From Halobacteriales archaeon YIM A00013 (lineage in GTDB: Archaea > Halobacteriota > Halobacteria > Halobacteriales > Haloarculaceae), in the NCBI GenBank assembly GCA_025041195.1, contig JAKCFM010000001.1:1798001-1862000 (forward strand): a stretch of DNA of 64,000 nt, in the 5' to 3' direction. A program made the translations under genes and the position numbers. Positions 1 through 64,000 of this stretch are shown piece after piece; within the stretch, counting starts at the first letter, position 1, and each line of letters opens with the position of its first letter. The notes under the pieces were generated by a model, which was not told where the DNA came from, made no database searches, and saw only the letters and a list, made by a program, of their open reading frames with translations.

Positions 1-72
1 ATCCGCTCGTCCGTACTCATATGGCGGGCTACGGAATCCGCTGTAGTGAATACTTTGATTTCCTGTCCAGAA

Positions 73-1134
73 CTACAGTGTGTAGTCGAACTCGCCCGTC
101 TCAGTCTCGAGAAACGCCCCCAATAATGCAATCGTCCGCTCGATATCGTCGAAATGTGCGCTTTCGGTGACGGTGTGGAGATAGCGAGTCGGAACGCTGA
201 TCGCTCCGGCTGGCGTGGCGCCGTTCGCGCGCTGGAGACGAGCGGTATCGGTGCGTCCCGCCGGAAGGATCTCGTGCTGGAACTCGATATTTTCCGTTTC
301 GGCTACCGATCTGAGTCGGCGATTGACCTTCTGGTTGGTGATCACCCCTGAGTCTTTCAGTTTGATCGCCGTTCCCGCACCCAGTTCGGTGACGTGATCG
401 GCAGCCTCGTGACCCGGAATGTCATTTGCAACCGTCGTGTCGAGCGCGATCGCCAGATCCGGATCGAGATCGACGCCGATCGTGCTCGCCCCACGGAGCC
501 CAACTTCTTCCTGTGTCGTCGCCACGAAATGGATCGTCACGGACGGCTCCGTGAGCTGGCGAGCGGCTTCGAGCATTGCAGCAACGCTGACGCGATTGTC
601 GATCGACTTGCCGGTGACGAGCTCGCCGACTGCACGCGTCGTCTGCTCCATCGTTACCAGGTCACCAATAGCCACGCGCGATTCGACCGTCTCGCTGTCG
701 AGTCCGAGATCGATCCGGACGTCGGAAACCTCCTGTGTTCCCTCCGGGTCGTCTTCAGTGTGTGGCGGCACCGAGCCGATGATTCCTGCCAGCGCGCCGT
801 CGTCGGTGTGGACGCGCACGCGTTGTGCGCGGAGGACGCGCGGATCCCAGCCACCCAGCGGATCGACCGCAAGAAAGCCATCATCGTCGATATGGCGGAC
901 CATAAAGCCGATCTCGTCCATATGCGTCGCCACGAGAACGCTGTACTCGCTGTCACCCTCGATCGTTCCGATCAGGTTTCCCATGGCATCCGATTCGACC
1001 GCATCCGTCGAGCGCTCAAGCTCTCTGCGAACAATCTCGCGCACCGGATCCTCATAGCCGGGCACGCCACTCGCTTCGGTCAGTTCAGTCAACAGCTCCG
1101 TGTCAAACGACACTGACGATGGAAAATCCGACAT
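73..1134 (-). CDS. M42 family metallo-aminopeptidase
   Basis: A 353-residue protein of the M42 (glutamyl aminopeptidase / former endoglucanase) family: cytosolic, two-metal peptidases that trim peptides, often those released by the proteasome. Visible family marks in order are ATHMDEIGF near residue 70 (metal His and Asp), GKSIDNRV near 178 (bridging Asp), TQEEVGLRG near 211 (catalytic and metal Glu pair), an ALDTT segment near 235 and a late TRYLHT near 320 (last metal His). All metal ligands expected for the family are present and the length is normal. It lies downstream of the polyprenyl synthase on the same strand, 65 bp away, so it may be co-transcribed, but no functional link is evident. 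Substrate specificity cannot be read from sequence. Confidence 0.93.
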   Translation of the reverse strand: MSDFPSSVSFDTELLTELTEASGVPGYEDPVREIVRRELERSTDAVESDAMGNLIGTIEGDSEYSVLVATHMDEIGFMVRHIDDDGFLAVDPLGGWDPRVLRAQRVRVHTDDGALAGIIGSVPPHTEDDPEGTQEVSDVRIDLGLDSETVESRVAIGDLVTMEQTTRAVGELVTGKSIDNRVSVAAMLEAARQLTEPSVTIHFVATTQEEVGLRGASTIGVDLDPDLAIALDTTVANDIPGHEAADHVTELGAGTAIKLKDSGVITNQKVNRRLRSVAETENIEFQHEILPAGRTDTARLQRANGATPAGAISVPTRYLHTVTESAHFDDIERTIALLGAFLETETGEFDYTL

Positions 1135-1199
1135 GCAGTAGGCTCGGTGGGCGGTTCACATGAGCAATGCGTTCTGGAGATGGCTACGCAGTTCGACAG

Positions 1200-2276
1200 T
1201 TACGCTGTTCGGTCGAGCACATAGCGAGTGAATTCCGCGAGCTGTGATTCGATCTCTGGGTCGAGATCCAGTGCTGCGAGCCCCTCTCGCGACTGTTCTG
1301 CGAGCGACTCTGCGAATTCTCTGGCGTAGTCGATGCTATCCGTTTCCTGGAGCAGGTTGACGACGAACTCGATTGCCTCTGGATCGTTCGTTTCATCCCA
1401 GAGAATTCGTTCCATGCGCGCAACGGCCTCTGGATCGCCGGTTCTGGCCGCGTGAATCACCATCAGCGTCTTTTTCCCCTCTAGAATGTCGTTGCCGGCC
1501 TCCTTGCCGAACGCGCCGCCGTTTTCCAGACTTGTCTCAATGTCAAGGATGTCATCTGCGATCTGGAAGGAAATGCTCATCAGTTCGGCGAATTCGGCCG
1601 CCGTCTCACACGTCGATTCATCCTCCCCAGAGACGATCGCCGCCAATTTCGCAAGGATTCGCCCGAGACAGCCGGTTTTACACGCACACATTTCGAGATA
1701 CTGTGCTTCTGTGCTATCGATCGACTCGGTGTTGTGCCACTGGATATCCATCCCCTGGCCAATATGTGTGCGATTCAGCTCGGCCATCAGCATCTCGTAG
1801 GCACGCAGTCGGCGCTCTGGAGAAAGCCCGGCTGGATTGTTGGTGATGATCTTCAGCGGCAGAAAGTACAGTGCGTTGCCAGCGTTGAGCGCCGTATCAA
1901 TGCCGACAACGCGATGCAGCGCCGGTTCACCCCGCCGCATTGTGGCTCCGTCTTCCACGTCGTCGACGATGATCGTCCCGTTGTGGAGGACCTCTGGAAT
2001 ACACGCGTAGGGAAGATACGACTCAGGATCCTCGCCAAAGCCTTCGATCAGGAGTAAACAAACGATTGCTCGCCAGCGCTTGCCGCCTCGGTCGAGGAGA
2101 TTCCACACCGGATCTGAAAGCGCCTGCTGGACGCCAGCCGTATCGTATTCGTACCGTGGCGTGCCGAAAAACTCGGTTAGATACGCGTCGTCGATCGTTC
2201 GTGGTAGTATTCGCTCAATCTCACTGTCAACAACTGGTCGCCACTGTGCAAGCACCTCCCGCATACTCAGGACCAT
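1200..2276 (-). CDS. idsA: Polyprenyl diphosphate synthase (GGPP/FGPP type)
   Basis: Trans-isoprenyl diphosphate synthase that condenses isopentenyl diphosphate with allylic diphosphates. In haloarchaea this makes the C20 (or C25) chains of membrane ether lipids and of carotenoids. The first aspartate-rich motif DDVED is near residue 110, followed by MRRGEPALH; the second, QIADDILD, is near 245, with KKTLMV after it. Several starts are possible: a TTG at 2291, ATG at 2276 and ATG at 2264. I chose 2276 because an A/T-rich box (GAAATAAC on the minus strand, about 2300-2308) lies some 26 bp upstream, fitting a leaderless transcript. The initiator tRNA-Met lies just upstream on the same strand. 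Chain length of the product is not deducible here. Confidence 0.92.
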   Translation of the reverse strand: MVLSMREVLAQWRPVVDSEIERILPRTIDDAYLTEFFGTPRYEYDTAGVQQALSDPVWNLLDRGGKRWRAIVCLLLIEGFGEDPESYLPYACIPEVLHNGTIIVDDVEDGATMRRGEPALHRVVGIDTALNAGNALYFLPLKIITNNPAGLSPERRLRAYEMLMAELNRTHIGQGMDIQWHNTESIDSTEAQYLEMCACKTGCLGRILAKLAAIVSGEDESTCETAAEFAELMSISFQIADDILDIETSLENGGAFGKEAGNDILEGKKTLMVIHAARTGDPEAVARMERILWDETNDPEAIEFVVNLLQETDSIDYAREFAESLAEQSREGLAALDLDPEIESQLAEFTRYVLDRTA

Positions 2277-2331
2277 CCGCTCGGGAATCAAAAGCCTCGT
2301 TATTTCAACGAACCCAACGGACCGGAAAACA

Positions 2332-2406
2332 TAGCGGGAGGTAGATTTGAACTACCGATCTCCGGGTTATGAGCCCGGCGGAATCTCCTGGCTATCCCAT
2401 CCCGCT
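2332..2406 (-). tRNA. Initiator tRNA-Met (CAU)
   Basis: Read on the minus strand the sequence folds as a 75-nt tRNA. The acceptor AGCGGGA (2406-2400) pairs with TCCCGCT, followed by discriminator A at 2332. The anticodon arm is CCGGG-CTCATAA-CCCGG with anticodon CAT, and the T arm contains GTTCAAATC. The A1-U72 closing pair and the run of three G-C pairs next to the anticodon loop are hallmarks of archaeal initiator tRNA rather than elongator tRNA-Met. No CCA is encoded and there is no intron. A short T run (minus strand TGTTTTCC) follows the 3' end and could terminate transcription before the polyprenyl synthase gene. Confidence 0.95.
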
Positions 2407-2578
2407 ACTATCTCGTAGTTCACTCCCCGTAGTAAGGGTTATGATTCTGTCGCCGTCCGTCACTCACTCACAAGTGGCTGGATGACAATCGCGCAATCGT
2501 CACCACCAGCCGGCAACCGTCTGATGAAATCCACTCGTATCACACAAGAATTATAGTTCCTGTTCAATATCGCCCCGC

Positions 2579-4843
2579 ATGGAGTATCAGTTGGTTGTGC
2601 AGTGGCTGTTTGTCTTCTTCGGCCTTTATCTTGCCGGAATTCCGCTTGCGGTGATGTTGCACCCCAGACAGGCGACCGTTGGAGCGCCTGCTGGGCTCGC
2701 GCTTTCATTGCTCCTGGTCGGCGTGAGCAGCTACTGGATCGGCCAGTTCGTGTTCGGACCGGTGGCGATCGCGGGCGGACTCGTCGTGCTCGCACTCTGT
2801 TCAGTGGCTGCGTATCGACGCGTCGATCGCCTCCCCACTGCGCGGTCACTCGCTGGCCCGCTCATAGTGTTCACGGTCGCGTTTCTCGTGATGGTGTTGA
2901 TACGGGCTGTCGATCCAGCAATCCATCCAAGCGGTGGGGAAAAGTTTCTGGATTACAGCCTCTTGCGCTCAGTAACCCGAGCGACGCAGTTGCCACCCCA
3001 GGACGTCTGGTTCGCCGGTGAGACCGTTCGCTACTACTACGGTGGGCATCTGTTGAGCGCGATCATCACCCTCCTGACCGGAACCGACCCCCGGTTTGGA
3101 TACAACCTGTCGCTCGCAGCCTGGTATGGCGCGCTCGTGATGGGTGTCTACGGACTGGCGCGGCTGCTTGCAAAGCGTGCAGACCGAAGCGGACAGCGGG
3201 CGGGGATTGCAGGAGCGCTACTCGTAGGTGCAGCGAGCAACCTCCAGCCAGCCGTGCGGACGGTGCTCTGGCTGGTCCCCGATTCGATCGCAACCGCGCT
3301 CGCACGGACACTCTCCGTTCCGATCGAGGGGCTTGCCCAATCGCCCGAGTCGTTTTCGTACTGGAACGCCAGCCGCGTCATTCGGACGGTTTCGACTGAT
3401 CCAGAATCGGTGCGGATTCCCACTGAGTTTCCGTTCTTTTCGTTTCTCAATGGCGACCTGCACGCACATATGATCTCACCGCTCTTTCTCGTGCTCGTGG
3501 CCACACTCTGCTATGGCTACTACCAGGCCGACCAGGAAGAAAACCGTCGACGGATGGCAATACTGGTGACGACCGGGCTCGCCAGCGGCTGGATCGCGCT
3601 CACGAACACCTGGTCATTTCCCACGAGTCTGGGACTGGTCTTTCTCACGGTGACGTTTAGCACCCCTCTGGTGGGGGAATCCCTCCAGCAACGGCTTCGA
3701 GACCGCCTCGTCCGTGCTGGTGGGAACCGGCCACCGATCAGATGGATTGCAACCGAGCTGGTCGCCGCGATCGGTGCGCTCGGCACGCTCACCATTCCGG
3801 CGGCTGTGGGCCTCATCAGCGTGGCGCCGTTCTGGTCAACCGCGGTGAGCGGTCGACAGCTGGCCATCGTTTCGGTGCCGACGCCGTACGGCCCACTATT
3901 CGTCGTTCTCGGCGTTTTCTTGCTGTTGTTTGCTGGGATCACACTCCGGATCAACGCGCTCAGAACACTGTTCGAGCGCCAGCCGATCGCAGTCGGACTC
4001 TTTGCGGGAACGATCGTTGCCGTCGCACTCACGGACATCCTGCCAGCGCTCGTGCTTACCGCACCGATCGCACTGCTCGTCTGGCACCAGCTTCGGACGG
4101 CCAACGAGGATGACAGCATCACAGCGGGATTCACTGGAGTACTCATCCTCGCTGGAGCGGCCATCGTGCTGCTCGTCGAGCTGTTCTACGTGAAAGAACA
4201 GGCCGGAATCCACCGGTTCAACACCGTGTTCAAGGCGTACATGCAGATCTGGGTGCTCTGGGCCATCGCCGGCGGGGTTGCAACCGCGTGGCTCTGGGAG
4301 TCAAACCGGACCGGCTGGCGGACAGCTGGGCGGCTGCTCGTCGCTCTGCTCGTCGTCTCGACGGCGATCTATCCCGTGCTCGCGACGACAAATCACGTCA
4401 CGTCGCCGAAAATCGGTGGAACGCTCGAAGAGCCAACACTGGACGCCAGCGTTATTCTCGACCAACACCCGAAGGAAGCCCCCGCAATCCGGTGGCTCGA
4501 CAACCGATCCGGACAGCCAACGATCGCCAGCGCCCCTGGAACCCACATCTACCGATGGGTCAACGCCGAGGCGACGCTCTCAGGACTGCCGACCGTCGCC
4601 GGCTGGGCACACGAAATCGGCTACCGAAACCGCTCAGTGTACGAACGACGCGTTAGCGACGTTGACAGCCTCTACACCGGCAATCAATCGACAGCACGGC
4701 AAATCATCCACCGGTACGATATCAGCTACATCTACGTTGGGCCAAACGAACGCGCGCGCTATGACACAATCAGCGTTGGCGAGGGTGACGGGCTCACCGT
4801 CCACGAGTTCGGAAACGTGACGATCTACGAAGTTGACTCCTGA
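2579..4843 (+). CDS. DUF2298 (Chlor_Arch_YYY) multispanning membrane protein
   Basis: A 754-residue integral membrane protein with well over ten hydrophobic segments and a short soluble C-terminal part. The triple-tyrosine signature VRYYYGG near residue 150 and the conserved FLNGDLHAH near 297 identify the DUF2298 family, found in archaea and Chloroflexi and related in fold to GT-C glycosyltransferases acting with polyprenyl-linked sugars. Activity has not been firmly assigned to this family. Its 3' end overlaps by 19 bp the 3' end of the convergent GT39-like gene, and a processive GT2 gene follows, which suggests a role in building or attaching surface glycans. The ATG lies about 170 bp from the tRNA in a region with no other gene. 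Confidence 0.88.
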   Translation: MEYQLVVQWLFVFFGLYLAGIPLAVMLHPRQATVGAPAGLALSLLLVGVSSYWIGQFVFGPVAIAGGLVVLALCSVAAYRRVDRLPTARSLAGPLIVFTVAFLVMVLIRAVDPAIHPSGGEKFLDYSLLRSVTRATQLPPQDVWFAGETVRYYYGGHLLSAIITLLTGTDPRFGYNLSLAAWYGALVMGVYGLARLLAKRADRSGQRAGIAGALLVGAASNLQPAVRTVLWLVPDSIATALARTLSVPIEGLAQSPESFSYWNASRVIRTVSTDPESVRIPTEFPFFSFLNGDLHAHMISPLFLVLVATLCYGYYQADQEENRRRMAILVTTGLASGWIALTNTWSFPTSLGLVFLTVTFSTPLVGESLQQRLRDRLVRAGGNRPPIRWIATELVAAIGALGTLTIPAAVGLISVAPFWSTAVSGRQLAIVSVPTPYGPLFVVLGVFLLLFAGITLRINALRTLFERQPIAVGLFAGTIVAVALTDILPALVLTAPIALLVWHQLRTANEDDSITAGFTGVLILAGAAIVLLVELFYVKEQAGIHRFNTVFKAYMQIWVLWAIAGGVATAWLWESNRTGWRTAGRLLVALLVVSTAIYPVLATTNHVTSPKIGGTLEEPTLDASVILDQHPKEAPAIRWLDNRSGQPTIASAPGTHIYRWVNAEATLSGLPTVAGWAHEIGYRNRSVYERRVSDVDSLYTGNQSTARQIIHRYDISYIYVGPNERARYDTISVGEGDGLTVHEFGNVTIYEVDS

Positions 4844-6441
4844 TCAGTTCGTTTGAAGATCGCCACCCCTGGATTGGTGTACACCTGCTCGTAGGTGTCG
4901 GCCGTGCGCAGCTCTCCCACCAGCTGTGTTCGACCGCTGTGTTCGTTGCCGTGGACGGTGTAGGCTTCCCGCGAGACGTAGAGATAGTCGGGGTGGCGGT
5001 CCGCGGTGTTGAGTAGGACGGTCACACAGTCGAGATCACGACAGCTCGCGAGATCGCGAAACAGTTCGTATTCAGTGTAGTAGCCGCCCGTCGTCGTCCA
5101 TTCTGCACCCCACGGACTGAGCACAACCGTCCGCTCTGCGTAGTACGGTATCCACTCGGCGGCATCACTCATCACAACGAACGTTTCGTTGCGCTCGGTG
5201 TTGTTCGCAATCCACTTTGATGCCACAAGATCCTGTTCGTCGACAGTCTGGGGCTGTGTGGCGCTATCATGGTAGTTCGTGTTCAACTCGCTGCCGGCAA
5301 AGGCAACGCCAGTGCTGATCGCACCGGCAACGACACAGAACGCAAACACGGCCGAGAACAGCCGCTGTGGAGAGGTCAACACCGGAATCGGCAGCTCCAG
5401 ATCAATCTCTGCGATCGACGGTGCGATCACCTCAACGATGATGATCGCCGCCAGCATTGACCCGGCGACGAAGGTAAACCGCTGTTTTCCGATGACGTAC
5501 GCCGAAAGCACCATCCACAGCGGCAGGAAGTAGCGCCGTTTACCGATCGCGTAGATGCCTCCAGCAAACGCCGTCACGAAAAACGGAACGATGATGGTCG
5601 ATCCCCAGAGTGGATAGATGAGCTTCGATCGGAGCCGTTCGAAGCCACCAAACAGCCCAGTGTGTGTTCCACTCGCGGTCATGAAGATTTCGAGCCCGTG
5701 CGTCTGTGCGATCTGTAGCAGCCACGGAGACGCACCGATGAGCGCCGTCAGTGGAATGAGCGCACCCACGAGCAATCCGCGAACTGACCGATCATAGTAG
5801 GCATACAACAGCAGATAGCTCCCCGCGAAAAAGACCGTGTAGACGGGATGGGAGAGCAGCGTCAGCGTAAACAGCAGGGCTGCCGGGAGGACCCACCGTC
5901 GATCCATCTCGCGAAAGAGTTTGATACCCGCGTACAGCCCCACCATTGTGAACAACACCGCAACCGACCGCACAATGCCACCCGCAGAAATGTGCCACCG
6001 CAGCACCTGTGGCGTAACGGCAAAGAATATCGTCGCAATACCCGCAAGCTTCGATCGTCCGAGCAGTTCCTTGGCGACGTAGTAGTACGGGATGAGATAA
6101 CAGACGCTCACGACGCCCGGCACATACAGCTCAAGCCACACCGGATCAACACCCGTCAGATCCACCACAGCGGCGATGCAGTAAAACACCAGCGGCGGAT
6201 AGGCAAACGGAATGCCGCCGTCGAGATAGTACGGAATTCGCTCTGGGAGTGCATAGCCCCCCGTTCGGATTTCCTCTGCGATCTGGAGATAGAGACCCCC
6301 CTCATACGCTGGATGGCTGTGCGTTGATAGATAGGAAAGATACACCGCAGTACCAACGCAAAGCGCTACAATCAGCCAGAGCTGATCGCTGGTCGGTCGT
6401 GAAAATCGCCAGTTCTCATCAATCAGATCTCTCGTTGCCAT
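4825..6441 (-). CDS. GT39/ArnT-like membrane glycosyltransferase family protein
   Basis: A 538-residue polytopic membrane protein. A short cytosolic N-terminus and first helix (about 20-42) are followed by an extracytoplasmic loop rich in acidic and aromatic residues (GLYLQIAEEIRTGGY), the arrangement seen in dolichyl-phosphate-mannose-using GT-C enzymes where an acidic residue in the first loop is catalytic. Some ten further hydrophobic segments follow, then a soluble C-terminal domain from about residue 395. I assign it by topology and loop layout, not by a decisive motif, so the donor and acceptor are unknown. It is convergent with the DUF2298 gene (19-bp 3' overlap) and lies downstream of the GT2 gene on the same strand, separated by 58 bp. 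Confidence 0.75.
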   Translation of the reverse strand: MATRDLIDENWRFSRPTSDQLWLIVALCVGTAVYLSYLSTHSHPAYEGGLYLQIAEEIRTGGYALPERIPYYLDGGIPFAYPPLVFYCIAAVVDLTGVDPVWLELYVPGVVSVCYLIPYYYVAKELLGRSKLAGIATIFFAVTPQVLRWHISAGGIVRSVAVLFTMVGLYAGIKLFREMDRRWVLPAALLFTLTLLSHPVYTVFFAGSYLLLYAYYDRSVRGLLVGALIPLTALIGASPWLLQIAQTHGLEIFMTASGTHTGLFGGFERLRSKLIYPLWGSTIIVPFFVTAFAGGIYAIGKRRYFLPLWMVLSAYVIGKQRFTFVAGSMLAAIIIVEVIAPSIAEIDLELPIPVLTSPQRLFSAVFAFCVVAGAISTGVAFAGSELNTNYHDSATQPQTVDEQDLVASKWIANNTERNETFVVMSDAAEWIPYYAERTVVLSPWGAEWTTTGGYYTEYELFRDLASCRDLDCVTVLLNTADRHPDYLYVSREAYTVHGNEHSGRTQLVGELRTADTYEQVYTNPGVAIFKRTDQESTS

Positions 6442-6499
6442 ATTGATTTCTCCTCACTCGTCAAATTGGACCGTCATTCCAGGATATACGCTGACGGAA

Positions 6500-7861
6500 T
6501 TACCGTGGTTGGCTCTGTCCCGAACGCGATGTCGTGACATAGATACTCTCTCTGTCGAGAATGAACTCATCAATGAATGCCGCGATGAACACGACCGTCT
6601 GGAAGATAAGATAGAACCAGAGCGTGAACGCCGCGAAATATTCTCGCCAGTGGTGTGTCTCCCCGTCGAGCCAATCCTGCATGAAGACGAGATATGAGAC
6701 GACAACGGGCGCAACGGAGATTGCACTCCAGATTGCCCAGCCACCCGGGATGAACGACGCCGTCGTGACACCCTGGAGCCCCTGGAACAGCGGCATTGGG
6801 AACACAAGGACGAACAACACCGGCACGATCGCGTAGACGAACGTGTAGATCGCATCGATCTTCTTTCGTGTCGAAACGGCGGCTTCATGGGGCAACAGCG
6901 GGAGATATCTGACTGCGACTTGCATCCAGCCGCGTGCCCAGCGCTTGCGCTGATTCCACCAGGCGTCGAGGGTTGCTGGATTCTCCTCGTAGGTGATGAC
7001 GTGTGGATCCATTTTGAGCTCCTTGCCGATCTGGTGGATCTTCGAGGACATGTCGATATCCTCGACGAGAATCTCTTCGTCGAACTCGCCGAGCTCTTCG
7101 AACACTTCGGCACGGAAAAACGCCTGTCCGCCGCCGAAGATCGTGAACCCATCAACGACCTCGCGTGCGAACAGATCTGCCTTCTCTGCGATGTGCCGTT
7201 CGACGGTTGCGTGCAGTGCAAGCACCGAGTCGGTCGGATTGTCACCGTAGCAGCGGCCTTTCACACACCAGGTGTCCTCATCTTCGAGGAACCAGGCAAC
7301 CGCACGCCGAATCGCGTTCGGTTTGAACTTGTGGTCGGCGTCGATGCTAGCGATGATATCGCCCGTCGCGTACTGCAGGGCGTAGTTCGTTGCTTTGGCT
7401 TTTCCACCGCCGGGTTCGTCGCGAACGACCGCTTTGAACCGTGAATCTTCGTTTGCGGCCGCCTTGGCGATCGCTGCCGTGCGGTCGGTCGAGCTCGCCT
7501 CATAACAGAGGACGACCTCAAGTTTCTCCTCGGGATAATCAACCCGTTTGCAGGCTTCAATCGTCTCGCCGAGCACTGGCTCTTCGTTGTACGCAGGAAT
7601 GACGACAGAGACCGACGGAAGCGATTCGTCATCGGGAATCGATGGCGGATCGGAACGCGAGAACGCAATCACCGCGGAAACGACGGTTCGGCCAACGAGA
7701 CCGACTAACCCCAGCAGCAAGATCGTGTTGAGGAGGCTACCGTACCCCTCCACGTACGGGATCGGTAACAGAACACCTGTCACCAGAACCCCTGTAATGA
7801 GCGCATACGTCGATATCCGACGGAGAGATAGCGACGTCTCTTCGACTGTCTTGACTTCCAT
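6500..7861 (-). CDS. Processive family 2 glycosyltransferase (BcsA/hyaluronan-synthase-like)
   Basis: A 453-residue membrane glycosyltransferase. Two N-terminal helices (about 15-65) precede a cytosolic GT-A domain with SVVIPAYNEEP (84-94), the UDP/metal-binding ASIDADHKF (171-179), the catalytic-base motif EDID (267-270) and QRKRWARGW (304-312), the acceptor-site QxxRW motif of processive enzymes that polymerise and extrude polysaccharide. Three or four C-terminal membrane helices follow, as in cellulose, chitin or poly-N-acetylglucosamine synthases. Together with the two neighbouring GT-C-like membrane proteins it suggests an exopolysaccharide or surface-glycan module. The sugar made cannot be read from the sequence. 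The ATG follows directly after an A/T-rich patch. Confidence 0.9.
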   Translation of the reverse strand: MEVKTVEETSLSLRRISTYALITGVLVTGVLLPIPYVEGYGSLLNTILLLGLVGLVGRTVVSAVIAFSRSDPPSIPDDESLPSVSVVIPAYNEEPVLGETIEACKRVDYPEEKLEVVLCYEASSTDRTAAIAKAAANEDSRFKAVVRDEPGGGKAKATNYALQYATGDIIASIDADHKFKPNAIRRAVAWFLEDEDTWCVKGRCYGDNPTDSVLALHATVERHIAEKADLFAREVVDGFTIFGGGQAFFRAEVFEELGEFDEEILVEDIDMSSKIHQIGKELKMDPHVITYEENPATLDAWWNQRKRWARGWMQVAVRYLPLLPHEAAVSTRKKIDAIYTFVYAIVPVLFVLVFPMPLFQGLQGVTTASFIPGGWAIWSAISVAPVVVSYLVFMQDWLDGETHHWREYFAAFTLWFYLIFQTVVFIAAFIDEFILDRESIYVTTSRSGQSQPR

Positions 7862-8137
7862 ACTACCAGTACCCAGGGGATACCTAATAAAAGCGTGAAA
7901 TCGTTCCGTTCAGTTGCGCCGTTGCAGACCGTTGCGAGCCCCGCTATGGAGATTTATACGGAAAGTAACTGTCCGGAAATCCAGTGACTGTGTGCCCAAA
8001 GCTGACGATCCAGGTAGCCAGTGGACAGTAGTCGCCACTCCCCCCACGGTACTGTGTCGTCGAACGAAATTACTTGACAATAATCAGATTAATACTGCGA
8101 GCGGTTCGCAATAACGCCACTGGTACTCGGTCTCAGA

Positions 8138-8383
8138 TTACTGAACGACCGAGATCGTTTCCGCAGTCGTGTGGTCCGTATCGAGGTACATCGGCATGTA
8201 CTGACGCCGTTCGAACGATTCGCGCTCGGATTCGTCACCAACAGTACACCATAGCTGCACGCGCTCGGGACCGTGCCAGTCGCCCTGGCGCTTGATCGAA
8301 AAGCAGACCAGTTCGTCGCCATCGTGCTCGATCACGGCATCTTTTCGAATGCCTGGATCGCCGTCGATGATGAGATTCTTCAT
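8138..8383 (-). CDS. Small conserved haloarchaeal protein (HAH_0734-like)
   Basis: An 81-residue acidic soluble protein starting MKNLIIDGDPG. It has no signal peptide, membrane segment or metal motif, but alternating beta-like segments with conserved-looking WHGP and LWC stretches. I believe it matches a short protein family described only in haloarchaea (named after Haloarcula HAH_0734), but no function is known to me. The reading frame extends to a GTG at 8404; I chose the ATG at 8383 because the extra seven residues are unlike a conserved start. The HTH regulator lies 24 bp beyond that GTG (45 bp upstream of this ATG) on the same strand, so the pair is probably one transcript. Confidence 0.7.
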   Translation of the reverse strand: MKNLIIDGDPGIRKDAVIEHDGDELVCFSIKRQGDWHGPERVQLWCTVGDESERESFERRQYMPMYLDTDHTTAETISVVQ

Positions 8384-8428
8384 GTCTACTGCTCGCACCA
8401 GCACCGGATTAAAGCCTTCGACAGCGGC

Positions 8429-8707
8429 TCACACTCGTTCGTGCGCATCCGTGAGGCGATACACGCGCTTTCTCGCGTCCGTAAACGAAAATCGCGACTG
8501 GACGACGCCAATATCATCGAGCTGGGAGACGGCGTATCTGACCGTCCGGGTCGGCAACAGCGTCTCTTCGGAGAGTTCCTGCTGGGTCAGTGGGCCATCG
8601 TACTCCAGCACCTTCGCCACCAGCTTCGCGCTTGGCGGACAGTCTTCGAGTTGTTGGTGGCCAATCGATTCGTCGCTGTGATCTGCTGTGCTCATACCAC
8701 GTCTCAT
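8429..8707 (-). CDS. Winged helix-turn-helix regulator, MarR/ArsR-like
   Basis: A 92-residue protein that is almost entirely one winged-helix DNA-binding domain. The sequence LVAKVLEYDGPLTQQELSEE starts the helix-turn-helix, TRTVRYAVSQL forms the recognition helix and the C-terminal FTDARKRVYRLT looks like the wing strand. This is the compact type of haloarchaeal regulator often annotated as MarR-like. No ligand-binding domain is present, so any sensing must be by dimer changes or protein partners. It is divergent from the PAN gene and heads a two-gene unit with the small protein downstream. ATG at 8707 and an internal ATG at 8695 are both possible; the AT-rich promoter placement favours the first. 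Confidence 0.85.
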   Translation of the reverse strand: MRRGMSTADHSDESIGHQQLEDCPPSAKLVAKVLEYDGPLTQQELSEETLLPTRTVRYAVSQLDDIGVVQSRFSFTDARKRVYRLTDAHERV

Positions 8708-8717
8708 TGATGCAGTG

Positions 8718-8752
8718 ATGTAATATTTTCTATTTCAATATTACTATAGATT
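8718..8752 (-). promoter_or_regulatory. AT-rich promoter of the small HTH regulator
   Basis: A strongly A/T-rich block, with ATATT words repeated on both strands, lies directly upstream of the regulator's ATG in otherwise G/C-rich sequence. On the minus strand it offers TATA-like boxes at positions that would start transcription within a few bases of the ATG. The repeated AATATT words could also be an autoregulatory site, but this is inference. Confidence 0.55.
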
Positions 8753-8872
8753 ATTGCACCAGTGCAATCGGTAGTGAAACGGTCGTGAGCTGGCCGAATA
8801 CCAGAGGGAGACTGCTTCTACCCTCAGTTGACCCGAAGCCTCTTAAGAGAACGACTGCTACAGTTCGAGTAG

Positions 8873-10084
8873 ATGACCGACATCGTTGACGACGTCGAAT
8901 GGCCGTACGAACCCGACGCGTCACAACAGGAAAAAATCGAGTCGCTCCAGGAACGGCTTGAGACCCTGGAGGGACAAAACGAGGAGATGCGGGACCAGCT
9001 CCTCGATGCGAACGCGGAGAACAACAAATACCAACAGAAGCTAGAGCGACTGACCCACGAGAACAAGAAGCTCAAACAGTCACCGTTGTTCATTGCAACG
9101 GTGCAGGAGATCACCGAGGACGGCGTGGTGATCAAACAACACGGGAACAACCAGGAGGCGCTGACTGAAGTCACCCAGGAGCTGCGCGAGGCGCTGGGGC
9201 CAGACGACCGTGTTGCCGTGAACAACTCGCTCTCTATTGTGCGCATTCTCGACGCCGAGACTGACGTGCGTGCGCGGGTGATGCAAGTTGACCACCAGCC
9301 TAACGTTGGCTACGAAGACATTGGCGGGATCGACGACCAGATCGAGGAGGTCAGAGAGACCGTCGAGCTGCCGATTACCAGCCCCGAACGGTTCGATGAG
9401 GTCGGCATCGAGCCACCATCGGGCGTGTTGCTCCACGGCCCACCTGGCACGGGCAAGACGATGCTCGCCAAGGCCGTCGCCAACCAGACTGATGCAACGT
9501 TCATCAAGATGGCTGGCTCCGAGCTGGTTCATAAATTCATCGGCGAGGGTGCAAAGCTCGTTCGCGATCTCTTTGAGCTCGCACGCCAGCACGAACCAGC
9601 GGTGCTGTTCATCGACGAGATCGACGCCATCGCCGCAAAGCGGACCGAATCCAAAACCTCCGGCGACGCCGAGGTCCAGCGGACGATGATGCAGTTGCTC
9701 GCCGAGATGGACGGCTTCGATGAGCGTGGCCAGATTTCGATCATCGCCGCCACCAACCGGTTTGACATGCTTGATCGGGCGATCCTCCGGCCGGGGCGGT
9801 TTGATCGGCTCATCGAGGTGCCAAAACCTGACGAGACGGGCCGCGAGATGATCTTCAAGATCCACACCCGTTCGATGAACGTTGCCGACGATGTGGAATT
9901 CGAAGCGCTGGCCGAGCTCACCGGGTCGGCAAGCGGTGCCGACATCAACGCCATCTGTACAGAAGCAGGAATGTTTGCGATCCGTGACGACCGCGAAACC
10001 GTCACACGCGAGGATTTCGAGGCCGCCTGGGAGAAGATCAGCGACACTGAAGACGACGATTCCGTCAGCCAGACGTTCGCCTGA
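8873..10084 (+). CDS. pan: Proteasome-activating nucleotidase (PAN)
   Basis: The AAA+ ATPase ring that unfolds proteins and feeds them into the archaeal 20S proteasome. Residues 15-68 form a coiled coil, 70-135 the OB-fold domain, then the AAA+ module with Walker A GPPGTGKT (189-196), Walker B LFIDEID (245-251) and an ATNR-type sensor region followed by RPGRFDR. Length (403 aa) is typical. The C-terminus ends QTFA: the expected gate-opening HbYX tail would have Tyr at the second-last place, here Phe. Haloarchaea usually carry two PAN paralogues whose tails differ. A CTTAAG box about 30 bp before the ATG is a plausible promoter element. Divergent from the HTH regulator. Confidence 0.96.
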   Translation: MTDIVDDVEWPYEPDASQQEKIESLQERLETLEGQNEEMRDQLLDANAENNKYQQKLERLTHENKKLKQSPLFIATVQEITEDGVVIKQHGNNQEALTEVTQELREALGPDDRVAVNNSLSIVRILDAETDVRARVMQVDHQPNVGYEDIGGIDDQIEEVRETVELPITSPERFDEVGIEPPSGVLLHGPPGTGKTMLAKAVANQTDATFIKMAGSELVHKFIGEGAKLVRDLFELARQHEPAVLFIDEIDAIAAKRTESKTSGDAEVQRTMMQLLAEMDGFDERGQISIIAATNRFDMLDRAILRPGRFDRLIEVPKPDETGREMIFKIHTRSMNVADDVEFEALAELTGSASGADINAICTEAGMFAIRDDRETVTREDFEAAWEKISDTEDDDSVSQTFA

Positions 10085-10150
10085 TCCATCCAGGTAGTCG
10101 GTCACACCCATTTCGACGTTCCTTTTACTGTGTGTATTCTAGCTCCAGCC

Positions 10151-10570
10151 ATGGATGCACAGCCGGGATTGGACGACCAGTATCGTCGCTCTAGCTCGTG
10201 GCCCCTCTTCGTGGCGCTCGGGCTCGTCATCTCCGAGCTGGGCGTGTTGTTCGGAGTCATCCCGATTTCCGTCGGTGGGCTGGTGCTGTTCATCGGTGCG
10301 ATTGCGGCGGCCGTCAGCGAGGCAGGCTATACGGACCGTCCGTGGCGGTTGCTCGCCGGACTCGGTGGGCTGCTCGTTGGGGTTGGCGTTCTCATTGCTG
10401 TCACACAGGCGAGCGCCCTCGCACCTGCGGCAGTCATTGGTGTCTTCGCGAAGGGGTTCGCGCAACCACCCAACGGTGTCGTCGTGCGCGGAATCTCGAT
10501 CATCGTCGCCGGCATCGCCGGCATCGTGCTCGCGCTTGTGGGACCCCAGCTCGCCACCACACCCCGGTAA
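10151..10570 (+). CDS. Four-helix membrane protein of the cytochrome oxidase cluster
   Basis: A 139-residue membrane protein starting MDAQPGLDDQYRR, with four hydrophobic segments arranged as two pairs (about residues 20-60 and 70-138). Similar small proteins sit upstream of coxA in many haloarchaea and are labelled cox cluster proteins; their role in oxidase assembly is presumed from position only. An upstream GTG at 10130 is in frame, but the ATG at 10151 gives the usual N-terminus with a basic patch before the first helix. It is followed by another small membrane gene and then coxA, all on the same strand. Confidence 0.8.
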   Translation: MDAQPGLDDQYRRSSSWPLFVALGLVISELGVLFGVIPISVGGLVLFIGAIAAAVSEAGYTDRPWRLLAGLGGLLVGVGVLIAVTQASALAPAAVIGVFAKGFAQPPNGVVVRGISIIVAGIAGIVLALVGPQLATTPR

Positions 10571-10627
10571 CCACACCCAACGGGGCGAATCGAAGCGCTA
10601 TTTAGCCGTCCGGACGATTTCGTGGGT

Positions 10628-10867
10628 ATGGAATCCAGCGTCTTCGATCGAGAGACACTGCTCGATCTGACGGTGAACATCATCCCGCTCGGTATCATCG
10701 CGTTTTTCATCGCCGTATTCCTGCTGTTGCCAGGGTTCGGCTTTGACCCACTCGCAACGTCAGTACAGATGGCACTCCTGGTGATTCCATTCGTTTCGCT
10801 GGCAGTGCTGACGTACATATCTGGCAAGGCGATCTCCCGTGACGAGCAGTTGCTCGAATCGGAGTGA
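10628..10867 (+). CDS. Small two-helix cox cluster membrane protein (DUF6684-like)
   Basis: A 79-residue protein starting MESSVFDRETLLD with two hydrophobic segments (about 15-38 and 45-68) and a charged C-terminus. It resembles the short proteins found beside coxA in haloarchaeal genomes (DUF6684 / cox cluster protein). The ATG at 10628 is preferred over an in-frame GTG at 10622 because it gives the family-like start. Position 86 bp upstream of coxA on the same strand suggests a role in terminal oxidase biogenesis or as a small accessory subunit, which is inference. Confidence 0.8.
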   Translation: MESSVFDRETLLDLTVNIIPLGIIAFFIAVFLLLPGFGFDPLATSVQMALLVIPFVSLAVLTYISGKAISRDEQLLESE

Positions 10868-10953
10868 CGGCCGGGTTCTCCCCGAATTTTTGGTGCAAAA
10901 ATCGTCGCCGTAGAACATAACCTTTCTAATCCACCGGTGCTGATGGGTCGTAT

Positions 10954-12723
10954 ATGGACCTATCAGCACAGCTCGCGCTGACCGTTTTGATGGGAGTCTT
11001 TCTCGCTGCGGTGGCGATGGCCCTATCTCGCTTGGAAGACTGGCGAACGTACACGCCACTGACCAGCGGTGGGGGCGTCGCCGGCGGTGAGTCGGGCTAC
11101 ATCACGCGGGAAAAGCCGCTTGGGCTCACACGCTGGTTAACGACGGTCGATCACAAGGATATCGGGATCTTATACGGCATCTTCGCCGTCATTTCGTTTG
11201 CCTGGGGTGGGCTCGCCGTCCTGCTGATTCGGACGGAGCTGATGACGCCCGCAATGGACGTGCTCGAAGGGCTTGGCGGCGAGGCGTTCTACAACGGGCT
11301 GATGACCAGTCACGGCATCACTATGCTGTTCCTGTTCGGAACACCAGTGATTGCCTCCCTCTCGAACTACTTCATTCCGTTGCTCATCGGTGCTGACGAC
11401 ATGGCGTTTCCGCGGATCAACGCCATTGCGTTCTGGTTGCTCCCGCCGGCAGCGCTGTTGATCTGGGCTGGGTTCTTCCTCGACCCGATGACGGGCGGGG
11501 CAATCGAATCCGCACAGACCTCATGGACGATGTACGCGCCGCTTTCGATCATGCAGACGAATCCCGGCGTGGATCTGTTCTTGCTTGGATTGCATCTCTC
11601 GGGCGTTTCGGCAACGCTCGGTGCAATCAACTTCCTGGTAACGATCTTCTCAGAGCGCAATGAGGAGGTTAACTGGGCGAACCTCGACATCTTCTCGTGG
11701 ACGATCCTCACCCAGTCTGCGCTGATCCTCTTTGCGTTCCCACTGCTCGGCTCTGCGATCCTCATGCTGTTGCTCGATCGCAACTTCGCCACGACGTTTT
11801 TCACCGTTGAGGGCGGTTCACCGATTCTCTGGCAGCATCTGTTCTGGTTCTTCGGTCATCCCGAGGTGTACATCCTGGTGTTGCCACCGATGGGTGTGAT
11901 CAGCCTCATCATTCCGAAGTTCTCCGGCCGGAAGCTGTTCGGATTCAAGTTCGTCGTCTACTCCACGCTCGCAATTGGTGTGCTCTCGTTCGGTGTCTGG
12001 GCGCATCACATGTTCACCACGGGCATTGACCCGCGGATTCGACTCTCGTTCATGGCAGTCTCGCTTGCGATCGCCATCCCGAGTGCGGTCAAGACGTTCA
12101 ACTGGATCACAACCATGTGGAACGGCGACATTCGGCTGACAGCGCCGATGCTGTTCTGTGTTGGCTTCGTTTCGAACTTCATCATTGGCGGCGTCACCGG
12201 CGTGTTTCTGTCATCCATTCCGGTCGATCAGCTCCTTCACGACACGTACTACGTGGTTGGACACTTCCACTACATCGTGATGGGTGCGATCGCGTTCGCC
12301 GGCTTTGCGGCCATGTACTACTGGTATCCGATCGTCTCCGGTCGGATGTATCAGAAGACGCTCGCGCGCTGGCATTTCTGGACGTGGATGATCGGCTCGA
12401 ACATCACGTTCTTCGCGATGTTGTTGCTCGGCTACGACGGCATGCCGCGCCGCTATGCAACGTACGGCGATCAGGGTGCGCCGTTCTCCGTGCTCATCCA
12501 GAATCTCCACATCATCGCCTCCGTGGGTGCGTTCATCATGGCGATTGGGACGATCATCTGGCTGTACAACTTCGTCGTCTCGTGGTATGAGGGCCCAGCA
12601 GCCGGCCCCGATCCGTGGGACCTTCGCGAGTACGGCATGGAGTCCCGCGAGTTCGAGTGGCACGCAGACCGGCTCGAAACCGCCCTCACTGACGGCGGCA
12701 GCGACGACCAGTCAGACGACTAG
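10954..12723 (+). CDS. coxA: Cytochrome c oxidase subunit I
   Basis: Catalytic subunit of an aa3-type heme-copper terminal oxidase in the cell membrane, reducing oxygen to water and pumping protons. The 589-residue protein has the twelve-helix core with low-spin heme ligand in MTSHGITM (about 112), CuB/His-Tyr motif FFGHPEVYILVLPP (about 295-308), the AHHMFTTG pair of CuB histidines (about 350), and VGHFHYIVMG with the axial heme histidines (about 430). The initial LTTVDHKDIGILYG is the standard family start. An N-terminal extra helix precedes it. It is preceded by two small membrane proteins and followed by a decayed GNAT gene and two more small membrane proteins. Subunit II is not in the window. 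Confidence 0.98.
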   Translation: MDLSAQLALTVLMGVFLAAVAMALSRLEDWRTYTPLTSGGGVAGGESGYITREKPLGLTRWLTTVDHKDIGILYGIFAVISFAWGGLAVLLIRTELMTPAMDVLEGLGGEAFYNGLMTSHGITMLFLFGTPVIASLSNYFIPLLIGADDMAFPRINAIAFWLLPPAALLIWAGFFLDPMTGGAIESAQTSWTMYAPLSIMQTNPGVDLFLLGLHLSGVSATLGAINFLVTIFSERNEEVNWANLDIFSWTILTQSALILFAFPLLGSAILMLLLDRNFATTFFTVEGGSPILWQHLFWFFGHPEVYILVLPPMGVISLIIPKFSGRKLFGFKFVVYSTLAIGVLSFGVWAHHMFTTGIDPRIRLSFMAVSLAIAIPSAVKTFNWITTMWNGDIRLTAPMLFCVGFVSNFIIGGVTGVFLSSIPVDQLLHDTYYVVGHFHYIVMGAIAFAGFAAMYYWYPIVSGRMYQKTLARWHFWTWMIGSNITFFAMLLLGYDGMPRRYATYGDQGAPFSVLIQNLHIIASVGAFIMAIGTIIWLYNFVVSWYEGPAAGPDPWDLREYGMESREFEWHADRLETALTDGGSDDQSDD

Positions 12724-12744
12724 CTCGCGTTCGAGCGCATACTT

Positions 12745-13115
12745 TCAGTTCTCATATTCGTAGTACATCGGCAGTAACTTCTCCTGGCCACCTTCAGGGA
12801 CGCCAACCCGCTCGTCTGCTCGCTCGAAGCCAGCCGAGCAAGAATCTCTGTTAGCAGTTGTTCTCCCAGCACCTCGCCGCGACGATCAGGATGGACGTTC
12901 ACATCGAAAATGGTGGCATAGAAGGTGATATCGGAGAGAGCGCGAGCAGCCGCGATGCATTCGCCGTCGTCTATGAGGCCAATCGCCAGATCCGTCTGTT
13001 CGAGTGTTCGTTCTACCTGCGCTGGCGTTCAATCCCCCCACCAGCCATACGTCGCGTCCAACGCACACAGTTCGGGAGCGTCTCCACCATGCAGCGCCCG
13101 TGTTTCGACGACCAT
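12745..13115 (-). pseudogene. Decayed GNAT acetyltransferase in the cox cluster
   Basis: On the minus strand an ATG at 13115 opens a reading frame typical of a short GNAT N-acetyltransferase (TYGWWGD, then an in-frame TGA at 13029-13031). The same frame continues with TPAQVERTLEQTD, ECIAAARALSD and the acetyl-CoA loop VNVHPDRRGEVLGEQLL. Near 12850 the frame shifts and a stretch normally carrying the REGLVPFYE segment is missing; the tail SAGFERADERVG then EGGQEKLLPMYYEYEN resumes in another frame and ends at TGA 12745-12747. So there is at least one nonsense codon and one frame-changing deletion. Intact GNAT genes sit at this place near coxA in other haloarchaea, as far as I recall. It is very unlikely to make an active enzyme. 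Confidence 0.8.
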
Positions 13116-13157
13116 GGCGTGGCTGGGGATGGCCGTCGCAAAAACGGTGACATTCTC

Positions 13158-13250
13158 TCACACCATGTTTGCAACAAGCGCGAACGCGGAGAGCCCCATC
13201 AGCAGGGCAATTCCGGAGAACACGACCAGCAGGAGATCTTTCTCTTCCAT
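13158..13250 (-). CDS. 30-residue single-helix membrane peptide
   Basis: A very short frame begins MEEKDLLLVVFSG and ends ALVANMV, a single transmembrane helix preceded by an acidic and basic cap. It has an ATG start and TGA stop, lies 42 bp upstream of the decayed GNAT gene on the same strand, and is divergent from the next small membrane gene with 58 bp between. One-helix peptides of this size are common accessory subunits of heme-copper oxidases, and the location between coxA and other cox cluster proteins fits. Without comparison to relatives this stays a candidate, but composition and start are those of a real gene. Confidence 0.6.
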   Translation of the reverse strand: MEEKDLLLVVFSGIALLMGLSAFALVANMV

Positions 13251-13308
13251 AGCCGCCATAGCAGTCCGAGGACAAAAAGCTCAATGTCCTGCCGGGCCAA
13301 TCACTCGC

Positions 13309-13563
13309 GTGAACTCCCAGCAGAGCTACAATGGCCAGCGATTCGTTACAGGCCTCTATCTTGCGATCGTGGCGGTTGCGGGCGTTGCGGGCGCGATCAT
13401 CGGGAGCCTCGGCATCGAAGGAACCGACCCCGAGCTGTTCTTTCTCATTCAACTGCCACCAACGGCGCTTGGAATGGCACTGTTCGGGGCGATCACGGTC
13501 GGGACGATGCTCGGCGTCGTTCTCGTCGTGTTGATCGGCGTCTCGAATCGGTACGTCGAGTAG
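13309..13563 (+). CDS. Small two-helix cox cluster protein (DUF7520-like)
   Basis: An 84-residue protein from a GTG start (VNSQQSYNGQRFVTG) with two hydrophobic segments (about 13-33 and 45-78) and ELFFLIQLPPT in between. Similar proteins accompany cytochrome oxidase genes in haloarchaea (DUF7520, cox cluster protein). The frame is open further upstream, but that part overlaps the divergent peptide gene and has no membrane-protein character, so the GTG at 13309 is the sensible start. It precedes the universal stress protein gene by 42 bp on the same strand and could be transcribed with it. Confidence 0.78.
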   Translation: MNSQQSYNGQRFVTGLYLAIVAVAGVAGAIIGSLGIEGTDPELFFLIQLPPTALGMALFGAITVGTMLGVVLVVLIGVSNRYVE

Positions 13564-13605
13564 TTGCTTCGATCGATTATTGGGCCTGGCTGACGAACGG
13601 TTGGT

Positions 13606-14001
13606 ATGTACCAGATCGTGACCGGAATTGCGCCGGAGGATCCACAGACTGCCCCAAAAGTCAGTGCGATCGCCGAGTTGCCTGCCGCCGCCGAGACTGT
13701 CGCCGTGACGATCGTGCACGTTAGCGACGAGGAGCGTGAGCTGCGCTCGGTGCCGGCAGTGAACGAGGCCTACGAGACCCTCACCGACCACGGCATCGAC
13801 GTGACGCTGCGTCGATCGACGGCGACGCCGCTGAACGCCGTACTGGCCGTTGCGGACGACATCGACGCGGATTGTATCTGCATTGGGGGTCGGCGACGAT
13901 CTCCTGCCGGGAAGAACCAACTGCGCAGCGGCTCTGAAGCCGTGATCTTGAACACCGAGCGCCCAGTGCTGATCGCCGGACACACGACCAACTCAAAGTG
14001 A
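13606..14001 (+). CDS. UspA-family universal stress protein
   Basis: A 131-residue single-domain UspA protein. It starts MYQIVTGI with the usual first strand. The ATP-binding subclass motif G-2x-G-9x-G-S is not preserved: the matching region reads IGGRRRSPAGKNQLRSGSEAVIL, which is the related RSP-type loop (GRRRxxPxGK) found in many haloarchaeal Usp proteins. It ends VLIAGH. Role is inferred as stress or nucleotide-sensing protein in the cytosol. Its last 9 bp overlap the 3' end of the convergent protease gene. Confidence 0.88.
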   Translation: MYQIVTGIAPEDPQTAPKVSAIAELPAAAETVAVTIVHVSDEERELRSVPAVNEAYETLTDHGIDVTLRRSTATPLNAVLAVADDIDADCICIGGRRRSPAGKNQLRSGSEAVILNTERPVLIAGHTTNSK

Positions 14002-15219
14002 AACGAGACAGACGTGCTTGCTGATCGACTCGATGGTGGCGTCTTCGAGCGCTCCGTCGGGATGGGCAACCACCGGTACGGCGTCGGGGCGATCGCGTGC
14101 TGTGAGTGCCGTGGTGACGGCCGCGTCGAACGACGCCCTGTCCGTCGCCACCGCAACGTCGAGCCGAACAAACGGCGTCGAAACGACGTACGACAGCTCA
14201 CCATCGGCCGGTGAGACGTTCACCGCGCCGTACGCCGCCCGAAGCCGCTGGCCGACGCGATCGCTGAACGCAGCTGTCGTGTCGTCTGGGGGCGCAACCG
14301 TGAGCGATCCGTGTGCAGCTCTCACCGCAGCGATCGGAACTGCAAGCGTGACGCGATCGCTGCCCGCAAACAATAGATCCGTTCCGTAAAAGCCGTCTGA
14401 TCGTTGGATACCGATCAAGCTCCCGCTGTCGCCGCCCGTACTCATCGGATCGAAGATCGTCACGCCCTCAAACGTCACTGGCGAATCGTAGTAGCCACCA
14501 ACGCGCACACGCGCGTCGTGTCCCCGTCTCGTTCCGCTGGTCACGCCCGTCGTGCGGCCGCTTTTGTGAAACGTTGCATCGGCAGGCGGCTCCTCCTCGA
14601 AGCCGACGAGCTGGCCAACCCCCAGAATCCGCTGGTCGATCGAATCAGGCGCAACAGAGACCAGCGCGCTATCGGTTGTGTTCGGCTCCGCCGAATCGAT
14701 CGTCACCGCGCTTTCGAGCGATCCTACGGCGTCGTCATCCGTGCCACCATCCATCGGTCCGGGCTGGTAGATCGGATCACCCTCGTGAGAGCCATCGATC
14801 GGTGCAGCCACGTGCGCATTGGTCAACACGACCGGGTCGCCGGTTTCGGAGTGCAACACTGGCGTTCCGAGCGTCCCCGCAGTCACGTCCGCGTGCCCGA
14901 TCGAAACGCCCGCCGGTGCAGGTCGCCACCTGGTTGTTCGATCACGCTCGCTGGGCGGTGCCTGACGCACAGCACCGGCGTGAATTCTGGGTTCACCGAT
15001 CTCTTGAACGTCAGTTGGAATCGATTCACCATCTATGTCGACGGTGGCTGGGATCTGCTCGCTGGCAGCAAGCTGGGACACCGGGCGCTTTTTTGAGACA
15101 AGAACGATGACTGTGGGCTCGTCGGTCGGCTGGCCGCCAACCCTGCGGGTGCCAAGACAGGTGCCGATAACGTTGGGATGTGATTCGAGCGCATCGCGGA
15201 GGTCGTCGGAGAGCTCCAT
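13993..15219 (-). CDS. Trypsin-fold serine protease-like protein (Nal1-type)
   Basis: A 408-residue protein starting MELSDDLRDAL. Residues 1-80 form a small alpha/beta domain with GTCLGTRRVGG and a VDGESIPTDVQEIG-like strand pattern. The trypsin-like domain follows, with VVLTNAHVAAP (His, about 165), TTDSALVSVA (Asp, about 220) and FDPMSTGGDSGSLIG (Ser, about 300), so the catalytic triad looks complete. A C-terminal domain of about 90 residues follows. There is no signal peptide, unlike secreted halolysins, so it probably acts in the cytosol. Bacterial relatives are loosely annotated as Nal1-like or trypsin-like peptidases with unknown substrates. Convergent with the Usp gene (9-bp overlap) and divergent from gcvPA. 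Confidence 0.78.
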   Translation of the reverse strand: MELSDDLRDALESHPNVIGTCLGTRRVGGQPTDEPTVIVLVSKKRPVSQLAASEQIPATVDIDGESIPTDVQEIGEPRIHAGAVRQAPPSERDRTTRWRPAPAGVSIGHADVTAGTLGTPVLHSETGDPVVLTNAHVAAPIDGSHEGDPIYQPGPMDGGTDDDAVGSLESAVTIDSAEPNTTDSALVSVAPDSIDQRILGVGQLVGFEEEPPADATFHKSGRTTGVTSGTRRGHDARVRVGGYYDSPVTFEGVTIFDPMSTGGDSGSLIGIQRSDGFYGTDLLFAGSDRVTLAVPIAAVRAAHGSLTVAPPDDTTAAFSDRVGQRLRAAYGAVNVSPADGELSYVVSTPFVRLDVAVATDRASFDAAVTTALTARDRPDAVPVVAHPDGALEDATIESISKHVCLVSL

Positions 15220-15412
15220 GGTGACAGAGCTCACGCACGACCGTCCTGTAAGCGTTTGGTGTGGGAATATGTCCGAAAAAATGCGTTCACAATTGTCGTG
15301 ATAGCTCGTGGCAAAGGTGTAGAACCCCACAACGATGGGGCAAACCGCGGTCCTGATATGGCCCGCCCCAAAATGCTTCCATACTGGATTGTAGACGCGA
15401 CCTGCGCACACC

Positions 15413-16744
15413 ATGACCACGAACGACACAGGCAGTCCCTTCGCACCACACACGCCGTCCGAAACGGCGGCGATGCTTGCGGCCATTGGGGCCGACACCG
15501 AAGCGGAGCTGTTCGACATCCCAGACGACGTACTGTTCGACGGTGAGTTCGACATCCCAAAACGATCCGAACGGGCGGTGCTAGCCGAAACGACCGCACA
15601 GCTCGAAATGAACGACTCAGTGACCGAGTTCCTTGGCCGTGGACATTACGACCACTACGTTCCGTCGTGGGTGGACCACGTTGCCGACCGGTCTGAGTTT
15701 CTGACGAGTTACACGCAGTATCAGCCCGAAATCGCCCAGGGCTTTCTGCAGGCGCTGTTCGAGTATCAGTCGATGCTCGTCGAGCTCACCGGCCTGCCGG
15801 TGGCCAACTGCTCGATGTACGACGCCGCCACCGCACTCGGTGAGGCCGCAACGCTCTCTAGTCGACTTCGGGGGATCACTGGAACGACTGTGCTCGTCCC
15901 AGAGCTCCTCGCGTCTGGCCGACGGGCCGTGCTTGAGAACTACGTTGCTGGCACGGAGCTGTCGGTCGAAACGTATCCGATGGACGACGGCGTCGCCGCG
16001 ACTGCGGCAGTGGCTGAGCGCTGTGCATCGGATGTGGCGATGGTGTACGCCGAATCACCAACCGTTCGTGGGACGATTGATCCGGGGCTCTCGGAGCTGT
16101 CCTCGATTGCTGACGAACACAGTGCCGTGTTCTGTCTCGGAACGGATATCGTTGCGCTCGGGCTGCTGGAATCGCCGGCAGCGGTTGGTGCCGACATCGT
16201 TGTCGGCGAGGCCGGCTCGCTCGGAATCGGAGCGAGTTACGGGATGGGATTGGGACTGTTTGCCTGTCGTGAGGAGTATCTCCGACAGATTCCGGGTCGA
16301 CTCGTCGGCGCCTCCACAGACGAGACCGGACGGCGTGCGTTCACGCTCACCTTACAAACGCGCGAACAGCATATTCGCCGGGAGCGTGCAACGAGTAACA
16401 TCTGCACGAATCAGGCATGGGTCGCGCTGAGGACCGCCATGACGGTTGCCGATCTCGGCCCGGATGGACTCCTCGAACTCGCAAGCGAGAGCGTTCGGTC
16501 GGCCTCGACACTCGCAGCACGGATCGACGCGATCGATGGCTACACCGCTCCGGTTCACGACAGACACCACTTCCGAGAGTTCGTCGTCCGCACGGAGTCG
16601 TCGGCTGCCACCGTCCAGGAGGAACTGCTCGCCGAAGGGATCGCCGTCCACGCGATCGATGAGCACCTGCTGGAACTGTGTACGACCGAGACCAATGCCG
16701 ACGAGCGCGACCGACTCGTTGCGACACTGGAGGAACTCGCATGA
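15413..16744 (+). CDS. gcvPA: Glycine dehydrogenase (decarboxylating) subunit 1
   Basis: N-terminal half of the glycine cleavage P-protein, split into two genes as in many archaea and Gram-positive bacteria. It forms a heterotetramer with GcvPB that decarboxylates glycine and passes the aminomethyl group to the lipoyl H-protein. Recognisable features are LGRGHYDHYVPS near 75, the YTQYQPEIAQGFLQALFEYQ segment near 102, and NCSMYDAATALGEAA near 130, all typical of the alpha subunit. Length 443 is normal. The stop overlaps the gcvPB start as ATGA, indicating translational coupling. gcvT and gcvH are not adjacent; the gene upstream is an unrelated protease on the other strand. Confidence 0.95.
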   Translation: MTTNDTGSPFAPHTPSETAAMLAAIGADTEAELFDIPDDVLFDGEFDIPKRSERAVLAETTAQLEMNDSVTEFLGRGHYDHYVPSWVDHVADRSEFLTSYTQYQPEIAQGFLQALFEYQSMLVELTGLPVANCSMYDAATALGEAATLSSRLRGITGTTVLVPELLASGRRAVLENYVAGTELSVETYPMDDGVAATAAVAERCASDVAMVYAESPTVRGTIDPGLSELSSIADEHSAVFCLGTDIVALGLLESPAAVGADIVVGEAGSLGIGASYGMGLGLFACREEYLRQIPGRLVGASTDETGRRAFTLTLQTREQHIRRERATSNICTNQAWVALRTAMTVADLGPDGLLELASESVRSASTLAARIDAIDGYTAPVHDRHHFREFVVRTESSAATVQEELLAEGIAVHAIDEHLLELCTTETNADERDRLVATLEELA

Positions 16745-18168
16745 AATTCGAGCAAGCACGCTGGATCACGGACGAAGACCGATACGAACCGCTGCTGGCA
16801 GAAAAGCGATCGAAAACCGTCTCGGTCGATGCTGATGACGCGGGACTTCCAGACGAGCTGACGCGAGATGAGCTAACGCTCCCATCGGTTTCGGAACCGG
16901 AGCTCGCACGCCATTACACGCGGCTCTCGGAGATGACCTACGGGATCGAAAACGGACCGTTCCCGCTGGGATCGTGTACGATGAAATACAACCCATCGTT
17001 CACCGAAGACGTGGCCGCGCTTGCGGCTGGCCAGGTCCACCCCGACCGGCCTGCCGAATCAATTCAAGGGACGCTCGGGGTGCTCTACGGGCTGCAGGAG
17101 TATCTCGGTCGCATTGGCGGAATGGACGCCGTGACGCTCCAGCCGCCGGCCGGTGCTGCCGGTGAGTTTGCCGGCATTCTCGTGGCGAAAGCCTACCACG
17201 AAGCCAATGGCGACGACCGAACAGAAGTGGTCGTGCCCGACAGCGCGCACGGAACGAACTTTGCCACCGGTGCGCTCGCCGGCTTCGACGTCGTCACCCT
17301 TCCGAGTGGGTCAGACGGACGCGTTGACTGTGAAGCACTCGAAAACGCCGTCGGTGACGACACCGCGGCGCTGATGCTCACCAATCCGAACACGCTTGGG
17401 CTCTTCGAGCGAGATATTACCGAGATCGCCGACATCGTCCACGACGCCGGGGGCCTGCTCTACTACGATGGCGCGAATCTTAACGCCCTGCTCGGCCGTG
17501 TGCGACCCGGCGATATGGGATTCGACGTGATGCACTACAATGTCCACAAGACGTTCGCGACACCGCACGGTGGTGGTGGTCCCGGTGCTGGACCAGTTGG
17601 CGTTGTGGACGATCTCGCCGAATTCCTCCCGGAGCCACGCGTTGGAAAAACGGATGAGGGCTACGAGCTGTTCGCACCGGAGTCCTCAATCGGCAAAGTG
17701 CACGGCTATCACGGCAACTGGCTCGTGCTCGTGAAAGCGTACGCTTACATCGCCAGACTGGGTGATGCAGGACTCACTGATGCGAGTGCAAAGGCCGTCT
17801 TGAATGCGAACTATCTCGCCAGTCAGATCGAGTACGACGTTCCGTTCGCGCCGTTCCACCACGAGTTCGTCGCAAGCGCGGATGCGGACGCAGCCGACGT
17901 TGCAAAGCGGATGCTCGATTTTGGTGTCCATCCACCAACCACGAAGTGGCCAGAAGCCGTCGAAGAGGCACTCATGGCCGAACCAACGGAGATCGAAACG
18001 AAACGATCGCTCGATCAGCTCGCAGAGGCGTTCAACGCCGTGGCGAACGAATCGGAAGCAACGATCGAGGATGCGCCGAACCGAACGGCCGTCCAGCGGA
18101 TCGATCAGGCAACGGCAGCGCGAAATCCTCGGCTCTCCTGGCAAGCACTCGAATTCGACGCTGAGTGA
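16741..18168 (+). CDS. gcvPB: Glycine dehydrogenase (decarboxylating) subunit 2
   Basis: PLP-bearing half of the glycine cleavage P-protein, 475 residues. Starts MKFEQARW at the ATG overlapping the gcvPA stop. Typical segments are FPLGSCTMKYNP near 78, QPPAGAAGEFAG near 135, YYDGANLNALLG near 240, and HYNVHKTFATPHGGGGPG near 263, in which the Lys forms the Schiff base with PLP and the glycine run binds cofactor. All residues expected for activity are present. It ends one base before the stop codon of the convergent zinc-ribbon gene, so no terminator region separates them. Confidence 0.96.
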   Translation: MKFEQARWITDEDRYEPLLAEKRSKTVSVDADDAGLPDELTRDELTLPSVSEPELARHYTRLSEMTYGIENGPFPLGSCTMKYNPSFTEDVAALAAGQVHPDRPAESIQGTLGVLYGLQEYLGRIGGMDAVTLQPPAGAAGEFAGILVAKAYHEANGDDRTEVVVPDSAHGTNFATGALAGFDVVTLPSGSDGRVDCEALENAVGDDTAALMLTNPNTLGLFERDITEIADIVHDAGGLLYYDGANLNALLGRVRPGDMGFDVMHYNVHKTFATPHGGGGPGAGPVGVVDDLAEFLPEPRVGKTDEGYELFAPESSIGKVHGYHGNWLVLVKAYAYIARLGDAGLTDASAKAVLNANYLASQIEYDVPFAPFHHEFVASADADAADVAKRMLDFGVHPPTTKWPEAVEEALMAEPTEIETKRSLDQLAEAFNAVANESEATIEDAPNRTAVQRIDQATAARNPRLSWQALEFDAE

Positions 18169-18471
18169 TCACCATCCCATCGGCGGGAGTCGTGTCACAC
18201 AGCTTCTACAGAACGTGTACAGCGGATCATTATCAGTGCCACAGTCCGGACACCGAACCACGGACGTCTCCGACGGCGATTGCTCGCGGTCTGTGCCGAC
18301 GAACGGTTGGGGATCGCCAGGGTTTATCCAGTAGCTGGTGGCCGGAGTCGGCGGCTGGTCGGACTCCTCGTGCTCTTCTGGCTCCATATTCCGGGCCAGA
18401 TACAGCAACACCGGAATCTGCAAGAGCGGGAACAACACGAGGATCACCAGTCCCCACACCAGAGTATTCAT
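18169..18471 (-). CDS. Membrane-anchored zinc-ribbon protein
   Basis: A 100-residue protein with one N-terminal hydrophobic helix (about 4-27), an acidic proline-rich linker, and a C-terminal zinc ribbon with the pairs CPDC and CRSC separated by about 15 residues. Short membrane-linked zinc ribbons of this kind (DUF7577-like) are frequent in haloarchaea and have no assigned function. Its stop codon abuts the gcvPB stop. It is not obviously in an operon. Confidence 0.75.
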   Translation of the reverse strand: MNTLVWGLVILVLFPLLQIPVLLYLARNMEPEEHEESDQPPTPATSYWINPGDPQPFVGTDREQSPSETSVVRCPDCGTDNDPLYTFCRSCVTRLPPMGW

Positions 18472-18578
18472 ATCTATACTACGGTAGACAATGACTTACT
18501 CATTACGGTGTTTTTATGCTTTTTCAGTGATCCAAACGCCTGGAGGGGTTTTAGTGGCTGGAGTGCGAGCGGTACGGT

Positions 18579-18770
18579 ATGGATGCACACACCCTATCGC
18601 CGGTGGTAGCGATCGTCGGGGTCACAGTCGGTCTCGTGATTCTGTTGTACGGAGTCGCGTTCGGGAATCAAACGGGGCTCCAGCTCGTTGGCGGCGGGAT
18701 GACAGTGGTCGCAGTGGGAGTGCTTGCTGCGTATCTTCACCGGGCAGAACGACTGACACGGACGCACTGA
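18579..18770 (+). CDS. Small two-helix membrane protein (DUF7470-like)
   Basis: A 63-residue protein made of two hydrophobic segments (about 7-27 and 33-54) around a short FGNQTG loop, ending with a basic tail. It resembles tiny haloarchaeal membrane proteins annotated DUF7470. Function unknown. It lies 41 bp upstream of the tRNA-Gln gene on the same strand, so read-through between the two is possible. Confidence 0.7.
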   Translation: MDAHTLSPVVAIVGVTVGLVILLYGVAFGNQTGLQLVGGGMTVVAVGVLAAYLHRAERLTRTH

Positions 18771-18811
18771 AAGGAAACCCTATTGTATCGCCGGCCGAAA
18801 CGTCCCCCTGC

Positions 18812-18915
18812 AGTCCCGTGGTGTAGTGGCCAATCATAGCGGCCTTTGGACGTGGTTGGGATATACCGATCGCGGAGGAAAGCCGTTGACCCCAGTTCGA
18901 ATCTGGGCGGGACTA
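18812..18915 (+). tRNA. tRNA-Gln (UUG) with a 31-nt intron
   Basis: The acceptor AGTCCCG (18812-18818) pairs with CGGGACT (18908-18914) and the discriminator is A18915. The D arm is followed by stem GCGGC (18839-18843), loop CTTTGG with anticodon TTG at 18846-18848, then an insert 18850-18880, position 38 (A18881) and the 3' stem GCCGT (18882-18886). The T arm contains GTTCGAATC. Removing the 31-nt insert between positions 37 and 38 leaves a 73-nt tRNA, and 37/38 is the canonical archaeal intron position cut by the splicing endonuclease. An intron in tRNA-Gln(UUG) is also known in Haloferax. The last 3 bp overlap the stop codon of the GNAT gene on the other strand. Confidence 0.93.
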
Positions 18916-19641
18916 TAGATACGCAGCGTCCCAGCGCGTCGGATTTCGCTGGTTTCCACAGTCGGTGCATTCTGCGCGACCCATTGCGTCCATAGAGACC
19001 TCGACGCCGTCGCAGTTCGAACAGAAATAGCCGTACCGATCGGTTCGGTCGGTGTCGTTGTAGGCGACGAAAAACGGCGCGACAGTCCCCCGTTCTGCGT
19101 CATCGTGGTCGATATACACCGTGGTGTTGTCGACGGAAACCGACTCGACGGCCGTCGGTTCATCCTCCACGTAGACGTTTTCGACGTACTGCGTGCCGTC
19201 GATCTCAACGCGCTCATCAACTGCTTTTTTCATGTCGTGACGTTCGTAGAACTGATTGCCGCCGTGGTTGTCCCTGAGGACACGACCGCGAAGGCGGCTG
19301 GCACCCATCCCTTTCAGTTGACTGTCGATCGCATCGAACAGCTCCGTCCCGATCGACCGACCACGGTGGTCCGGATCGACGTGTAACCAGAGGAGATCCC
19401 CGTCGCCGTCGTTATCAACGAGAACGCCCTCAGCAAATCCAACGATTGACGCGTCGTCATCGGCAACCAGGACGGTCCGATTATCATCGTCGAGGAGTGC
19501 ATCGAAGGCGTCATCTGCGTACCACTGTGTGACGGCCCCCTCAATCGTCTGTGGACTCAAGGTGTACGAAGCCGACAAAGAACGGCGAGCAATATCACGA
19601 ACTGCCGGTGCGTCTTCGGTGGTCGCTGTACGAATGTTCAT
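18913..19641 (-). CDS. GNAT acetyltransferase fused to a zinc-ribbon domain (DUF5816-like)
   Basis: A 242-residue two-domain protein. Residues 1-150 are a GNAT domain, with the acetyl-CoA-binding segment LHVDPDHRGRSIGTELFDAI near 87-106 and NHGGNQFYER near 125. Residues 155-242 form a beta-rich domain with two cysteine pairs (CSNC and CTDC) that look like a zinc ribbon, matching what I recall as DUF5816 of haloarchaea. Substrate unknown; GNAT enzymes acetylate amines such as protein N-termini or small molecules. The stop codon overlaps the 3' end of the tRNA-Gln gene on the opposite strand. The ATG is followed upstream by a divergent 217-bp spacer shared with an HD-domain gene. Confidence 0.82.
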   Translation of the reverse strand: MNIRTATTEDAPAVRDIARRSLSASYTLSPQTIEGAVTQWYADDAFDALLDDDNRTVLVADDDASIVGFAEGVLVDNDGDGDLLWLHVDPDHRGRSIGTELFDAIDSQLKGMGASRLRGRVLRDNHGGNQFYERHDMKKAVDERVEIDGTQYVENVYVEDEPTAVESVSVDNTTVYIDHDDAERGTVAPFFVAYNDTDRTDRYGYFCSNCDGVEVSMDAMGRAECTDCGNQRNPTRWDAAYL

Positions 19642-19858
19642 ATTATGCTAAACCCATCCATCCACAATAAAGCCCACTGCCGAGGCGAAGCTTCTCCGAA
19701 CAGCATCGACGCCTTTCAGGCCGGCTATCGCACCGTCACCGCCCGATCTTTGTGATCGTTCCACCCAGGTGATCAGAGTCAACCCAACGTAACCCTCAAG
19801 ACTGTAACACCACTATTGCAGTGTAACATGAGTATCTGCAGTCTACGGGGGCGGTATC

Positions 19859-20566
19859 GTGGGGGTTGAAATTCGAGAGGATCCCGTCACCGACGATGAG
19901 TTCGAAGAAATGAAACAATTCGTTCATGATTACCTCGCAGCGAGCGTAGAGAGCGAGGACGATGGTGGGCGGATGCGGTGGTATCCATGGCACTCGGCGC
20001 AGTACCGGTATAACCACATTCTGAACGTGGTCACTGTCGCAACGCGGATTGCCGAGCGCGAAGGAGCCAACGTGGACGTGGTTCGAGTTGCATCGCTGTT
20101 TCACGACATCGCAAAGCTAGAAGTTGATCAGGATGTGCACGCAGAGGCCGGTGCGCGGATCACCCGGGAGTATCTGGGGAGTCACTGCGACTATCCGGCG
20201 TCGTTCGTCGATGAGGTCTGTAGCGCGATCGAGGCCCACTCCTATCAGGGGCCGCTGTCCGATCTCGGGCTTGAGGCGCGCTGCTTGATCGAGAGCGACC
20301 TTCTCGATAAGGTTGGCGCAAACGGGATGACGCTCATTCTGTTGCGGATGGGCTATGAAGCGCGTGGACACACGGATGCGCCCGAAATGATCGATCGGAT
20401 CGTCGAGCGAGGGCAGAACGTCTTGGATCGGATCGAAAGCGAAACTGCCGAGTCGATCGCTCATCAGCGACTCAAGCGGGTGCGCTGGTTCCGTGAGTGG
20501 CTTCTCGAAGAGGTTGCAGTGCTTGACGACGACTCCGAATCGGCGATCGACGAACTCGCGAACTAG
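19859..20566 (+). CDS. HD-domain phosphohydrolase
   Basis: A 235-residue HD superfamily protein starting at a GTG. The metal-binding residues appear in HSAQYRYNHILNV near residue 43-55 (first His), ASLFHDIAKL near 82 (His-Asp), and HAEAG plus IEAHSY further on, the order of the YfbR/RNase-Y-like HD fold. Such proteins hydrolyse nucleotides or cyclic nucleotides, but the substrate is not deducible. Convergent with the LysE-type exporter, with the two stop codons overlapping by 4 bp. The 217-bp upstream spacer contains two TGTAACA copies within 30 bp that could be regulatory. Confidence 0.82.
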   Translation: MGVEIREDPVTDDEFEEMKQFVHDYLAASVESEDDGGRMRWYPWHSAQYRYNHILNVVTVATRIAEREGANVDVVRVASLFHDIAKLEVDQDVHAEAGARITREYLGSHCDYPASFVDEVCSAIEAHSYQGPLSDLGLEARCLIESDLLDKVGANGMTLILLRMGYEARGHTDAPEMIDRIVERGQNVLDRIESETAESIAHQRLKRVRWFREWLLEEVAVLDDDSESAIDELAN

Positions 20567-21231
20567 CCGAACAGAATGCCGATGGCGTCGGTGAGAAAGT
20601 AGACGCCAAAGCCGGCGAGGACGAGCGCGCTCACGGCTGCTGTCAGTGGTACCATCGAGTCGATGCGATTTTTCGCGGCGATCAGCGTTGCCGGAAAGCC
20701 AACGACCCAGAGTGCAACCCCTGCAAACAGGCCGACGAGCAACAGCGGCGTGCCGGTATGAACGACGAACAGGCCGGAAAGCGACGCCGACAGTGGTTCA
20801 AGCACGTCAACAGTGCCGGGATTGAGCAGGGCAACGCCGGCGGTGAGCCAGAAGAGAATCTGGTATGGGTTGGTGATGGCGAGTGCAAACGCCCGGCGAA
20901 AGCCACGCCCGCTGTCGGCGCTCGTCTCGTCCGTGAATCCATCCTGGAACTCTTTGGCGGTGTCGTAGGCAAAATACAGCATCAACAGTCCACCGACACC
21001 GACCATCACGCCTCGGAGGAGTGCGAACCGCTCAACGATTGCCACCACGCCCAACAGGGCGCCCACGAAAAAGCAGATGTCGGCCACCATCGCTCCCAGG
21101 CCGGCACGCACACCAGAGAGCCAGCCGTGTGTGACGCTCTCATCGGCGATTACCGCGTTCATCGGGCCGGGTGGTGCTGCGAGTGCGATCCCGAACACCA
21201 CGCCCGCGACGAACGTCACTGGATCCGTCAT
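20563..21231 (-). CDS. LysE/RhtB-family amino acid exporter
   Basis: A 222-residue membrane protein with six hydrophobic segments and the LysE signature AAPPGPMNAVIADES near residue 18-32, typical of exporters for lysine, threonine, homoserine or related metabolites. The conserved NPYQILFWLTAG is near 118. Substrate unknown. It lies upstream of no obvious operon partner and is convergent with the HD gene. The gene behind it on the same strand encodes another small membrane protein, 45 bp away. Confidence 0.88.
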   Translation of the reverse strand: MTDPVTFVAGVVFGIALAAPPGPMNAVIADESVTHGWLSGVRAGLGAMVADICFFVGALLGVVAIVERFALLRGVMVGVGGLLMLYFAYDTAKEFQDGFTDETSADSGRGFRRAFALAITNPYQILFWLTAGVALLNPGTVDVLEPLSASLSGLFVVHTGTPLLLVGLFAGVALWVVGFPATLIAAKNRIDSMVPLTAAVSALVLAGFGVYFLTDAIGILFG

Positions 21232-21276
21232 TAGTTCCTCTAGGGGCGAAACTGCGAAAAATGGATTGAAACGGAG

Positions 21277-21672
21277 TCACAGTCCGATACGCCGATAGCG
21301 ACGGGAGCAATATCCCAGAGAAACGATCCACACCACGGGAATGGGAAGGACGAACGCAGCCACCACACTCAGCAGCCCCGCACCCGTCCATCGCCACTGA
21401 TTGGGAGTCCACGGCGCGTCCGTTCGACTGAGCGCGCGCGTATCGAGCCACAGCGAGACGATGAAAACGAGTCCCACCACCAGCAAGACGAGTGGTGCGA
21501 AGACAGTTCCAGAGATCAATGCAATCGCTGCTGGGCCATCTGTCGCGATGAGTCCAGACGTAAACAGCGCGGACTGGAGTCCGAACAGCCCGACGACAAG
21601 CAGACGTGGGAGTTCCACGATCGGAACCAGCACGCCAATCCACCACCATCCGTGTGTGTTGTCCACAGCCAT
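21277..21672 (-). CDS. Four-helix membrane protein of unknown function
   Basis: A 131-residue protein with four hydrophobic segments (about 10-30, 38-58, 60-80 and 95-118), starting MAVDNTHGWWW and ending with a basic tail CSRRYRRIGL, which suggests the C-terminus is cytosolic. No family motif recognised. It sits between the LysE exporter and the threonine-synthase-like gene on the same strand with short gaps (45 and 44 bp), so the three may be transcribed together; whether it assists amino acid export is speculation. Confidence 0.7.
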   Translation of the reverse strand: MAVDNTHGWWWIGVLVPIVELPRLLVVGLFGLQSALFTSGLIATDGPAAIALISGTVFAPLVLLVVGLVFIVSLWLDTRALSRTDAPWTPNQWRWTGAGLLSVVAAFVLPIPVVWIVSLGYCSRRYRRIGL

Positions 21673-21716
21673 TGGTTGGTTCGCCGCTCAGTGGTCGCCA
21701 CCGCTCAGTCTTTCGA

Positions 21717-22871
21717 TCAGATGCCCTGTCCCATCAGATGGCTCCGAAGGAGATCCGCATCCGGCGCTCCGGAGGCCGGATTGATGAGGACAATACTATC
21801 ATCGGAGCCAAACGCTTCGCGGAGTTCCCAGGCCATCGCCGCCGCCGCACCGCCAGCAACACTGATATCAATTCCCTCGTGGCTGGCTATTGTTACCGCC
21901 GATTCGAGGATATCATCGTCGTTGACGGCCACTGCGCGGCCGTTGTGCTCTCTGAGCGTCTCCAGGATGAGTTCGCTTCCCGCTGGTGCCGGCCGTTCGA
22001 GCGCGCCGGCCACCGTATCGGGAACGTCCCATGGTGAAACCGTGGTCGCTCCGTCCTCAAACGCCGTAACGAGCGGCGCACAGCTTTCGGATTGGCCGGC
22101 ATACAACGACGGAACGGAATCGACGAGACCGAGCGCTGCAAGCTCTCGCGCGCCTTTTGCCATTCCATACAGCGGCGCGCTCCCAACAAACGGATAGCAG
22201 ACGACGTCGGGAGCCGTCCAGTCGAGCTGTTGGAATAGTTCGAACGCAACCCCTTTCGCTCCCTCGTGGCGAAACGGCGTCTCGAACGCACTCAGGGAGT
22301 ACAACTCGGACGACTCGGTTTCGAACGTCGCCTTCGCGTCATCGAATCTGCCACCAACGACGTTCATATCACCCCCATGAACGTTGATCATCGCTTTGTG
22401 CTGAAACGGCGTCCTGGAGGGCACGTAGGCGTGCGTGGTGAGCCCTGCACGCGCACCGAAGGCGGCCGCCGACTGGCCACCCGCACCGGTGCTCGCCAGT
22501 CCAACGTCGGTCGCGCCGTGCTGGCGGGCAGCCGAAATGGCCAGGGCGATCCCGCGATCCGTGATCGAACCGGTGGGATTCGCCCCTTCGTCTTTGATGT
22601 AGACCGATCCAACGCCGAGTTCGTCGGCCAATCGCGGGCAATCAACCAGCGGTGTCGGCCCCCCAGCAAACTGAACGCGCTCGCTCGCAGGGATGGGCAT
22701 CAACACATCGAACGCGTCGCTCGCGGACGCCTGGTCTTGTGAGAGCTCGATGGAGTCGAGCGCATACGCTGGATCGAGGATCCCACCGTCTGGATGGCGT
22801 TCGACCGTCGGCGCGAACTCCTCACCCGAGAAAGGATCGCGAAAGCCCGTAAACGCGGCTGTCGTCTGCAT
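21717..22871 (-). CDS. Threonine-synthase-like protein lacking the PLP lysine
   Basis: A 384-residue fold-type II PLP-enzyme homologue, closest in layout to threonine synthase: VQFAGGPTPLVDCPRLA near 66, YIKDEGANPTGSITDRG near 91-107, and the glycine-rich ASTGAGGQSAAA near 125. In true threonine synthases the motif is NPTGSFKDRG, where Lys binds PLP; here that position is Thr104 (codon ACG on the minus strand). The phosphate-binding loop is kept and the frame is intact with normal codon use, so this is not a decayed gene. It may be a regulatory or scaffolding pseudoenzyme, or use another residue. The LysE exporter nearby hints at amino acid metabolism. Another threonine synthase presumably exists elsewhere. 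Confidence 0.82.
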   Translation of the reverse strand: MQTTAAFTGFRDPFSGEEFAPTVERHPDGGILDPAYALDSIELSQDQASASDAFDVLMPIPASERVQFAGGPTPLVDCPRLADELGVGSVYIKDEGANPTGSITDRGIALAISAARQHGATDVGLASTGAGGQSAAAFGARAGLTTHAYVPSRTPFQHKAMINVHGGDMNVVGGRFDDAKATFETESSELYSLSAFETPFRHEGAKGVAFELFQQLDWTAPDVVCYPFVGSAPLYGMAKGARELAALGLVDSVPSLYAGQSESCAPLVTAFEDGATTVSPWDVPDTVAGALERPAPAGSELILETLREHNGRAVAVNDDDILESAVTIASHEGIDISVAGGAAAAMAWELREAFGSDDSIVLINPASGAPDADLLRSHLMGQGI

Positions 22872-22916
22872 ATTCGGGCTACTGGGCCCCCGGATTAAGC
22901 CCTGTTGAACTGCTCG

Positions 22917-23750
22917 TTATCCGATGTAGCGGAGATCGTCCTCGGTCGGTGCCTGCGACTGCTCCATCTCCCTGATCTTCGAGACGACTTCTTCCATCTC
23001 TTCGGCGCGTTCTTCGAGTGCATCGTAGCCCACCTCGAACGCACAGAGCGATTCGAGGACTTCGAGCACGGCGCGGGCGCTCTTGGGATCAACGAGATAG
23101 CCGCTGGTCTCACCCATCAGACAGGCCGCGTTGAAACCACGGCGCTCGCCAAGCCCGAGCAACAGCCCACTAACGCCAACAATTCCGCCGGCGGGTTCGT
23201 TGTCACGGAACTCCACGACATCGTCGAGTTCGTCAATGAGCGCGTCCGAACTCGCCGCACCAATAACGCTGTACTCTTCGATGAGCTCGCCCGTCGGCAC
23301 GCCACCCAGCGTGTACGCCCGCTCGACGCCGAACGATTCGGCCACATCGAGGATGGCGCTGGTGAGCTGATAGTGGCCACGAGGATCCTGCGCCTGGTGG
23401 TCGCCGGTTAGCACGATCAGATCGTTTGGAACGGACTGCTCGGCCGGCGTCGTTGAGCCGTTGGTTGCAACGTCGTCATCACTCGATTCGTCGTCCTCGG
23501 ACGACGTAGCAGCCGTCGTCAGATCGACGTAATGAAACTCCAGACAGGCGAGCTGTGTCGTGCCGTCCTCGATCGTCACCTGTGGTGGAAAATGCTCGGA
23601 GTAGAGGCGTCGCAACAGCGTGGTTTCGAACTCTTCAAGAAGATGCTCGGCCGCCAACTTCCCGACGTGACCGACGCCCGGGAGCCCCTCGATCAGAATT
23701 GGATCGCGAAGCGACGGATCTGCGACCGTCTCAATATCGAACTCGTCCAT
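22917..23750 (-). CDS. PAC2-family proteasome assembly chaperone
   Basis: A 277-residue PAC2/PbaB-type protein, the archaeal family related to proteasome assembly chaperones. It begins MDEFDIETV and contains PILIEGLPGVGHVGKLAAEH near 17-36, the characteristic first loop. An acidic, serine-rich insert of about 30 residues (near 83-110) is likely a flexible loop and is typical of haloarchaeal adaptation. It is the last gene of the run L44e, S27e, aIF2-alpha, Nop10, PAC2, an order kept in many archaea, 5 bp after nop10. Role in 20S assembly follows from the family and is not shown here. Confidence 0.9.
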   Translation of the reverse strand: MDEFDIETVADPSLRDPILIEGLPGVGHVGKLAAEHLLEEFETTLLRRLYSEHFPPQVTIEDGTTQLACLEFHYVDLTTAATSSEDDESSDDDVATNGSTTPAEQSVPNDLIVLTGDHQAQDPRGHYQLTSAILDVAESFGVERAYTLGGVPTGELIEEYSVIGAASSDALIDELDDVVEFRDNEPAGGIVGVSGLLLGLGERRGFNAACLMGETSGYLVDPKSARAVLEVLESLCAFEVGYDALEERAEEMEEVVSKIREMEQSQAPTEDDLRYIG

Positions 23751-23755
23751 GCAGC

Positions 23756-23938
23756 CTACTGCCGTTCTCGTCGCTTAAGTGCACGTCGGTACTTTCCGTA
23801 GCGGTCGGTCGGATCGTACGGTGCTGGAGCGCTGTTGTGGGCCGGTTCGCCACACTCCGGACAGGACTCTGACAGCGTGTACACCGGCCGATCGTGTGCC
23901 GTCTGCCAGTTCGAACAGATCCGAATATCCGATCGCAT
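23756..23938 (-). CDS. nop10: H/ACA ribonucleoprotein core protein Nop10
   Basis: A 60-residue Nop10, a small zinc-binding protein that bridges Cbf5 and L7Ae in the H/ACA particle which pseudouridylates rRNA. It starts MRSDIRICSNW and contains VYTLSESCPECG and a C-terminal PYDPTDRYGKYRRALKRR helix, the part that contacts Cbf5. Only one CxxC pair plus the early Cys is visible. The frame runs further upstream into aIF2-alpha, but the ATG at 23938 gives exactly the family length and lies 4 bp after the aIF2-alpha stop, consistent with translational coupling. Confidence 0.95.
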   Translation of the reverse strand: MRSDIRICSNWQTAHDRPVYTLSESCPECGEPAHNSAPAPYDPTDRYGKYRRALKRRERQ

Positions 23939-23942
23939 GCGA

Positions 23943-24749
23943 TCAGTTGTTGTCGGCTTCGGTCTGGCGTTCTCGGTGGAACTCCGCGGTGCCACCACGC
24001 GATTCGATCGCCTCCCGTGCTCGATCGACCGTCTCGGTCAGTTCGTCCTCGGCGAGCTTATACGACGGTGCCTTCACCTTGATGCGATATTCGGGAGCAC
24101 CGACGTAGGTGACGTCGAGATCGATCTCGTCTGCTACCTCGCCGTTGCCGGTCGCCGATTTGAGCGCCGCCTGGATGTCGTCTACACCGTTCGGATTGGG
24201 TGATTCGAGATGGATATACCCCGTAACGGTAACGAATGGCACCGAAACGTTTGCTCGGGCAGTATCGACGATCGCGTCGATTTCGTCGTCAGTGAGCTCC
24301 GTGTGTTCGAGCGACTCTGTCCCGTGGATTGCTGCCTCCTCAAAGCCGTCGTACAGCGTTCCGAACGACCCCAACAGTTCGTTGGCAACCGTCCCGTACT
24401 GCTCGTCGGCAACGTCCTCGCCAAACGCCAGCGTCATCCACTTATCTGCCTTCTGTTCGTTTTTCCACTCCTGGATCTTCTCGGACTGCTGGTGGTCGTT
24501 GACGTCTTTCAGCGAGAGATCGATCTGCTGGGCGTCTTTGTCCACTTCGAGCACCTTACAGACCGCGGTCTCGCCCGGACTGACGTGATCGCGGATGTTT
24601 TTGATCCATCCGCTAGTGACTTCGCTGATGTGTACGAGACCGCGTCGGTCGGTGTACTCTAAGAGATCGACAAACACCCCGAAATCTTCAATCTCATCGA
24701 TACGGCCCACGACGAGATCGCCGGGTTCAGGCCAGCCTGTGTATTTCAT
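23943..24749 (-). CDS. eif2a: Translation initiation factor aIF2 subunit alpha
   Basis: Alpha subunit of archaeal initiation factor 2, which with beta and gamma delivers initiator tRNA-Met to the small ribosomal subunit. 268 residues with the S1/OB domain first ([20 protein letters not shown] at about 6-25, then [20 protein letters not shown]), a helical domain near 95-175 and the C-terminal alpha/beta domain that binds gamma. The archaeal protein lacks the N-terminal regulatory serine context of eukaryotes. It is placed in the conserved cluster after S27e (90-bp gap) and just before nop10. Confidence 0.96.
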
Positions 24750-24839
24750 GTGTACCGGTTGTGGGCTAGCCCGAATAAACCCACCGTATGCGAAAAGTGC
24801 GTTCGACGTTCGTCTCGTGAACGGCGAATAGCGCCGGCT

Positions 24840-25022
24840 TCAGGCTTTTGCGCTTCGTTCGAGCGTTTCGGTCACTTCGCCCTCGAAGACGGCCTTCCCA
24901 CCGGTTGGGCGGGCCAGCACGTGGCCACAGACGGCACACGCGACTTCGCTTGCGGCTTTGCCGAAGATGATCTGTTCGTTCTCACAGTCCGGGCACGTCA
25001 CACGGTAGAATTTTCCTGCCAT
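24840..25022 (-). CDS. rps27e: 30S ribosomal protein S27e
   Basis: A 60-residue zinc-ribbon ribosomal protein. It has CPDCEN early (about 10-15) and CAVCGH near 32, giving the four-cysteine zinc site, and LARPTGGKA typical of S27e. The start MAGKFYRVTC is the usual haloarchaeal N-terminus. It directly follows L44e with a 3-bp gap and precedes aIF2-alpha. Confidence 0.96.
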   Translation of the reverse strand: MAGKFYRVTCPDCENEQIIFGKAASEVACAVCGHVLARPTGGKAVFEGEVTETLERSAKA

Positions 25023-25025
25023 CGT

Positions 25026-25310
25026 TTACTCCTGGAATTCGAGTCGGCCAGCACGCCATCCTTCACGGAGGTGGGCCTTCCCACACTCGCTGCAGCGGTA
25101 CGTCAGATTCGTCTTCTTCGTTGGTTTGTTGCCGGCCGGCACCTTCGAGAACTTTCCTGAGTTACCAATGCCCGACTTCTGGCGTTTTCGCTGGCGGCCC
25201 TGGACTTCGGTCATGCCCGAGGAGCGCCCGGAACGGACTTTCTCAACCTCGTGTTCGGTGTGGAGATTACAGTGTGGACAGTGAGTCCTGAATCGGCGTG
25301 GCATCTGCAT
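25026..25310 (-). CDS. rpl44e: 50S ribosomal protein L44e
   Basis: A 94-residue zinc-binding large-subunit protein near the E site. It starts [14 protein letters not shown] and ends [20 protein letters not shown], with two CxxC pairs for zinc, and has the central basic segment [15 protein letters not shown]. Slightly longer than the Haloarcula protein. First gene of the L44e-S27e-aIF2a-nop10-PAC2 unit; a GTTTTAAT box on the minus strand roughly 45 bp upstream of the ATG is a plausible promoter element. Confidence 0.96.
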
Positions 25311-25492
25311 GGTTACTGGTGGTCCATTATCGACGCCGCATTAAAACCCGTTTGGTTCGACCCTGAGGGCTGTCGGGTGTGACCGTCGATCACAGTTTCC
25401 CCTTTGTTGTGAACGATCGTGTGGAATCAAGGGACGGCGCAGTGACATACCAACAATTATCAAACGGACGGTCAAAATTTCCAGCGACTGGT

Positions 25493-26239
25493 ATGACAGC
25501 CATCGAAACCGCTGCCCTGACCAAACGCTACGGTAGCACCCTCGCCGTGAACGAGCTCTCCTTTTCGATTCCGTCGGGCGTCGTTTACGGCTTTCTCGGC
25601 CCGAACGGCGCGGGAAAGACAACAACCATGCGGATGCTGACGGGGCTGCTCACCCCCACGAGCGGGACCGGTCGCGTTGGTGGCGTGCCAATAACCGACC
25701 GCGACGGGTTGCGCGAGCAGATTGGCTATCTCCCCGAAGAACCCCCACTGTACGACGAAGCGACCGGCCGCGAGCAGTTGACCTACGTCGCCGGACTGCG
25801 TGATCTCCCAGAGCGCGAGAGCCAAGACCGGATCGAGGAGCTGCTCGGCGTGCTCGATCTCACTGTGGATGCTGACACCCGGATTGCGGACTACTCGAAG
25901 GGGATGCGCCAGAAGGTGGCGTACATTCAGGCGGTGTTGCACGAACCGCCGGTCGTGTTTCTGGACGAACCAACCTCGGGGCTAGATCCGCGCGCGGCTC
26001 GCACCCTGCGCGAGGAGATTCTTGAACTGGCTGCGAACGGGACCACCGTCTTTCTCTCCACGCACATTCTCCCCGTCGTCGAAGAGGTCGCCGACACCGT
26101 TGGGATTCTCTACGAGGGCGAGCTGGTGGCCGAGGACAGCCCCGAAGCGTTGACTGGTGTGGAAACTGATGGTGACGAATCGCTCGAAGACGTGTTCTTA
26201 GAACTGACCGACGCGGACGAGGTGGCAATGGATGGCTGA
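25493..26239 (+). CDS. ABC transporter ATP-binding protein
   Basis: A 248-residue nucleotide-binding subunit of an ABC-2 type exporter. Walker A is GPNGAGKT (about 37-44), the signature is YSKGMRQK (about 136), Walker B is VVFLDEPTSGLDPRA, and the switch histidine is in STHIL. The ATG at 25493 is chosen over earlier in-frame codons since it gives the family start MTAIETAALTKRYG. The C-terminal 40 residues are an acidic tail. Its stop overlaps the start of the permease by 8 bp, so the two form an operon. Substrate unknown; ATPases of this subgroup often serve drug, lipid or Na+ export. Confidence 0.9.
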   Translation: MTAIETAALTKRYGSTLAVNELSFSIPSGVVYGFLGPNGAGKTTTMRMLTGLLTPTSGTGRVGGVPITDRDGLREQIGYLPEEPPLYDEATGREQLTYVAGLRDLPERESQDRIEELLGVLDLTVDADTRIADYSKGMRQKVAYIQAVLHEPPVVFLDEPTSGLDPRAARTLREEILELAANGTTVFLSTHILPVVEEVADTVGILYEGELVAEDSPEALTGVETDGDESLEDVFLELTDADEVAMDG

Positions 26240-27965
26240 GTCGGGCTGGCTGCGTCACAGTGCAGAGATCGGCTGGTTCGAGTTCCGACGCTCGGTGCGA
26301 ACTCTGCGTGCGAACAAAGCGCAGCTGTTACTGCAGACGGGCCCCGCGACGCTGTTTCCGCTGATTTTCGCCATCCTGGCAATCGTGTTCGCAGGACAGC
26401 TCCGTAGTATCGACCCGATCGCGTTGCCGGATGGCGCAGCCGGATACGTATCAATTACCTGGCTATTTATGGTGTTTATGGTCGCCAATCGGACTGTAAG
26501 CCAGCGAGATGGCATCGAGAGCGAGTCGCTCATGCTAACGACGGTGTCATCGCGAACCGTCGCCGTCGGTATGGTGATCGCAGAGCTGCTCCGCGCACTC
26601 GCCAACATGACAGGGCTCATTCTGGTGGCGACCGGCGTTAGCGCCCTCGTGTTCGGCTCCGTGGCCGGGCTCGTTGTCGTTCCAGTCGCAATCTTTCTTC
26701 TCGTTGGATCGCTGGTCGTGACCGGCCAGGCGTTTGGGTACGCAACGCTACTCAGTCTCCACAGATCTCCGTTTTTGCGCCAACACAAACTGGTAATTGG
26801 GATTCCACTGGGACTGCTCGCTGGCAGTGCCTATCCACTGTTAGTAACGTTTGGAAGCGCCGGCTGGATGCCGGTTGGCTTCAGCGACATCGCCATTTTT
26901 CCAGTCGGCTGGCTCGTCGATCTGATGGTCGTTGGCACGCCGCTCGTCGGTTCAACGAGTCGAATGGTTGGTGGGCTCGCTTTCAGTGGGCTCATCATGG
27001 CGGGCGGACTGGCAGCAATCACACGACTCACGACTGAATACTGGTTCGGCGAGCCGGTAAGTGACGATTCGGACGACGCTGCCGTGCAGCCAACGACGCC
27101 AGCGCCCGATGCGCGCTCATCGATCGGCCCAATTGCGATTCCAACAGTCTTCTCACAGCCAACACGCCGGGTCGCAGAATGGGGGTTGCTCCGCTCTATT
27201 AGAGAGCCAAAACGACTGGTGTATCTGTTTCTTCCGCTGTTCATTGGGTTTCAAGTTGTCCAAGTTGGATTTCAATCCGGCTCACTTGAGCAGATCCTCG
27301 CGCCAGCGTGTGCCGTGACGGTCGCCATTCTGATCGGTGAGATCGTCGCCATGAATCCGCTCGGCGACGAGGGATCGATGCTTTCCGTGACAGTGCTTGC
27401 GATTTCGGGGACGAAGTTCGTTCGCGGACTGCTCATTCCAGGAATCCTGTACGGCGTCCCAGTTGGGATGCTTCTGACCGGGCTCACAGCCGTTCTCTCG
27501 CCCTACTCGATCACGACAATGCTCGTACTCATCGCGGTTGCGGGCGTTCTCACCGCCATCTCCGTGGCAATAGCGCCGGCGATCGGGATGGCGTTCCCAC
27601 GCTACAGCGCGATCTCCGTCGGGCGCAGCCAGGAGGTTCGTCCGCCAAGAATGAGCGCAATCGTTCTCCACGCGTCAGCGATCGGCCTCCCTGGAAGTTT
27701 GCTCGTCGCGTTTGTGATCGATCCCGAAATTGCGCGAACGGGACTCGCGATCGGACTCGGGATCCTCCCCGCGCTCATCACGGGACTGCTGGGCTGGGAC
27801 GGCGGCGCAAGCTGGTTCGAGGGCGTCGCGAACGCAATCAATGAACTCAATCTCGTCACCGCCGGCGTAGTCGGCCCCGCAGCGTTGATCATTGGTGGAA
27901 TGCTAGCTGCTCTGCTCTGCTATCATTTCGCCATCGAACTGTTCGAATCGTACGAATTCAACTGA
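26232..27965 (+). CDS. ABC-2 type permease
   Basis: A 577-residue membrane protein forming two blocks of about six helices joined by a hydrophilic segment near 275-310 (acidic, with DDSDDAAVQ). This is the layout of the long ABC-2 permeases of haloarchaea. It starts MAESGWLRHSAEIGWFEFRR, an amphipathic entry helix typical of the family, and has VMVANRTVSQRDGIESE-type cytosolic loop residues near 85-100. It overlaps the ATPase gene by 8 bp and is presumably its partner. Cargo unknown. Confidence 0.88.
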   Translation: MAESGWLRHSAEIGWFEFRRSVRTLRANKAQLLLQTGPATLFPLIFAILAIVFAGQLRSIDPIALPDGAAGYVSITWLFMVFMVANRTVSQRDGIESESLMLTTVSSRTVAVGMVIAELLRALANMTGLILVATGVSALVFGSVAGLVVVPVAIFLLVGSLVVTGQAFGYATLLSLHRSPFLRQHKLVIGIPLGLLAGSAYPLLVTFGSAGWMPVGFSDIAIFPVGWLVDLMVVGTPLVGSTSRMVGGLAFSGLIMAGGLAAITRLTTEYWFGEPVSDDSDDAAVQPTTPAPDARSSIGPIAIPTVFSQPTRRVAEWGLLRSIREPKRLVYLFLPLFIGFQVVQVGFQSGSLEQILAPACAVTVAILIGEIVAMNPLGDEGSMLSVTVLAISGTKFVRGLLIPGILYGVPVGMLLTGLTAVLSPYSITTMLVLIAVAGVLTAISVAIAPAIGMAFPRYSAISVGRSQEVRPPRMSAIVLHASAIGLPGSLLVAFVIDPEIARTGLAIGLGILPALITGLLGWDGGASWFEGVANAINELNLVTAGVVGPAALIIGGMLAALLCYHFAIELFESYEFN

Positions 27966-28011
27966 CGTGGGGCGCAGAGGCTATAGGGGCTGAGGCGGTA
28001 GTGCGCCCCAG

Positions 28012-29175
28012 ATGACGCGGGTGCTCCACACCGGCGATACACACGTCGGCTACCAGCAGTATCACCACCCCGAACGCCGTGCTGATTTTCTCCGGGCGTT
28101 CGAGCAGGTGATCACCGACGCGATCGACGACGGCGTGGATGCGGTTGTCCACGCCGGCGATTTGTTTGATGACAGACAGCCACGGCTCGACGATGTGCTA
28201 GCCGTTCTCGAACAGCTCAGACGGCTGGATCGGGATGCAATCCCGTTTCTCGCTGTCGTCGGAAATCACGACCACAAACGCGGCGTCCAGTGGCTGGATC
28301 TGTTCGAATCGCTCGGCGTCGCCACCAGGCTCGACGAAACGCCACACCGGATCGGCGAAACGGCGTTTTACGGCCTGGATTTCGTCCCCCGGTCACAGCG
28401 TGAGGCGCTCGACTACGAATTCGAACCACACGACGCAGCACGCGCCGTGCTGGTCTCACACGGCCTGTTCGAGCCGTTCGACTTTGGCGACTGGGACACC
28501 GAGCGACTGCTGTCGGAATCGACGGTGGCGTTCGACGCGATGCTCGTCGGCGATAACCACACACCAGGACAGAAACGAATCGAGGAGACGCTGGTAACCT
28601 ACTGTGGCTCAACCGAACGCGCGAGCGCCAGCGAGGTGACAGATCGTGGCTACAATCTCGTGACACTGTCCGAAGAGACGGGCGTCTCGCTCTCACGACG
28701 CAGTCTCGACACCCGACACTTCGAATTTATTGACATTGAACTCGCCGAACACGAGGGAAAAGACCGGGTGTTCGATCGACTGCGTGAATACGACCTCACC
28801 GAGAGCGTCGTCATCGTCACGATCGATGGCGCTGGCGAACCGCTTGCGCCCGCAGCCATCGAAACGTTTGCCAGCGACCGAGGGGCACTCATCGCGCGTG
28901 TCAACGACCGGCGCGAGCGTGAGACCGACACAGAAGCCCCACAAGCGACGGAATTCGTCGATATTGACCACGCAGTGCGCGAACGGATTGGGGAACTCGA
29001 ACTGAGCGAGGGTGCCCAGGAGATTGATGCGACGATCCGCGAGCGCGATATTGCTGACGCCAACGTTGCCGATGAAATCGAACGCTGGCTCGAACAACGC
29101 GTCGGCAGTGCAGACGATCCAAACGAGGAACCTACTGAAGGTAACGCACAGTCAACGATGGGTGAGTTTCAGTGA
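28012..29175 (+). CDS. mre11: DNA double-strand break repair nuclease Mre11
   Basis: A 387-residue Mn-dependent nuclease that works with Rad50 in processing double-strand breaks. The phosphoesterase motifs are in order: LHTGDTHVGY (D9, H11), VVHAGDLFDD (about 45-54), VVGNHDHKRGV (about 82), SHGLFEP (about 148) and VGDNHTPGQ (about 180). The C-terminal third carries the capping and Rad50-binding region plus an acidic tail. Its stop overlaps the rad50 start by 4 bp, implying coupled translation. No HerA or NurA is adjacent here; those lie at the other end of the window. Confidence 0.96.
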   Translation: MTRVLHTGDTHVGYQQYHHPERRADFLRAFEQVITDAIDDGVDAVVHAGDLFDDRQPRLDDVLAVLEQLRRLDRDAIPFLAVVGNHDHKRGVQWLDLFESLGVATRLDETPHRIGETAFYGLDFVPRSQREALDYEFEPHDAARAVLVSHGLFEPFDFGDWDTERLLSESTVAFDAMLVGDNHTPGQKRIEETLVTYCGSTERASASEVTDRGYNLVTLSEETGVSLSRRSLDTRHFEFIDIELAEHEGKDRVFDRLREYDLTESVVIVTIDGAGEPLAPAAIETFASDRGALIARVNDRRERETDTEAPQATEFVDIDHAVRERIGELELSEGAQEIDATIRERDIADANVADEIERWLEQRVGSADDPNEEPTEGNAQSTMGEFQ

Positions 29176-31874
29176 CGATCGCGTTCTCGCGAATTGCCCT
29201 CGAAAATTTCAAATGCTATGAATCGATCGACGTTCGTCTCGACGACGGCGTAACCGTGATCCACGGCCTGAACGGAAGCGGAAAATCCTCGCTGTTAGAG
29301 GCGTGCTTTTTCGCCCTGTACGGCTCGCGTGCGCTCGATGGCACGCTCGATGAGATCGTCACGATCGGTGCAGAAGCGACGACCGTCGAGCTCTGGTTTA
29401 CCCACGGAAACAGTTCATATCACATTGAGCGGAAGATCACGATGAGCGACGATGCTGCACGAACCGCTCGCTGTGTCCTCACTCCACAAGCGCCGAGCGA
29501 GGCCGTGATTGAGCGCCCAATCGAGGGCGCAACTGACGTTCGAGAAGCAATCAGTGGGCTGTTGCGAATGGACGCCGAGGCGTTCGTCAACTGCGCCTAC
29601 GTCCGACAGGGCGAAGTGAACAAGCTGATCAACGCGAGTCCGAGTCAGCGACAGGACATGATCGATGAGCTGCTCCAACTCGGCCGATTGGAAGACTACC
29701 GCGAGCGAGCAAGCGATGCCCGCGTCGGCGTTGGTCGGATTCGTGACGAAAAACGGGGGGCGCTCGCAAGTCTCGATGCACGCATCGAAGCGATCGAAGA
29801 GAAAAATCTCCACGACGTCCGCAACACACTCATACAGAAACGAAACAAGCGAGACGGACAGATAGAGACGGTCGAAGCAGCGATCGAGGAGGCGAAAACG
29901 AACCGTGAAAACGCACTTGAAACGCTGCGCGCAGCGAAAGAGCGCCGTGAAGCGCTGTCGTCGCTCGCAGAATCGATCGAGTCGCTGGAATCGACAATTG
30001 CAGAAACCGAGCGCAAGCGTAGCACGCTCGCTGAAACGCTCGAAACGAAGCGAAACACCCGCTCAAACGGGCAGGAAACGCTCACCAAACTGTTCGCTGA
30101 GAGCGACTTCGACGGTGAGCAAGACGAACTTACAATCGAGCAGCTCGATGAGCGACTCGAAACCGTCACCGAACGGGATGAAACGCTCCTCGAAGAGATT
30201 CAACAACACCAGCTCCAAGCCCAGGAGCTGACGAATCGAGCCGAACAGCTCGAAGCTGACGCCAACGAGCGCGATTCGCTGGCCAGTGAGGCCAGAGAGA
30301 ACATGAGCGAACGCACCGAGGCGATCGAAACGCTACGCGAGCAGATTGAATCGCGATCGGAGAAACTCGAATCACTCACCGAACGCCGCGAGGAGCTCGT
30401 CGAGACGTTTTCGTCCGCTCCCTGCGAGTACGGTGACGCCACAACATTCCGGGAGAGCGTCCGGGAGTCGCTAACAACGCTGCGCGAGCGGATTGCGGAG
30501 GAACAGAGCAACAAAACCAGTGCCGAGGAGGCGCTTGCCGAGGCGAAATCGCTCAGAGACGCCGGAAACTGCCCGGAGTGTGGCCAGCCAGTCTCCGGAT
30601 CGCCACACGTCGAGGCGATCGATACCCGCGCTGAACGAGTTGAGGAGTGTGTCGAGACGCTCGAAACGATGCGTGAGAAACGCGCATCCGTCGAACAGCA
30701 GCTCAAAACCGCCGAAACGCTCGTCGAACGCGAGCAAACGATCGACGAGCTCGACACCGAGATCGAAACGACACGACAGCTGCTTGACGCCGATCAATCG
30801 ACGCTTGCGGACGGGCGTGAACGGATCGAGGAGCTCACCGAGACCGCAGAGACACACGAAACAACGGCCGAAGAGAAACGGGACGAAGCAGCCACGGCCC
30901 GCGAGCAGGCAACGGAGATCAGGGCGTCGATTGGTGACGTCAACGCTGCACGGACAGCGCTTGCCGACCAACGCGAGCGACTCAAGCGACTGCGCACTGC
31001 GCTGGAGGAAATCGAAGCAGCAACCGAGGCGATTGATCGGCTGGAAACGCGTCGCGAGGAACTCGCCGAACTCAACGACGAGCGCCGCGACCGACTGGCA
31101 GAACAACGGCGCGAGCGGGCGGAGCTACAGTCTCAGTTCGATCGTGAGACGCTCGAAACGGCGTCCGAACGGCGAGACGAGGCCGCAGAGAAAATCGAAC
31201 GGTTAGAGCCCCAGCTCGAAGAGCTACAGAACTCTCGTGACGGGATCCAAGAACGGCTCGGCGCGCTCCAGAATGAGCTCGAAACGCTCGAAACGCTGCA
31301 GAGTCGTCGCGACGACGTCGAAGCAACCGTCGATGAACTCTCGACGCTGTATGATGAAACCGAGCGCCTCCAATCGATGTACGCCGAGCTGCGGACTGAA
31401 CTCCGCCAGCAGAACATCACCCGCCTTGAGCGGCTCATCAACGAAACGTTCGAGGTGGTCTATCAGAACGACTCCTATGCGCATATCGAGCTCGATGGGC
31501 AGTACGGCCTCTCGATCTACCAGAAAGACGGTGACGAGCTCGATCCACAGCAGCTCTCCGGCGGTGAGCGCGCACTGTTTAATCTCAGCCTCCGCTGTGG
31601 GATCTATCGGCTGCTGGCCGAAGGGATTGATGGTGCGGCACCAATGCCGCCGCTCATTCTCGACGAGCCGACCGTCTTTCTCGACGCAGGTCACGTCACC
31701 CGGCTCGTTGATCTGATCGATTCGATGCGTGGGCTCGGCGTCGAACAGATCGTGGTCGTGAGCCATGACGACGAGCTCGTGGGCGCGGCTGATGACCTCA
31801 TCAACGTGCAGAAAGATTCGACCACGAACCGGTCATCCATTCGACGCCAGTCGCTCGGCTCGATCACGACCTGA
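29172..31874 (+). CDS. rad50: DNA double-strand break repair ATPase Rad50
   Basis: A 900-residue SMC-like ATPase. Walker A is GLNGSGKSS (about 36-44), a long coiled coil runs from roughly 170 to 745 with the zinc hook CPECG at its middle (about 466-470), the signature motif is QLSGGERALFNLSL (about 792) and Walker B LILDEPTVFLD (about 828). A GTG start overlaps the mre11 stop. The coiled coil is rich in Glu, Arg and Thr, as expected for a halophile. The 3' end overlaps by 11 bp the 3' end of the convergent small gene. Confidence 0.96.
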   Translation: MTIAFSRIALENFKCYESIDVRLDDGVTVIHGLNGSGKSSLLEACFFALYGSRALDGTLDEIVTIGAEATTVELWFTHGNSSYHIERKITMSDDAARTARCVLTPQAPSEAVIERPIEGATDVREAISGLLRMDAEAFVNCAYVRQGEVNKLINASPSQRQDMIDELLQLGRLEDYRERASDARVGVGRIRDEKRGALASLDARIEAIEEKNLHDVRNTLIQKRNKRDGQIETVEAAIEEAKTNRENALETLRAAKERREALSSLAESIESLESTIAETERKRSTLAETLETKRNTRSNGQETLTKLFAESDFDGEQDELTIEQLDERLETVTERDETLLEEIQQHQLQAQELTNRAEQLEADANERDSLASEARENMSERTEAIETLREQIESRSEKLESLTERREELVETFSSAPCEYGDATTFRESVRESLTTLRERIAEEQSNKTSAEEALAEAKSLRDAGNCPECGQPVSGSPHVEAIDTRAERVEECVETLETMREKRASVEQQLKTAETLVEREQTIDELDTEIETTRQLLDADQSTLADGRERIEELTETAETHETTAEEKRDEAATAREQATEIRASIGDVNAARTALADQRERLKRLRTALEEIEAATEAIDRLETRREELAELNDERRDRLAEQRRERAELQSQFDRETLETASERRDEAAEKIERLEPQLEELQNSRDGIQERLGALQNELETLETLQSRRDDVEATVDELSTLYDETERLQSMYAELRTELRQQNITRLERLINETFEVVYQNDSYAHIELDGQYGLSIYQKDGDELDPQQLSGGERALFNLSLRCGIYRLLAEGIDGAAPMPPLILDEPTVFLDAGHVTRLVDLIDSMRGLGVEQIVVVSHDDELVGAADDLINVQKDSTTNRSSIRRQSLGSITT

Positions 31875-32274
31875 ACTGCGACCGAACCGCGTCGGTTACG
31901 TCGAAATCTGCACCAGGCTGTGTGGCCGACGTGAGACAGCCGGCGACACGGAGTTCCGCCAGCGTCGCATTACATTCGCGCTCGCACCACTCGCCAACGG
32001 AAAGGAGCGCTCGAACGGTGACCGGCCCCCAGCAGAGTGCGTAGAGAACCACCCCGCGAGATCGCAGTGTTGAGAGTGAGAACGCGTCTGTGAGCGATGC
32101 TGGAAGGCGTGTGCCGAGCATGGCAAACGGATCAGAAAGGCTGTGTAGCTGATCGACCGGAACGGTGATGCGCTCGCCATTCGGCGGCAGCTCGACGGTG
32201 GCTTCCTGACCCCGTCGTTCGATCACTCCCACCACACGATCGTCTGACAGCTGGTGTATCGAGGGCGCGCTCAT
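31864..32274 (-). CDS. Conserved haloarchaeal protein next to rad50 (DUF7346-like)
   Basis: A 136-residue soluble protein with an N-terminal beta-rich part (about 10-50; VVGVIERRGQEATVELP) and a C-terminal helical half with three cysteines (WCEREC near 98 and VAGC near 111) resembling a degenerate winged helix. I recall proteins of this type beside rad50 in haloarchaeal genomes without assigned function. It overlaps rad50 convergently by 11 bp, and its start overlaps the stop of the gene upstream (ATGA), so it is translated with that membrane protein. A link to repair is inference from position only. Confidence 0.68.
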   Translation of the reverse strand: MSAPSIHQLSDDRVVGVIERRGQEATVELPPNGERITVPVDQLHSLSDPFAMLGTRLPASLTDAFSLSTLRSRGVVLYALCWGPVTVRALLSVGEWCERECNATLAELRVAGCLTSATQPGADFDVTDAVRSQFRS

Positions 32275-32624
32275 GGCCGTCGAAATGCCCGATACCGGCG
32301 ATACGCGACGACCAGCGCGGCCACGCCGACCATGGCTACTGCGCCGCCGAACTGTCCTTGTCCCCGAATGAATGCGTACAACACGCCAACGGTGAGCCCG
32401 AACAGGCCGACGTTCACCATCACCACAACTAGCCAGAACGTCCTGGCAACGTCCGCGTCACCCCCGCCACCGGGTGCTGATGCCGATGACTCGGGGGCCG
32501 CAGGTATATCAACGCTTGGGCCGGCCGCATCGTCCAGCGGTGGCTCGACGGAGTTCGGATCGAATTCGTGAGACTCCCCACCGAACCAGCTCCCATCGCG
32601 CTTTTCCTCGTCGCCTGGAGACAC
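32271..32624 (-). CDS. Two-helix membrane protein (DUF7322-like)
   Basis: A 117-residue protein with an acidic N-terminal half (SHEFDPNSVEPP and a small Gly/Ala stretch) and two hydrophobic segments (about 57-80 and 88-108), ending in a basic tail YRRYRAFRRP. The open frame extends to a TTG at 32651; I chose the GTG at 32624 (VSPGDEEKRDG) because it gives the acidic start usual for these haloarchaeal proteins. Its stop overlaps the next gene by 4 bp. Function unknown. Confidence 0.65.
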   Translation of the reverse strand: MSPGDEEKRDGSWFGGESHEFDPNSVEPPLDDAAGPSVDIPAAPESSASAPGGGGDADVARTFWLVVVMVNVGLFGLTVGVLYAFIRGQGQFGGAVAMVGVAALVVAYRRYRAFRRP

Positions 32625-32662
32625 AGTACGCGCTACCAGGGGACTCCACAAAAGCGTCTCGA

Positions 32663-32851
32663 CTACACCATCTCATCCAGTGACACGGCACCGCGTGCCT
32701 GTAGCCAGGCCATCGGATTCTCCGTATCATAAAACACGACACCCTCGTCAGTCTCGTACGACTCTGTCGACGGGACAGCGGTCGCTTGGGTGGACTCGGC
32801 ACGCGATGCATCGGAATCGGCCGTCGATGACGGGGTGTCGTTGCGTGACAT
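32663..32851 (-). CDS. Small acidic haloarchaeal protein (DUF7331-like)
   Basis: A 62-residue acidic protein starting MSRNDTPSS with a disordered Ser/Thr/Asp-rich first half and a short ordered tail YDTENPMAWLQARGAV. The tail resembles a widely distributed short haloarchaeal family (DUF7331) with no known role. The ATG at 32851 is preferred to an upstream frame extension, which would run into the polB promoter. It is divergent from polB, sharing a spacer of about 110 bp. Confidence 0.7.
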   Translation of the reverse strand: MSRNDTPSSTADSDASRAESTQATAVPSTESYETDEGVVFYDTENPMAWLQARGAVSLDEMV

Positions 32852-32934
32852 GCCGTATCTCACCTTGGTGAAGCCCACAGCATATGTCTTTTGGGCAATT
32901 TCGCTGCTGCGGAGGAACGCTCCAAAAAGCGGAG

Positions 32935-32942
32935 TTTTTATT
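32935..32942 (+). promoter_or_regulatory. TATA-like box of polB
   Basis: TTTTTATT lies with its centre about 26 bp before the polB ATG, the distance expected for a leaderless haloarchaeal transcript. This also decides the start at 32964 rather than the more upstream in-frame ATG codons. Confidence 0.55.
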
Positions 32943-32963
32943 CTCGGGGGGCGATCGATACCC

Positions 32964-35645
32964 ATGACCGAGAACGCACGTCTCACGGATTTTACTGGAG
33001 ACGGCGACGCAAACCAGCGGCCGCCAGGCGAAGCAAAAGCGGTTGCTGGATCCGCTCACGGAGGGATCTCTTCGGTCGTTGATACAGCTGAATACAAATA
33101 TCCCGATGCCGATGGCCAGCTTGAAATTGCCGTTACGCAGGTCGATTACACGATCGAAGGGACTGGCACGGACGAACGGCCGATCGTGCACGTCTTTGGC
33201 CGCACCCCCACCGACCGACTCGAACACATTCGAGTCTGTGAATTTCGTCCATATTTTTACGTTCCGACGGAATCGCTGGAGTCGCCACCGGAGTTTGAGT
33301 TCGATCGACTCACTGGACACGAGGCGGGCTACGAATCGATTCGTGGAACGTCGTTGACGAAGGTGTACGGACAGACCCCACGTGATGTCGGACAGCTCCG
33401 CGATCAGTTCGACCATTATGAGGCTGACATTCTCTTTCCGAATCGGCTGCTGATCGATAAAGACATCACCAGCGGGATTCGGATTCCAGAGCGCAGAGAC
33501 GAGGACGGAACGATCACGATCCATCACGAGGAGATCGAGCCGTGCGAAGTCGAGGCCAATCTCAGGATCAACACGTTCGACATCGAGGTGGACGACCGCA
33601 ACGGCTTTCCAGAGGATGGCGAAGAGCCAATCGTCTGTCTTTCGAGTCACGACTCCTACGACGACGAATACGTCCTCTGGCTCAACGAAGACCGGGATGG
33701 CGTCGCTGGCCCCACCGATCTCACGGGGTACGAGCCGATTGATGGCTCGATCGACGTAACGGTTCGTCGGTTCGACACCGAAGCGGCGATGCTCACGGCG
33801 TTTATCGAGTATATCGACGACACCGATCCCGACGTCACCACTGGCTGGAACTTCACTGATTTCGATATGCCGTATCTGCTAGATCGACTCGAGGTCATCG
33901 ATGGGGTTCCAGCTCCTGATACGCTCTCTCGCGTGAACGAGGTGTGGCGCGACGACTGGCAGGGGCCGAGTGTGAAAGGGCGAGTCGTCTTCGATCTGTT
34001 GTACGGCTATAAACGCACGCAGTTTACGGAGCTCGAATCGTACCGGTTGGATGCGGTCGGCGAGGCCGAACTCGACGTGGGCAAAGAGCGCTACCCCGGC
34101 GACATCGGCGATCTTTGGGAGGACGACCCCGAACGACTCCTTGAGTATAACCTTCGGGACGTGGAACTCTGTGTCGAACTGGATAGCAAACAGGGAATCA
34201 TCCCGTTTTGGGAGGAGGTGGCCACCTTCGTTGGCTGCAAGCTCGAAGACGCCACAACACCCGGCGATGCGGTCGATCTGTACATCCTCCACAAAGTGTA
34301 CGGCGAGTTCGTGTTGCCGTCGAAAGGTGCCGTCGATGGCGAAGAGTACGAAGGGGGAGCGGTGTTCGATCCGATCACTGGCGTCAAAGAGATGGTGAGC
34401 GTTCTCGATCTCAAATCACTGTATCCGATGGCGATGGTGACGATCAACGCCAGCCCCGAGACGAAAGTGGACGACGAATTCGACGGCGACACGTTCGCCG
34501 CCCCCAACGGAACGCAGTTTCGCACCGAACCCGACGGCATCATTCGAGAGATGGTCGATGAGCTGCTCGACGAACGCGAGCAGAAAAAGAAGTACAGAAA
34601 CGACCACGACCCAGGCACCGACGCGTACGAAATCTACGACCGCCAGCAGATGGCCGTCAAGGTGTTGATGAACTCCCTCTACGGTGTGTTGACGTGGGAG
34701 CGGTTCCGGCTGTACGATGCCGACATGGGCGCTGCCGTCACCGCGACCGGCCGTGAAGTGATCGAGCACACTCAGGATGTCGCCGCAGAGATGGGACTTG
34801 ACGTCGTCTACGGCGATACAGACAGTGTGATGACAGAACTGGGAGCTGACGTCTCGCGTGCGGAGGCGATCGAACAGTCGTTCGAGCTGGCCGAGACGAT
34901 CAACGCTTCGTACGACGAGTTCGTCAGAACCGAGCTGCACGCATCGAACCACCGGTTCCAGATCGAGTTCGAGAAGCTGTATCGTCGCTTTTTCCAGGCC
35001 GGACGGAAAAAGCGCTACGCCGGACACATCGTCTGGAAAGAGGGCAAAGACGTCGACAACATCGACATCACGGGATTTGAGTACAAACGCTCGGATATCG
35101 CACAGATCACCAAAGAGGTGCAACACCGCGTGATCGAGATGATCGTCACCGGAGAGGGCGACGCCTACAAAGACGACGTGATGGAGTATCTCCACGACGT
35201 GATTGATCGGTTCCAGAACGGCGAGATCAGCGTCGACGAGGTCGGCATCCCCGGTGGGATCGGCAAGCGCCTCAACAATTACGACACAGACACCGCACAC
35301 GTCCGTGGTGCGAAATACGCCAACGCGATGCTCGGGACGAACTTCGATCGCGGCTCGAAACCAAAACGGCTCTATCTCGACCGGGTCCATCCGTCGTTTT
35401 TCCGCCGGATCGACGACGAGATCGATCCCGAGACGCGGCCGATCTACAACGAGTTCCGAACCGAACAGGACGTGATCTGTATCGAGTACGCCGATCAACT
35501 CCCAGAAGGGTTCAGCGTTGACTGGGAAACAATGCTCGAAAAAACGCTCGAAGGCCCGATTGAGCGCGTTCTCGAAGCGATCGGCATCTCCTGGGACGAA
35601 GTCAAGACCGGCCAACAACAGACCGGTCTCGGCGAGTTCATGTGA
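32964..35645 (+). CDS. polB: Family B DNA polymerase
   Basis: Replicative or repair family B DNA polymerase, 893 residues from the chosen ATG. The 3'-5' exonuclease motif FDIEV is at about 205-209; the polymerase motifs are DLKSLYPMAM (about 478), KVLMNSLYGVL (about 570) and YGDTDSVM (about 614-621) with both catalytic aspartates. No intein is present, although many haloarchaeal polB genes carry one or more at these motifs. The frame is open upstream to 32790, but that part overlaps the divergent small gene and the promoter. It ends 3 bp before the convergent PNPOx-fold gene. Confidence 0.96.
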   Translation: MTENARLTDFTGDGDANQRPPGEAKAVAGSAHGGISSVVDTAEYKYPDADGQLEIAVTQVDYTIEGTGTDERPIVHVFGRTPTDRLEHIRVCEFRPYFYVPTESLESPPEFEFDRLTGHEAGYESIRGTSLTKVYGQTPRDVGQLRDQFDHYEADILFPNRLLIDKDITSGIRIPERRDEDGTITIHHEEIEPCEVEANLRINTFDIEVDDRNGFPEDGEEPIVCLSSHDSYDDEYVLWLNEDRDGVAGPTDLTGYEPIDGSIDVTVRRFDTEAAMLTAFIEYIDDTDPDVTTGWNFTDFDMPYLLDRLEVIDGVPAPDTLSRVNEVWRDDWQGPSVKGRVVFDLLYGYKRTQFTELESYRLDAVGEAELDVGKERYPGDIGDLWEDDPERLLEYNLRDVELCVELDSKQGIIPFWEEVATFVGCKLEDATTPGDAVDLYILHKVYGEFVLPSKGAVDGEEYEGGAVFDPITGVKEMVSVLDLKSLYPMAMVTINASPETKVDDEFDGDTFAAPNGTQFRTEPDGIIREMVDELLDEREQKKKYRNDHDPGTDAYEIYDRQQMAVKVLMNSLYGVLTWERFRLYDADMGAAVTATGREVIEHTQDVAAEMGLDVVYGDTDSVMTELGADVSRAEAIEQSFELAETINASYDEFVRTELHASNHRFQIEFEKLYRRFFQAGRKKRYAGHIVWKEGKDVDNIDITGFEYKRSDIAQITKEVQHRVIEMIVTGEGDAYKDDVMEYLHDVIDRFQNGEISVDEVGIPGGIGKRLNNYDTDTAHVRGAKYANAMLGTNFDRGSKPKRLYLDRVHPSFFRRIDDEIDPETRPIYNEFRTEQDVICIEYADQLPEGFSVDWETMLEKTLEGPIERVLEAIGISWDEVKTGQQQTGLGEFM

Positions 35646-35648
35646 GTA

Positions 35649-36224
35649 TCAAGCGTTGCTGAAAAATCCCGCACGTTTTGCCTCCTCGTCGTCGGTTCCC
35701 CACGGCGGATCGAACTCCTCGATCGAGAGCTGTGGCAGATGCTTCGCACAGTGGATATACGCCTCATCGATCTCGATGACAACCCAGGATTTCGTCCGGT
35801 CGGGCGGATCAAACGCGCCTGGCGCTGATTTCTGAATCGTTGCCCGCCCGTTGATATGCAACCCGACGGTCGTCTCCCACCAGTCGACAAACAGCAGTGA
35901 TGCGTGGGGATTTTCGAGAATGTTGCCAAGCGATGCGTGAACGCCGTTGCCACGGAGCTCCGGATACGCAACCGTCCGATCGTCGACCACCCGGACGAAC
36001 CCCTGTGGTCCAAGCCGTGGCGAACAGTCCGTGTGCCCGTTTTCGTCGGCCGTCGAGAGGAAAAACAGGATCCGTTCCGCAATGAACGAACGCATCACGT
36101 CGTTTAACCGGTCGTGCATCGCGTTCTCGTAAAATGATAACGCGCGACCCGTCGTCTCGAACCGATCCTGCAAGTCGTGTTCACCATCACTCCCGGGTAA
36201 TGACCCCTTCCCCGAATCTGTCAT
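35649..36224 (-). CDS. Pyridoxamine 5'-phosphate oxidase-fold protein
   Basis: A 191-residue split-barrel flavin-binding protein. Family features are RILFFLSTADENGHTDCSPR near 50 (substrate/flavin strand), VAYPELRGNGVHASLGN near 88 and ASLLFVDW near 107, the pattern of PNPOx-like proteins that bind FMN or F420 and reduce diverse substrates. Real PNP oxidase activity is unlikely, since vitamin B6 is made by a different route in most archaea. An F420-linked reductase is possible given cofD in the window, but this is inference. Convergent with polB with a 3-bp gap. Confidence 0.78.
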   Translation of the reverse strand: MTDSGKGSLPGSDGEHDLQDRFETTGRALSFYENAMHDRLNDVMRSFIAERILFFLSTADENGHTDCSPRLGPQGFVRVVDDRTVAYPELRGNGVHASLGNILENPHASLLFVDWWETTVGLHINGRATIQKSAPGAFDPPDRTKSWVVIEIDEAYIHCAKHLPQLSIEEFDPPWGTDDEEAKRAGFFSNA

Positions 36225-36273
36225 GGATTAATTACCAAATAGAAGAATAAAAGAGTATGGTAGAGTAATCGAC

Positions 36274-37308
36274 CTACAACCAGCCCTGGTTCAACAACAG
36301 TTCGCCATTGAGCACGCTCGCACCGGCCGCCCCCCGAATCGTATTGTGTGAAAGACAGTTGTACTGGATGCCGCCCGCTGTAGCCCGAAAGCCGCCGGCG
36401 GACACGGCCATGCCGTTGCCCCGGAGTCGGTCGAGGCGTGGCTGTGGTCGGTCGGGATCATCACAGACCTCGATCAGCTGCTCGGGTGAGCTCGCCAGTG
36501 AGAGCGATGGATACTCCGTCATTGCGGCGGCTGCCGTTTCGGGAGCGATTTCGTCGTCAGTGTCCACCCAGACGTTTTCGAGATGGCCGTCGATCGTTGG
36601 AATGCGGTTGCACGACGCGGCGACATCCATTTCGTGCCAGTCGATTTCGGCGCCATCAAACGTCCCCAGGAGTTTTCTGGCCTCGCGCTCCATTTTCTGC
36701 TCTTCGCCACCAATGTGTGGGATGGCGTTGTCGATGATCTCCATTGAGCTGACGCCAGAGTAGCCGGCACCGGAGACGGCCTGTAGCGTCGAGACGGTGA
36801 CAGACTGGATATTAAACTGATCGAGGGCCGCAAGCGTCGGCACCATGGTGATCGTCGAGCAGTTTGGATTTTTCACCAGCGCGCCGTCCCAGCCGCGTTC
36901 ATCGCGTTGCACTTCGAGCACATCGAGATGTTCGGCGTTTACCTCCGGAATTGTTAGCGGGACGTCTGGTGCGGTTCGATCGTTCGAGGAGTTCGAGGAG
37001 ACGACGTATCCGGCGTTACACAGTTTGGGTTCTACTCGCTCGCCGACGCTGGATGGGAGCGAGGAAAACAACAGATCGACATCGTCATCGATTGCGTCGG
37101 GCGTGGTCTCACGTACCGTCATCGTTGCGATGTCGTCGGGAATTGGCGCGTCAACGCGCCATTTCGCCACGTCGCGGTACGGATGTCCCGCGGACTGGTC
37201 GCTCGCCGTTAGCGTGGTGATCTCGAACTCCGGATGGGGGTCAAGCAGCTGAATCAATCGCTGCCCGACCGCCCCCGTTGCGCCCAAAATGCCTGCAGTG
37301 ACAGTCAT
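36274..37308 (-). CDS. asd: Aspartate-semialdehyde dehydrogenase
   Basis: Second enzyme of the aspartate pathway, reducing aspartyl phosphate to aspartate semialdehyde for Lys, Thr and Met synthesis. The ATG at 37308 gives MTVTAGILGATGAVGQRL, the NADP-binding start; an upstream extension has no family character. The catalytic Cys is in KNPNCSTITM (about 140), the catalytic His region near RIPTIDGHLENVW (about 235), and SSMEIIDNAIPHIGGEEQK is typical of the archaeal/fungal branch. 344 residues. The gene upstream is an ABC ATPase on the same strand, 60 bp away, without obvious functional link. Confidence 0.95.
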   Translation of the reverse strand: MTVTAGILGATGAVGQRLIQLLDPHPEFEITTLTASDQSAGHPYRDVAKWRVDAPIPDDIATMTVRETTPDAIDDDVDLLFSSLPSSVGERVEPKLCNAGYVVSSNSSNDRTAPDVPLTIPEVNAEHLDVLEVQRDERGWDGALVKNPNCSTITMVPTLAALDQFNIQSVTVSTLQAVSGAGYSGVSSMEIIDNAIPHIGGEEQKMEREARKLLGTFDGAEIDWHEMDVAASCNRIPTIDGHLENVWVDTDDEIAPETAAAAMTEYPSLSLASSPEQLIEVCDDPDRPQPRLDRLRGNGMAVSAGGFRATAGGIQYNCLSHNTIRGAAGASVLNGELLLNQGWL

Positions 37309-37368
37309 TGCCAACACTGGGGGATGGACACGCAAAAACCGTTGTGTTCCATGCAATTCGACGCTGAC

Positions 37369-38310
37369 TTACTCAGGTGGCACCCCCTCGTAGGTCGCTC
37401 GCAGCATCTCGTCAACGGGAGCTGGCTCGATTCGATAGGTCAAACACGCAAGCGGAGCGATCGTTTCGAGGAGCTGCGCCGGCGGGCCACAATAGAGAAA
37501 CGAACAGATCGTTGCCGGCAGGGGAGCCGTCTCCGGGCCACTCCCGGCGGGTGGTGGAACTTCAGTGTCATGACTGACGAAATTCTCAGTCTGGAGGCGA
37601 TCGAACAGCGTCGTATCGAACGGTCGCCTGACGGTGATCGACACCTGCTTTGCCGAGGTAAACGGGAGCGACGCGGGCGTTTCCGTCCGAATACGACGCC
37701 CCGACCAGAGGACGGCAATGCGATCACAGAGTCTGACCATGCTGTCTATTGATCGTGATGAGAACAACACGGTCGTCCCTCGGCGACGCTCTTCGTCGAT
37801 GAAGCCAACGATCCGCTGGCGGGTAACCGGATCGACACCGGTCGTCGGCTCGTCGAGAATCGCCACTGCTGGGTCATGCATGAACGCCACCACGAGTGCA
37901 AGCAGTTGCTGTTCGCGTTTGTCCAGCGACTTGATTTGACGGTCCGCTTCGAGGCCGAACCGTTTGGTTAGCATATCCCGTCGATCGCCGCCGTGCACCG
38001 CCTCGTGTGCGTCGAGAATCTGGCCGACAGATGAGCGATCGTCGTAGCCGGGCGCGGCAGGCACATACCCGATCGCATCGGTTACCTCCCGCCGGCCGCG
38101 TTCGCTGTGAACGTCACAGTCGAGCACGCGAGTCGTTCCCGTTTTGGGCGATTGAAACCCCAGTATTGTTCGTATTGTCGTCGTTTTGCCGGCGCCCTGC
38201 GGGCCAAGCAGTCCGAACGCCTCGCCCGTATCGACCGAAAACGACAGCGAATCGATCCCGACATCGTTACCGTACTCCGTGGTTATCCCCTCGACCTCAA
38301 TGACTCCCAT
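37369..38310 (-). CDS. Orphan ABC ATPase with degenerate signature motif
   Basis: A 313-residue ABC-type ATPase from the ATG at 38310 (MGVIEVEGITTEYG). Walker A is GPQGAGKT (36-43), the D-loop and Walker B AVAILDEPTTGVDP (149-161) are intact, and a switch-like region SSRSIDS follows. The ABC signature, normally LSGGQ, reads SLDKREQ (128-134), so the glycines that contact the gamma-phosphate of the partner subunit are lost. The C-terminal 110 residues form an extra domain ending in a proline-rich, cysteine-containing segment. No permease lies nearby. It may work as an unusual exporter ATPase with a distant partner, or not in transport at all. Confidence 0.82.
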   Translation of the reverse strand: MGVIEVEGITTEYGNDVGIDSLSFSVDTGEAFGLLGPQGAGKTTTIRTILGFQSPKTGTTRVLDCDVHSERGRREVTDAIGYVPAAPGYDDRSSVGQILDAHEAVHGGDRRDMLTKRFGLEADRQIKSLDKREQQLLALVVAFMHDPAVAILDEPTTGVDPVTRQRIVGFIDEERRRGTTVLFSSRSIDSMVRLCDRIAVLWSGRRIRTETPASLPFTSAKQVSITVRRPFDTTLFDRLQTENFVSHDTEVPPPAGSGPETAPLPATICSFLYCGPPAQLLETIAPLACLTYRIEPAPVDEMLRATYEGVPPE

Positions 38311-38419
38311 ACCGAGAACGCCGGCAACCAATCGCAAAGAATCTTTATATTATTTTGTAAGAGCTCGCGCGAAGCCAGCAACTGGACAGCTTCTGTGCGA
38401 CACGGTGAAAACTATCCGA

Positions 38420-38608
38420 TTATTGAGCAGGGGTCGCCTGTTTTCGGGTGATGTAGCCCGCTATTCGGTTGCGAACTGATTTCGATTCGATGTTTGTGAG
38501 TTCTGTGACGAGATCTTTGTTGCGCTCGAAGTCGTCGTCGAACGCTTCAGCGTAGCGCTCTAGCAGAATTGTCGCCGTTTTCTTGACGTAGGCGGGTTTG
38601 ATGGCCAT
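38420..38608 (-). CDS. rps17e: 30S ribosomal protein S17e
   Basis: A 62-residue archaeal S17e, a small helical ribosomal protein. It contains YVKKTATILLERY and the LVTELTNIESKSVRNRIAGYI helix pattern characteristic of the family. It lies upstream on the minus strand of the orphan ABC ATPase (109-bp gap) and directly downstream of the DUF447-CitG-Dus-CofD gene run, a neighbourhood seen in other haloarchaea. Confidence 0.96.
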   Translation of the reverse strand: MAIKPAYVKKTATILLERYAEAFDDDFERNKDLVTELTNIESKSVRNRIAGYITRKQATPAQ

Positions 38609-38681
38609 AGGATCGATTCTCGTTCACGCGGCTAAAAAGGTTCGTTTCGTGGCGGTTCGGAACGGGCAGTGCCAGCAGTAC

Positions 38682-39251
38682 TCAATCGAGCGCCACTCCG
38701 TCGACGAGCGAGGTAAACCGTTCCCAGGCGGCTTGTTCTCGCGGGCCACCGCACCGTTCGACGACAGCTTTTGCGTATTCGATCCGCGCAACGATCTCGT
38801 CGGTGTCATACTCTGGAACGTCGAGTCTTGAGGCGCCAACGGTTGCCTCGATGAGTGCGTAGTAGCCGCGATTGGTCGTTGGAACGCGCTCGGTTTCGAT
38901 CCGTGCGTCGACCGGGTCGAGCCGCCAGCGCTCGAACTCGTCGGTCGTTTCGATCGAGGTGGCCGACACACGGACCCACGCGTCTGCGCTCTCAAGAATC
39001 GGCTGATGATCCGTCCGGCGCGAGCAGGCGGCTTCAACGAAATCCACTGGATCCTGTGTGAACTGGACGATACCCTCACCGGTTTCGTGAAAGCCCCGCC
39101 GGGTGCGTGTTCGGCCCCACGTTTTTGCCGTCACAGTTTCGCCGGCAAACAGCCCCAGCGCGGCCACGTTCCATTGTCCATCCGGTCGTTGGGTCGTGAC
39201 GATCGTCTCGGTGACGCCCGAAAGCGCTACCGGCCAGCCATCAACCGTCAC
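38682..39251 (-). CDS. DUF447 family flavin/F420-linked protein
   Basis: A 189-residue protein with a split-barrel-like start (PVALSGVTETIVTTQRPDGQWNVAALGLF) as in archaeal DUF447, a family related in fold to flavin reductases and PNPOx proteins. From a GTG start that overlaps the CitG-like stop by 4 bp (GTGA). The co-occurrence with CitG-like, Dus-like and CofD genes is conserved in archaea including methanogens; a cofactor or C1-related role is often suspected, but not established to my knowledge. Confidence 0.82.
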   Translation of the reverse strand: MTVDGWPVALSGVTETIVTTQRPDGQWNVAALGLFAGETVTAKTWGRTRTRRGFHETGEGIVQFTQDPVDFVEAACSRRTDHQPILESADAWVRVSATSIETTDEFERWRLDPVDARIETERVPTTNRGYYALIEATVGASRLDVPEYDTDEIVARIEYAKAVVERCGGPREQAAWERFTSLVDGVALD

Positions 39252-40090
39252 ACCGAAAGCCCCCGTTCGAGCGCGATATAGAGCCCTGCAGCGATGATGT
39301 CGGCTGTTGCACCGGGATTGATCCCGGCGGATATCAGTTCATCAGCCAGCTGCTCTGGATCGATCTCGCCGTTGCTGGCGGCCTGTGCCCGCTCCATCAC
39401 GTCGATTGCCGTTTCCTCGTCGTGTTTCGTTTCGACGAACGAGTCTGGACGCTCTGCGAGCAGCTCCAAATACGTTGTGGCCGCCCGGTCGGCGACCGGC
39501 CCCGACAGTTCGGCGAGGGAATCGGCCACGCGAAACGCGTCTTCAAAGCCGGTTGTCCACTCTCTGGCCACGAGATCGCCAGGGACGCTCAGCGCCATGA
39601 TATCGTAGAGAGTGCGTTCACGTGCTCTGATCGCTGATTCGGCGGCTGCCCCGCGGCGAACGTCGAGCGCGTCGAGATCGTCGGGTGGATCCGCAACCGC
39701 GACCTGAACGTGTTCGAACGCCCGGTAGAAATCGACGGCATCCTCGACGGTCGTGCTCGTCACCGTTTCAGTCACACGCTCTGGGGTCAGTTTCCTGGTG
39801 GTGTCTCTGGCGGTCGTACAGACCAGCGGAACGACGAGTAACAGCGCACCGAACTGGGTGTTGCCACCGCTCTGGTTTGCCATCCCGACGACGCTTCGCT
39901 CGAACGACCGCCCGACGGCCCCGCCGTTCTGCGCCAGCCGAAGGCCACCCATAGCGCTGACGGCTCCGGCCACGAACTGTTCGAATCGCAACTCGTCGTA
40001 CTCGTGTGTTCGATCGACGTTACCCGGTTTCGGTGTGCCAGTTACTTCCAGCAACAGGGCGAGCTGGGCGTTTTGTGCCGGCGATCTCAT
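39248..40090 (-). CDS. Triphosphoribosyl-dephospho-CoA synthase-like protein
   Basis: A 280-residue CitG/MdcB-like protein from the ATG at 40090 (MRSPAQNAQLALLLEVTG). Family marks are TGTPKPGNVDRTHEYD near 16 (nucleotide site), and GGNTQFGALLLVVPL near 85-100. Bacterial CitG makes the prosthetic group precursor of citrate lyase, but that system is absent in haloarchaea, so the archaeal protein probably makes a different phosphoribosyl-linked cofactor. Both ends overlap neighbours by 4 bp (Dus-like upstream, DUF447 downstream), the mark of strict co-translation. Confidence 0.85.
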   Translation of the reverse strand: MRSPAQNAQLALLLEVTGTPKPGNVDRTHEYDELRFEQFVAGAVSAMGGLRLAQNGGAVGRSFERSVVGMANQSGGNTQFGALLLVVPLVCTTARDTTRKLTPERVTETVTSTTVEDAVDFYRAFEHVQVAVADPPDDLDALDVRRGAAAESAIRARERTLYDIMALSVPGDLVAREWTTGFEDAFRVADSLAELSGPVADRAATTYLELLAERPDSFVETKHDEETAIDVMERAQAASNGEIDPEQLADELISAGINPGATADIIAAGLYIALERGLSV

Positions 40091-40845
40091 CGCTGTCGAC
40101 TCCGTTCGGTCCCAACCCACTCGGTCGTTGCGTTTGAGACGCGAGACAGGACGGCTGGCGAATCGCTCGGTCGACCAACGCTCACGGCAGTCGCCCCTCG
40201 CCCGAGATAGCTGCGGACCGACTGCCGGTCTCTGACGCCGTTGTTTGCGATCACGGCAAGCGGTGTGGCGGTTGCCACCCGTTCGATCGCGTCGGGTGAG
40301 TCCATCGCATCGAGATGGAACAGGTCGCCGCCGGCCGCGTAGACGGCGTTGGCAGTGGCTTCGAGATCGACGGTTGGGAGTTCAGCGCGGGCCTTCACAC
40401 TCACTGTCGCGCCGGTCTGGGCCGCGCGATTGACAAACGAACGCAGCCGATCGGTGTCCGCAAGCAGCGTTTCTCCCGCACCGACCGCACAGAGTTCGTC
40501 CTGTCTGCAGTGGGCGTTGATCTCAACAATTGCGTCGTGGTCGCGACAGACGGCCGCCGCCTCCTCGATCGGCCCTGGCGTCGTGCTCCGAACGTTGAAT
40601 CCGGGGGTGAGTGGTGCGTCTGCAAGCTGTGTGAGCTGCTCATCGATGAACGCGATCGGATCGTCGGGAAGAAACTCAGACCGATCGCGTTCGGTGAGTT
40701 TTCGTGCGCCGGCTCGTGTTTTCGTATCGATCGCGATTCCGCCAAGCATCGCGGCCCCAACGTATGGCGCTGCTGCCCGAGCCCAGTCGGCGTCGGACTC
40801 GCCGCTCAGACTCGCTGCAACGACACGAGGCGAGAAATTGAGCAC
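40087..40845 (-). CDS. Dus-like TIM-barrel flavoprotein
   Basis: A 252-residue TIM-barrel protein related to tRNA-dihydrouridine synthases and dihydroorotate dehydrogenases. The Dus active-site segment corresponds to VEINAHCRQDELC, keeping the Asn and Cys; SVKARAELP and VIANNGVRDRQSV mark the FMN-binding strands, and GRGATAVSVGRP the phosphate loop. It lacks the C-terminal tRNA-binding domain of true Dus proteins, so a small-molecule substrate is more likely. GTG start overlapping the cofD stop by 1 bp. Confidence 0.83.
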   Translation of the reverse strand: MLNFSPRVVAASLSGESDADWARAAAPYVGAAMLGGIAIDTKTRAGARKLTERDRSEFLPDDPIAFIDEQLTQLADAPLTPGFNVRSTTPGPIEEAAAVCRDHDAIVEINAHCRQDELCAVGAGETLLADTDRLRSFVNRAAQTGATVSVKARAELPTVDLEATANAVYAAGGDLFHLDAMDSPDAIERVATATPLAVIANNGVRDRQSVRSYLGRGATAVSVGRPSDSPAVLSRVSNATTEWVGTERSRQR

Positions 40846-41867
40846 TACTGCTCACCCACCGGTGTGTGCGACGTGGATTCGACCCGGTCGATCGCCGTCT
40901 TCACTGCTTCACAGACACGGTTCGAGGCAGCGGGGCTATCGATCGTGGTGTCGGTGTGAACCGTCGGTCGGTCGAGTTCCGTCGGGTCGTCTGCATCGAG
41001 AACAAATGCGTCGGCAAACGGGTAGGCCGCCGCAACGCCGGCGGTACTGGCCTCGTAACCTGACGCACGCATGAGTTTGTCGGCCGGTCCGGAAAACAAC
41101 TGCTCACCCACGAACGGGGACACAGCCACGACCGTGGTCCGTTCGAGTGCGCGTTCGAACGATTCCATCGCCACCATCGGGCCGATCGAGGTGATTGGAT
41201 TTGAGGGGCCGATCACCACCGGCGCTTCGAGCGCCGTGCGGACCGCCGCCGTCGGTTCTGCATCGCCAGCCCCCCGGTATTCGACAGCGTTCACCGGCGG
41301 CGTCCCACCGTTTGCGACCCAGAACTCCTGGAAATGCAGGTGGCCGTCGGGCGTGTGGAGGATCGACGCCACGGGATCGTCGCTCATCGGCAGGATTGTC
41401 CGCTCGACGCCGAGCACGTCGGCGAGCGTTTCTGTCACCGCCGTTAGCGTTTCTCCCTCCCTGAGGAGCCCTGCGCGAAGCAGATGGATCGCACGGTCCT
41501 GGTCGCCGAGTTCCATGAACTCGCTCACACCAGAAAATCGCCGCCAGTTGGTAATTTCTGGCCCGGCCGTCTGCTGGTCGTCCGGGAGATAGCGTGGCGC
41601 ATCTCCGAGACCGGCCTCGGTTCGGAGCTCCCCGAGTGCGTCGTGCGTTTCGGTACTGTCGTCGGCTATCCCCCACCACCGCTCTTGGTCGAGACAGTCG
41701 CCGTCGAGAAACAGCATGGTGTCAACGTCCGGTGAGACGAACGCCCCACCGAGAGCGACGTCGTCGCCCGTGTTTGCGATCACCGTCGTTTCTGCCGGGT
41801 CGAAAACCGACTCCGCGCCGCGGAGTAGCTTCGGCGTCCCCGTTCCGCCGGCCAAAAACGTCGTCAT
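40845..41867 (-). CDS. cofD: 2-phospho-L-lactate transferase (coenzyme F420)
   Basis: Transfers the phospholactyl (or related) group to the deazaflavin Fo to form F420-0. Starts [20 protein letters not shown], the characteristic nucleotide loop, followed by [19 protein letters not shown] near 31-50 and [20 protein letters not shown] near 120. 340 residues, normal. First gene of the operon cofD, Dus-like, CitG-like, DUF447, with stop/start overlaps throughout. An upstream frame extension exists, but the ATG at 41867 matches the family start. Confidence 0.95.
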
Positions 41868-41974
41868 ACTACCACTCGTGTGGTGGGTGGGGTTAAGCGT
41901 GTGGACGGACACAGCGAGGTGGGACTACGCACACGATAGTCGGCCAGTGTTGGAGTACAGATCAATAGCTACGG

Positions 41975-42505
41975 CTATAGCCCACTGTACCTTGCGAAGA
42001 GATTGATCCGGGCAGACTCATCAGGGATCGAATCCAGCGGTCGGTCCGCAACGAGCGAGAGCGATGACTCGCCGAGGATCGGTTGCTCAAGGACGACAGT
42101 GTCATTCAACCCGAACGCACCGAATCGTGAGCGATCGACTGGAAACCAGCTCGTGGACGATTCGATTGGTGTCGGATCTGGATCGATACCATGAACGACG
42201 AGCGAATATCGAACGTCGGCCGCTGCAACCAATCGCTCGTGCACAGATGAACTAATCCGAACGTCCGACGACGCTTCCCACGACGGACAGATCCATGGAT
42301 CGATTTCTCCCTCGATATCCGGCGATTCGGTATCCAGCCATAGATCGACAGGCTGGGCAGTCCGTATCCTGTTATCCTCCTTCCATTCTAGGGTCACCAC
42401 CTTACCCACGATCCGACCGATGGGCTGGCGAGAAAGCCCACCACCACTCCAGGCGAGCGATAGCACTGAAATTCCAGTCATGAGAAATCGTCGCCGTCCG
42501 AGCAT
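41975..42505 (-). CDS. Tat-exported protein of unknown function
   Basis: A 176-residue protein with an N-terminal twin-arginine-type signal (MLGRRRFLMTGISVLSLAW, ending near residue 25) and a mature part that is mainly beta with several tryptophans (DPWICPSWEASSD and ESSTSWFPVDRSRFG). There is no lipobox cysteine, so it is likely released or cell-wall bound. No family recognised. It lies between the cofD operon and a divergent HD-domain gene. Confidence 0.65.
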   Translation of the reverse strand: MLGRRRFLMTGISVLSLAWSGGGLSRQPIGRIVGKVVTLEWKEDNRIRTAQPVDLWLDTESPDIEGEIDPWICPSWEASSDVRISSSVHERLVAAADVRYSLVVHGIDPDPTPIESSTSWFPVDRSRFGAFGLNDTVVLEQPILGESSLSLVADRPLDSIPDESARINLFARYSGL

Positions 42506-42620
42506 ATCGTGAAATTCGTGACTCCTATTGAACTGTTTACTGGTACTATCAATCTCCGCCCCCTGTGACGACGATGGGCGTGACTGCACCGTTTTTACCC
42601 CCCGCACTCGAACGTCGCGC

Positions 42621-43856
42621 ATGATCGCGGTCAAGGACAGCGTCCACGACCACATCGAGATCGATGGTATCGGTGCGGATCTCATCGACACGCCAGCGCT
42701 CCAGCGGCTGCGCCGGATCAGCCAGATGGGGACCGTCACCTACGTCTATCCCTCGGCGAACCACACCCGATTTGAACACAGCCTTGGAGTTTATCATATC
42801 GCGAGCCAGGCCGTCGAGAAGCTAGATATCAACGGCCGGACGGCCGAGACGATTCGTGCTGCCGCGCTGTTGCACGACGTTGGCCACGGCCCGTACAGCC
42901 ACAACACGGAGGCGGTGATCCACCGCCACACAGGGCGCTACCACGACGAGGTGCTGGATCTGCTTGAAACTGGAGCGATCGCGGGGATACTCCAGGAACA
43001 CGGGATCGAACCCACCGCCGTCGCGGAGCTCATTCGCGGCGACGGCCGTTACGGCCAGCTGATCTCCGGGGAGCTCGACGTGGATCGGATGGATTATCTC
43101 GTCCGAGACGCCCATCACACGGGCGTTCCGTACGGAACGATCGATCACGAGCGGTTCGTCCGCGAGCTCAGATACGTTGATGGCGAGCTCGTACTTGCGC
43201 CGGGCAACGTCCAGACCGCAGAGAGTCTCCTGCTCGCGCGTGCGTTGATGAATCGCGCGGTGTACAACCACCCAACAGCGCGGATCAGCCGGGCGATGCT
43301 CGCACGGGCCGCCGAACGGCTCATCGAGACCGGAGCGATCGACGGCACAGGGCTGCGGCGAATGGACGATCACGATCTACTCGTTACGCTGCGCTCAAAC
43401 CAAGCCACACAGCACATTGCCGATCGGCTTGATTCGCGCTCGCTGTTCAAGCGGGCGGTGTGGGCAGAGCTCGATGACGCTCCGGACGAACTGCTTGCGA
43501 GTGAATTCGACGACCGCGCTGCACTCGAAACGGAGATCGCTGAGGCGGCCGGCGTTGATCCCGCGGCGGTGATTCTTGACGTCCCACCCAGTCCGTCGAT
43601 GGCAGAATCGACGAGCCGCGTCGTCGTCAACGGCGAAATTCGACCGCTCTCTAGCCAGTCTGCGCTCGTGCGGGCGCTGCTCACCGCCCAGCGCGATCGG
43701 TGGCGCTTTGGCGTCTACACCCCGGAGGAATCGACGATTGCCGTCGGAAAGGCCACAGAGCGTGTTCTCGGACTCGACATCGATCATCTCGTCACCGATG
43801 ATCACTGGGGACGGCCTGCAACGCTCTCAGAATTCACGGAGGTGGGTGACTCGTGA
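42621..43856 (+). CDS. HD superfamily phosphohydrolase (SAMHD1/dGTPase-like)
   Basis: A 411-residue HD-domain protein from the ATG at 42621. The metal and substrate motifs are HTRFEHSLGVYHIA (about 50-63), LLHDVGHGPYSHNTEA (about 88-103) and DRMDYLVRDAHHTG (about 158), the order of the dGTP triphosphohydrolase / SAMHD1 branch. Such enzymes hydrolyse dNTPs or other nucleotides, controlling pools or limiting viruses. Its stop overlaps the amidohydrolase start by 4 bp, so the two enzymes are co-translated, which hints at a nucleotide/nucleobase salvage or clean-up pair. Confidence 0.9.
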   Translation: MIAVKDSVHDHIEIDGIGADLIDTPALQRLRRISQMGTVTYVYPSANHTRFEHSLGVYHIASQAVEKLDINGRTAETIRAAALLHDVGHGPYSHNTEAVIHRHTGRYHDEVLDLLETGAIAGILQEHGIEPTAVAELIRGDGRYGQLISGELDVDRMDYLVRDAHHTGVPYGTIDHERFVRELRYVDGELVLAPGNVQTAESLLLARALMNRAVYNHPTARISRAMLARAAERLIETGAIDGTGLRRMDDHDLLVTLRSNQATQHIADRLDSRSLFKRAVWAELDDAPDELLASEFDDRAALETEIAEAAGVDPAAVILDVPPSPSMAESTSRVVVNGEIRPLSSQSALVRALLTAQRDRWRFGVYTPEESTIAVGKATERVLGLDIDHLVTDDHWGRPATLSEFTEVGDS

Positions 43857-44896
43857 GCGAATCGATCAGCGGAACGATCCTGCGTGGCCCAGCGCTCGAC
43901 CCACTAGAGGGACGGCTCGTGATTGCGGATGGCGAGATCGTTGCGATTGAGGAGACCAGCCACAATTCGAAGCAGATCATCCTCCCGGCATTTGTCAACG
44001 CGCACACCCACATTGGCGATTCGATCGCCAAAGAAGCCGGTGCTGGTCTCAGTCTCGACGACCTGGTTGCGCCACCCGACGGCCTGAAACACCAGCTGCT
44101 CAGGGCGGCCAGCGACGAGGAACTGATCGAAGCGATGGCTCGTTCGCTCCAGTACATGCATGCGAGCGGGACAGCGCTCTTTCTGGAGTTCAGAGAGGGT
44201 GGCGTTGCGGGCATCGAGGCGATCGAGACCGCGCTTGCGGGAATGGCCATCGAGGCCGTCGTGTTCGGTCGGGAGTCGATCGACGCGCTATCGCGTGGAG
44301 ATGGCTTTGGCGCGAGCGGCGCACGCGACAACGAGTTCGACGACGCTCGGGCGGCCGCCAGAGAACTCCAGAAGCCGTTTGCCATCCACGCCGGAGAGCG
44401 CGATCCCGACGATATCGATCCGGCGTTCGAGCTCGATCCCGATCTCCTGGTGCATATGGTCCACACCCAGCCAGAGCAGTTCGACTGGCTCGCCGACACG
44501 CAGACTCCCGTCGCCGTCTGTCCGCGCTCGAATCTCGTCACCGGCGTCGGTGTGCCACCCGTTCGAGAGCTGCTCGATCACACCACCGTGGCGCTTGGGA
44601 CGGACAACGTGATGTTGAACAGCCCGTCGATGTTCCGCGAGATGGCCTACACCTGCAAGCTCTGTGACGTTTCCGCGAGGGAGGTGCTCCAGATGGCGAC
44701 GATCAACGGCGCTCGGGCGATCGGCATCGACAACTGGGCGATCGAGGAGGGCACACCGGCTGCGCTCTGTGTGCTCGACGGAACGACCGACAATCTCGTC
44801 GGGGCGCGTGATCCGGTGCGGGCAATCGTCCGGCGGGCTGGAATCAATGACGTGGAGCGGGTGGTTCTGTCAGGAGAGCGGTTATACTCAAGATAG
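43853..44896 (+). CDS. Amidohydrolase-superfamily deaminase-like protein
   Basis: A 347-residue metal-dependent hydrolase from a GTG start. Metal and substrate motifs are AFVNAHTHIGDS (about 44-55, HxH), FAIHAGERDP (about 178-187), LVHMVHTQPEQ (about 200) and the catalytic ALGTDNVMLNSPS (about 248-260), the layout of the guanine/adenosine/cytosine deaminase branch. Nucleobase or nucleoside deamination is a fair guess but the substrate is not determined. It overlaps the HD phosphohydrolase stop by 4 bp. Confidence 0.85.
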   Translation: MSESISGTILRGPALDPLEGRLVIADGEIVAIEETSHNSKQIILPAFVNAHTHIGDSIAKEAGAGLSLDDLVAPPDGLKHQLLRAASDEELIEAMARSLQYMHASGTALFLEFREGGVAGIEAIETALAGMAIEAVVFGRESIDALSRGDGFGASGARDNEFDDARAAARELQKPFAIHAGERDPDDIDPAFELDPDLLVHMVHTQPEQFDWLADTQTPVAVCPRSNLVTGVGVPPVRELLDHTTVALGTDNVMLNSPSMFREMAYTCKLCDVSAREVLQMATINGARAIGIDNWAIEEGTPAALCVLDGTTDNLVGARDPVRAIVRRAGINDVERVVLSGERLYSR

Positions 44897-44915
44897 CCGC
44901 TTCGAATCTGCTGAA

Positions 44916-44926
44916 TTTTTAATATT
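44916..44926 (+). promoter_or_regulatory. TATA-like box of the small membrane gene
   Basis: TTTTTAATATT is centred about 27 bp before the ATG at 44949, which fits a leaderless transcript and supports that start. Confidence 0.5.
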
Positions 44927-44948
44927 GGTTGATGAATAACTAACGCGA

Positions 44949-45230
44949 ATGAAGCGTAGTCCCGGATCGTCGACGCTCGCTGATCTCCTTTCGTGGCTCG
45001 AAATCGCCGTTGGCATACTGCTCATCCTCACGACTGTGTTCCTGTTTTTCGGTACCGCAACCCACGTTACCATGGGGACAGATGCCGGACCAGTGGAAGC
45101 ACAACACCCACAGACGGTCCATTATTCGTCGGCCGTGTGGCTCCAACTGGCGATCATCGGGCTCGTCAATCTCGCCGGCGTGGGCTTTCTCTACGATGGA
45201 ATCCGGCGGCGAGGACGCAGGCCGACCTGA
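44949..45230 (+). CDS. Two-helix membrane protein of unknown function
   Basis: A 93-residue protein with two hydrophobic segments (about 14-36 and 62-84) and a short extracytoplasmic loop TMGTDAGPVEAQHPQ; the tail RRRGRRPT is basic and therefore cytosolic. No family recognised. It stands alone between the amidohydrolase and the Nudix gene, with its own promoter-like box. Confidence 0.72.
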   Translation: MKRSPGSSTLADLLSWLEIAVGILLILTTVFLFFGTATHVTMGTDAGPVEAQHPQTVHYSSAVWLQLAIIGLVNLAGVGFLYDGIRRRGRRPT

Positions 45231-45305
45231 GACGGACGCTTCCATCGCCCACAGCTGGCGATGGCAATCATTTTTGCGGTGCCCGTCGTGACTCAGCATC
45301 CCCTC

Positions 45306-45899
45306 ATGCCATCCAACGATCTCCAGCTCAAGGCCATCGAACAACAGATCGAACAGTGTCAGGCCGAATTCGGAGACGCACCGGTTATCGAGCGCCAGGA
45401 CACACCCGATCCAGAGACGTTCGAGCAGTGGCGAGCGCTTTCTGAAGATGGGTACGTCGGCAGTGCCTACGCGCTCGTTCGCCGCCAGCCAGCTGATCGA
45501 CCGCCGCTCTCGGCCTCAATGCCCGACGAACTCGACGAACGGTCGGCGGCGCTGTTGATTCGCCATCGTGGCGGCACGTTGTGGGCCGCGCCGGGTGGTG
45601 GCCACGAAGCCGGCGAAACAATGGCAGAGACCGTGGTCCGAGAGGTCACAGAAGAGACAGGGATCGACTGTACGCCAACGTCGATCAACCATTTCAGACA
45701 CGAAATCTCAACCTGCGAGGGCTATGACGAGCGACTGCACTGTTTGCGCGTCTTCTTTCACGCGACGTATGCAAATGGCTCGATTTCGATTCAGCCGAGC
45801 GAACTCAACGGCGCGGCCTGGTTCGAGACGGCGCCCGAAGAAAGCCAGCTCACAACCGGCACACGACGGTTGTACGCGGAGTCAATCGAGTCGTTCTGA
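45306..45899 (+). CDS. Nudix hydrolase
   Basis: A 197-residue Nudix protein. The 23-residue Nudix box is complete: it starts GGHEAGETMAE and continues VVREVTEETGI (about 99-121), giving the Glu residues that bind metal. An N-terminal helical region of about 75 residues precedes it. The substrate cannot be told. An in-frame ATG at 45261 exists, but the region before 45306 contains the A/T-rich promoter-like stretch, so MPSNDLQLK is the likely start. Confidence 0.85.
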   Translation: MPSNDLQLKAIEQQIEQCQAEFGDAPVIERQDTPDPETFEQWRALSEDGYVGSAYALVRRQPADRPPLSASMPDELDERSAALLIRHRGGTLWAAPGGGHEAGETMAETVVREVTEETGIDCTPTSINHFRHEISTCEGYDERLHCLRVFFHATYANGSISIQPSELNGAAWFETAPEESQLTTGTRRLYAESIESF

Positions 45900-46084
45900 G
45901 AGAGTCCATCCGCAGAAGTGCTACCGAACTAGCTGTGTTGCGATTGGCTGTAGGAGGGGATTTATGTTTATAACTCTCCTATACAAATAGTGACACGGGA
46001 TCCGGGTTGATATTCAGTATTCACCACCGAACGACGCCCACAGAACACCCCCGAAACCCTGACATTCAATGGTAGTGAGATGCA

Positions 46085-46330
46085 ATGAGTTCAGCAAGAC
46101 AGATAACACTGACAGAAACGCCAGATGGTAAGTGGACGGCGTACGATACGGCGACAGAGCAGCTATCGAAGGGGACGTCCCCGGATGAGGCATTGAAAAA
46201 TCTCGCTATCGACACTGAAACCACCACGATTCCACCGGATGACCCGTTGTTTACTGGTGATCCATTTCTGTCCATTGACATGGGTGACGACTCAATTGAC
46301 GATGTTGTGTACGGAGAACGGAACGAATGA
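46085..46330 (+). CDS. HicB-like antitoxin of a disrupted toxin-antitoxin pair
   Basis: An 81-residue protein starting MSSARQITLTETPDGKWTAY. The beta-strand pattern ITLTETPDGKWTAYD followed by SKGTSPDEALKNL is that of the partially degenerate RNase H-like HicB fold that haloarchaea pair with PIN-domain toxins. The C-terminus is acidic (DPFLSIDMGDDSIDD), suited to wrapping a toxin. The stop codon overlaps the ATG of the adjacent PIN toxin gene (ATGA), as usual in such pairs. The toxin is split by an insertion element seven codons in, so the antitoxin may now be expressed without a partner. Confidence 0.75.
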   Translation: MSSARQITLTETPDGKWTAYDTATEQLSKGTSPDEALKNLAIDTETTTIPPDDPLFTGDPFLSIDMGDDSIDDVVYGERNE

Positions 46331-46369
46331 GTACGAGTGGAGCAGTTCCCCTGTTTATCGTGGGATAGG

Positions 46370-46480
46370 AACGAAGACCCCTTCCTCAAGGAGTCGTTCG
46401 AAAAGTCAGAGATCTTTCGTGATGACGAGAGAGCTAAGCTCTCTCGAACCACGACCGGAGGGAGCGAGTAGGGAGGGGAT
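46370..46480 (+). repeat. Diverged right-end-like (reRNA scaffold) copy near the left end
   Basis: The stretch GAAGACCCCTTCCTCAAGGA (from 46373) resembles the start of the genuine right-end block at 47877 (GAAGCCCCGTCCTCAGGGA), and GAGCGAGTAGGGAGGGG near 46463 resembles GGCGAGTGAGTAGGCGGGG at 47910. Between them lies a perfect 10-bp hairpin, CGAGAGAGCT at 46426-46435 with AGCTCTCTCG at 46437-46446. This looks like the remnant of an earlier related element or a small non-autonomous derivative. It also contains a short open frame with no stop up to 46470, probably the remnant of a tnpB tail. Confidence 0.55.
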
Positions 46481-46575
46481 ACAGTTCCGCATAGTTCCCT
46501 AACACATTCGACGCTCGGCCCACCGTGCCACGTTTTCGCAACACTTACATAGATAATGTATATACTATCCATGCA

Positions 46576-46695
46576 ATGAAGCGGACTACAATCACGCTTC
46601 GGGAAGATCAACACGAGTGGATTCAGGAGAATCACCTGAGTCTATCTCCGTTTGTTCAAGAGAAACTCGACAGACTCATCGAAGACCGTTCATAG
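46576..46695 (+). CDS. 39-residue ribbon-helix-helix protein of the IS element
   Basis: A very short gene giving MKRTTITLREDQHEWIQENH then LSLSPFVQEKLDRLIEDRS. The beta strand RTTITL, a helix, a turn at LSLS and a second helix make a minimal RHH (CopG-like) DNA-binding fold, which acts as a dimer. Its TAG stop at 46693-46695 is followed directly by the tnpB ATG at 46696, so translation is coupled. A CATAGATA box about 25 bp before its ATG is the likely promoter. It probably represses element transcription or helps recognise ends, which is inference. Small RHH proteins ahead of tnpB occur in other haloarchaeal elements as far as I recall. Confidence 0.72.
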   Translation: MKRTTITLREDQHEWIQENHLSLSPFVQEKLDRLIEDRS

Positions 46696-47922
46696 ATGCA
46701 CTACAACTACCGGTACAGGCTCGACCCGTCCGATGCTCTCCAAGAGTCGTTGGACCGGCATCGGGATCTGTATCGGCAAGTGTACAATCATTTTCTCTAT
46801 CGACTCAATCACAGTGACGAGACGACGAAATACGGTGAAATCAATCAGCTCCCGTCGATTAAGCAGTGGTGGGGCGATCTCACCGGCCTGTATTCTCGAA
46901 CGCTACAGAACGTCGTCGAACGGTTGTATACCAACCTCTCACGGCTGAAGGAGGCGAAGGAGAATGGTCGTGCGGTTGGTCTACTCAAGTGGAAAGCGCC
47001 GACCGAGTACCGATCATTCACCTACCGACAGTCTGGGTTCGAGCTCAAGAACACGAGTGGTCAGACCGTCCTACGGCTTTCAAAGATCGGAGAAATACCT
47101 GTTCATTTCCACCGAGAAATCCCCGAGAACGCGACTATCAAACAAGTCACGGTCAAGAAGGAACCGACGGGAGAGTGGTTCGCCACGTTCGGTATCGACG
47201 TGGACAAAGCCACACCTGAAAAACCGGAGAATCCCGAGAAATGTGTTGGCATCGACGTGGGGATTCTCAAATATGCTCACGACACCGATGGTACTGCGGT
47301 CGGGTCGCTCGACCTCTCCGACGAGCGGGAACGCTTGGAGCGCGAACAACGGAAGCTCTCGCGGAAAAAGCACGGCTCCAACAACTGGGAGAAACAGCGC
47401 CGAGTCGTGGCCGAATGTCACGCCAACTTGAAGAACAAACGCCGTGATTTCCTTCACAAGCTCTCGAACTACTACGCCCAAGAATACGATCTCGTCGCTG
47501 TCGAAGACTTGAACGTCGCTGGAATGATGCAGTTCGATTCAAACTCCCGAAACCGCGCATCCGCCGCATGGGGTACTTTTCTCAGGGTGCTTGAGTATAA
47601 GTGCGAACGAGAAGGAACGCACTACATTCCGGTTGAGCCGAAAGATACTACCAAAGCGTGTGCGGCGTGTGGTGTGAAAACCAACAAACAGTTGTGGGTC
47701 CGTGAACACTCCTGTCCAGCGTGTGGATTCACGGCGGACAGGGACGCGAACGCTGCGTGGAACATCTTTTTTCAAGGCCTCGAAGACATAGGAGTGGGAT
47801 ACTCCGAATCAATGCCTGTGGAGACTGCGCTCCCTGTGGATACATCTGTATCTGCAAAGCACGTCATTGAAACAGGAAGCCCCGTCCTCAGGGAACGAGC
47901 CGTCACTGCGGCGAGTGAGTAG
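46696..47922 (+). CDS. tnpB: TnpB RNA-guided nuclease
   Basis: A 408-residue TnpB, the RNA-guided DNA endonuclease ancestral to Cas12. The RuvC residues are present: D187 in CVGIDVGILKY, E270 in VAVEDLNVAGM and D350 in DRDANAAWNI. The zinc finger has CAAC (322-325) and CPAC (340-343). N-terminal helical and beta-barrel parts precede them. The intact catalytic set and absence of stops suggest an active enzyme. In known systems it uses an RNA from the right end of the element to cut the empty donor site and so keep the element in the population. The last 50 or so codons overlap the presumed guide-RNA scaffold. Confidence 0.95.
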   Translation: MHYNYRYRLDPSDALQESLDRHRDLYRQVYNHFLYRLNHSDETTKYGEINQLPSIKQWWGDLTGLYSRTLQNVVERLYTNLSRLKEAKENGRAVGLLKWKAPTEYRSFTYRQSGFELKNTSGQTVLRLSKIGEIPVHFHREIPENATIKQVTVKKEPTGEWFATFGIDVDKATPEKPENPEKCVGIDVGILKYAHDTDGTAVGSLDLSDERERLEREQRKLSRKKHGSNNWEKQRRVVAECHANLKNKRRDFLHKLSNYYAQEYDLVAVEDLNVAGMMQFDSNSRNRASAAWGTFLRVLEYKCEREGTHYIPVEPKDTTKACAACGVKTNKQLWVREHSCPACGFTADRDANAAWNIFFQGLEDIGVGYSESMPVETALPVDTSVSAKHVIETGSPVLRERAVTAASE

Positions 47923-47951
47923 GCGGGGTAGTTCACCGATACTGGTGCATT
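47866..47951 (+). ncRNA. Presumed right-end guide RNA (reRNA/omegaRNA) of TnpB
   Basis: The end of tnpB and the few bases after it form the scaffold: an outer stem CCCCG/CGGGG (47880-47884 with 47924-47928) and an inner stem GCCG/CGGC (47899-47902 with 47909-47912). By analogy with characterised TnpB systems the guide would be the host sequence directly after the element, starting TTCACCGATACTGG, i.e. codons 8 onward of the interrupted toxin gene. Exact 5' end is unknown; limits given are approximate. Confidence 0.55.
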
Positions 47952-48399
47952 TTTCGCCCATTTTAACGGTAACGATGACCACCACGGACAGGCAACATCG
48001 ATTTTCGACGCCATTCGGAAGAGAAATGCTCCGTATCGTCCACTCCTCACTAGCGGGTACGTACTTTCGGAACTCGCTACACTCACTCTCCGGAAGAAAA
48101 ATCATACGAGTGCTGTCGAAGCACTGTCTCGGGTCCTTGATTCGCCCGCAATTTCAGTCGTTCATCCAGACGCTGTCCAGTTCAGTGCGATACGAGAGTC
48201 TTTCGAACAGTATTCAGACCAGCAGATCTCCTTCGTCGACCATTCATCTGCAATCATCGCCCGAAACCGTGGAATCGATCGCATCTTCACCTTCGACAGT
48301 GACTTTCGGACGCTTGGGTTCACACTCGTTCCCGGTGATACTGGCTTGCAAGGGGACGCTCAGTGAGATGCATTGCTCTGAAAATCGAACTGCACAAAA

Positions 48400-48903
48400 T
48401 CAATCGAGTCGTTCTGAGTGTTCCTGATAGCGATTTGCGAGCTCAACGTAGTGATCGCCGGCGTACGTCCAGGGCGTTTCGTCATCGGTCCGTTTCACTT
48501 CTGCGGGCGTCCCAATCGCAAACGACGACGGTGGGATGTCGGTGTTCTCCGTGACGACACTCCCAGCGCCGATGAGCGCGCGATCGCCGATCGTCGCACC
48601 ATCAAGCACCGTCGCCTGCATGCCGATCAGCGCCCGCTCACCGACCGTGGCCGCATGGACGATCGCGGTGTGGCCAACCGTTGCGTAGGGGCCGATTTCG
48701 ACACCCTCGTGACAGACCGCATTGTCCTGAACGTTTGCGCCCTCCCTGATGACGATCTCACCGTGATCGCCACGGAGTGTCGTGTTGGGCCAGATGCTCG
48801 CGTCCTGTTCGATCGTCACGTCACCGATGATGACGGCCGTCTCATCCACGTACGCAGAGTCGTGAATCGTCGGTTCTGATCCCTCAAACGAACGGAGTAC
48901 CAT
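48400..48903 (-). CDS. Gamma-carbonic-anhydrase-like left-handed beta-helix protein
   Basis: A 167-residue protein of hexapeptide repeats (left-handed beta helix), from the ATG at 48903. Zinc-site residues of the gamma-class fold appear as NAVCHEGVEIGPYATVGHTAIVH with three histidines (about 78-98), followed by IGMQATVLDGATIG. The family includes true gamma carbonic anhydrases and acyltransferase-like relatives; the acid-loop catalytic Glu residues are not clearly visible, so activity is uncertain. It lies downstream of the disrupted toxin in convergent orientation. Confidence 0.85.
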   Translation of the reverse strand: MVLRSFEGSEPTIHDSAYVDETAVIIGDVTIEQDASIWPNTTLRGDHGEIVIREGANVQDNAVCHEGVEIGPYATVGHTAIVHAATVGERALIGMQATVLDGATIGDRALIGAGSVVTENTDIPPSSFAIGTPAEVKRTDDETPWTYAGDHYVELANRYQEHSERLD

Positions 48904-48982
48904 ACCGATTCGCTGGGCCACAGCGCTATAAATCGTCGGTCAGCATCCGAATGGAGAAGTAGACGCTCCTGCCAGAAGAGAC

Positions 48983-49768
48983 ATGGTACGCATCGACGGC
49001 TCGACCATCATTGGAATGGTCCATCTCAAGCCACTCGCTGGGGCACCGGAATTCGACGGCGATCGAGAAGCGATCATCGATCGCGCACTGGCTGATGCAC
49101 GAACGCTCGCCGAGGGCGGTGTTGACGCCGTGTTGGTCGAAAACTTCGGCGATGCGCCGTTCTACCCCGACAGCGTGCCACATCATGTGGTCGCGGAGAT
49201 GACACGCGCAGGGACGGCCATCCAGAACGCAATCGACATCCCAGTGGGTATCAACGTGCTCCGAAACGACGCCACAGCAGCGCTCTCGGTCGCCGCGGCT
49301 ACTGGTGGCGAGTTCATCCGCGTCAACGTTCACACCGGCGCGAAAGTCACCGATCAGGGACGGATCGACGGACGGGCCCACGAAACGATCAGACTCCGCG
49401 AGCGCATCGACGCAACGAACGTGCGCGTGTTCGCCGACGTGGGCGTCAAACACGCCAGCGCACTCGGCGCGGCATCGATTGCGGCCGAAACACGCGATCT
49501 CATCGAACGCGGTGCTGTCGATGCCGTGATCGTCTCCGGAGCCGCCACCGGCGAGTCGACCGATACCGACGAGCTCCAAACGGTAACGGAAATCGCTCAC
49601 CAGGCCTCGATACCGGTGCTTGTCGGCAGCGGCGCAACGCCGGACACCATCGACGAACTGCTCACCATCGCCGACGGCGCTATCGTCGGCTCCGCAATGA
49701 AAGTCGATGGGAACCCATCCAATCCAGTGGATGAAGACCGCGTTGAAGAGATTGTGAACGCTCGGTAG
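48983..49768 (+). CDS. BtpA/SgcQ family TIM-barrel protein
   Basis: A 261-residue protein of the BtpA family, (beta/alpha)8 barrels named after a cyanobacterial photosystem I biogenesis factor and also including sugar-pathway proteins. Characteristic stretches are GMVHLKPLAGAPEFDGD near 12-28, LVENFGDAPFYPDSVPHHV near 53 and GINVLRNDATAALSVA near 89. The function in archaea is unknown. Divergent from the carbonic-anhydrase-like gene with an 79-bp spacer; 49 bp before the cysteine synthase gene. Confidence 0.88.
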   Translation: MVRIDGSTIIGMVHLKPLAGAPEFDGDREAIIDRALADARTLAEGGVDAVLVENFGDAPFYPDSVPHHVVAEMTRAGTAIQNAIDIPVGINVLRNDATAALSVAAATGGEFIRVNVHTGAKVTDQGRIDGRAHETIRLRERIDATNVRVFADVGVKHASALGAASIAAETRDLIERGAVDAVIVSGAATGESTDTDELQTVTEIAHQASIPVLVGSGATPDTIDELLTIADGAIVGSAMKVDGNPSNPVDEDRVEEIVNAR

Positions 49769-49817
49769 CTTCTTCAGGGAACATTAATATGTCGCGTCGT
49801 GCAAGTATTGCCAGTTA

Positions 49818-50798
49818 ATGACCACACACGAGCACCCGTTGTCCTCGGTCCTCGAAACGGTAGGCGAGACGCCGCTGGTTGCGATCGATGTTGGGCCGCC
49901 GTCGGTGGACGTGTACGCCAAACTAGAGACGTTCAATCCTGGAGCGAGCGTGAAAGATCGCATCGGCCGCTACATGCTGGAAGCGATGTTAGACCGTGGT
50001 GAGATCGATCCCGGCGGGACGGTGATCGAGCCGACGGCCGGCAACACCGGGATCGGGCTCGCAATAGCCGCCCAGCAGCTGGATTTGAACGCGATATTCG
50101 TCGTTCCCGAGCGATTTAGCCAGGAGAAACAACAGCTCATGCGGGCGTTGGGGGCGCGCGTCGAAAACACCCCAACGGAAGCCGAAATGAGCGGCGCTGT
50201 CGATCGAGCCCACGAGCTCGCCGACGAAATTGAAAACAGCGTCGTTCCCCAGCAGTTTGCGAATCCGTTGAACACGGAGGCCCACTACGCGACGACCGGC
50301 CCGGAGATCTATGGGGCACTCGACGGCGCGGTGGGGGCCGTCGTTGTCGGCTGTGGCACTGCTGGAACGCTGATGGGGATCGCCAACTACGCCAGAGAAC
50401 AGAACGGTGACACTCATATCTGTGCCGTCGAACCGGAAGGATCGATGTACGGCTCGCTGCTCGATGGCGCTCCAGAGCACGAGGAGTATAAAATCGAGGG
50501 GATCGGCACCTCGGATGCCACCACGAACGAGCTGTTCGATCCCACGCTGGTCGATACTATCGAGCAGGTGAGCGATCGCGATGCACACACGGAACTGAAA
50601 CGGCTGGCACGAGAAGAAGGCCATCTCGTCGGCTCAAGCGCCGGCGCTGTGAGCCACGCCGCCAGGACCGTCGCAAACCGGATTGACCGAGGCGAGCTCT
50701 CAGTTCCACACCAGACCATCGTCACGGTGTTTCCCGACACGAGCGAGCGCTATCTCTCGAAGGGGATCTACGGCTCGTTTGAAGAATGGGATGGGTGA
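49818..50798 (+). CDS. Cysteine synthase family PLP enzyme
   Basis: A 326-residue fold-type II PLP enzyme. The Schiff-base Lys is in NPGASVKDRIGRYM (about 36-49), the phosphate/substrate loop is EPTAGNTGIGLA (about 73-84), and GCGTAGTLMGIANY (about 178) is the cofactor phosphate site. These place it with O-acetylserine or cystathionine beta-synthase-like enzymes. Sulphide addition to O-acetyl- or O-phosphoserine is the likely reaction, but the acceptor is not proven. The lysine here is intact, in contrast to the threonine synthase homologue at 21.7 kb. Confidence 0.92.
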   Translation: MTTHEHPLSSVLETVGETPLVAIDVGPPSVDVYAKLETFNPGASVKDRIGRYMLEAMLDRGEIDPGGTVIEPTAGNTGIGLAIAAQQLDLNAIFVVPERFSQEKQQLMRALGARVENTPTEAEMSGAVDRAHELADEIENSVVPQQFANPLNTEAHYATTGPEIYGALDGAVGAVVVGCGTAGTLMGIANYAREQNGDTHICAVEPEGSMYGSLLDGAPEHEEYKIEGIGTSDATTNELFDPTLVDTIEQVSDRDAHTELKRLAREEGHLVGSSAGAVSHAARTVANRIDRGELSVPHQTIVTVFPDTSERYLSKGIYGSFEEWDG

Positions 50799-50808
50799 GA
50801 AAGAACGA

Positions 50809-51465
50809 TTATTCGATCGACAGCTCCGCGTTGAACCGCTCGAAAAACGTCTCCACGAACGCCCATCGAGACTCGCCAAGCCGTCTGGCAGGTGCTGTGT
50901 GTAACGCCGACAGACGCTCTTTCGCCCACCCTTTGAGCAGGGCTACGTCCGGACGATCCGGTGGTGTCAGATCGTGTGCAGAACTGTCATCCAGGCTTGC
51001 GTACGCCGATCCCGCTCGACCGGATCGTTCACCGACAATGCTCGCCAGTCGGACGATGCCAATCGCGCCGATCGCATCTAGCTTGTCTGCATCGAACAGG
51101 AGCCGTCCCGCAGACGTGCTCGGTGCTGGCGAGCTATCACGAATCGAGTGCGAGCGGATACAGGCACAGATCCGTTCGACCCGCTCGGAGGAGACGCCCG
51201 CGTCAGTGAGTAGCGCACGGGCTTTTTTCGCCCCCCAGCGGTCGTGATCGTCGATCGTTCCGGTTCGTTCTCGGGGCCGTCCAATATCGTGCATCCAGGC
51301 CGCAGCCGCGAGGAGATCGGTCTCGACGGGTTCATCGAGTCGTTCAGCCAGTCGAAGGGAGAGATCACACACCCTGGCGGCGTGATACTGATCGTGTCCG
51401 GGGAGTGCATCCGCATAGTACGGGATCGCGAGCGAACGCGCGAGTGAGGAACAGTCCGATACCAT
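50809..51465 (-). CDS. HD-domain phosphohydrolase (HDIG type)
   Basis: A 218-residue HD protein. Metal-binding residues occur in DQYHAARVCDLS near 26 (His), AAWMHDIGRPR near 58 (His-Asp), a DDHDRWGAKKA segment near 70, and FDADKLDAIGAIG near 128 (last Asp), the YedJ/HDIG-like layout. Substrate unknown; this branch includes nucleotidases of small phosphate esters. Convergent with the cysteine synthase gene (10-bp gap) and divergent from the lipoprotein gene. Confidence 0.85.
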   Translation of the reverse strand: MVSDCSSLARSLAIPYYADALPGHDQYHAARVCDLSLRLAERLDEPVETDLLAAAAWMHDIGRPRERTGTIDDHDRWGAKKARALLTDAGVSSERVERICACIRSHSIRDSSPAPSTSAGRLLFDADKLDAIGAIGIVRLASIVGERSGRAGSAYASLDDSSAHDLTPPDRPDVALLKGWAKERLSALHTAPARRLGESRWAFVETFFERFNAELSIE

Positions 51466-51585
51466 CGATGCTGAATCTCACCGCAACGGGTGGAGATCTT
51501 TCGATTGCGAGCCTATTCACAGCGGCTGGAGGTTCCCTCAAAGCATATATTATACCGACAGTTATTGGGAGATAGACCGGCACAA

Positions 51586-52548
51586 ATGACATATCGACCA
51601 CCATTTCACGGCTCGGGGGGTGCTGTGGTTGGCGTCTGTCTCGTCGTTGTTTTCGCAGGATGTCTTGGTGGTGCCTTCGACGATTCCGAAGCGGGATCGC
51701 CCTCTGCAACGAACACCAGCGGTACGGCGTACACCGAGGCGATGGAGGCTATCCCTCCGATGAGCGAGCGAACAAACGCCGTGATGGCAGACCTCGATGA
51801 GAAACATAACAGAATATCTAGTTATGAGGCGTCCATCACCGAACGGACTGTGACGGAGCTTTCGAACGGAAGCACGATGGAGCACGTCATGAACTGGCAC
51901 GTGCAGGTGAAATACACCGACGACGGCGTACTCACCAACGTTTCTCGGTGGTCACCAGACACGGCCGAGGAGCAGTCCTTCCACATCCGGAATCGGACTG
52001 CCGAAATCACCTACCTCCCGGATCAAGCCGAGTATGCAATCGAACGATACGACCGCTCTCGGAATACTGATCGGGAGAATCCAGGATATCCGCATTACAG
52101 ATCGTACAATGGCGAGTACAACATCTTCGATGCTGAACCCGCTGAGGTAAAACGCGAAAATGCGATCGAATTCGCGGGCAACGAAACGGTTCGTGGAGAA
52201 AAGGCGTACGTAATCACGCTCAATGGAAACCCAAACGGTGGGAATAGCGCGTACTACGCCGCTCAGACGTTCTACGTCGACACCGACACTGGCGTCGTGT
52301 TGAAACAGACGGCACAGAAACCCCACCTCGATTCGATGGCGAACATTTCGGTGAGTGAGCTAGAAGACCCAGGAGACAGACGCAGTAGGAACGACACCGA
52401 AAGTCCCGACGATGCGGTGTATCTCGGTGATAAGACGATCACTACCACGTACTCCAACGTGAGCGTCAACAGCGTTCCAGACGATGCGTTCACGCTGGAT
52501 CTCACCGCAGACGACGATGTGGAGGTCATCGACGACGACGAACGGTGA
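51586..52548 (+). CDS. LolA-like outer-surface lipoprotein
   Basis: A 320-residue exported lipoprotein. The signal peptide has a hydrophobic core ending in the lipobox VFAGC (Cys26), Sec-type since no twin arginine is present. The mature part is beta-rich with repeats of the pattern seen in archaeal LolA-like / DUF4367-type proteins, e.g. MNWHVQVKYTDDG and FYVDTDTGVVLKQ. It is thought to bind lipids or to sense at the membrane surface, without proof. Acidic C-terminus. The ATG at 51586 is chosen because upstream sequence lacks signal-peptide character and contains an A/T-rich patch. Confidence 0.78.
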   Translation: MTYRPPFHGSGGAVVGVCLVVVFAGCLGGAFDDSEAGSPSATNTSGTAYTEAMEAIPPMSERTNAVMADLDEKHNRISSYEASITERTVTELSNGSTMEHVMNWHVQVKYTDDGVLTNVSRWSPDTAEEQSFHIRNRTAEITYLPDQAEYAIERYDRSRNTDRENPGYPHYRSYNGEYNIFDAEPAEVKRENAIEFAGNETVRGEKAYVITLNGNPNGGNSAYYAAQTFYVDTDTGVVLKQTAQKPHLDSMANISVSELEDPGDRRSRNDTESPDDAVYLGDKTITTTYSNVSVNSVPDDAFTLDLTADDDVEVIDDDER

Positions 52549-52645
52549 CGGAACGACCCGTTCACGAGGATGCGACAGTACAACTGGATATAAAACTGCT
52601 ATATCTCGAAGGATTTTTTACGAATATTAGTTTCAGAGTTATATA

Positions 52646-52756
52646 ATGGACGCAAAAAAGGTGCAGTGTGATAACTGTGGATTTTGGACGGAGATTGACA
52701 CCACAACCAATGGGAACAAGCTCTGTCGTCGCTGTTCGGAAAAATTATACTACTGA
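52646..52756 (+). CDS. 36-residue zinc-ribbon peptide
   Basis: A short frame giving MDAKKVQCDNCGFWTEIDTT then a NGNKLCRRCSEKLYY tail. Two CxxC pairs (CDNC and CRRC) about 17 residues apart make a minimal zinc ribbon. It follows A/T-rich sequence with an ATATAATGG start context, and its last 12 bp overlap the 3' end of the convergent gene. Small zinc ribbons of this size are frequent and largely unstudied in haloarchaea. The cysteine pattern makes a chance frame unlikely. Confidence 0.7.
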   Translation: MDAKKVQCDNCGFWTEIDTTTNGNKLCRRCSEKLYY

Positions 52757-53446
52757 GTCCTGGTGCGGTCGGTTGGCGATTTCGGCGAGCGCCTCGACGC
52801 CCGCCTCGTAGACGCCGGTGGCGATCTGATCGAGCGCGGGGAGATTCCACCGTCGTTGGAGCGTCGAAAAGCGATCGCGCATTCCTTTTCCTTCCTCAAT
52901 TGCCAGTTCGTAGCGTTCGATGGAGTCGTCGTGGACGTAGAAGACGAATCGGGTGTACGCGATCTCCTGTGGGCTAAACTGGCCCGTTCGGACGAGATCA
53001 CTCGGTTGCCTTCGTTCGCTGGGCGGCGTTGTGGTGAAAAACTCGATTGCGGATGGCGGGTAGCCGAGGATGGTGCCGAGTCGTCGGTGCCAGGCGAGCG
53101 TGCCCACGGTTTTATCAGTCGATGGGAGGAGATCCAGGCGGCCACCGTTCGGAGCGACGAACCAGTCGCTGGCAACGCCAGGGCCGATTCGGCGCGTTGT
53201 GAGGTCGAACAGCTGACAGAGCTCAAACAGACCGCGGTGGGGTGCCCACCGGTGGTTCGGGAACGCGAACTCATGGGCGGTGATATCCGCGGCGGGTTTA
53301 TCGCCCGCAAGCACGAGCGCGAACAACAGCGGATCCCGATACCAGACCGGTTGCTCGACGTACCGTGCACAGTAGGCACGCAAAGCCTCGTGCTGTGCGG
53401 GGGTGCAATCATCCGCGCGCGGCGAAATCGTGGAGGGGACGAGCAC
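52745..53446 (-). CDS. Conserved protein of unknown function
   Basis: A 233-residue soluble protein starting from a GTG. Features are an N-terminal helical domain with many aromatic residues (AYCARYVEQPVWYRDPLLFAL), a central HRWAPHRGLFELCQLF segment, and a long C-terminal helix around residue 175-220. No signal peptide or membrane segment. I do not recognise the family. Its 3' end overlaps the convergent zinc-ribbon peptide. It could belong to a haloarchaea-specific group; no function is proposed. Confidence 0.65.
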   Translation of the reverse strand: MLVPSTISPRADDCTPAQHEALRAYCARYVEQPVWYRDPLLFALVLAGDKPAADITAHEFAFPNHRWAPHRGLFELCQLFDLTTRRIGPGVASDWFVAPNGGRLDLLPSTDKTVGTLAWHRRLGTILGYPPSAIEFFTTTPPSERRQPSDLVRTGQFSPQEIAYTRFVFYVHDDSIERYELAIEEGKGMRDRFSTLQRRWNLPALDQIATGVYEAGVEALAEIANRPHQDSVV

Positions 53447-53616
53447 GGTCGCTCCGTTGACGTTCGAACAACTAAACTACTCCGGGAGAAACTCAGGAGA
53501 TAGGTTCTGAGAGTGGAATATTCAACTGTCCTGGTGGTGTGACGGCGCTACGGATGGTCGTCTGGTGGTATCGCGACGCGCTTGCACCATTGCATAGCTA
53601 TGTAGTTCTCCTGGGA

Positions 53617-54510
53617 TCAATCGACCTGTGAGCTCGATACGCGGTGCAACAAGACGGCGGCGATCCCACCCAGTACGATGTCGAGCACACCGAGCAGTAC
53701 GATCGCTGGCACAATCGTGTTCCAGATGCCAGAAAACGCCGTCACATTGATCACCGAGAGGACATCTTGGCCGAGCATCAGCGCACGGAGGGCATCTACG
53801 CCGTATGTGACCGGATTGACTGTTGCCAGGACCTGCATCCACTCCGGGAGAAAACTGATTGGCAGAAACGCGCTTGAGGAGAAAAGCAATGGATAGTGCG
53901 TCATATACATCCAGATACTGGCCGATTCAATATCTTGTGTCACGAGCGCGATGATGATTGAGAAGGCCGTAAACCACAGCGAATACACGATAACAACAGC
54001 GAAGATTCCGAGTACGCCTCCCAGTCCCGTCTGGATGTAGGGCCCGACCGAGCCACCGGAACCGATCCACAAGAGCAGGTATCCGAGCACGAGAACGATC
54101 GCCGATTGGAAGGCGATCCTGAGCACATCAGCGAGGGCTTTTCCAAGAAATATCGCCCCCCGGTGGGTTGGTGAGACGAGTATTTTTTCGAACATGCCAC
54201 TATCCATGTCCTGGATCAGTCCCGTTCCAGATTGGATGGCTACCGTCATGGCAGTGACAATGATGATCGCCGGCGTGAGAAAGGTAATATAGTTGATGTC
54301 TGCTCCAAACAGGTCTTGAATCGGCCCGCCGGCAAGTTTCCCGAACACCTGCGTAAACAATATCAGAAAGATAAACGGCGATAGCAGTGCCTCGAACACT
54401 ATACTCGCGTTACGGACGGCTTTCTTGAGCCAGCGTTTGAGCGTGACCCACACGTCGACAGAGAAGCTGTTGCCAGCCGCCAGTCGTTCGGCTGTGTCGG
54501 TCGTACTCAT
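53617..54510 (-). CDS. ABC-2 type permease (DrrB-like)
   Basis: A 297-residue membrane protein with six hydrophobic segments. The cytosolic entry helix precedes SPFIFLILFTQVFGKL near 44-59; the family-typical loop MFEKILVSPTHRGAIFLGKAL is at about 109-129, and the C-terminal region FLPEWMQVLATVNPVTYGVDALR near 222-244 matches the ABC-2/daunorubicin-resistance permease signature. It starts at the ATG overlapping the ATPase stop (ATGA). With the ATPase it forms an exporter; the cargo (drug, lipid, polysaccharide) is unknown. Confidence 0.9.
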   Translation of the reverse strand: MSTTDTAERLAAGNSFSVDVWVTLKRWLKKAVRNASIVFEALLSPFIFLILFTQVFGKLAGGPIQDLFGADINYITFLTPAIIIVTAMTVAIQSGTGLIQDMDSGMFEKILVSPTHRGAIFLGKALADVLRIAFQSAIVLVLGYLLLWIGSGGSVGPYIQTGLGGVLGIFAVVIVYSLWFTAFSIIIALVTQDIESASIWMYMTHYPLLFSSSAFLPISFLPEWMQVLATVNPVTYGVDALRALMLGQDVLSVINVTAFSGIWNTIVPAIVLLGVLDIVLGGIAAVLLHRVSSSQVD

Positions 54511-55592
54511 CGATCCACCTCGTCCTGGGCGAGGGCTTCCGGTTGGGCACGACTGTTACCCGAGCTTCGCTCGTCAATATTGCCAGACTGCGTCTGGCTG
54601 TTAACCGGAACGTCTCGCGTTCCGGTGATAGCGAGGAAGACGTCGTCAAGCGTCGGTGATCGAACGTCGAACCCTGTCACCGTGAGGCCCGCATCTCGCA
54701 GCGCGACGAGGAGGTCGGTCCCCTCTCGGCGCGCGTGCTCGGACGCGATAGCGATACCTTCGTCGGTGGTCTCGATCGTACAGTCCGCGAATACACCTGA
54801 CTCACGGGCGACTCGTTGGGCGTGCGCTCGGTGATCGGCAGTCGAGCCTTCGATCGTGAGTTCGAGGATGTCACCGCCGACCTGCGATTTGAGCGCATCC
54901 GGTGAATCGGTGGCGACGAGTTTGCCATCTTGAATCACCGACAGACGGTCACAGAGTTCGTCGGCCTCTGCCAGATACTGCGTTGTAAGAAACAGGGTCG
55001 TCCCCTGCCGATTAATTGCCCGGAAGTACTCCCACAGGCGGTTTCTGGCCCGCGGATCCAACCCGGTCGTCGGTTCGTCCAAGAAGACGAGTTGGGGCTC
55101 ATGCACGAGTGCAGTCGCGATATCGAGACGCTTTTTCATCCCACCTGAGAAATCGCTGGGCTGCTTGTCCGCGACATCCACAAGATCGACGAGTGCTAAC
55201 AGGTCATCAATCCGCTCAGCTCGCTTGCTCCGGGGGACGCCGTACATCTCACAGGCGAACTGGATGTTCTCGCGGGCGGTGAGTTCCGTATCGATGCTCG
55301 TCTCCTGGGCCATGTAGCCAATCGACGACCGAACCGCTCGAGAATCAGTAACCACGTCGTAGCCGTTGACGGTCACCGATCCGCCAGTGGGCTCTAACAA
55401 CGTTACGAACGTTTTGATTGCGCTAGTTTTCCCCGCGCCGTTCGGGCCCAAAAATCCGAAGCATTCGCCCCGAGGAATCTCGAGATCGATGCCGCGTACT
55501 GCATGGGTGCCATCCGCGTACGTGAGTTCGACGTTGCTCGCCGTGATCGCAGTCGTGCATGTCGTTGGTGTTTCGGTCGATTCAGTTACCAT
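54507..55592 (-). CDS. ABC transporter ATP-binding protein (DrrA-like)
   Basis: A 361-residue exporter ATPase. Walker A is GPNGAGKT (about 49-56), the Q-loop GYMAQE, the signature DFSGGMKK (about 147), Walker B VFLDEPTTGLDPRA, and switch residues in TTQYL. The C-terminal extension (about 240-361) carries the DrrA-type regulatory domain and ends with a disordered Ser/Gln-rich tail. First gene of the two-gene exporter. It is divergent from a Bat-type regulator, with a perfect palindrome in the shared 242-bp spacer, suggesting control by that regulator. Confidence 0.92.
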   Translation of the reverse strand: MVTESTETPTTCTTAITASNVELTYADGTHAVRGIDLEIPRGECFGFLGPNGAGKTSAIKTFVTLLEPTGGSVTVNGYDVVTDSRAVRSSIGYMAQETSIDTELTARENIQFACEMYGVPRSKRAERIDDLLALVDLVDVADKQPSDFSGGMKKRLDIATALVHEPQLVFLDEPTTGLDPRARNRLWEYFRAINRQGTTLFLTTQYLAEADELCDRLSVIQDGKLVATDSPDALKSQVGGDILELTIEGSTADHRAHAQRVARESGVFADCTIETTDEGIAIASEHARREGTDLLVALRDAGLTVTGFDVRSPTLDDVFLAITGTRDVPVNSQTQSGNIDERSSGNSRAQPEALAQDEVDR

Positions 55593-55708
55593 GGTCGTTC
55601 GATCTTGCTTTCTGGTCGTTCTGAGTGTCTGTACATCCGCCGTTGATGGGCTTCAGGTTTAGTTCATCCATCAACTGAAGAGAAACGCCGTTCCGCAACA
55701 GGAATTAC

Positions 55709-55724
55709 CCCGATTATAATCGGG
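55709..55724. promoter_or_regulatory. Perfect 16-bp palindrome between exporter and regulator
   Basis: CCCGATTATAATCGGG is an exact inverted repeat with an ATTATAAT core. It lies next to a TTTATA box (about 55728-55733) that could drive the regulator gene, and 117 bp upstream of the exporter ATPase start. It is a natural candidate operator for the HTH protein encoded downstream. Confidence 0.55.
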
Positions 55725-55834
55725 TTATTTATATGGAGTGGCGGTTTGGATCACGTGTATGCCCAGACCGATTCCAGCGGTGCTCGGGAGAGGAGACCGG
55801 AGAGCAACACAATGAGTGCGTCGTTCCACCGAGT

Positions 55835-56509
55835 ATGAGATACATCACGGTTGTCTTCTCTCTGAGTGAAGAGTACGTTCGTTCACAGAGCGAGCAGGGA
55901 ACAACCACAGATCCGAGAGAGATCTGGATGGATGGGACGCTCATCGCAACACAGGAGGCAATTCAGTACCAGAACCTGCTTGAGGATGGGACCGCCGTTG
56001 CGATCGTCCAGTTCCGTGGGGATGCTGACCGGTTCGAATCGATAGCAGACGAGGAACCAGAGATCATCTCCTGTGCAGTGACGGGCGGTGATCCGTGGCT
56101 GGCGTATCTCCAGTTCGAACCGGAAGCATTGCAAATGACACTGTTCGAGCTTTTCGACAGGGAAGCGATCAGCATTGATTGGCCGATGCGAGAGACACCC
56201 GATGGATTGCGAGTCACGCTGTTCGGAGAAGACGCAGCGCTGCAGCGAATGATGACCAGCATTCCCCAGGAGATGGAGTTTCGCCTCGAACGGGCCGGCG
56301 AATACCGACCGGAGCTAGCCGATCCCATTGCTCAGTTGACGGACAGACAAAAAGAGATCGTCCGGACGGCAATCGCTGCGGGCTATTACGAGCTGCCACG
56401 GCGTGCAACGCAAGCGGATATAGCCGACGAGCTCGGCCTGGCGCAGGGGACAGTTGGAGAGCATCTTCGCCGCGCAGAGGCGAAGATCATCCAGTCGGTC
56501 GTTGTTTGA
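55835..56509 (+). CDS. Bacterio-opsin activator (Bat)-type HTH regulator
   Basis: A 224-residue regulator with the GAF-like/Bat N-terminal domain (about 1-150) and a C-terminal HTH_10 domain: LTDRQKEIVRTAIAAGYYE near 168 and the recognition part RATQADIADELGLAQGTVGE then HLRRAEAKI. It has no membrane or metal motif. The frame extends upstream to 55733, but the predicted TATA box lies there, so the ATG at 55835 (MRYITVVFSLSEE) is the start. Divergent from an ABC exporter, which is a likely target, as seen for many such pairs. The inducing signal is unknown. Confidence 0.88.
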   Translation: MRYITVVFSLSEEYVRSQSEQGTTTDPREIWMDGTLIATQEAIQYQNLLEDGTAVAIVQFRGDADRFESIADEEPEIISCAVTGGDPWLAYLQFEPEALQMTLFELFDREAISIDWPMRETPDGLRVTLFGEDAALQRMMTSIPQEMEFRLERAGEYRPELADPIAQLTDRQKEIVRTAIAAGYYELPRRATQADIADELGLAQGTVGEHLRRAEAKIIQSVVV

Positions 56510-56573
56510 GGCGACTGCAAGGGACAACCAAAAAAGGATCAGAAATCGCTACTCGCTCTCAGTGACGGTCAGC

Positions 56574-57029
56574 TCACCGATCTTCGATGGTGTAGGTGAT
56601 ACCGGAGGTTGGGGGGATATCGATGTATCCGTGGAAATGGAACGTGTCCTCGTAGTTGGCGTAGACCGTGCCGTCGATTCCATAATCGTACCACGTTCCA
56701 TCATATTTGATCGCCTGTGGATATTCGAACGAATAATCTGACCCGTTTTCATTGGGGCCATCACCACCCCAGATTGGTGTCGTCGAATAGATCACGTAAT
56801 TGGTGCGATCAGCGACACCCCGAACAGTGACCCGATTCGCGGCCTGTGCGTGGATCCCCTCGGAGGTCTCGCTTGCTGTCGCCGTTTTTGCGCCAGCAGT
56901 GATGCCAGCAATGCCGAGCATTCCGGCCGCAGCCCCTTTCAAAAACCCACGCCTGCTGTTCGTGTGAGTGCTCTGTTTGGTTCGATTCTTCGTTGATGCA
57001 GGTCGATTATCTTGCTCTTTAACTACCAT
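56574..57029 (-). CDS. Tat-exported beta-rich protein
   Basis: A 151-residue protein with a twin-arginine signal (SRRGFLKGAAAGMLGIAG, about 25-42) and likely cleavage after the Ala-rich stretch near 50. The mature part is about 100 residues with many aromatic and glycine residues (YVIYSTTPIWGGDGP, DTFHFHGYIDIPP), suggesting a single beta sandwich. No lipobox. It is convergent with the Bat-type regulator and upstream has an A/T palindrome with the same core as the one before that regulator. Family not recognised. Confidence 0.7.
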   Translation of the reverse strand: MVVKEQDNRPASTKNRTKQSTHTNSRRGFLKGAAAGMLGIAGITAGAKTATASETSEGIHAQAANRVTVRGVADRTNYVIYSTTPIWGGDGPNENGSDYSFEYPQAIKYDGTWYDYGIDGTVYANYEDTFHFHGYIDIPPTSGITYTIEDR

Positions 57030-57091
57030 TTACTTACCATCACCGCATCTGAAGAGATGTGCGCCCCGCCCATAAATTCACCGTCGATTTA

Positions 57092-57105
57092 TTAATTATA
57101 ATTAA
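57092..57105. promoter_or_regulatory. A/T palindrome upstream of the Tat-exported protein
   Basis: TTAATTATAATTAA is a perfect 14-bp palindrome about 65 bp upstream of the ATG of the Tat protein. It shares the ATTATAAT core with the palindrome at 55709-55724. In an A/T-rich stretch part of the symmetry may be chance. Confidence 0.4.
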
Positions 57106-57203
57106 ATTCTGGTAGTTTACATTTGATTCGGTGCCGTATGATAATTCAGGAGTTCATCCCGTTCGATCGCGATTGCTTGAGCGAGAAAGAACGGCGGCCG
57201 TTC

Positions 57204-57731
57204 TTACTCGGTCGTGATCCGTGCCAGCGCGGGGTGCTGGTCTTCAAGACCAGTCGGACAGCCGAGACTGCGATAGCGACCGTACGAATCGAGCAGCTCG
57301 ATCAGCCCAGCAGCTGCACTTGAACAGCCAGGTCGATCGATCGTTTCGAGCGGTGATTGTGGATCCGACGCGGGGAAGGTGAGCTGGTGGATTTCGCCAG
57401 TTCGGGTTTCGTGGTAGCGGACTTTAGCGCCCGTATCGAAGGTGGCGGCCACCACTGTTTCACCCGTTGCGCGGTAGCGCGTGATCCGCTCGATGCCGGG
57501 CAGATGTTCGAAGGCAGTTCGTTCGCTCGCGAGATCGGCCATCGTGAGGATCTGTTCGATTCTGGTGGCGTGGGGACAGCCAGTGGATTGGCACGGGCGA
57601 CACCAGGTTCCCTGGCCGATATCCACCACGTGGTAGAGCTCCGCTTCGGAGAGTTCGTCGCGTGAATCCACCGTAGAAAGGTTCACGCAGTTGCGGTCGT
57701 CGTCCCTGAACAGAAAGAGGGGCAGCGTCAT
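57204..57731 (-). CDS. Cysteine-motif protein of unknown function
   Basis: A 175-residue protein starting MTLPLFLFRDDDRNC. A cysteine cluster GTWCRPCQSTGCPHA (about 52-66) could bind a metal or an iron-sulphur centre. The remainder is mixed alpha/beta with VVAATFDTGAKVRYHET in the middle. No signal peptide. I do not recognise it. Upstream, on the same strand, lies a 411-bp gene-free stretch with two strong hairpins that could be its leader. Confidence 0.55.
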   Translation of the reverse strand: MTLPLFLFRDDDRNCVNLSTVDSRDELSEAELYHVVDIGQGTWCRPCQSTGCPHATRIEQILTMADLASERTAFEHLPGIERITRYRATGETVVAATFDTGAKVRYHETRTGEIHQLTFPASDPQSPLETIDRPGCSSAAAGLIELLDSYGRYRSLGCPTGLEDQHPALARITTE

Positions 57732-58142
57732 CGTCGCCCCCAGAGTGGACAGCCAAGGTGGTGATCGCGATGACCTCGGAGCTGGCGGCGACAGACGACA
57801 CAGCTGTGGCTGTAGTGGTTCAACGAGTCGGTACAATTACGGTTGCGTGTGTTCTCCCATTGCATGGGTATCTCCTTGCATGAGAGCCCAGCGTCGGGTG
57901 GTCACGACACCCGGCGCATTCAACACGAACGCGCAACGCCTGCATGGCGCATCTGTGCTCTCGTGTTGCATTGCCTTCCCGATCGCTTATAAAGTTATTT
58001 AGGAATAATTGTGAAAGACTGTTCGAATAACAGGTTTGTGGGAGAGTGCTCCATCGAAGAATGAATTAGGCACTGGGTTGGGGTCACGATTCACGTCACT
58101 GAGGAAACGCCTCGCTCCATATCCAACGATGAAATTCCAATA
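57732..58142. other. Gene-free stretch with two consecutive hairpins
   Basis: I see no convincing gene here. It contains a 10-bp stem GCGTCGGGTG/CACCCGGCGC (57891-57900 with 57908-57917, one G-U) around a 7-base loop, and directly after it a nested structure: CAACACGA (57921-57928) with TCGTGTTG (57961-57968) enclosing CGCC/GGCG (57937-57940 with 57946-57949). TGCATG words recur four times between 57860 and 57970. The hairpins could be a structured leader of the downstream minus-strand gene, a small RNA, or a terminator of the halocyanin transcript. Confidence 0.5.
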
Positions 58143-58679
58143 CTAATGTGTAGATGTCTCAGACTGAGTACCTGAATCTGCAACAACGACTGCTCCTTTC
58201 ATCCCCGATTCTTTGTGGGGCTCACAGTAATAGTAGTGCGTACCAGGAGACTTGAACGTATGCGAAAAGGGTCCCTGTGACGTGATTCCACCGCTATCAA
58301 ACTTCCCGTCCGTGGCGACAACATTGTGCGCACCTCTCCCTTCCCATTTCCACGTCACGGTCGTTCCTGGAGAGACTTCGATCGCGGCCGGTTCGAACAT
58401 GGGAATATCATCTGCGTTATTATGCCGTTGCGATTCATTCCAAGATGTATGGGGGTGTTCTGGTGTATTTAGTTCATCGGGACCAACCGTTACAGCAATC
58501 GATTTGTTACCAGTCATATCTTGAATGGAATTATCATACCCTTTCGCATGAGCGAGCCAACTCTCAACGCTTTCCGGTTCTTCATCCTCTGACTGACATC
58601 CTGCTAACAGTCCCATAACTGCGATACTCCCAGCGGCCCGGAGAACAGTTCGTCTCCTGGTTTGTTGGTTATATGTCAT
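58143..58679 (-). CDS. Halocyanin-type blue copper lipoprotein
   Basis: A 178-residue membrane-anchored copper protein. The start MTYNQQTRRRTVLRAAG is a Tat signal, ending at the lipobox LLAGC (Cys28). The plastocyanin-like domain has the copper ligands His in GRGAHNVVATDG (about 127), Cys in HYYYCEPHKE (about 160), His three residues later, and Met in ESGMKGAVVV (about 167). Such proteins carry electrons between the respiratory chain and terminal oxidases. The frame continues far upstream, but A/T-rich promoter-like boxes near 58695-58716 set the start. Confidence 0.9.
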   Translation of the reverse strand: MTYNQQTRRRTVLRAAGSIAVMGLLAGCQSEDEEPESVESWLAHAKGYDNSIQDMTGNKSIAVTVGPDELNTPEHPHTSWNESQRHNNADDIPMFEPAAIEVSPGTTVTWKWEGRGAHNVVATDGKFDSGGITSQGPFSHTFKSPGTHYYYCEPHKESGMKGAVVVADSGTQSETSTH

Positions 58680-58694
58680 TATTCCTATTGTCCA

Positions 58695-58716
58695 ATATAT
58701 AAGTAGCAATGATATA
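58695..58716 (-). promoter_or_regulatory. A/T-rich promoter boxes of the halocyanin gene
   Basis: On the minus strand, CTTATATATTGG and ACTATATC lie 16-37 bp before the halocyanin ATG, suitable for a leaderless or very short-leader transcript. Confidence 0.5.
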
Positions 58717-58920
58717 GTCTCTGCGACTCGTTCAACATACCCGCTGAACAACGCGGCGACGACGACCAAGACATCTACCACTCGTTCGATTGGCCTGGAG
58801 ACCGAACGTATCGAAAGATACGAATCAAGAACGAGTGATGATACCCCACTAACGAGTGCCACTCTATGGGTCAGGACTTTCATCGCTTCAGCCACCTTTG
58901 GAACGTCCCAATCTGCGACC

Positions 58921-59024
58921 CAGGACACCACAAAGAATTTACAAAACCCCTCAGATGAGCCACCATGCGACGGCGTACGCTTCTCTCTGCCTGTGGACTC
59001 GCGCTCTCGGGGCTCGCTGGCTGT
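58921..59024 (+). repeat. Direct repeat copy 1 (promoter plus signal-peptide codons)
   Basis: 104 bp that recur at 59941-60044 with only three differences, exactly 1020 bp apart. The repeat covers the TATA-like AATTTACA (58936-58943), the leaderless start region and the first 20 codons of the Tat lipoprotein. Weaker similarity continues some 40 bp upstream. Confidence 0.9.
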
Positions 59025-59867
59025 TCGAGCAACACCGGCGAGGAGGAAACAACACCGACCGAAACGCCCGAACCAACTGTCGTAGTCAATGAAACACCAC
59101 CTCGTCCGGGTCCAGTCACGTTTCTCTCACTCCAGGCAAAGTTAGTACGAGTCGATAGGTATGCCGCAGAATTGACTCGTGGTGAAAAATCACAGTATCT
59201 CTATCTCGATCTCGATTTTACGGACGAAAAACCACCAGCCCGGGATGAATTCACCGTTGAATTCAGTGACAGAACGATCTATCCGATGGCCAAGGGCAAC
59301 ACAATGTCAGTTCTCAACAACTACGGACCACAGTACACCAGACACCGTGGAACGGGATGGCTTCTCTTCGAGTTGCCAGCAACGGGCGACGCAACCGACG
59401 CCAGATTGCGCTGGCCAGACGGTGAATGGATTCCAACCGAACGCATCAAAACACGACTCGCCGGGGAACACCCACCGTTTTCAGTTGGGCTATCAATTGA
59501 TAGAACTATATCTCCTGGATCAGTGCCTTCAATCACTGTTGAGATGACGAATGAGGGCTCCATTGCGTGCCGATTCGTCGGGTCACTGAATCGTGCCGGA
59601 CCAAATAGTGACGCCACGAAACCCACCGAAACCTCAGGGCCCATTTCCTTTCCCCCTGCATCCTCCAAATTCGTTCCCGTCACCGGAATCTCCGAGTTCG
59701 TCCCAGCTGGCAAGACGAAACGGATTGATCTGACCGAATCGGATGAATCGTTCGACGTACCTGCCGAACAGCGTGGAGACAACGAAGGGGATCTTTACTA
59801 CTGGTTCGATGAGCCAGGATCCAGATCGAGGGAAATCGTACGAGTCGAGATCAAAAACGAACAGTGA
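58965..59867 (+). CDS. Tat lipoprotein, first of a tandem pair
   Basis: A 300-residue exported lipoprotein. The signal is MRRRTLLSACGLALSGLAGC, with twin arginines and lipobox Cys20, then a Thr/Pro/Glu-rich linker (TTPTETPEPT) typical of halophile surface proteins. The globular part contains a beta-sandwich with KSQYLYLDLDFTDEKPPARD, a tyrosine-rich NNYGPQYTRHRGTGWLLFEL, and a second beta unit EMTNEGSIACRFVGSLNR near 190-208 that looks like an Ig-like/CARDB fold. Function unknown. TATA box centred about 26 bp before the ATG supports the start. The next gene is its paralogue. Confidence 0.82.
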   Translation: MRRRTLLSACGLALSGLAGCSSNTGEEETTPTETPEPTVVVNETPPRPGPVTFLSLQAKLVRVDRYAAELTRGEKSQYLYLDLDFTDEKPPARDEFTVEFSDRTIYPMAKGNTMSVLNNYGPQYTRHRGTGWLLFELPATGDATDARLRWPDGEWIPTERIKTRLAGEHPPFSVGLSIDRTISPGSVPSITVEMTNEGSIACRFVGSLNRAGPNSDATKPTETSGPISFPPASSKFVPVTGISEFVPAGKTKRIDLTESDESFDVPAEQRGDNEGDLYYWFDEPGSRSREIVRVEIKNEQ

Positions 59868-59940
59868 CGATACCTGACGACCGAGTAGCCACGCTGGGAA
59901 TGCAACTTCAATCGCCACTGAAACAGCCCTGTCTACGATC

Positions 59941-60044
59941 CAGTACACCACAAAGAATTTACAAAACCCCTCAGATGAGCCACCATGCAACGGCGGACGC
60001 TTCTCTCTGCCTGTGGACTCGCGCTCTCGGGGCTCGCTGGCTGT
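59941..60044 (+). repeat. Direct repeat copy 2 (promoter plus signal-peptide codons)
   Basis: Second copy of the 104-bp repeat found at 58921-59024, covering promoter, start and the first 20 codons of the second lipoprotein. The paralogous coding sequence beyond it is far less similar. Confidence 0.9.
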
Positions 60045-60830
60045 ACAACGCTCCCTGGAGATGAACGGAGCCAGACGACAGCACCACCAACCACAACGCC
60101 CGAACCAACCATTGTCGCCGACCCGACGGCTACTCCCACCGGACCGATCTCGGTGCTGGCACTGCAGCCTGCGCTGGTGAAAATCGATACAGACGTGGCA
60201 CGATTCAGCGGGAGTGACAGCACACAGTATCTGTATCTCCATTTCGAATTCACCGACAAAAAACCGCCAGCACACGAAGATCTCACCTTCCAGTTCGACG
60301 GCGAGAGCCACGAGCCGATCGCGAGAACCCACTCAATTCTCAACAGCTACGGCGCACAGTACACCAAACGCCGCGGAAAAGGATGGGTCCTTTTCGAATT
60401 GCCAGCGTCAGGCGACGGGAACAACGCCCGATTGCACTGGCCCAACGGCGAGTGGACGCCACCCAGTGCGCTCCGAAATCGACTCGTCACCCCCCACCCA
60501 CCGCTTTCGGCCGACGTCTCGATCGAGGAAGCGATTGCTCCGGGCTCGGTGCCCACAATCACGGTCGAAGTAACGAACGAGGGCTCCATTGCGGGCCGAT
60601 TCGTGGGAGCTCTCAATCGATCCGGTCCCGAAGCCACCGCAATGCCCGTTGGCGAAGTCACCGAACTTGTCCCCGCTGGCGAGTCGAAAACAATCGAAGT
60701 GACCGAATCGAACGAATCGTTCGACGTCTCAGCCGACCAACGGAATGACGGCGAACGAGATCTCTCCTACGAATTCACATACGACGGAAACGAGATCACC
60801 CAATCGGTGCGGATCACGACGGACAACTAG
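59985..60830 (+). CDS. Tat lipoprotein, second of a tandem pair
   Basis: A 281-residue paralogue of the preceding lipoprotein: signal MQRRTLLSACGLALSGLAGC (Cys20), linker rich in Thr and Pro, then STQYLYLHFEFTDKKPPAHE, NSYGAQYTKRRGKGWVLFEL and EVTNEGSIAGRFVGALNR in the same order. One Arg of the twin pair is replaced by Gln at position 2, but RR remains at 3-4. It lacks about 20 residues near 230 of the first copy. Function unknown; the pair likely has related surface roles. The 3' end overlaps by 4 bp the phosphoglycerate mutase gene on the other strand. Confidence 0.82.
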   Translation: MQRRTLLSACGLALSGLAGCTTLPGDERSQTTAPPTTTPEPTIVADPTATPTGPISVLALQPALVKIDTDVARFSGSDSTQYLYLHFEFTDKKPPAHEDLTFQFDGESHEPIARTHSILNSYGAQYTKRRGKGWVLFELPASGDGNNARLHWPNGEWTPPSALRNRLVTPHPPLSADVSIEEAIAPGSVPTITVEVTNEGSIAGRFVGALNRSGPEATAMPVGEVTELVPAGESKTIEVTESNESFDVSADQRNDGERDLSYEFTYDGNEITQSVRITTDN

Positions 60831-62335
60831 CGACGAAACTCGACGAGTGGGGTGCCATCCATTGCGTCCGGAATCTCGATTTCCATCGCTTCGAGCACGG
60901 TTGGAGCGACATCAGCGAGCGTCCCACCGTCCTGAATGGCAACCACGTCATCAGCTATCGCCACGAACGGCACCGGATTCGTGGTGTGGGCGGTGTGGGG
61001 ATCATCTGCTGGTCCCATCTCGTCTGCGTTCCCGTGATCGGCGAGCACGAAGAGATCCGCACCGGCGTTGCGCGCCGCCTCGACGAGCCGACCGAGCCCT
61101 TCGTCAACCGCCTCCACGGCGGCGACGGCAGCATCGTAGTCGCCAGTGTGGCCGACCATATCCGGATTGGCGTAGTTGAGAACGAGCAACGAGGGATCCT
61201 CCGTCTCAATGGCCCCAATCGCCTCATCGGTGAGCGAGCGGGCGTTCATTTCGGGCTGCTCATCATACGTGGGCACGTCCGGACTCTTCACGATCGTCCG
61301 TTGCTCGCCGTCGAACGCAACCTCTCGACCGCCGTTGAGAAAGTAGGTCACGTGCGCATACTTCTCCGACTCGGCCAGTCGATACTGAGTCCGACCGGCG
61401 TCGGCAACGACCTCGCCCAGCGTCTCTTTAGGCTCGTTCGGTGGAAACACCACCGGGAGATCGAACGTGCTGTCGTACTCGGTCATCGTGACGAGCTCCG
61501 TCGTCGGAGGATCGGTGTCGAACGACCACTCCGGACGAATATCTGCGAGCATGCGCACCAGCTGCCGAGCGCGATCAGCCCGGAAATTGAACCAGAGCAC
61601 TGCGTCGCCATCCGAGAGCGCCGGCGCTCCCTCAATGAGCGTGGGAACGACGTACTCGTCTGTGACATCCTCCTCGTAGGAGCGCTCCAGCGCCGTGATA
61701 GCGTCGGGGACAACTTGCTCGGCGTCGCGATTGACGATCGCATCGTAGGCGCGTCTGGTCCGCTCGTAGTTCTCGTCACGATCCATGGCGTAGTAACGAC
61801 CGGAAACGGTGGCGATTGCACCCGTGCCAACGCGATCAATCACCGCCGAGAGGTCGGCAAGATACTCCACGCCACCAGTGGGTGCGGTGTCGCGTCCATC
61901 GGTGAACGCGTGCGTTACCGCATCAACGCCCTCGTCTGCGAGCAGTTCGAGCAGTGCGTGAAGATGGCGCTGGGCGGAGTGGACGCCGCCATCGCTCACC
62001 AGTCCACAGAGATGCACCCGCCCATCGTGCTCGCGTGCGAACTTGATCGCATCCTGAATCGCCCCATTGGTAGCGAGCGAACCGTCATCGATCGCCCGAT
62101 CGATCCGCGTCGAGCTCTGCAGAATCACTCGTCCAGCCCCGATCGTGAGATGGCCGACCTCGCTGTTGCCCATTTGTCCCTCGGGCAGCCCTACCGAATG
62201 GCCATCCGTCCGCAGCGTTGTCGAACGAAAGCGTTGCGTGAGCCGATCCATCGTGGGCGTCTGAGCGCCCGCAACCGCATCCCGATCGCTACTCCCGATT
62301 CCCCAGCCATCGAGTACGACCAGCGCAGCGTCCAT
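60827..62335 (-). CDS. gpmI: 2,3-bisphosphoglycerate-independent phosphoglycerate mutase
   Basis: A 502-residue glycolytic/gluconeogenic enzyme interconverting 3- and 2-phosphoglycerate with two Mn ions. Starts MDAALVVLDGWGIG (metal Asp), then QMGNSEVGHLTIGAG near 60-74 with the catalytic serine, and TDGRDTAPTGG near 148, HDFADHGNADEMG-like residues (VLADHGNADEMG) near 443. Length matches the bacterial-type iPGM rather than the shorter archaeal ApgM. The frame runs further upstream without family character; the ATG at 62335 is the family start. Divergent from nurA. Confidence 0.96.
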   Translation of the reverse strand: MDAALVVLDGWGIGSSDRDAVAGAQTPTMDRLTQRFRSTTLRTDGHSVGLPEGQMGNSEVGHLTIGAGRVILQSSTRIDRAIDDGSLATNGAIQDAIKFAREHDGRVHLCGLVSDGGVHSAQRHLHALLELLADEGVDAVTHAFTDGRDTAPTGGVEYLADLSAVIDRVGTGAIATVSGRYYAMDRDENYERTRRAYDAIVNRDAEQVVPDAITALERSYEEDVTDEYVVPTLIEGAPALSDGDAVLWFNFRADRARQLVRMLADIRPEWSFDTDPPTTELVTMTEYDSTFDLPVVFPPNEPKETLGEVVADAGRTQYRLAESEKYAHVTYFLNGGREVAFDGEQRTIVKSPDVPTYDEQPEMNARSLTDEAIGAIETEDPSLLVLNYANPDMVGHTGDYDAAVAAVEAVDEGLGRLVEAARNAGADLFVLADHGNADEMGPADDPHTAHTTNPVPFVAIADDVVAIQDGGTLADVAPTVLEAMEIEIPDAMDGTPLVEFRR

Positions 62336-62432
62336 ACCGAACGCTGGCGAGCGATCAGTAACTAGCCTTCGTTTATGACATAGCCGCTCGACACTCGGGG
62401 GCTTTTTACCAGCGGCCGGCGATGCCACCACC

Positions 62433-63659
62433 GTGACACTCGATCCGGTCCATTTCAAGGGAATTACGCAGCTCGCCGATCGGATCCAGCGGGACGCAAG
62501 CCTGATGGACTACCGCGATCTCGCCGAAGCGATCTGGACCGAACAGCTCGACCCGCTGGAATGGCAGGGAAACACGCTGCTTGAACCGATTGGCGAGCTG
62601 TCGCGTCGCAAGGTGTCGATCGAAGGGATTGCGCTGGCCGACGATCCGTTCGAAACCCGCCATGGACTGGATTCGGGAACGATCAACCCAACGACGTTCA
62701 AAAACGGCCTCGTGCTCGACGTTGCCCAGGCCGTGATGAGCGCCATCCCCTCGGATCTCGATCTCCACCGCCGTCGAACCGTGGTGATGACCGTCCACTC
62801 GAACGACGCGACGATCGATTTCCATGGTGGCTGGCGACGGCGCGACGACGGATTCATGCGAAAACGCGTGCTCCACACCCCCCGAGTGAGCCGTGGAGAA
62901 TCCGCCGTCGTCCACGATCTCGCGCTGTATCTCGCAGAAAGCGAGCACGTCCTCGAACAGGCCGACCGCGTCGAAGAGTTGCTGGTGCTCGACGGACCAA
63001 TCTATCCGCGCGGACTGCTGAACTGGCAGCGCAGCGAAGAGCTACGTCGACTGCTCGACGACAACGAACGGCCACACGACGTGATCGAGAACTACATCCG
63101 GATCGTCGAGCGGTTCGCAGAACGCGACGTTCCACTGGTTGGGTTCGTGAAAACGCCGCTCTCGCGAACGATAACCAGAACCGTGGAAAAACGCCGAGGT
63201 AACGCACCGTGGGTCAACGATGCCGCCTTCTTCTCGCAGCTGTTAGAGCGCGATGACGACGAAGCGCTGACGTTCACCAACTGGTTCCGATCACGCGGCG
63301 GCCAGGATGAGCTGCTATCGGCCGACGGTGACGCCTGTGGCGTCGAACGGCGACGCGACCCGGCGGAGTACGAGGTGACCTACTGCGTGATCTACGATCC
63401 CCGCGACGGGATCGTCTACCGACTCGAAGCGCCGGCCGTCTTTACCCGTGATGAAAGCCGCCGTGAACAGCTCACTCGACAGATTCTCAAAGGCGTGGCC
63501 GTCGAACAGGGGCCGCCACTGGCTGTGGAGAAAGCAGACAGCCTGGCGAAAATCAGCAAAGACGAAACCCGAGCCCTCCAGTCCGCACTCGAACAGACGC
63601 TCGAAGCCGAACGCGACATCAGCTACGACGCCAAACGAACGGAGCGCTGGGGCCTCTGA
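62433..63659 (+). CDS. nurA: DNA repair nuclease NurA
   Basis: A 408-residue NurA-domain 5'-3' nuclease that works with the HerA translocase in end resection. From a GTG start (VTLDPVHFKGITQLAD); the family's metal Asp region is around LGFVKTPLSRTITRTVEKR-like residues near 238-257, with LLVLDGPIYPRG near 184-195 carrying the conserved Asp. C-terminal part is helical. It is followed by a HerA-like gene 60 bp on, the partner pairing known from many archaea. Confidence 0.9.
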   Translation: MTLDPVHFKGITQLADRIQRDASLMDYRDLAEAIWTEQLDPLEWQGNTLLEPIGELSRRKVSIEGIALADDPFETRHGLDSGTINPTTFKNGLVLDVAQAVMSAIPSDLDLHRRRTVVMTVHSNDATIDFHGGWRRRDDGFMRKRVLHTPRVSRGESAVVHDLALYLAESEHVLEQADRVEELLVLDGPIYPRGLLNWQRSEELRRLLDDNERPHDVIENYIRIVERFAERDVPLVGFVKTPLSRTITRTVEKRRGNAPWVNDAAFFSQLLERDDDEALTFTNWFRSRGGQDELLSADGDACGVERRRDPAEYEVTYCVIYDPRDGIVYRLEAPAVFTRDESRREQLTRQILKGVAVEQGPPLAVEKADSLAKISKDETRALQSALEQTLEAERDISYDAKRTERWGL

Positions 63660-63719
63660 GAACCCATCAGTTCGGACGAACTGAAAAAGCTGTTAGTAGC
63701 TCCTCCTCCCATACGGCGT

Positions 63720-64000
63720 ATGGAGGAGTTCGAGGACGTCACGGAGGTGACCTTCGACGACGAGTCCCTGAATGAAACGTTCGATGAGCTTTCTGTTTCA
63801 CAGCAGGGACAGGACCACGGTATCGGCATGTTGTCCGCGTCCGAAGGGCTAAAAATCGACGAGGAGCCCGACGACACCTGTTTGCGGGCGTACATCACCG
63901 TCGAGAACCGACAGGACGTTCGTATTGGCACGTATCTGCTCGTTCCGTATCCTGACGAAGAGCGGCTGTTTGCCCGGATCACGGGTTTGGAGTACGCACA
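63720..64000 (+). CDS. herA: HerA helicase, N-terminal part (cut by window end)
   Basis: An open frame from the ATG at 63720 runs to the end of the window (94 codons) without a stop. It starts MEEFEDVTEVTFDD, and RAYITVENRQDVRIGTYLLV followed by PYPDEERLFARITGLEYA is the HAS-barrel (HerA N-terminal) pattern. The Walker motifs lie beyond the window. Position after nurA supports the assignment. Confidence 0.75.
   Translation, partial: MEEFEDVTEVTFDDESLNETFDELSVSQQGQDHGIGMLSASEGLKIDEEPDDTCLRAYITVENRQDVRIGTYLLVPYPDEERLFARITGLEYA

Follow-up and report, generated by a model that had tools for sequence, protein, structure and literature searches.

Does a threonine-synthase-like gene that lacks the codon for the Schiff-base lysine encode a decaying product, an enzyme of unusual chemistry, or a protein kept for something other than catalysis? 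This question is raised by a locus of the Halobacteriales archaeon YIM A00013, in a 64,000-nucleotide stretch of its DNA that was analyzed as a whole (hereafter the window). Pseudoenzymes are usually viewed as the single dead copy of a duplicated gene. The original prediction for the locus was that its intact frame may encode a pseudoenzyme, or else an enzyme working without an internal aldimine. No description of the family was found in the openly accessible literature (subscription papers lay outside the search). In Haloferax, an insertion in thrC3 is rescued by Gly, Ser, and Thr together (PMC4300041), and thrC3 is not equated here with the window family.

The gene and its protein

The gene (21717-22871, minus strand) encodes a Lys-less, threonine-synthase-like protein of 384 aa (PALP, fold type II), a probable pseudoenzyme. 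The former Schiff-base motif NPTGSITDRG (residues 98-107; 22551-22580, minus strand) reads aat ccc acc ggt tcg atc acg gat cgc ggg from 22580 to 22551. The predicted replacement of the lysine by Thr at residue 104 was confirmed: the codon at the place of the PLP-lysine (22560-22562, read from 22562 to 22560 on the minus strand) is ACG, where the examined Lys forms have AAG. The same ACG codon is present in CP071306.1 (Actinarchaeum halophilum YIM 93972), a separate assembly whose protein is 92% identical to the window protein, and a sequencing error or strain mutation was therefore discarded as the source of Thr104. Near-identical relatives with a lysine were looked for and none were found, the lysine being present in orthologues at ~50% identity. 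As to whether the threonine is conserved, within the genus it is shared with the closest relative only (T104): residue 104 is Ala or Leu in the remaining four distinct members, and 11 different replacements occur among the Lys-less forms overall (A, T, R, L, V, F, H, S, G, Q, and E).

By sequence and fold, the protein qualifies as a member of the PALP/fold-type-II group over its catalytic domain. Pfam PALP (PF00291) matches it at 1.7e-57, its AlphaFold2 model (mean pLDDT 96) has a threonine-synthase fold, the matches of this model among PDB structures are to ThrC (E 1e-24), and its nearest solved relatives by both measures are threonine synthases (e.g., 2d1f, 6cgq, 1uim, 2zsj). It shares with ThrC, its best match in sequence and structure, the fold and the general layout, but the Schiff-base Lys, the O3' Asn, and the GNAGN-type phosphate loop are absent from it. 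Its scores fall below the cut-offs of the threonine-synthase equivalog NF006050 (249 vs. 303) and of TIGR00260 (124 vs. 167). The window protein belongs by descent to a haloarchaeal family of ThrC paralogues. The Lys-bearing members of this family (NPTG[ST]FKDRG and PTGGGVGLVG, above the PRK08197/NF006050 cut-off) are orthologues of the window gene by tree and neighbourhood; they are ~45-55% identical to its product and keep all of the PLP residues that the window member has lost. Two Lys-less relatives, L081:1501-2688 and L034:1501-2685, exceed the curated 'threonine synthase' cut-off of NF006050 (350 and 324 vs. 303), so that automatic annotation will call them enzymes, an error that the family exposes.

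Damage to the cofactor pocket

The original prediction had the PLP-phosphate loop intact, which proved wrong. The loop is degraded to FVGSAPLYG (residues 228-236; 22164-22190, minus strand), where Lys forms have TGGGVGLVG (PFVGSAPLYG vs. PTGGGVGLVG with the preceding residue); Gly230 is kept, while 228, 229, 231, 232, and 233 are changed. This removes the support for a PLP site that is normal apart from its lysine. In addition, the segment STGAGGQ (residues 127-133; 22473-22493, minus strand; SAGNAGQ in Lys forms) has Ala130 in place of the Asn expected at the PLP O3', and residue 365, a conserved Thr in Lys-bearing relatives, is Pro. The roles given to these residues, as contacts of O3', of the phosphate, and of the ring, are those of their counterparts in ThrC structures, assigned by alignment. 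The protein thus lacks what marks a PLP enzyme of fold type II, namely the internal-aldimine Lys (Thr104), the Gly-rich phosphate loop (FVGSAP), and the O3' Asn (Ala130). Further towards the N-terminus, only a remnant is left of the CxxC...CPxC ribbon (residues 12-30; 22782-22838, minus strand), whose cysteines were lost in the window lineage (C12D, C15S, and C26H); the ribbon is kept in the Lys forms and in most Lys-less forms, and several of its cysteines are absent also from other members of the genus and from g11.

The 153 sites that are near-invariant in Lys forms were compared across four well-separated losses, in which 14 (f5), 20 (f12), 10 (f7), and 28 (g4) of them were changed. Sites 103, 104, 128, 205, 230, and 297, which belong to the inferred cofactor pocket, were altered in all four. 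Pairwise overlaps of the changed sites were above chance, with most p-values between 1e-3 and 1e-11 and two weak pairs involving g4 (p = 0.009 and 0.08), values that serve as a guide and not as a formal test because the Lys state was known when the sites were picked. Lys-bearing controls showed 0-4 changes at the same sites; the window lineage showed 46 of 153, including 103, 104, 128, 205, and 297. No new conserved lysine was found in the Lys-less forms by the site comparison, and a migrated catalytic lysine was rejected on this ground.

Partial cases also exist. Three relatives (L122:2800-3987, L012:1501-2673, and L013:1501-2670) retain Lys104 (TSKDRG, TVKDRG) together with most of the other pocket changes, and may be either intermediates or chance regains; since they keep the lysine and lose other pocket residues, loss of the PLP site is not all-or-none. 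L156 (G087, genus g43), lying within a genus of Lys forms, has Arg for Lys (NPTGTFRDRG) and keeps Phe103 and Lys205, which looks like a recent, partial inactivation. Given that pocket residues change along with the lysine and that partial cases occur, the loss of the lysine is better seen as a stage in the loss of the cofactor site than as an isolated mutation.

Distribution and repeated loss of the lysine

A family gene was found, usually as one copy, in 289 of the 293 sampled genomes of the order (search with an E-value limit of 1e-55). Among 140 distinct sequences, a sample and not a census, 72 have Lys at residue 104 and 68 have another residue; 32 genera contained Lys forms only, 34 Lys-less forms only, and eight contained both. 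Of 59 relatives, 57 encode a canonical ThrC (FKD motif) alongside, among them all 41 whose quality is good, hence threonine synthesis has no obvious need of the window-type gene. A further Lys-bearing group of ThrC-like haloarchaeal proteins (L064, L065, and L067) carries NPTNTFKDRG, and possibly related genes are located on haloarchaeal plasmids (hits H1-H6).

In a tree of 117 sequences built with the motif columns removed, parsimony required seven changes of Lys state, or five if L012, L013, and L122 were grouped with the dead forms; a second tree, with further columns removed, rows added, and the longest branches excluded, again gave seven. Counts obtained after collapsing weak branches to hard polytomies were higher and, not being lower bounds, were set aside. 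Forcing a single Lys-less clade (with L012, L013, and L122) cost 200 log-likelihood units (AU test p = 6e-6). Sisters of opposite Lys state occur within genera, i.e., L080/L081 (g25), L029/L034 (g4), and L151/L156 (g43). Scans along the sequences for blocks copied from another Lys-less lineage revealed none, and gene conversion of active-site blocks was rejected for want of supporting windows. By these trees, the lysine was lost separately at least five times. The root of the gene tree was unstable in both trees, and the direction of change therefore rests on the outgroups and on the implausibility of regain: as all examined outgroup paralogues have the lysine and regain of a whole PLP site is implausible, we infer that the Lys form is ancestral.

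Selection

For pairs 85-99% identical, median dN/dS was 0.138 in Lys-less forms (36 pairs) and 0.139 in Lys forms (69 pairs), i.e., no difference, with the within-genus pairs not being mutually independent; the window gene compared with L006 gave 0.138. Values for distant pairs were set aside because synonymous sites were near saturation. Over longer times the Lys-less proteins are more variable, with a mean site entropy of 1.47 bits vs. 0.71 bits in Lys forms, and owing to this higher overall variation a part of their change is attributed to relaxed constraint. The claim of an intact frame was borne out, the gene was found to be under purifying selection, and the pseudoenzyme reading gains support from both and from the widespread occurrence of Lys-less relatives.

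Gene neighbourhood

The gene follows S27e, eIF2alpha, Nop10, and PAC2 on one strand, an order from which no function was read since most relatives do not share it. The PAC2-family gene (22917-23750, minus strand) lies upstream in the same orientation, with 45 bases in between, and has the same position in the other members of the genus. Downstream, also on the same strand, a LysE-type translocator gene (20563-21231, minus strand) is located, and such a gene follows Lys and Lys-less relatives alike. The 131-aa ORF between the Lys-less gene and the LysE-type gene (21277-21672, minus strand) has no Pfam match, looks membrane-bound, and was found to adjoin the Lys-less gene in no more than the two closest genomes. 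Neighbourhoods match between Lys and Lys-less forms in f5 (FAD oxidase-gene-LysE-HD), f12 (PAC2-gene-DtxR-UPF0016), and f7 (Zn hydrolase-gene-SIR2), where neighbours outside the window were named by reading their sequences and not by family search. The LysE, HD, PAC2, FAD oxidase, and DtxR neighbours gave no clear pathway clue, as all occur with both types.

Discussion

We consider it probable that the window gene encodes a pseudoenzyme that cannot form the PLP internal aldimine, very probably does not bind PLP, and, after one of several conversions from a Lys-bearing ancestor, has been maintained by purifying selection through a role other than catalysis. In the sense of an enzyme homologue that lacks essential catalytic residues and is retained by selection, the term fits. 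Conversion of the Lys form took place at least five times, in different lineages of haloarchaea and without the gene leaving its place on the chromosome, and each time a similar set of cofactor-site residues, so placed by alignment to ThrC, was altered together with the lysine. A second, binding or regulatory function may already have been present in the ancestral protein, so that the non-catalytic role would predate the loss of the lysine and, where catalysis was dispensable, would alone have retained the gene. This role would most likely lie in amino-acid metabolism, where the protein would act as partner or regulator by sensing a small molecule or contacting another enzyme; it is favoured by analogy with the TSB-like/TSA pair and with dead DHS subunits, and the adjoining LysE-type translocator, present with both forms, points weakly the same way.

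A specific form of this explanation is conceivable though rather unlikely. In it, a live PLP enzyme, for instance canonical ThrC (L002) or a different fold-type-II paralogue, would be activated or regulated by the dead protein through mixed oligomers. A live ThrC is nearly always present, the fold is intact in the model, and precedents exist in a TSB-like pseudoenzyme that activates TSA in eudicots (PMC12727527) and a catalytically dead DHS subunit that activates live DHS (PMC3663545). However, identity to canonical ThrC is just ~35%, the genes are unlinked, and a Lys-bearing family copy to pair with is absent from most genomes. Chemistry without an internal aldimine, with PLP or PMP held non-covalently or with another cofactor, was offered by the original prediction and has become improbable: the NPTG..DR frame and the pocket neighbours K93, K159, R201, and mostly K206 are conserved, yet every expected anchor of PLP (at O3', phosphate, and ring) is degraded, residue 104 is free to vary among many unrelated residues, and a substitute lysine is missing from the Lys-less forms.

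Descent of all Lys-less genes from one ancient Lys-less paralogue, through transfer and differential loss, would suit the several families spanned by the largest Lys-less group and the co-occurrence of both types in f4 and g11 genomes. It was rejected on the AU test and on synteny and is very improbable, as sisters of opposite state occur within genera, neighbourhoods are shared between the two types, and mosaic blocks were not seen. That the gene is simply decaying, or that the Thr is an error or a strain mutation, is scarcely credible: Lys-less sequences do diverge faster overall, but frames are intact everywhere, close-pair dN/dS (0.14) equals that of the Lys forms, and the identical codon recurs in an independent relative.

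We lean slightly to a wider claim, in which a near-universal haloarchaeal PLP enzyme became cofactor-free in at least five parallel events, its pocket being remodelled in the same coordinated way each time. If true, this would bring to light an old and conserved non-catalytic function common to live and dead forms. In this family, mostly single-copy orthologues differ repeatedly, and even inside genera, in whether they are live or dead, with the gene kept and the same pocket residues changing, and a hidden function of the ThrC-like protein thereby becomes testable by exchanging orthologues of the two types within a single host.

A known parallel is the TSB-like protein, which like the window protein is a fold-type-II paralogue without catalysis and is retained for a non-catalytic, allosteric role (PMC12727527). 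Its key changes (E190A and D386E) followed a gene duplication, whereas in the window family the lysine and PLP pocket were lost repeatedly and mostly no live family copy is left in the genome. The fungal Dis3L2 orthologues that gave rise to Ssd1 pseudonucleases lost their active site at least four times, and an older second function has been proposed to explain it (PMC8097288), just as we propose for the window family; they belong to an unrelated nuclease family, and their second function, RNA binding, is known.
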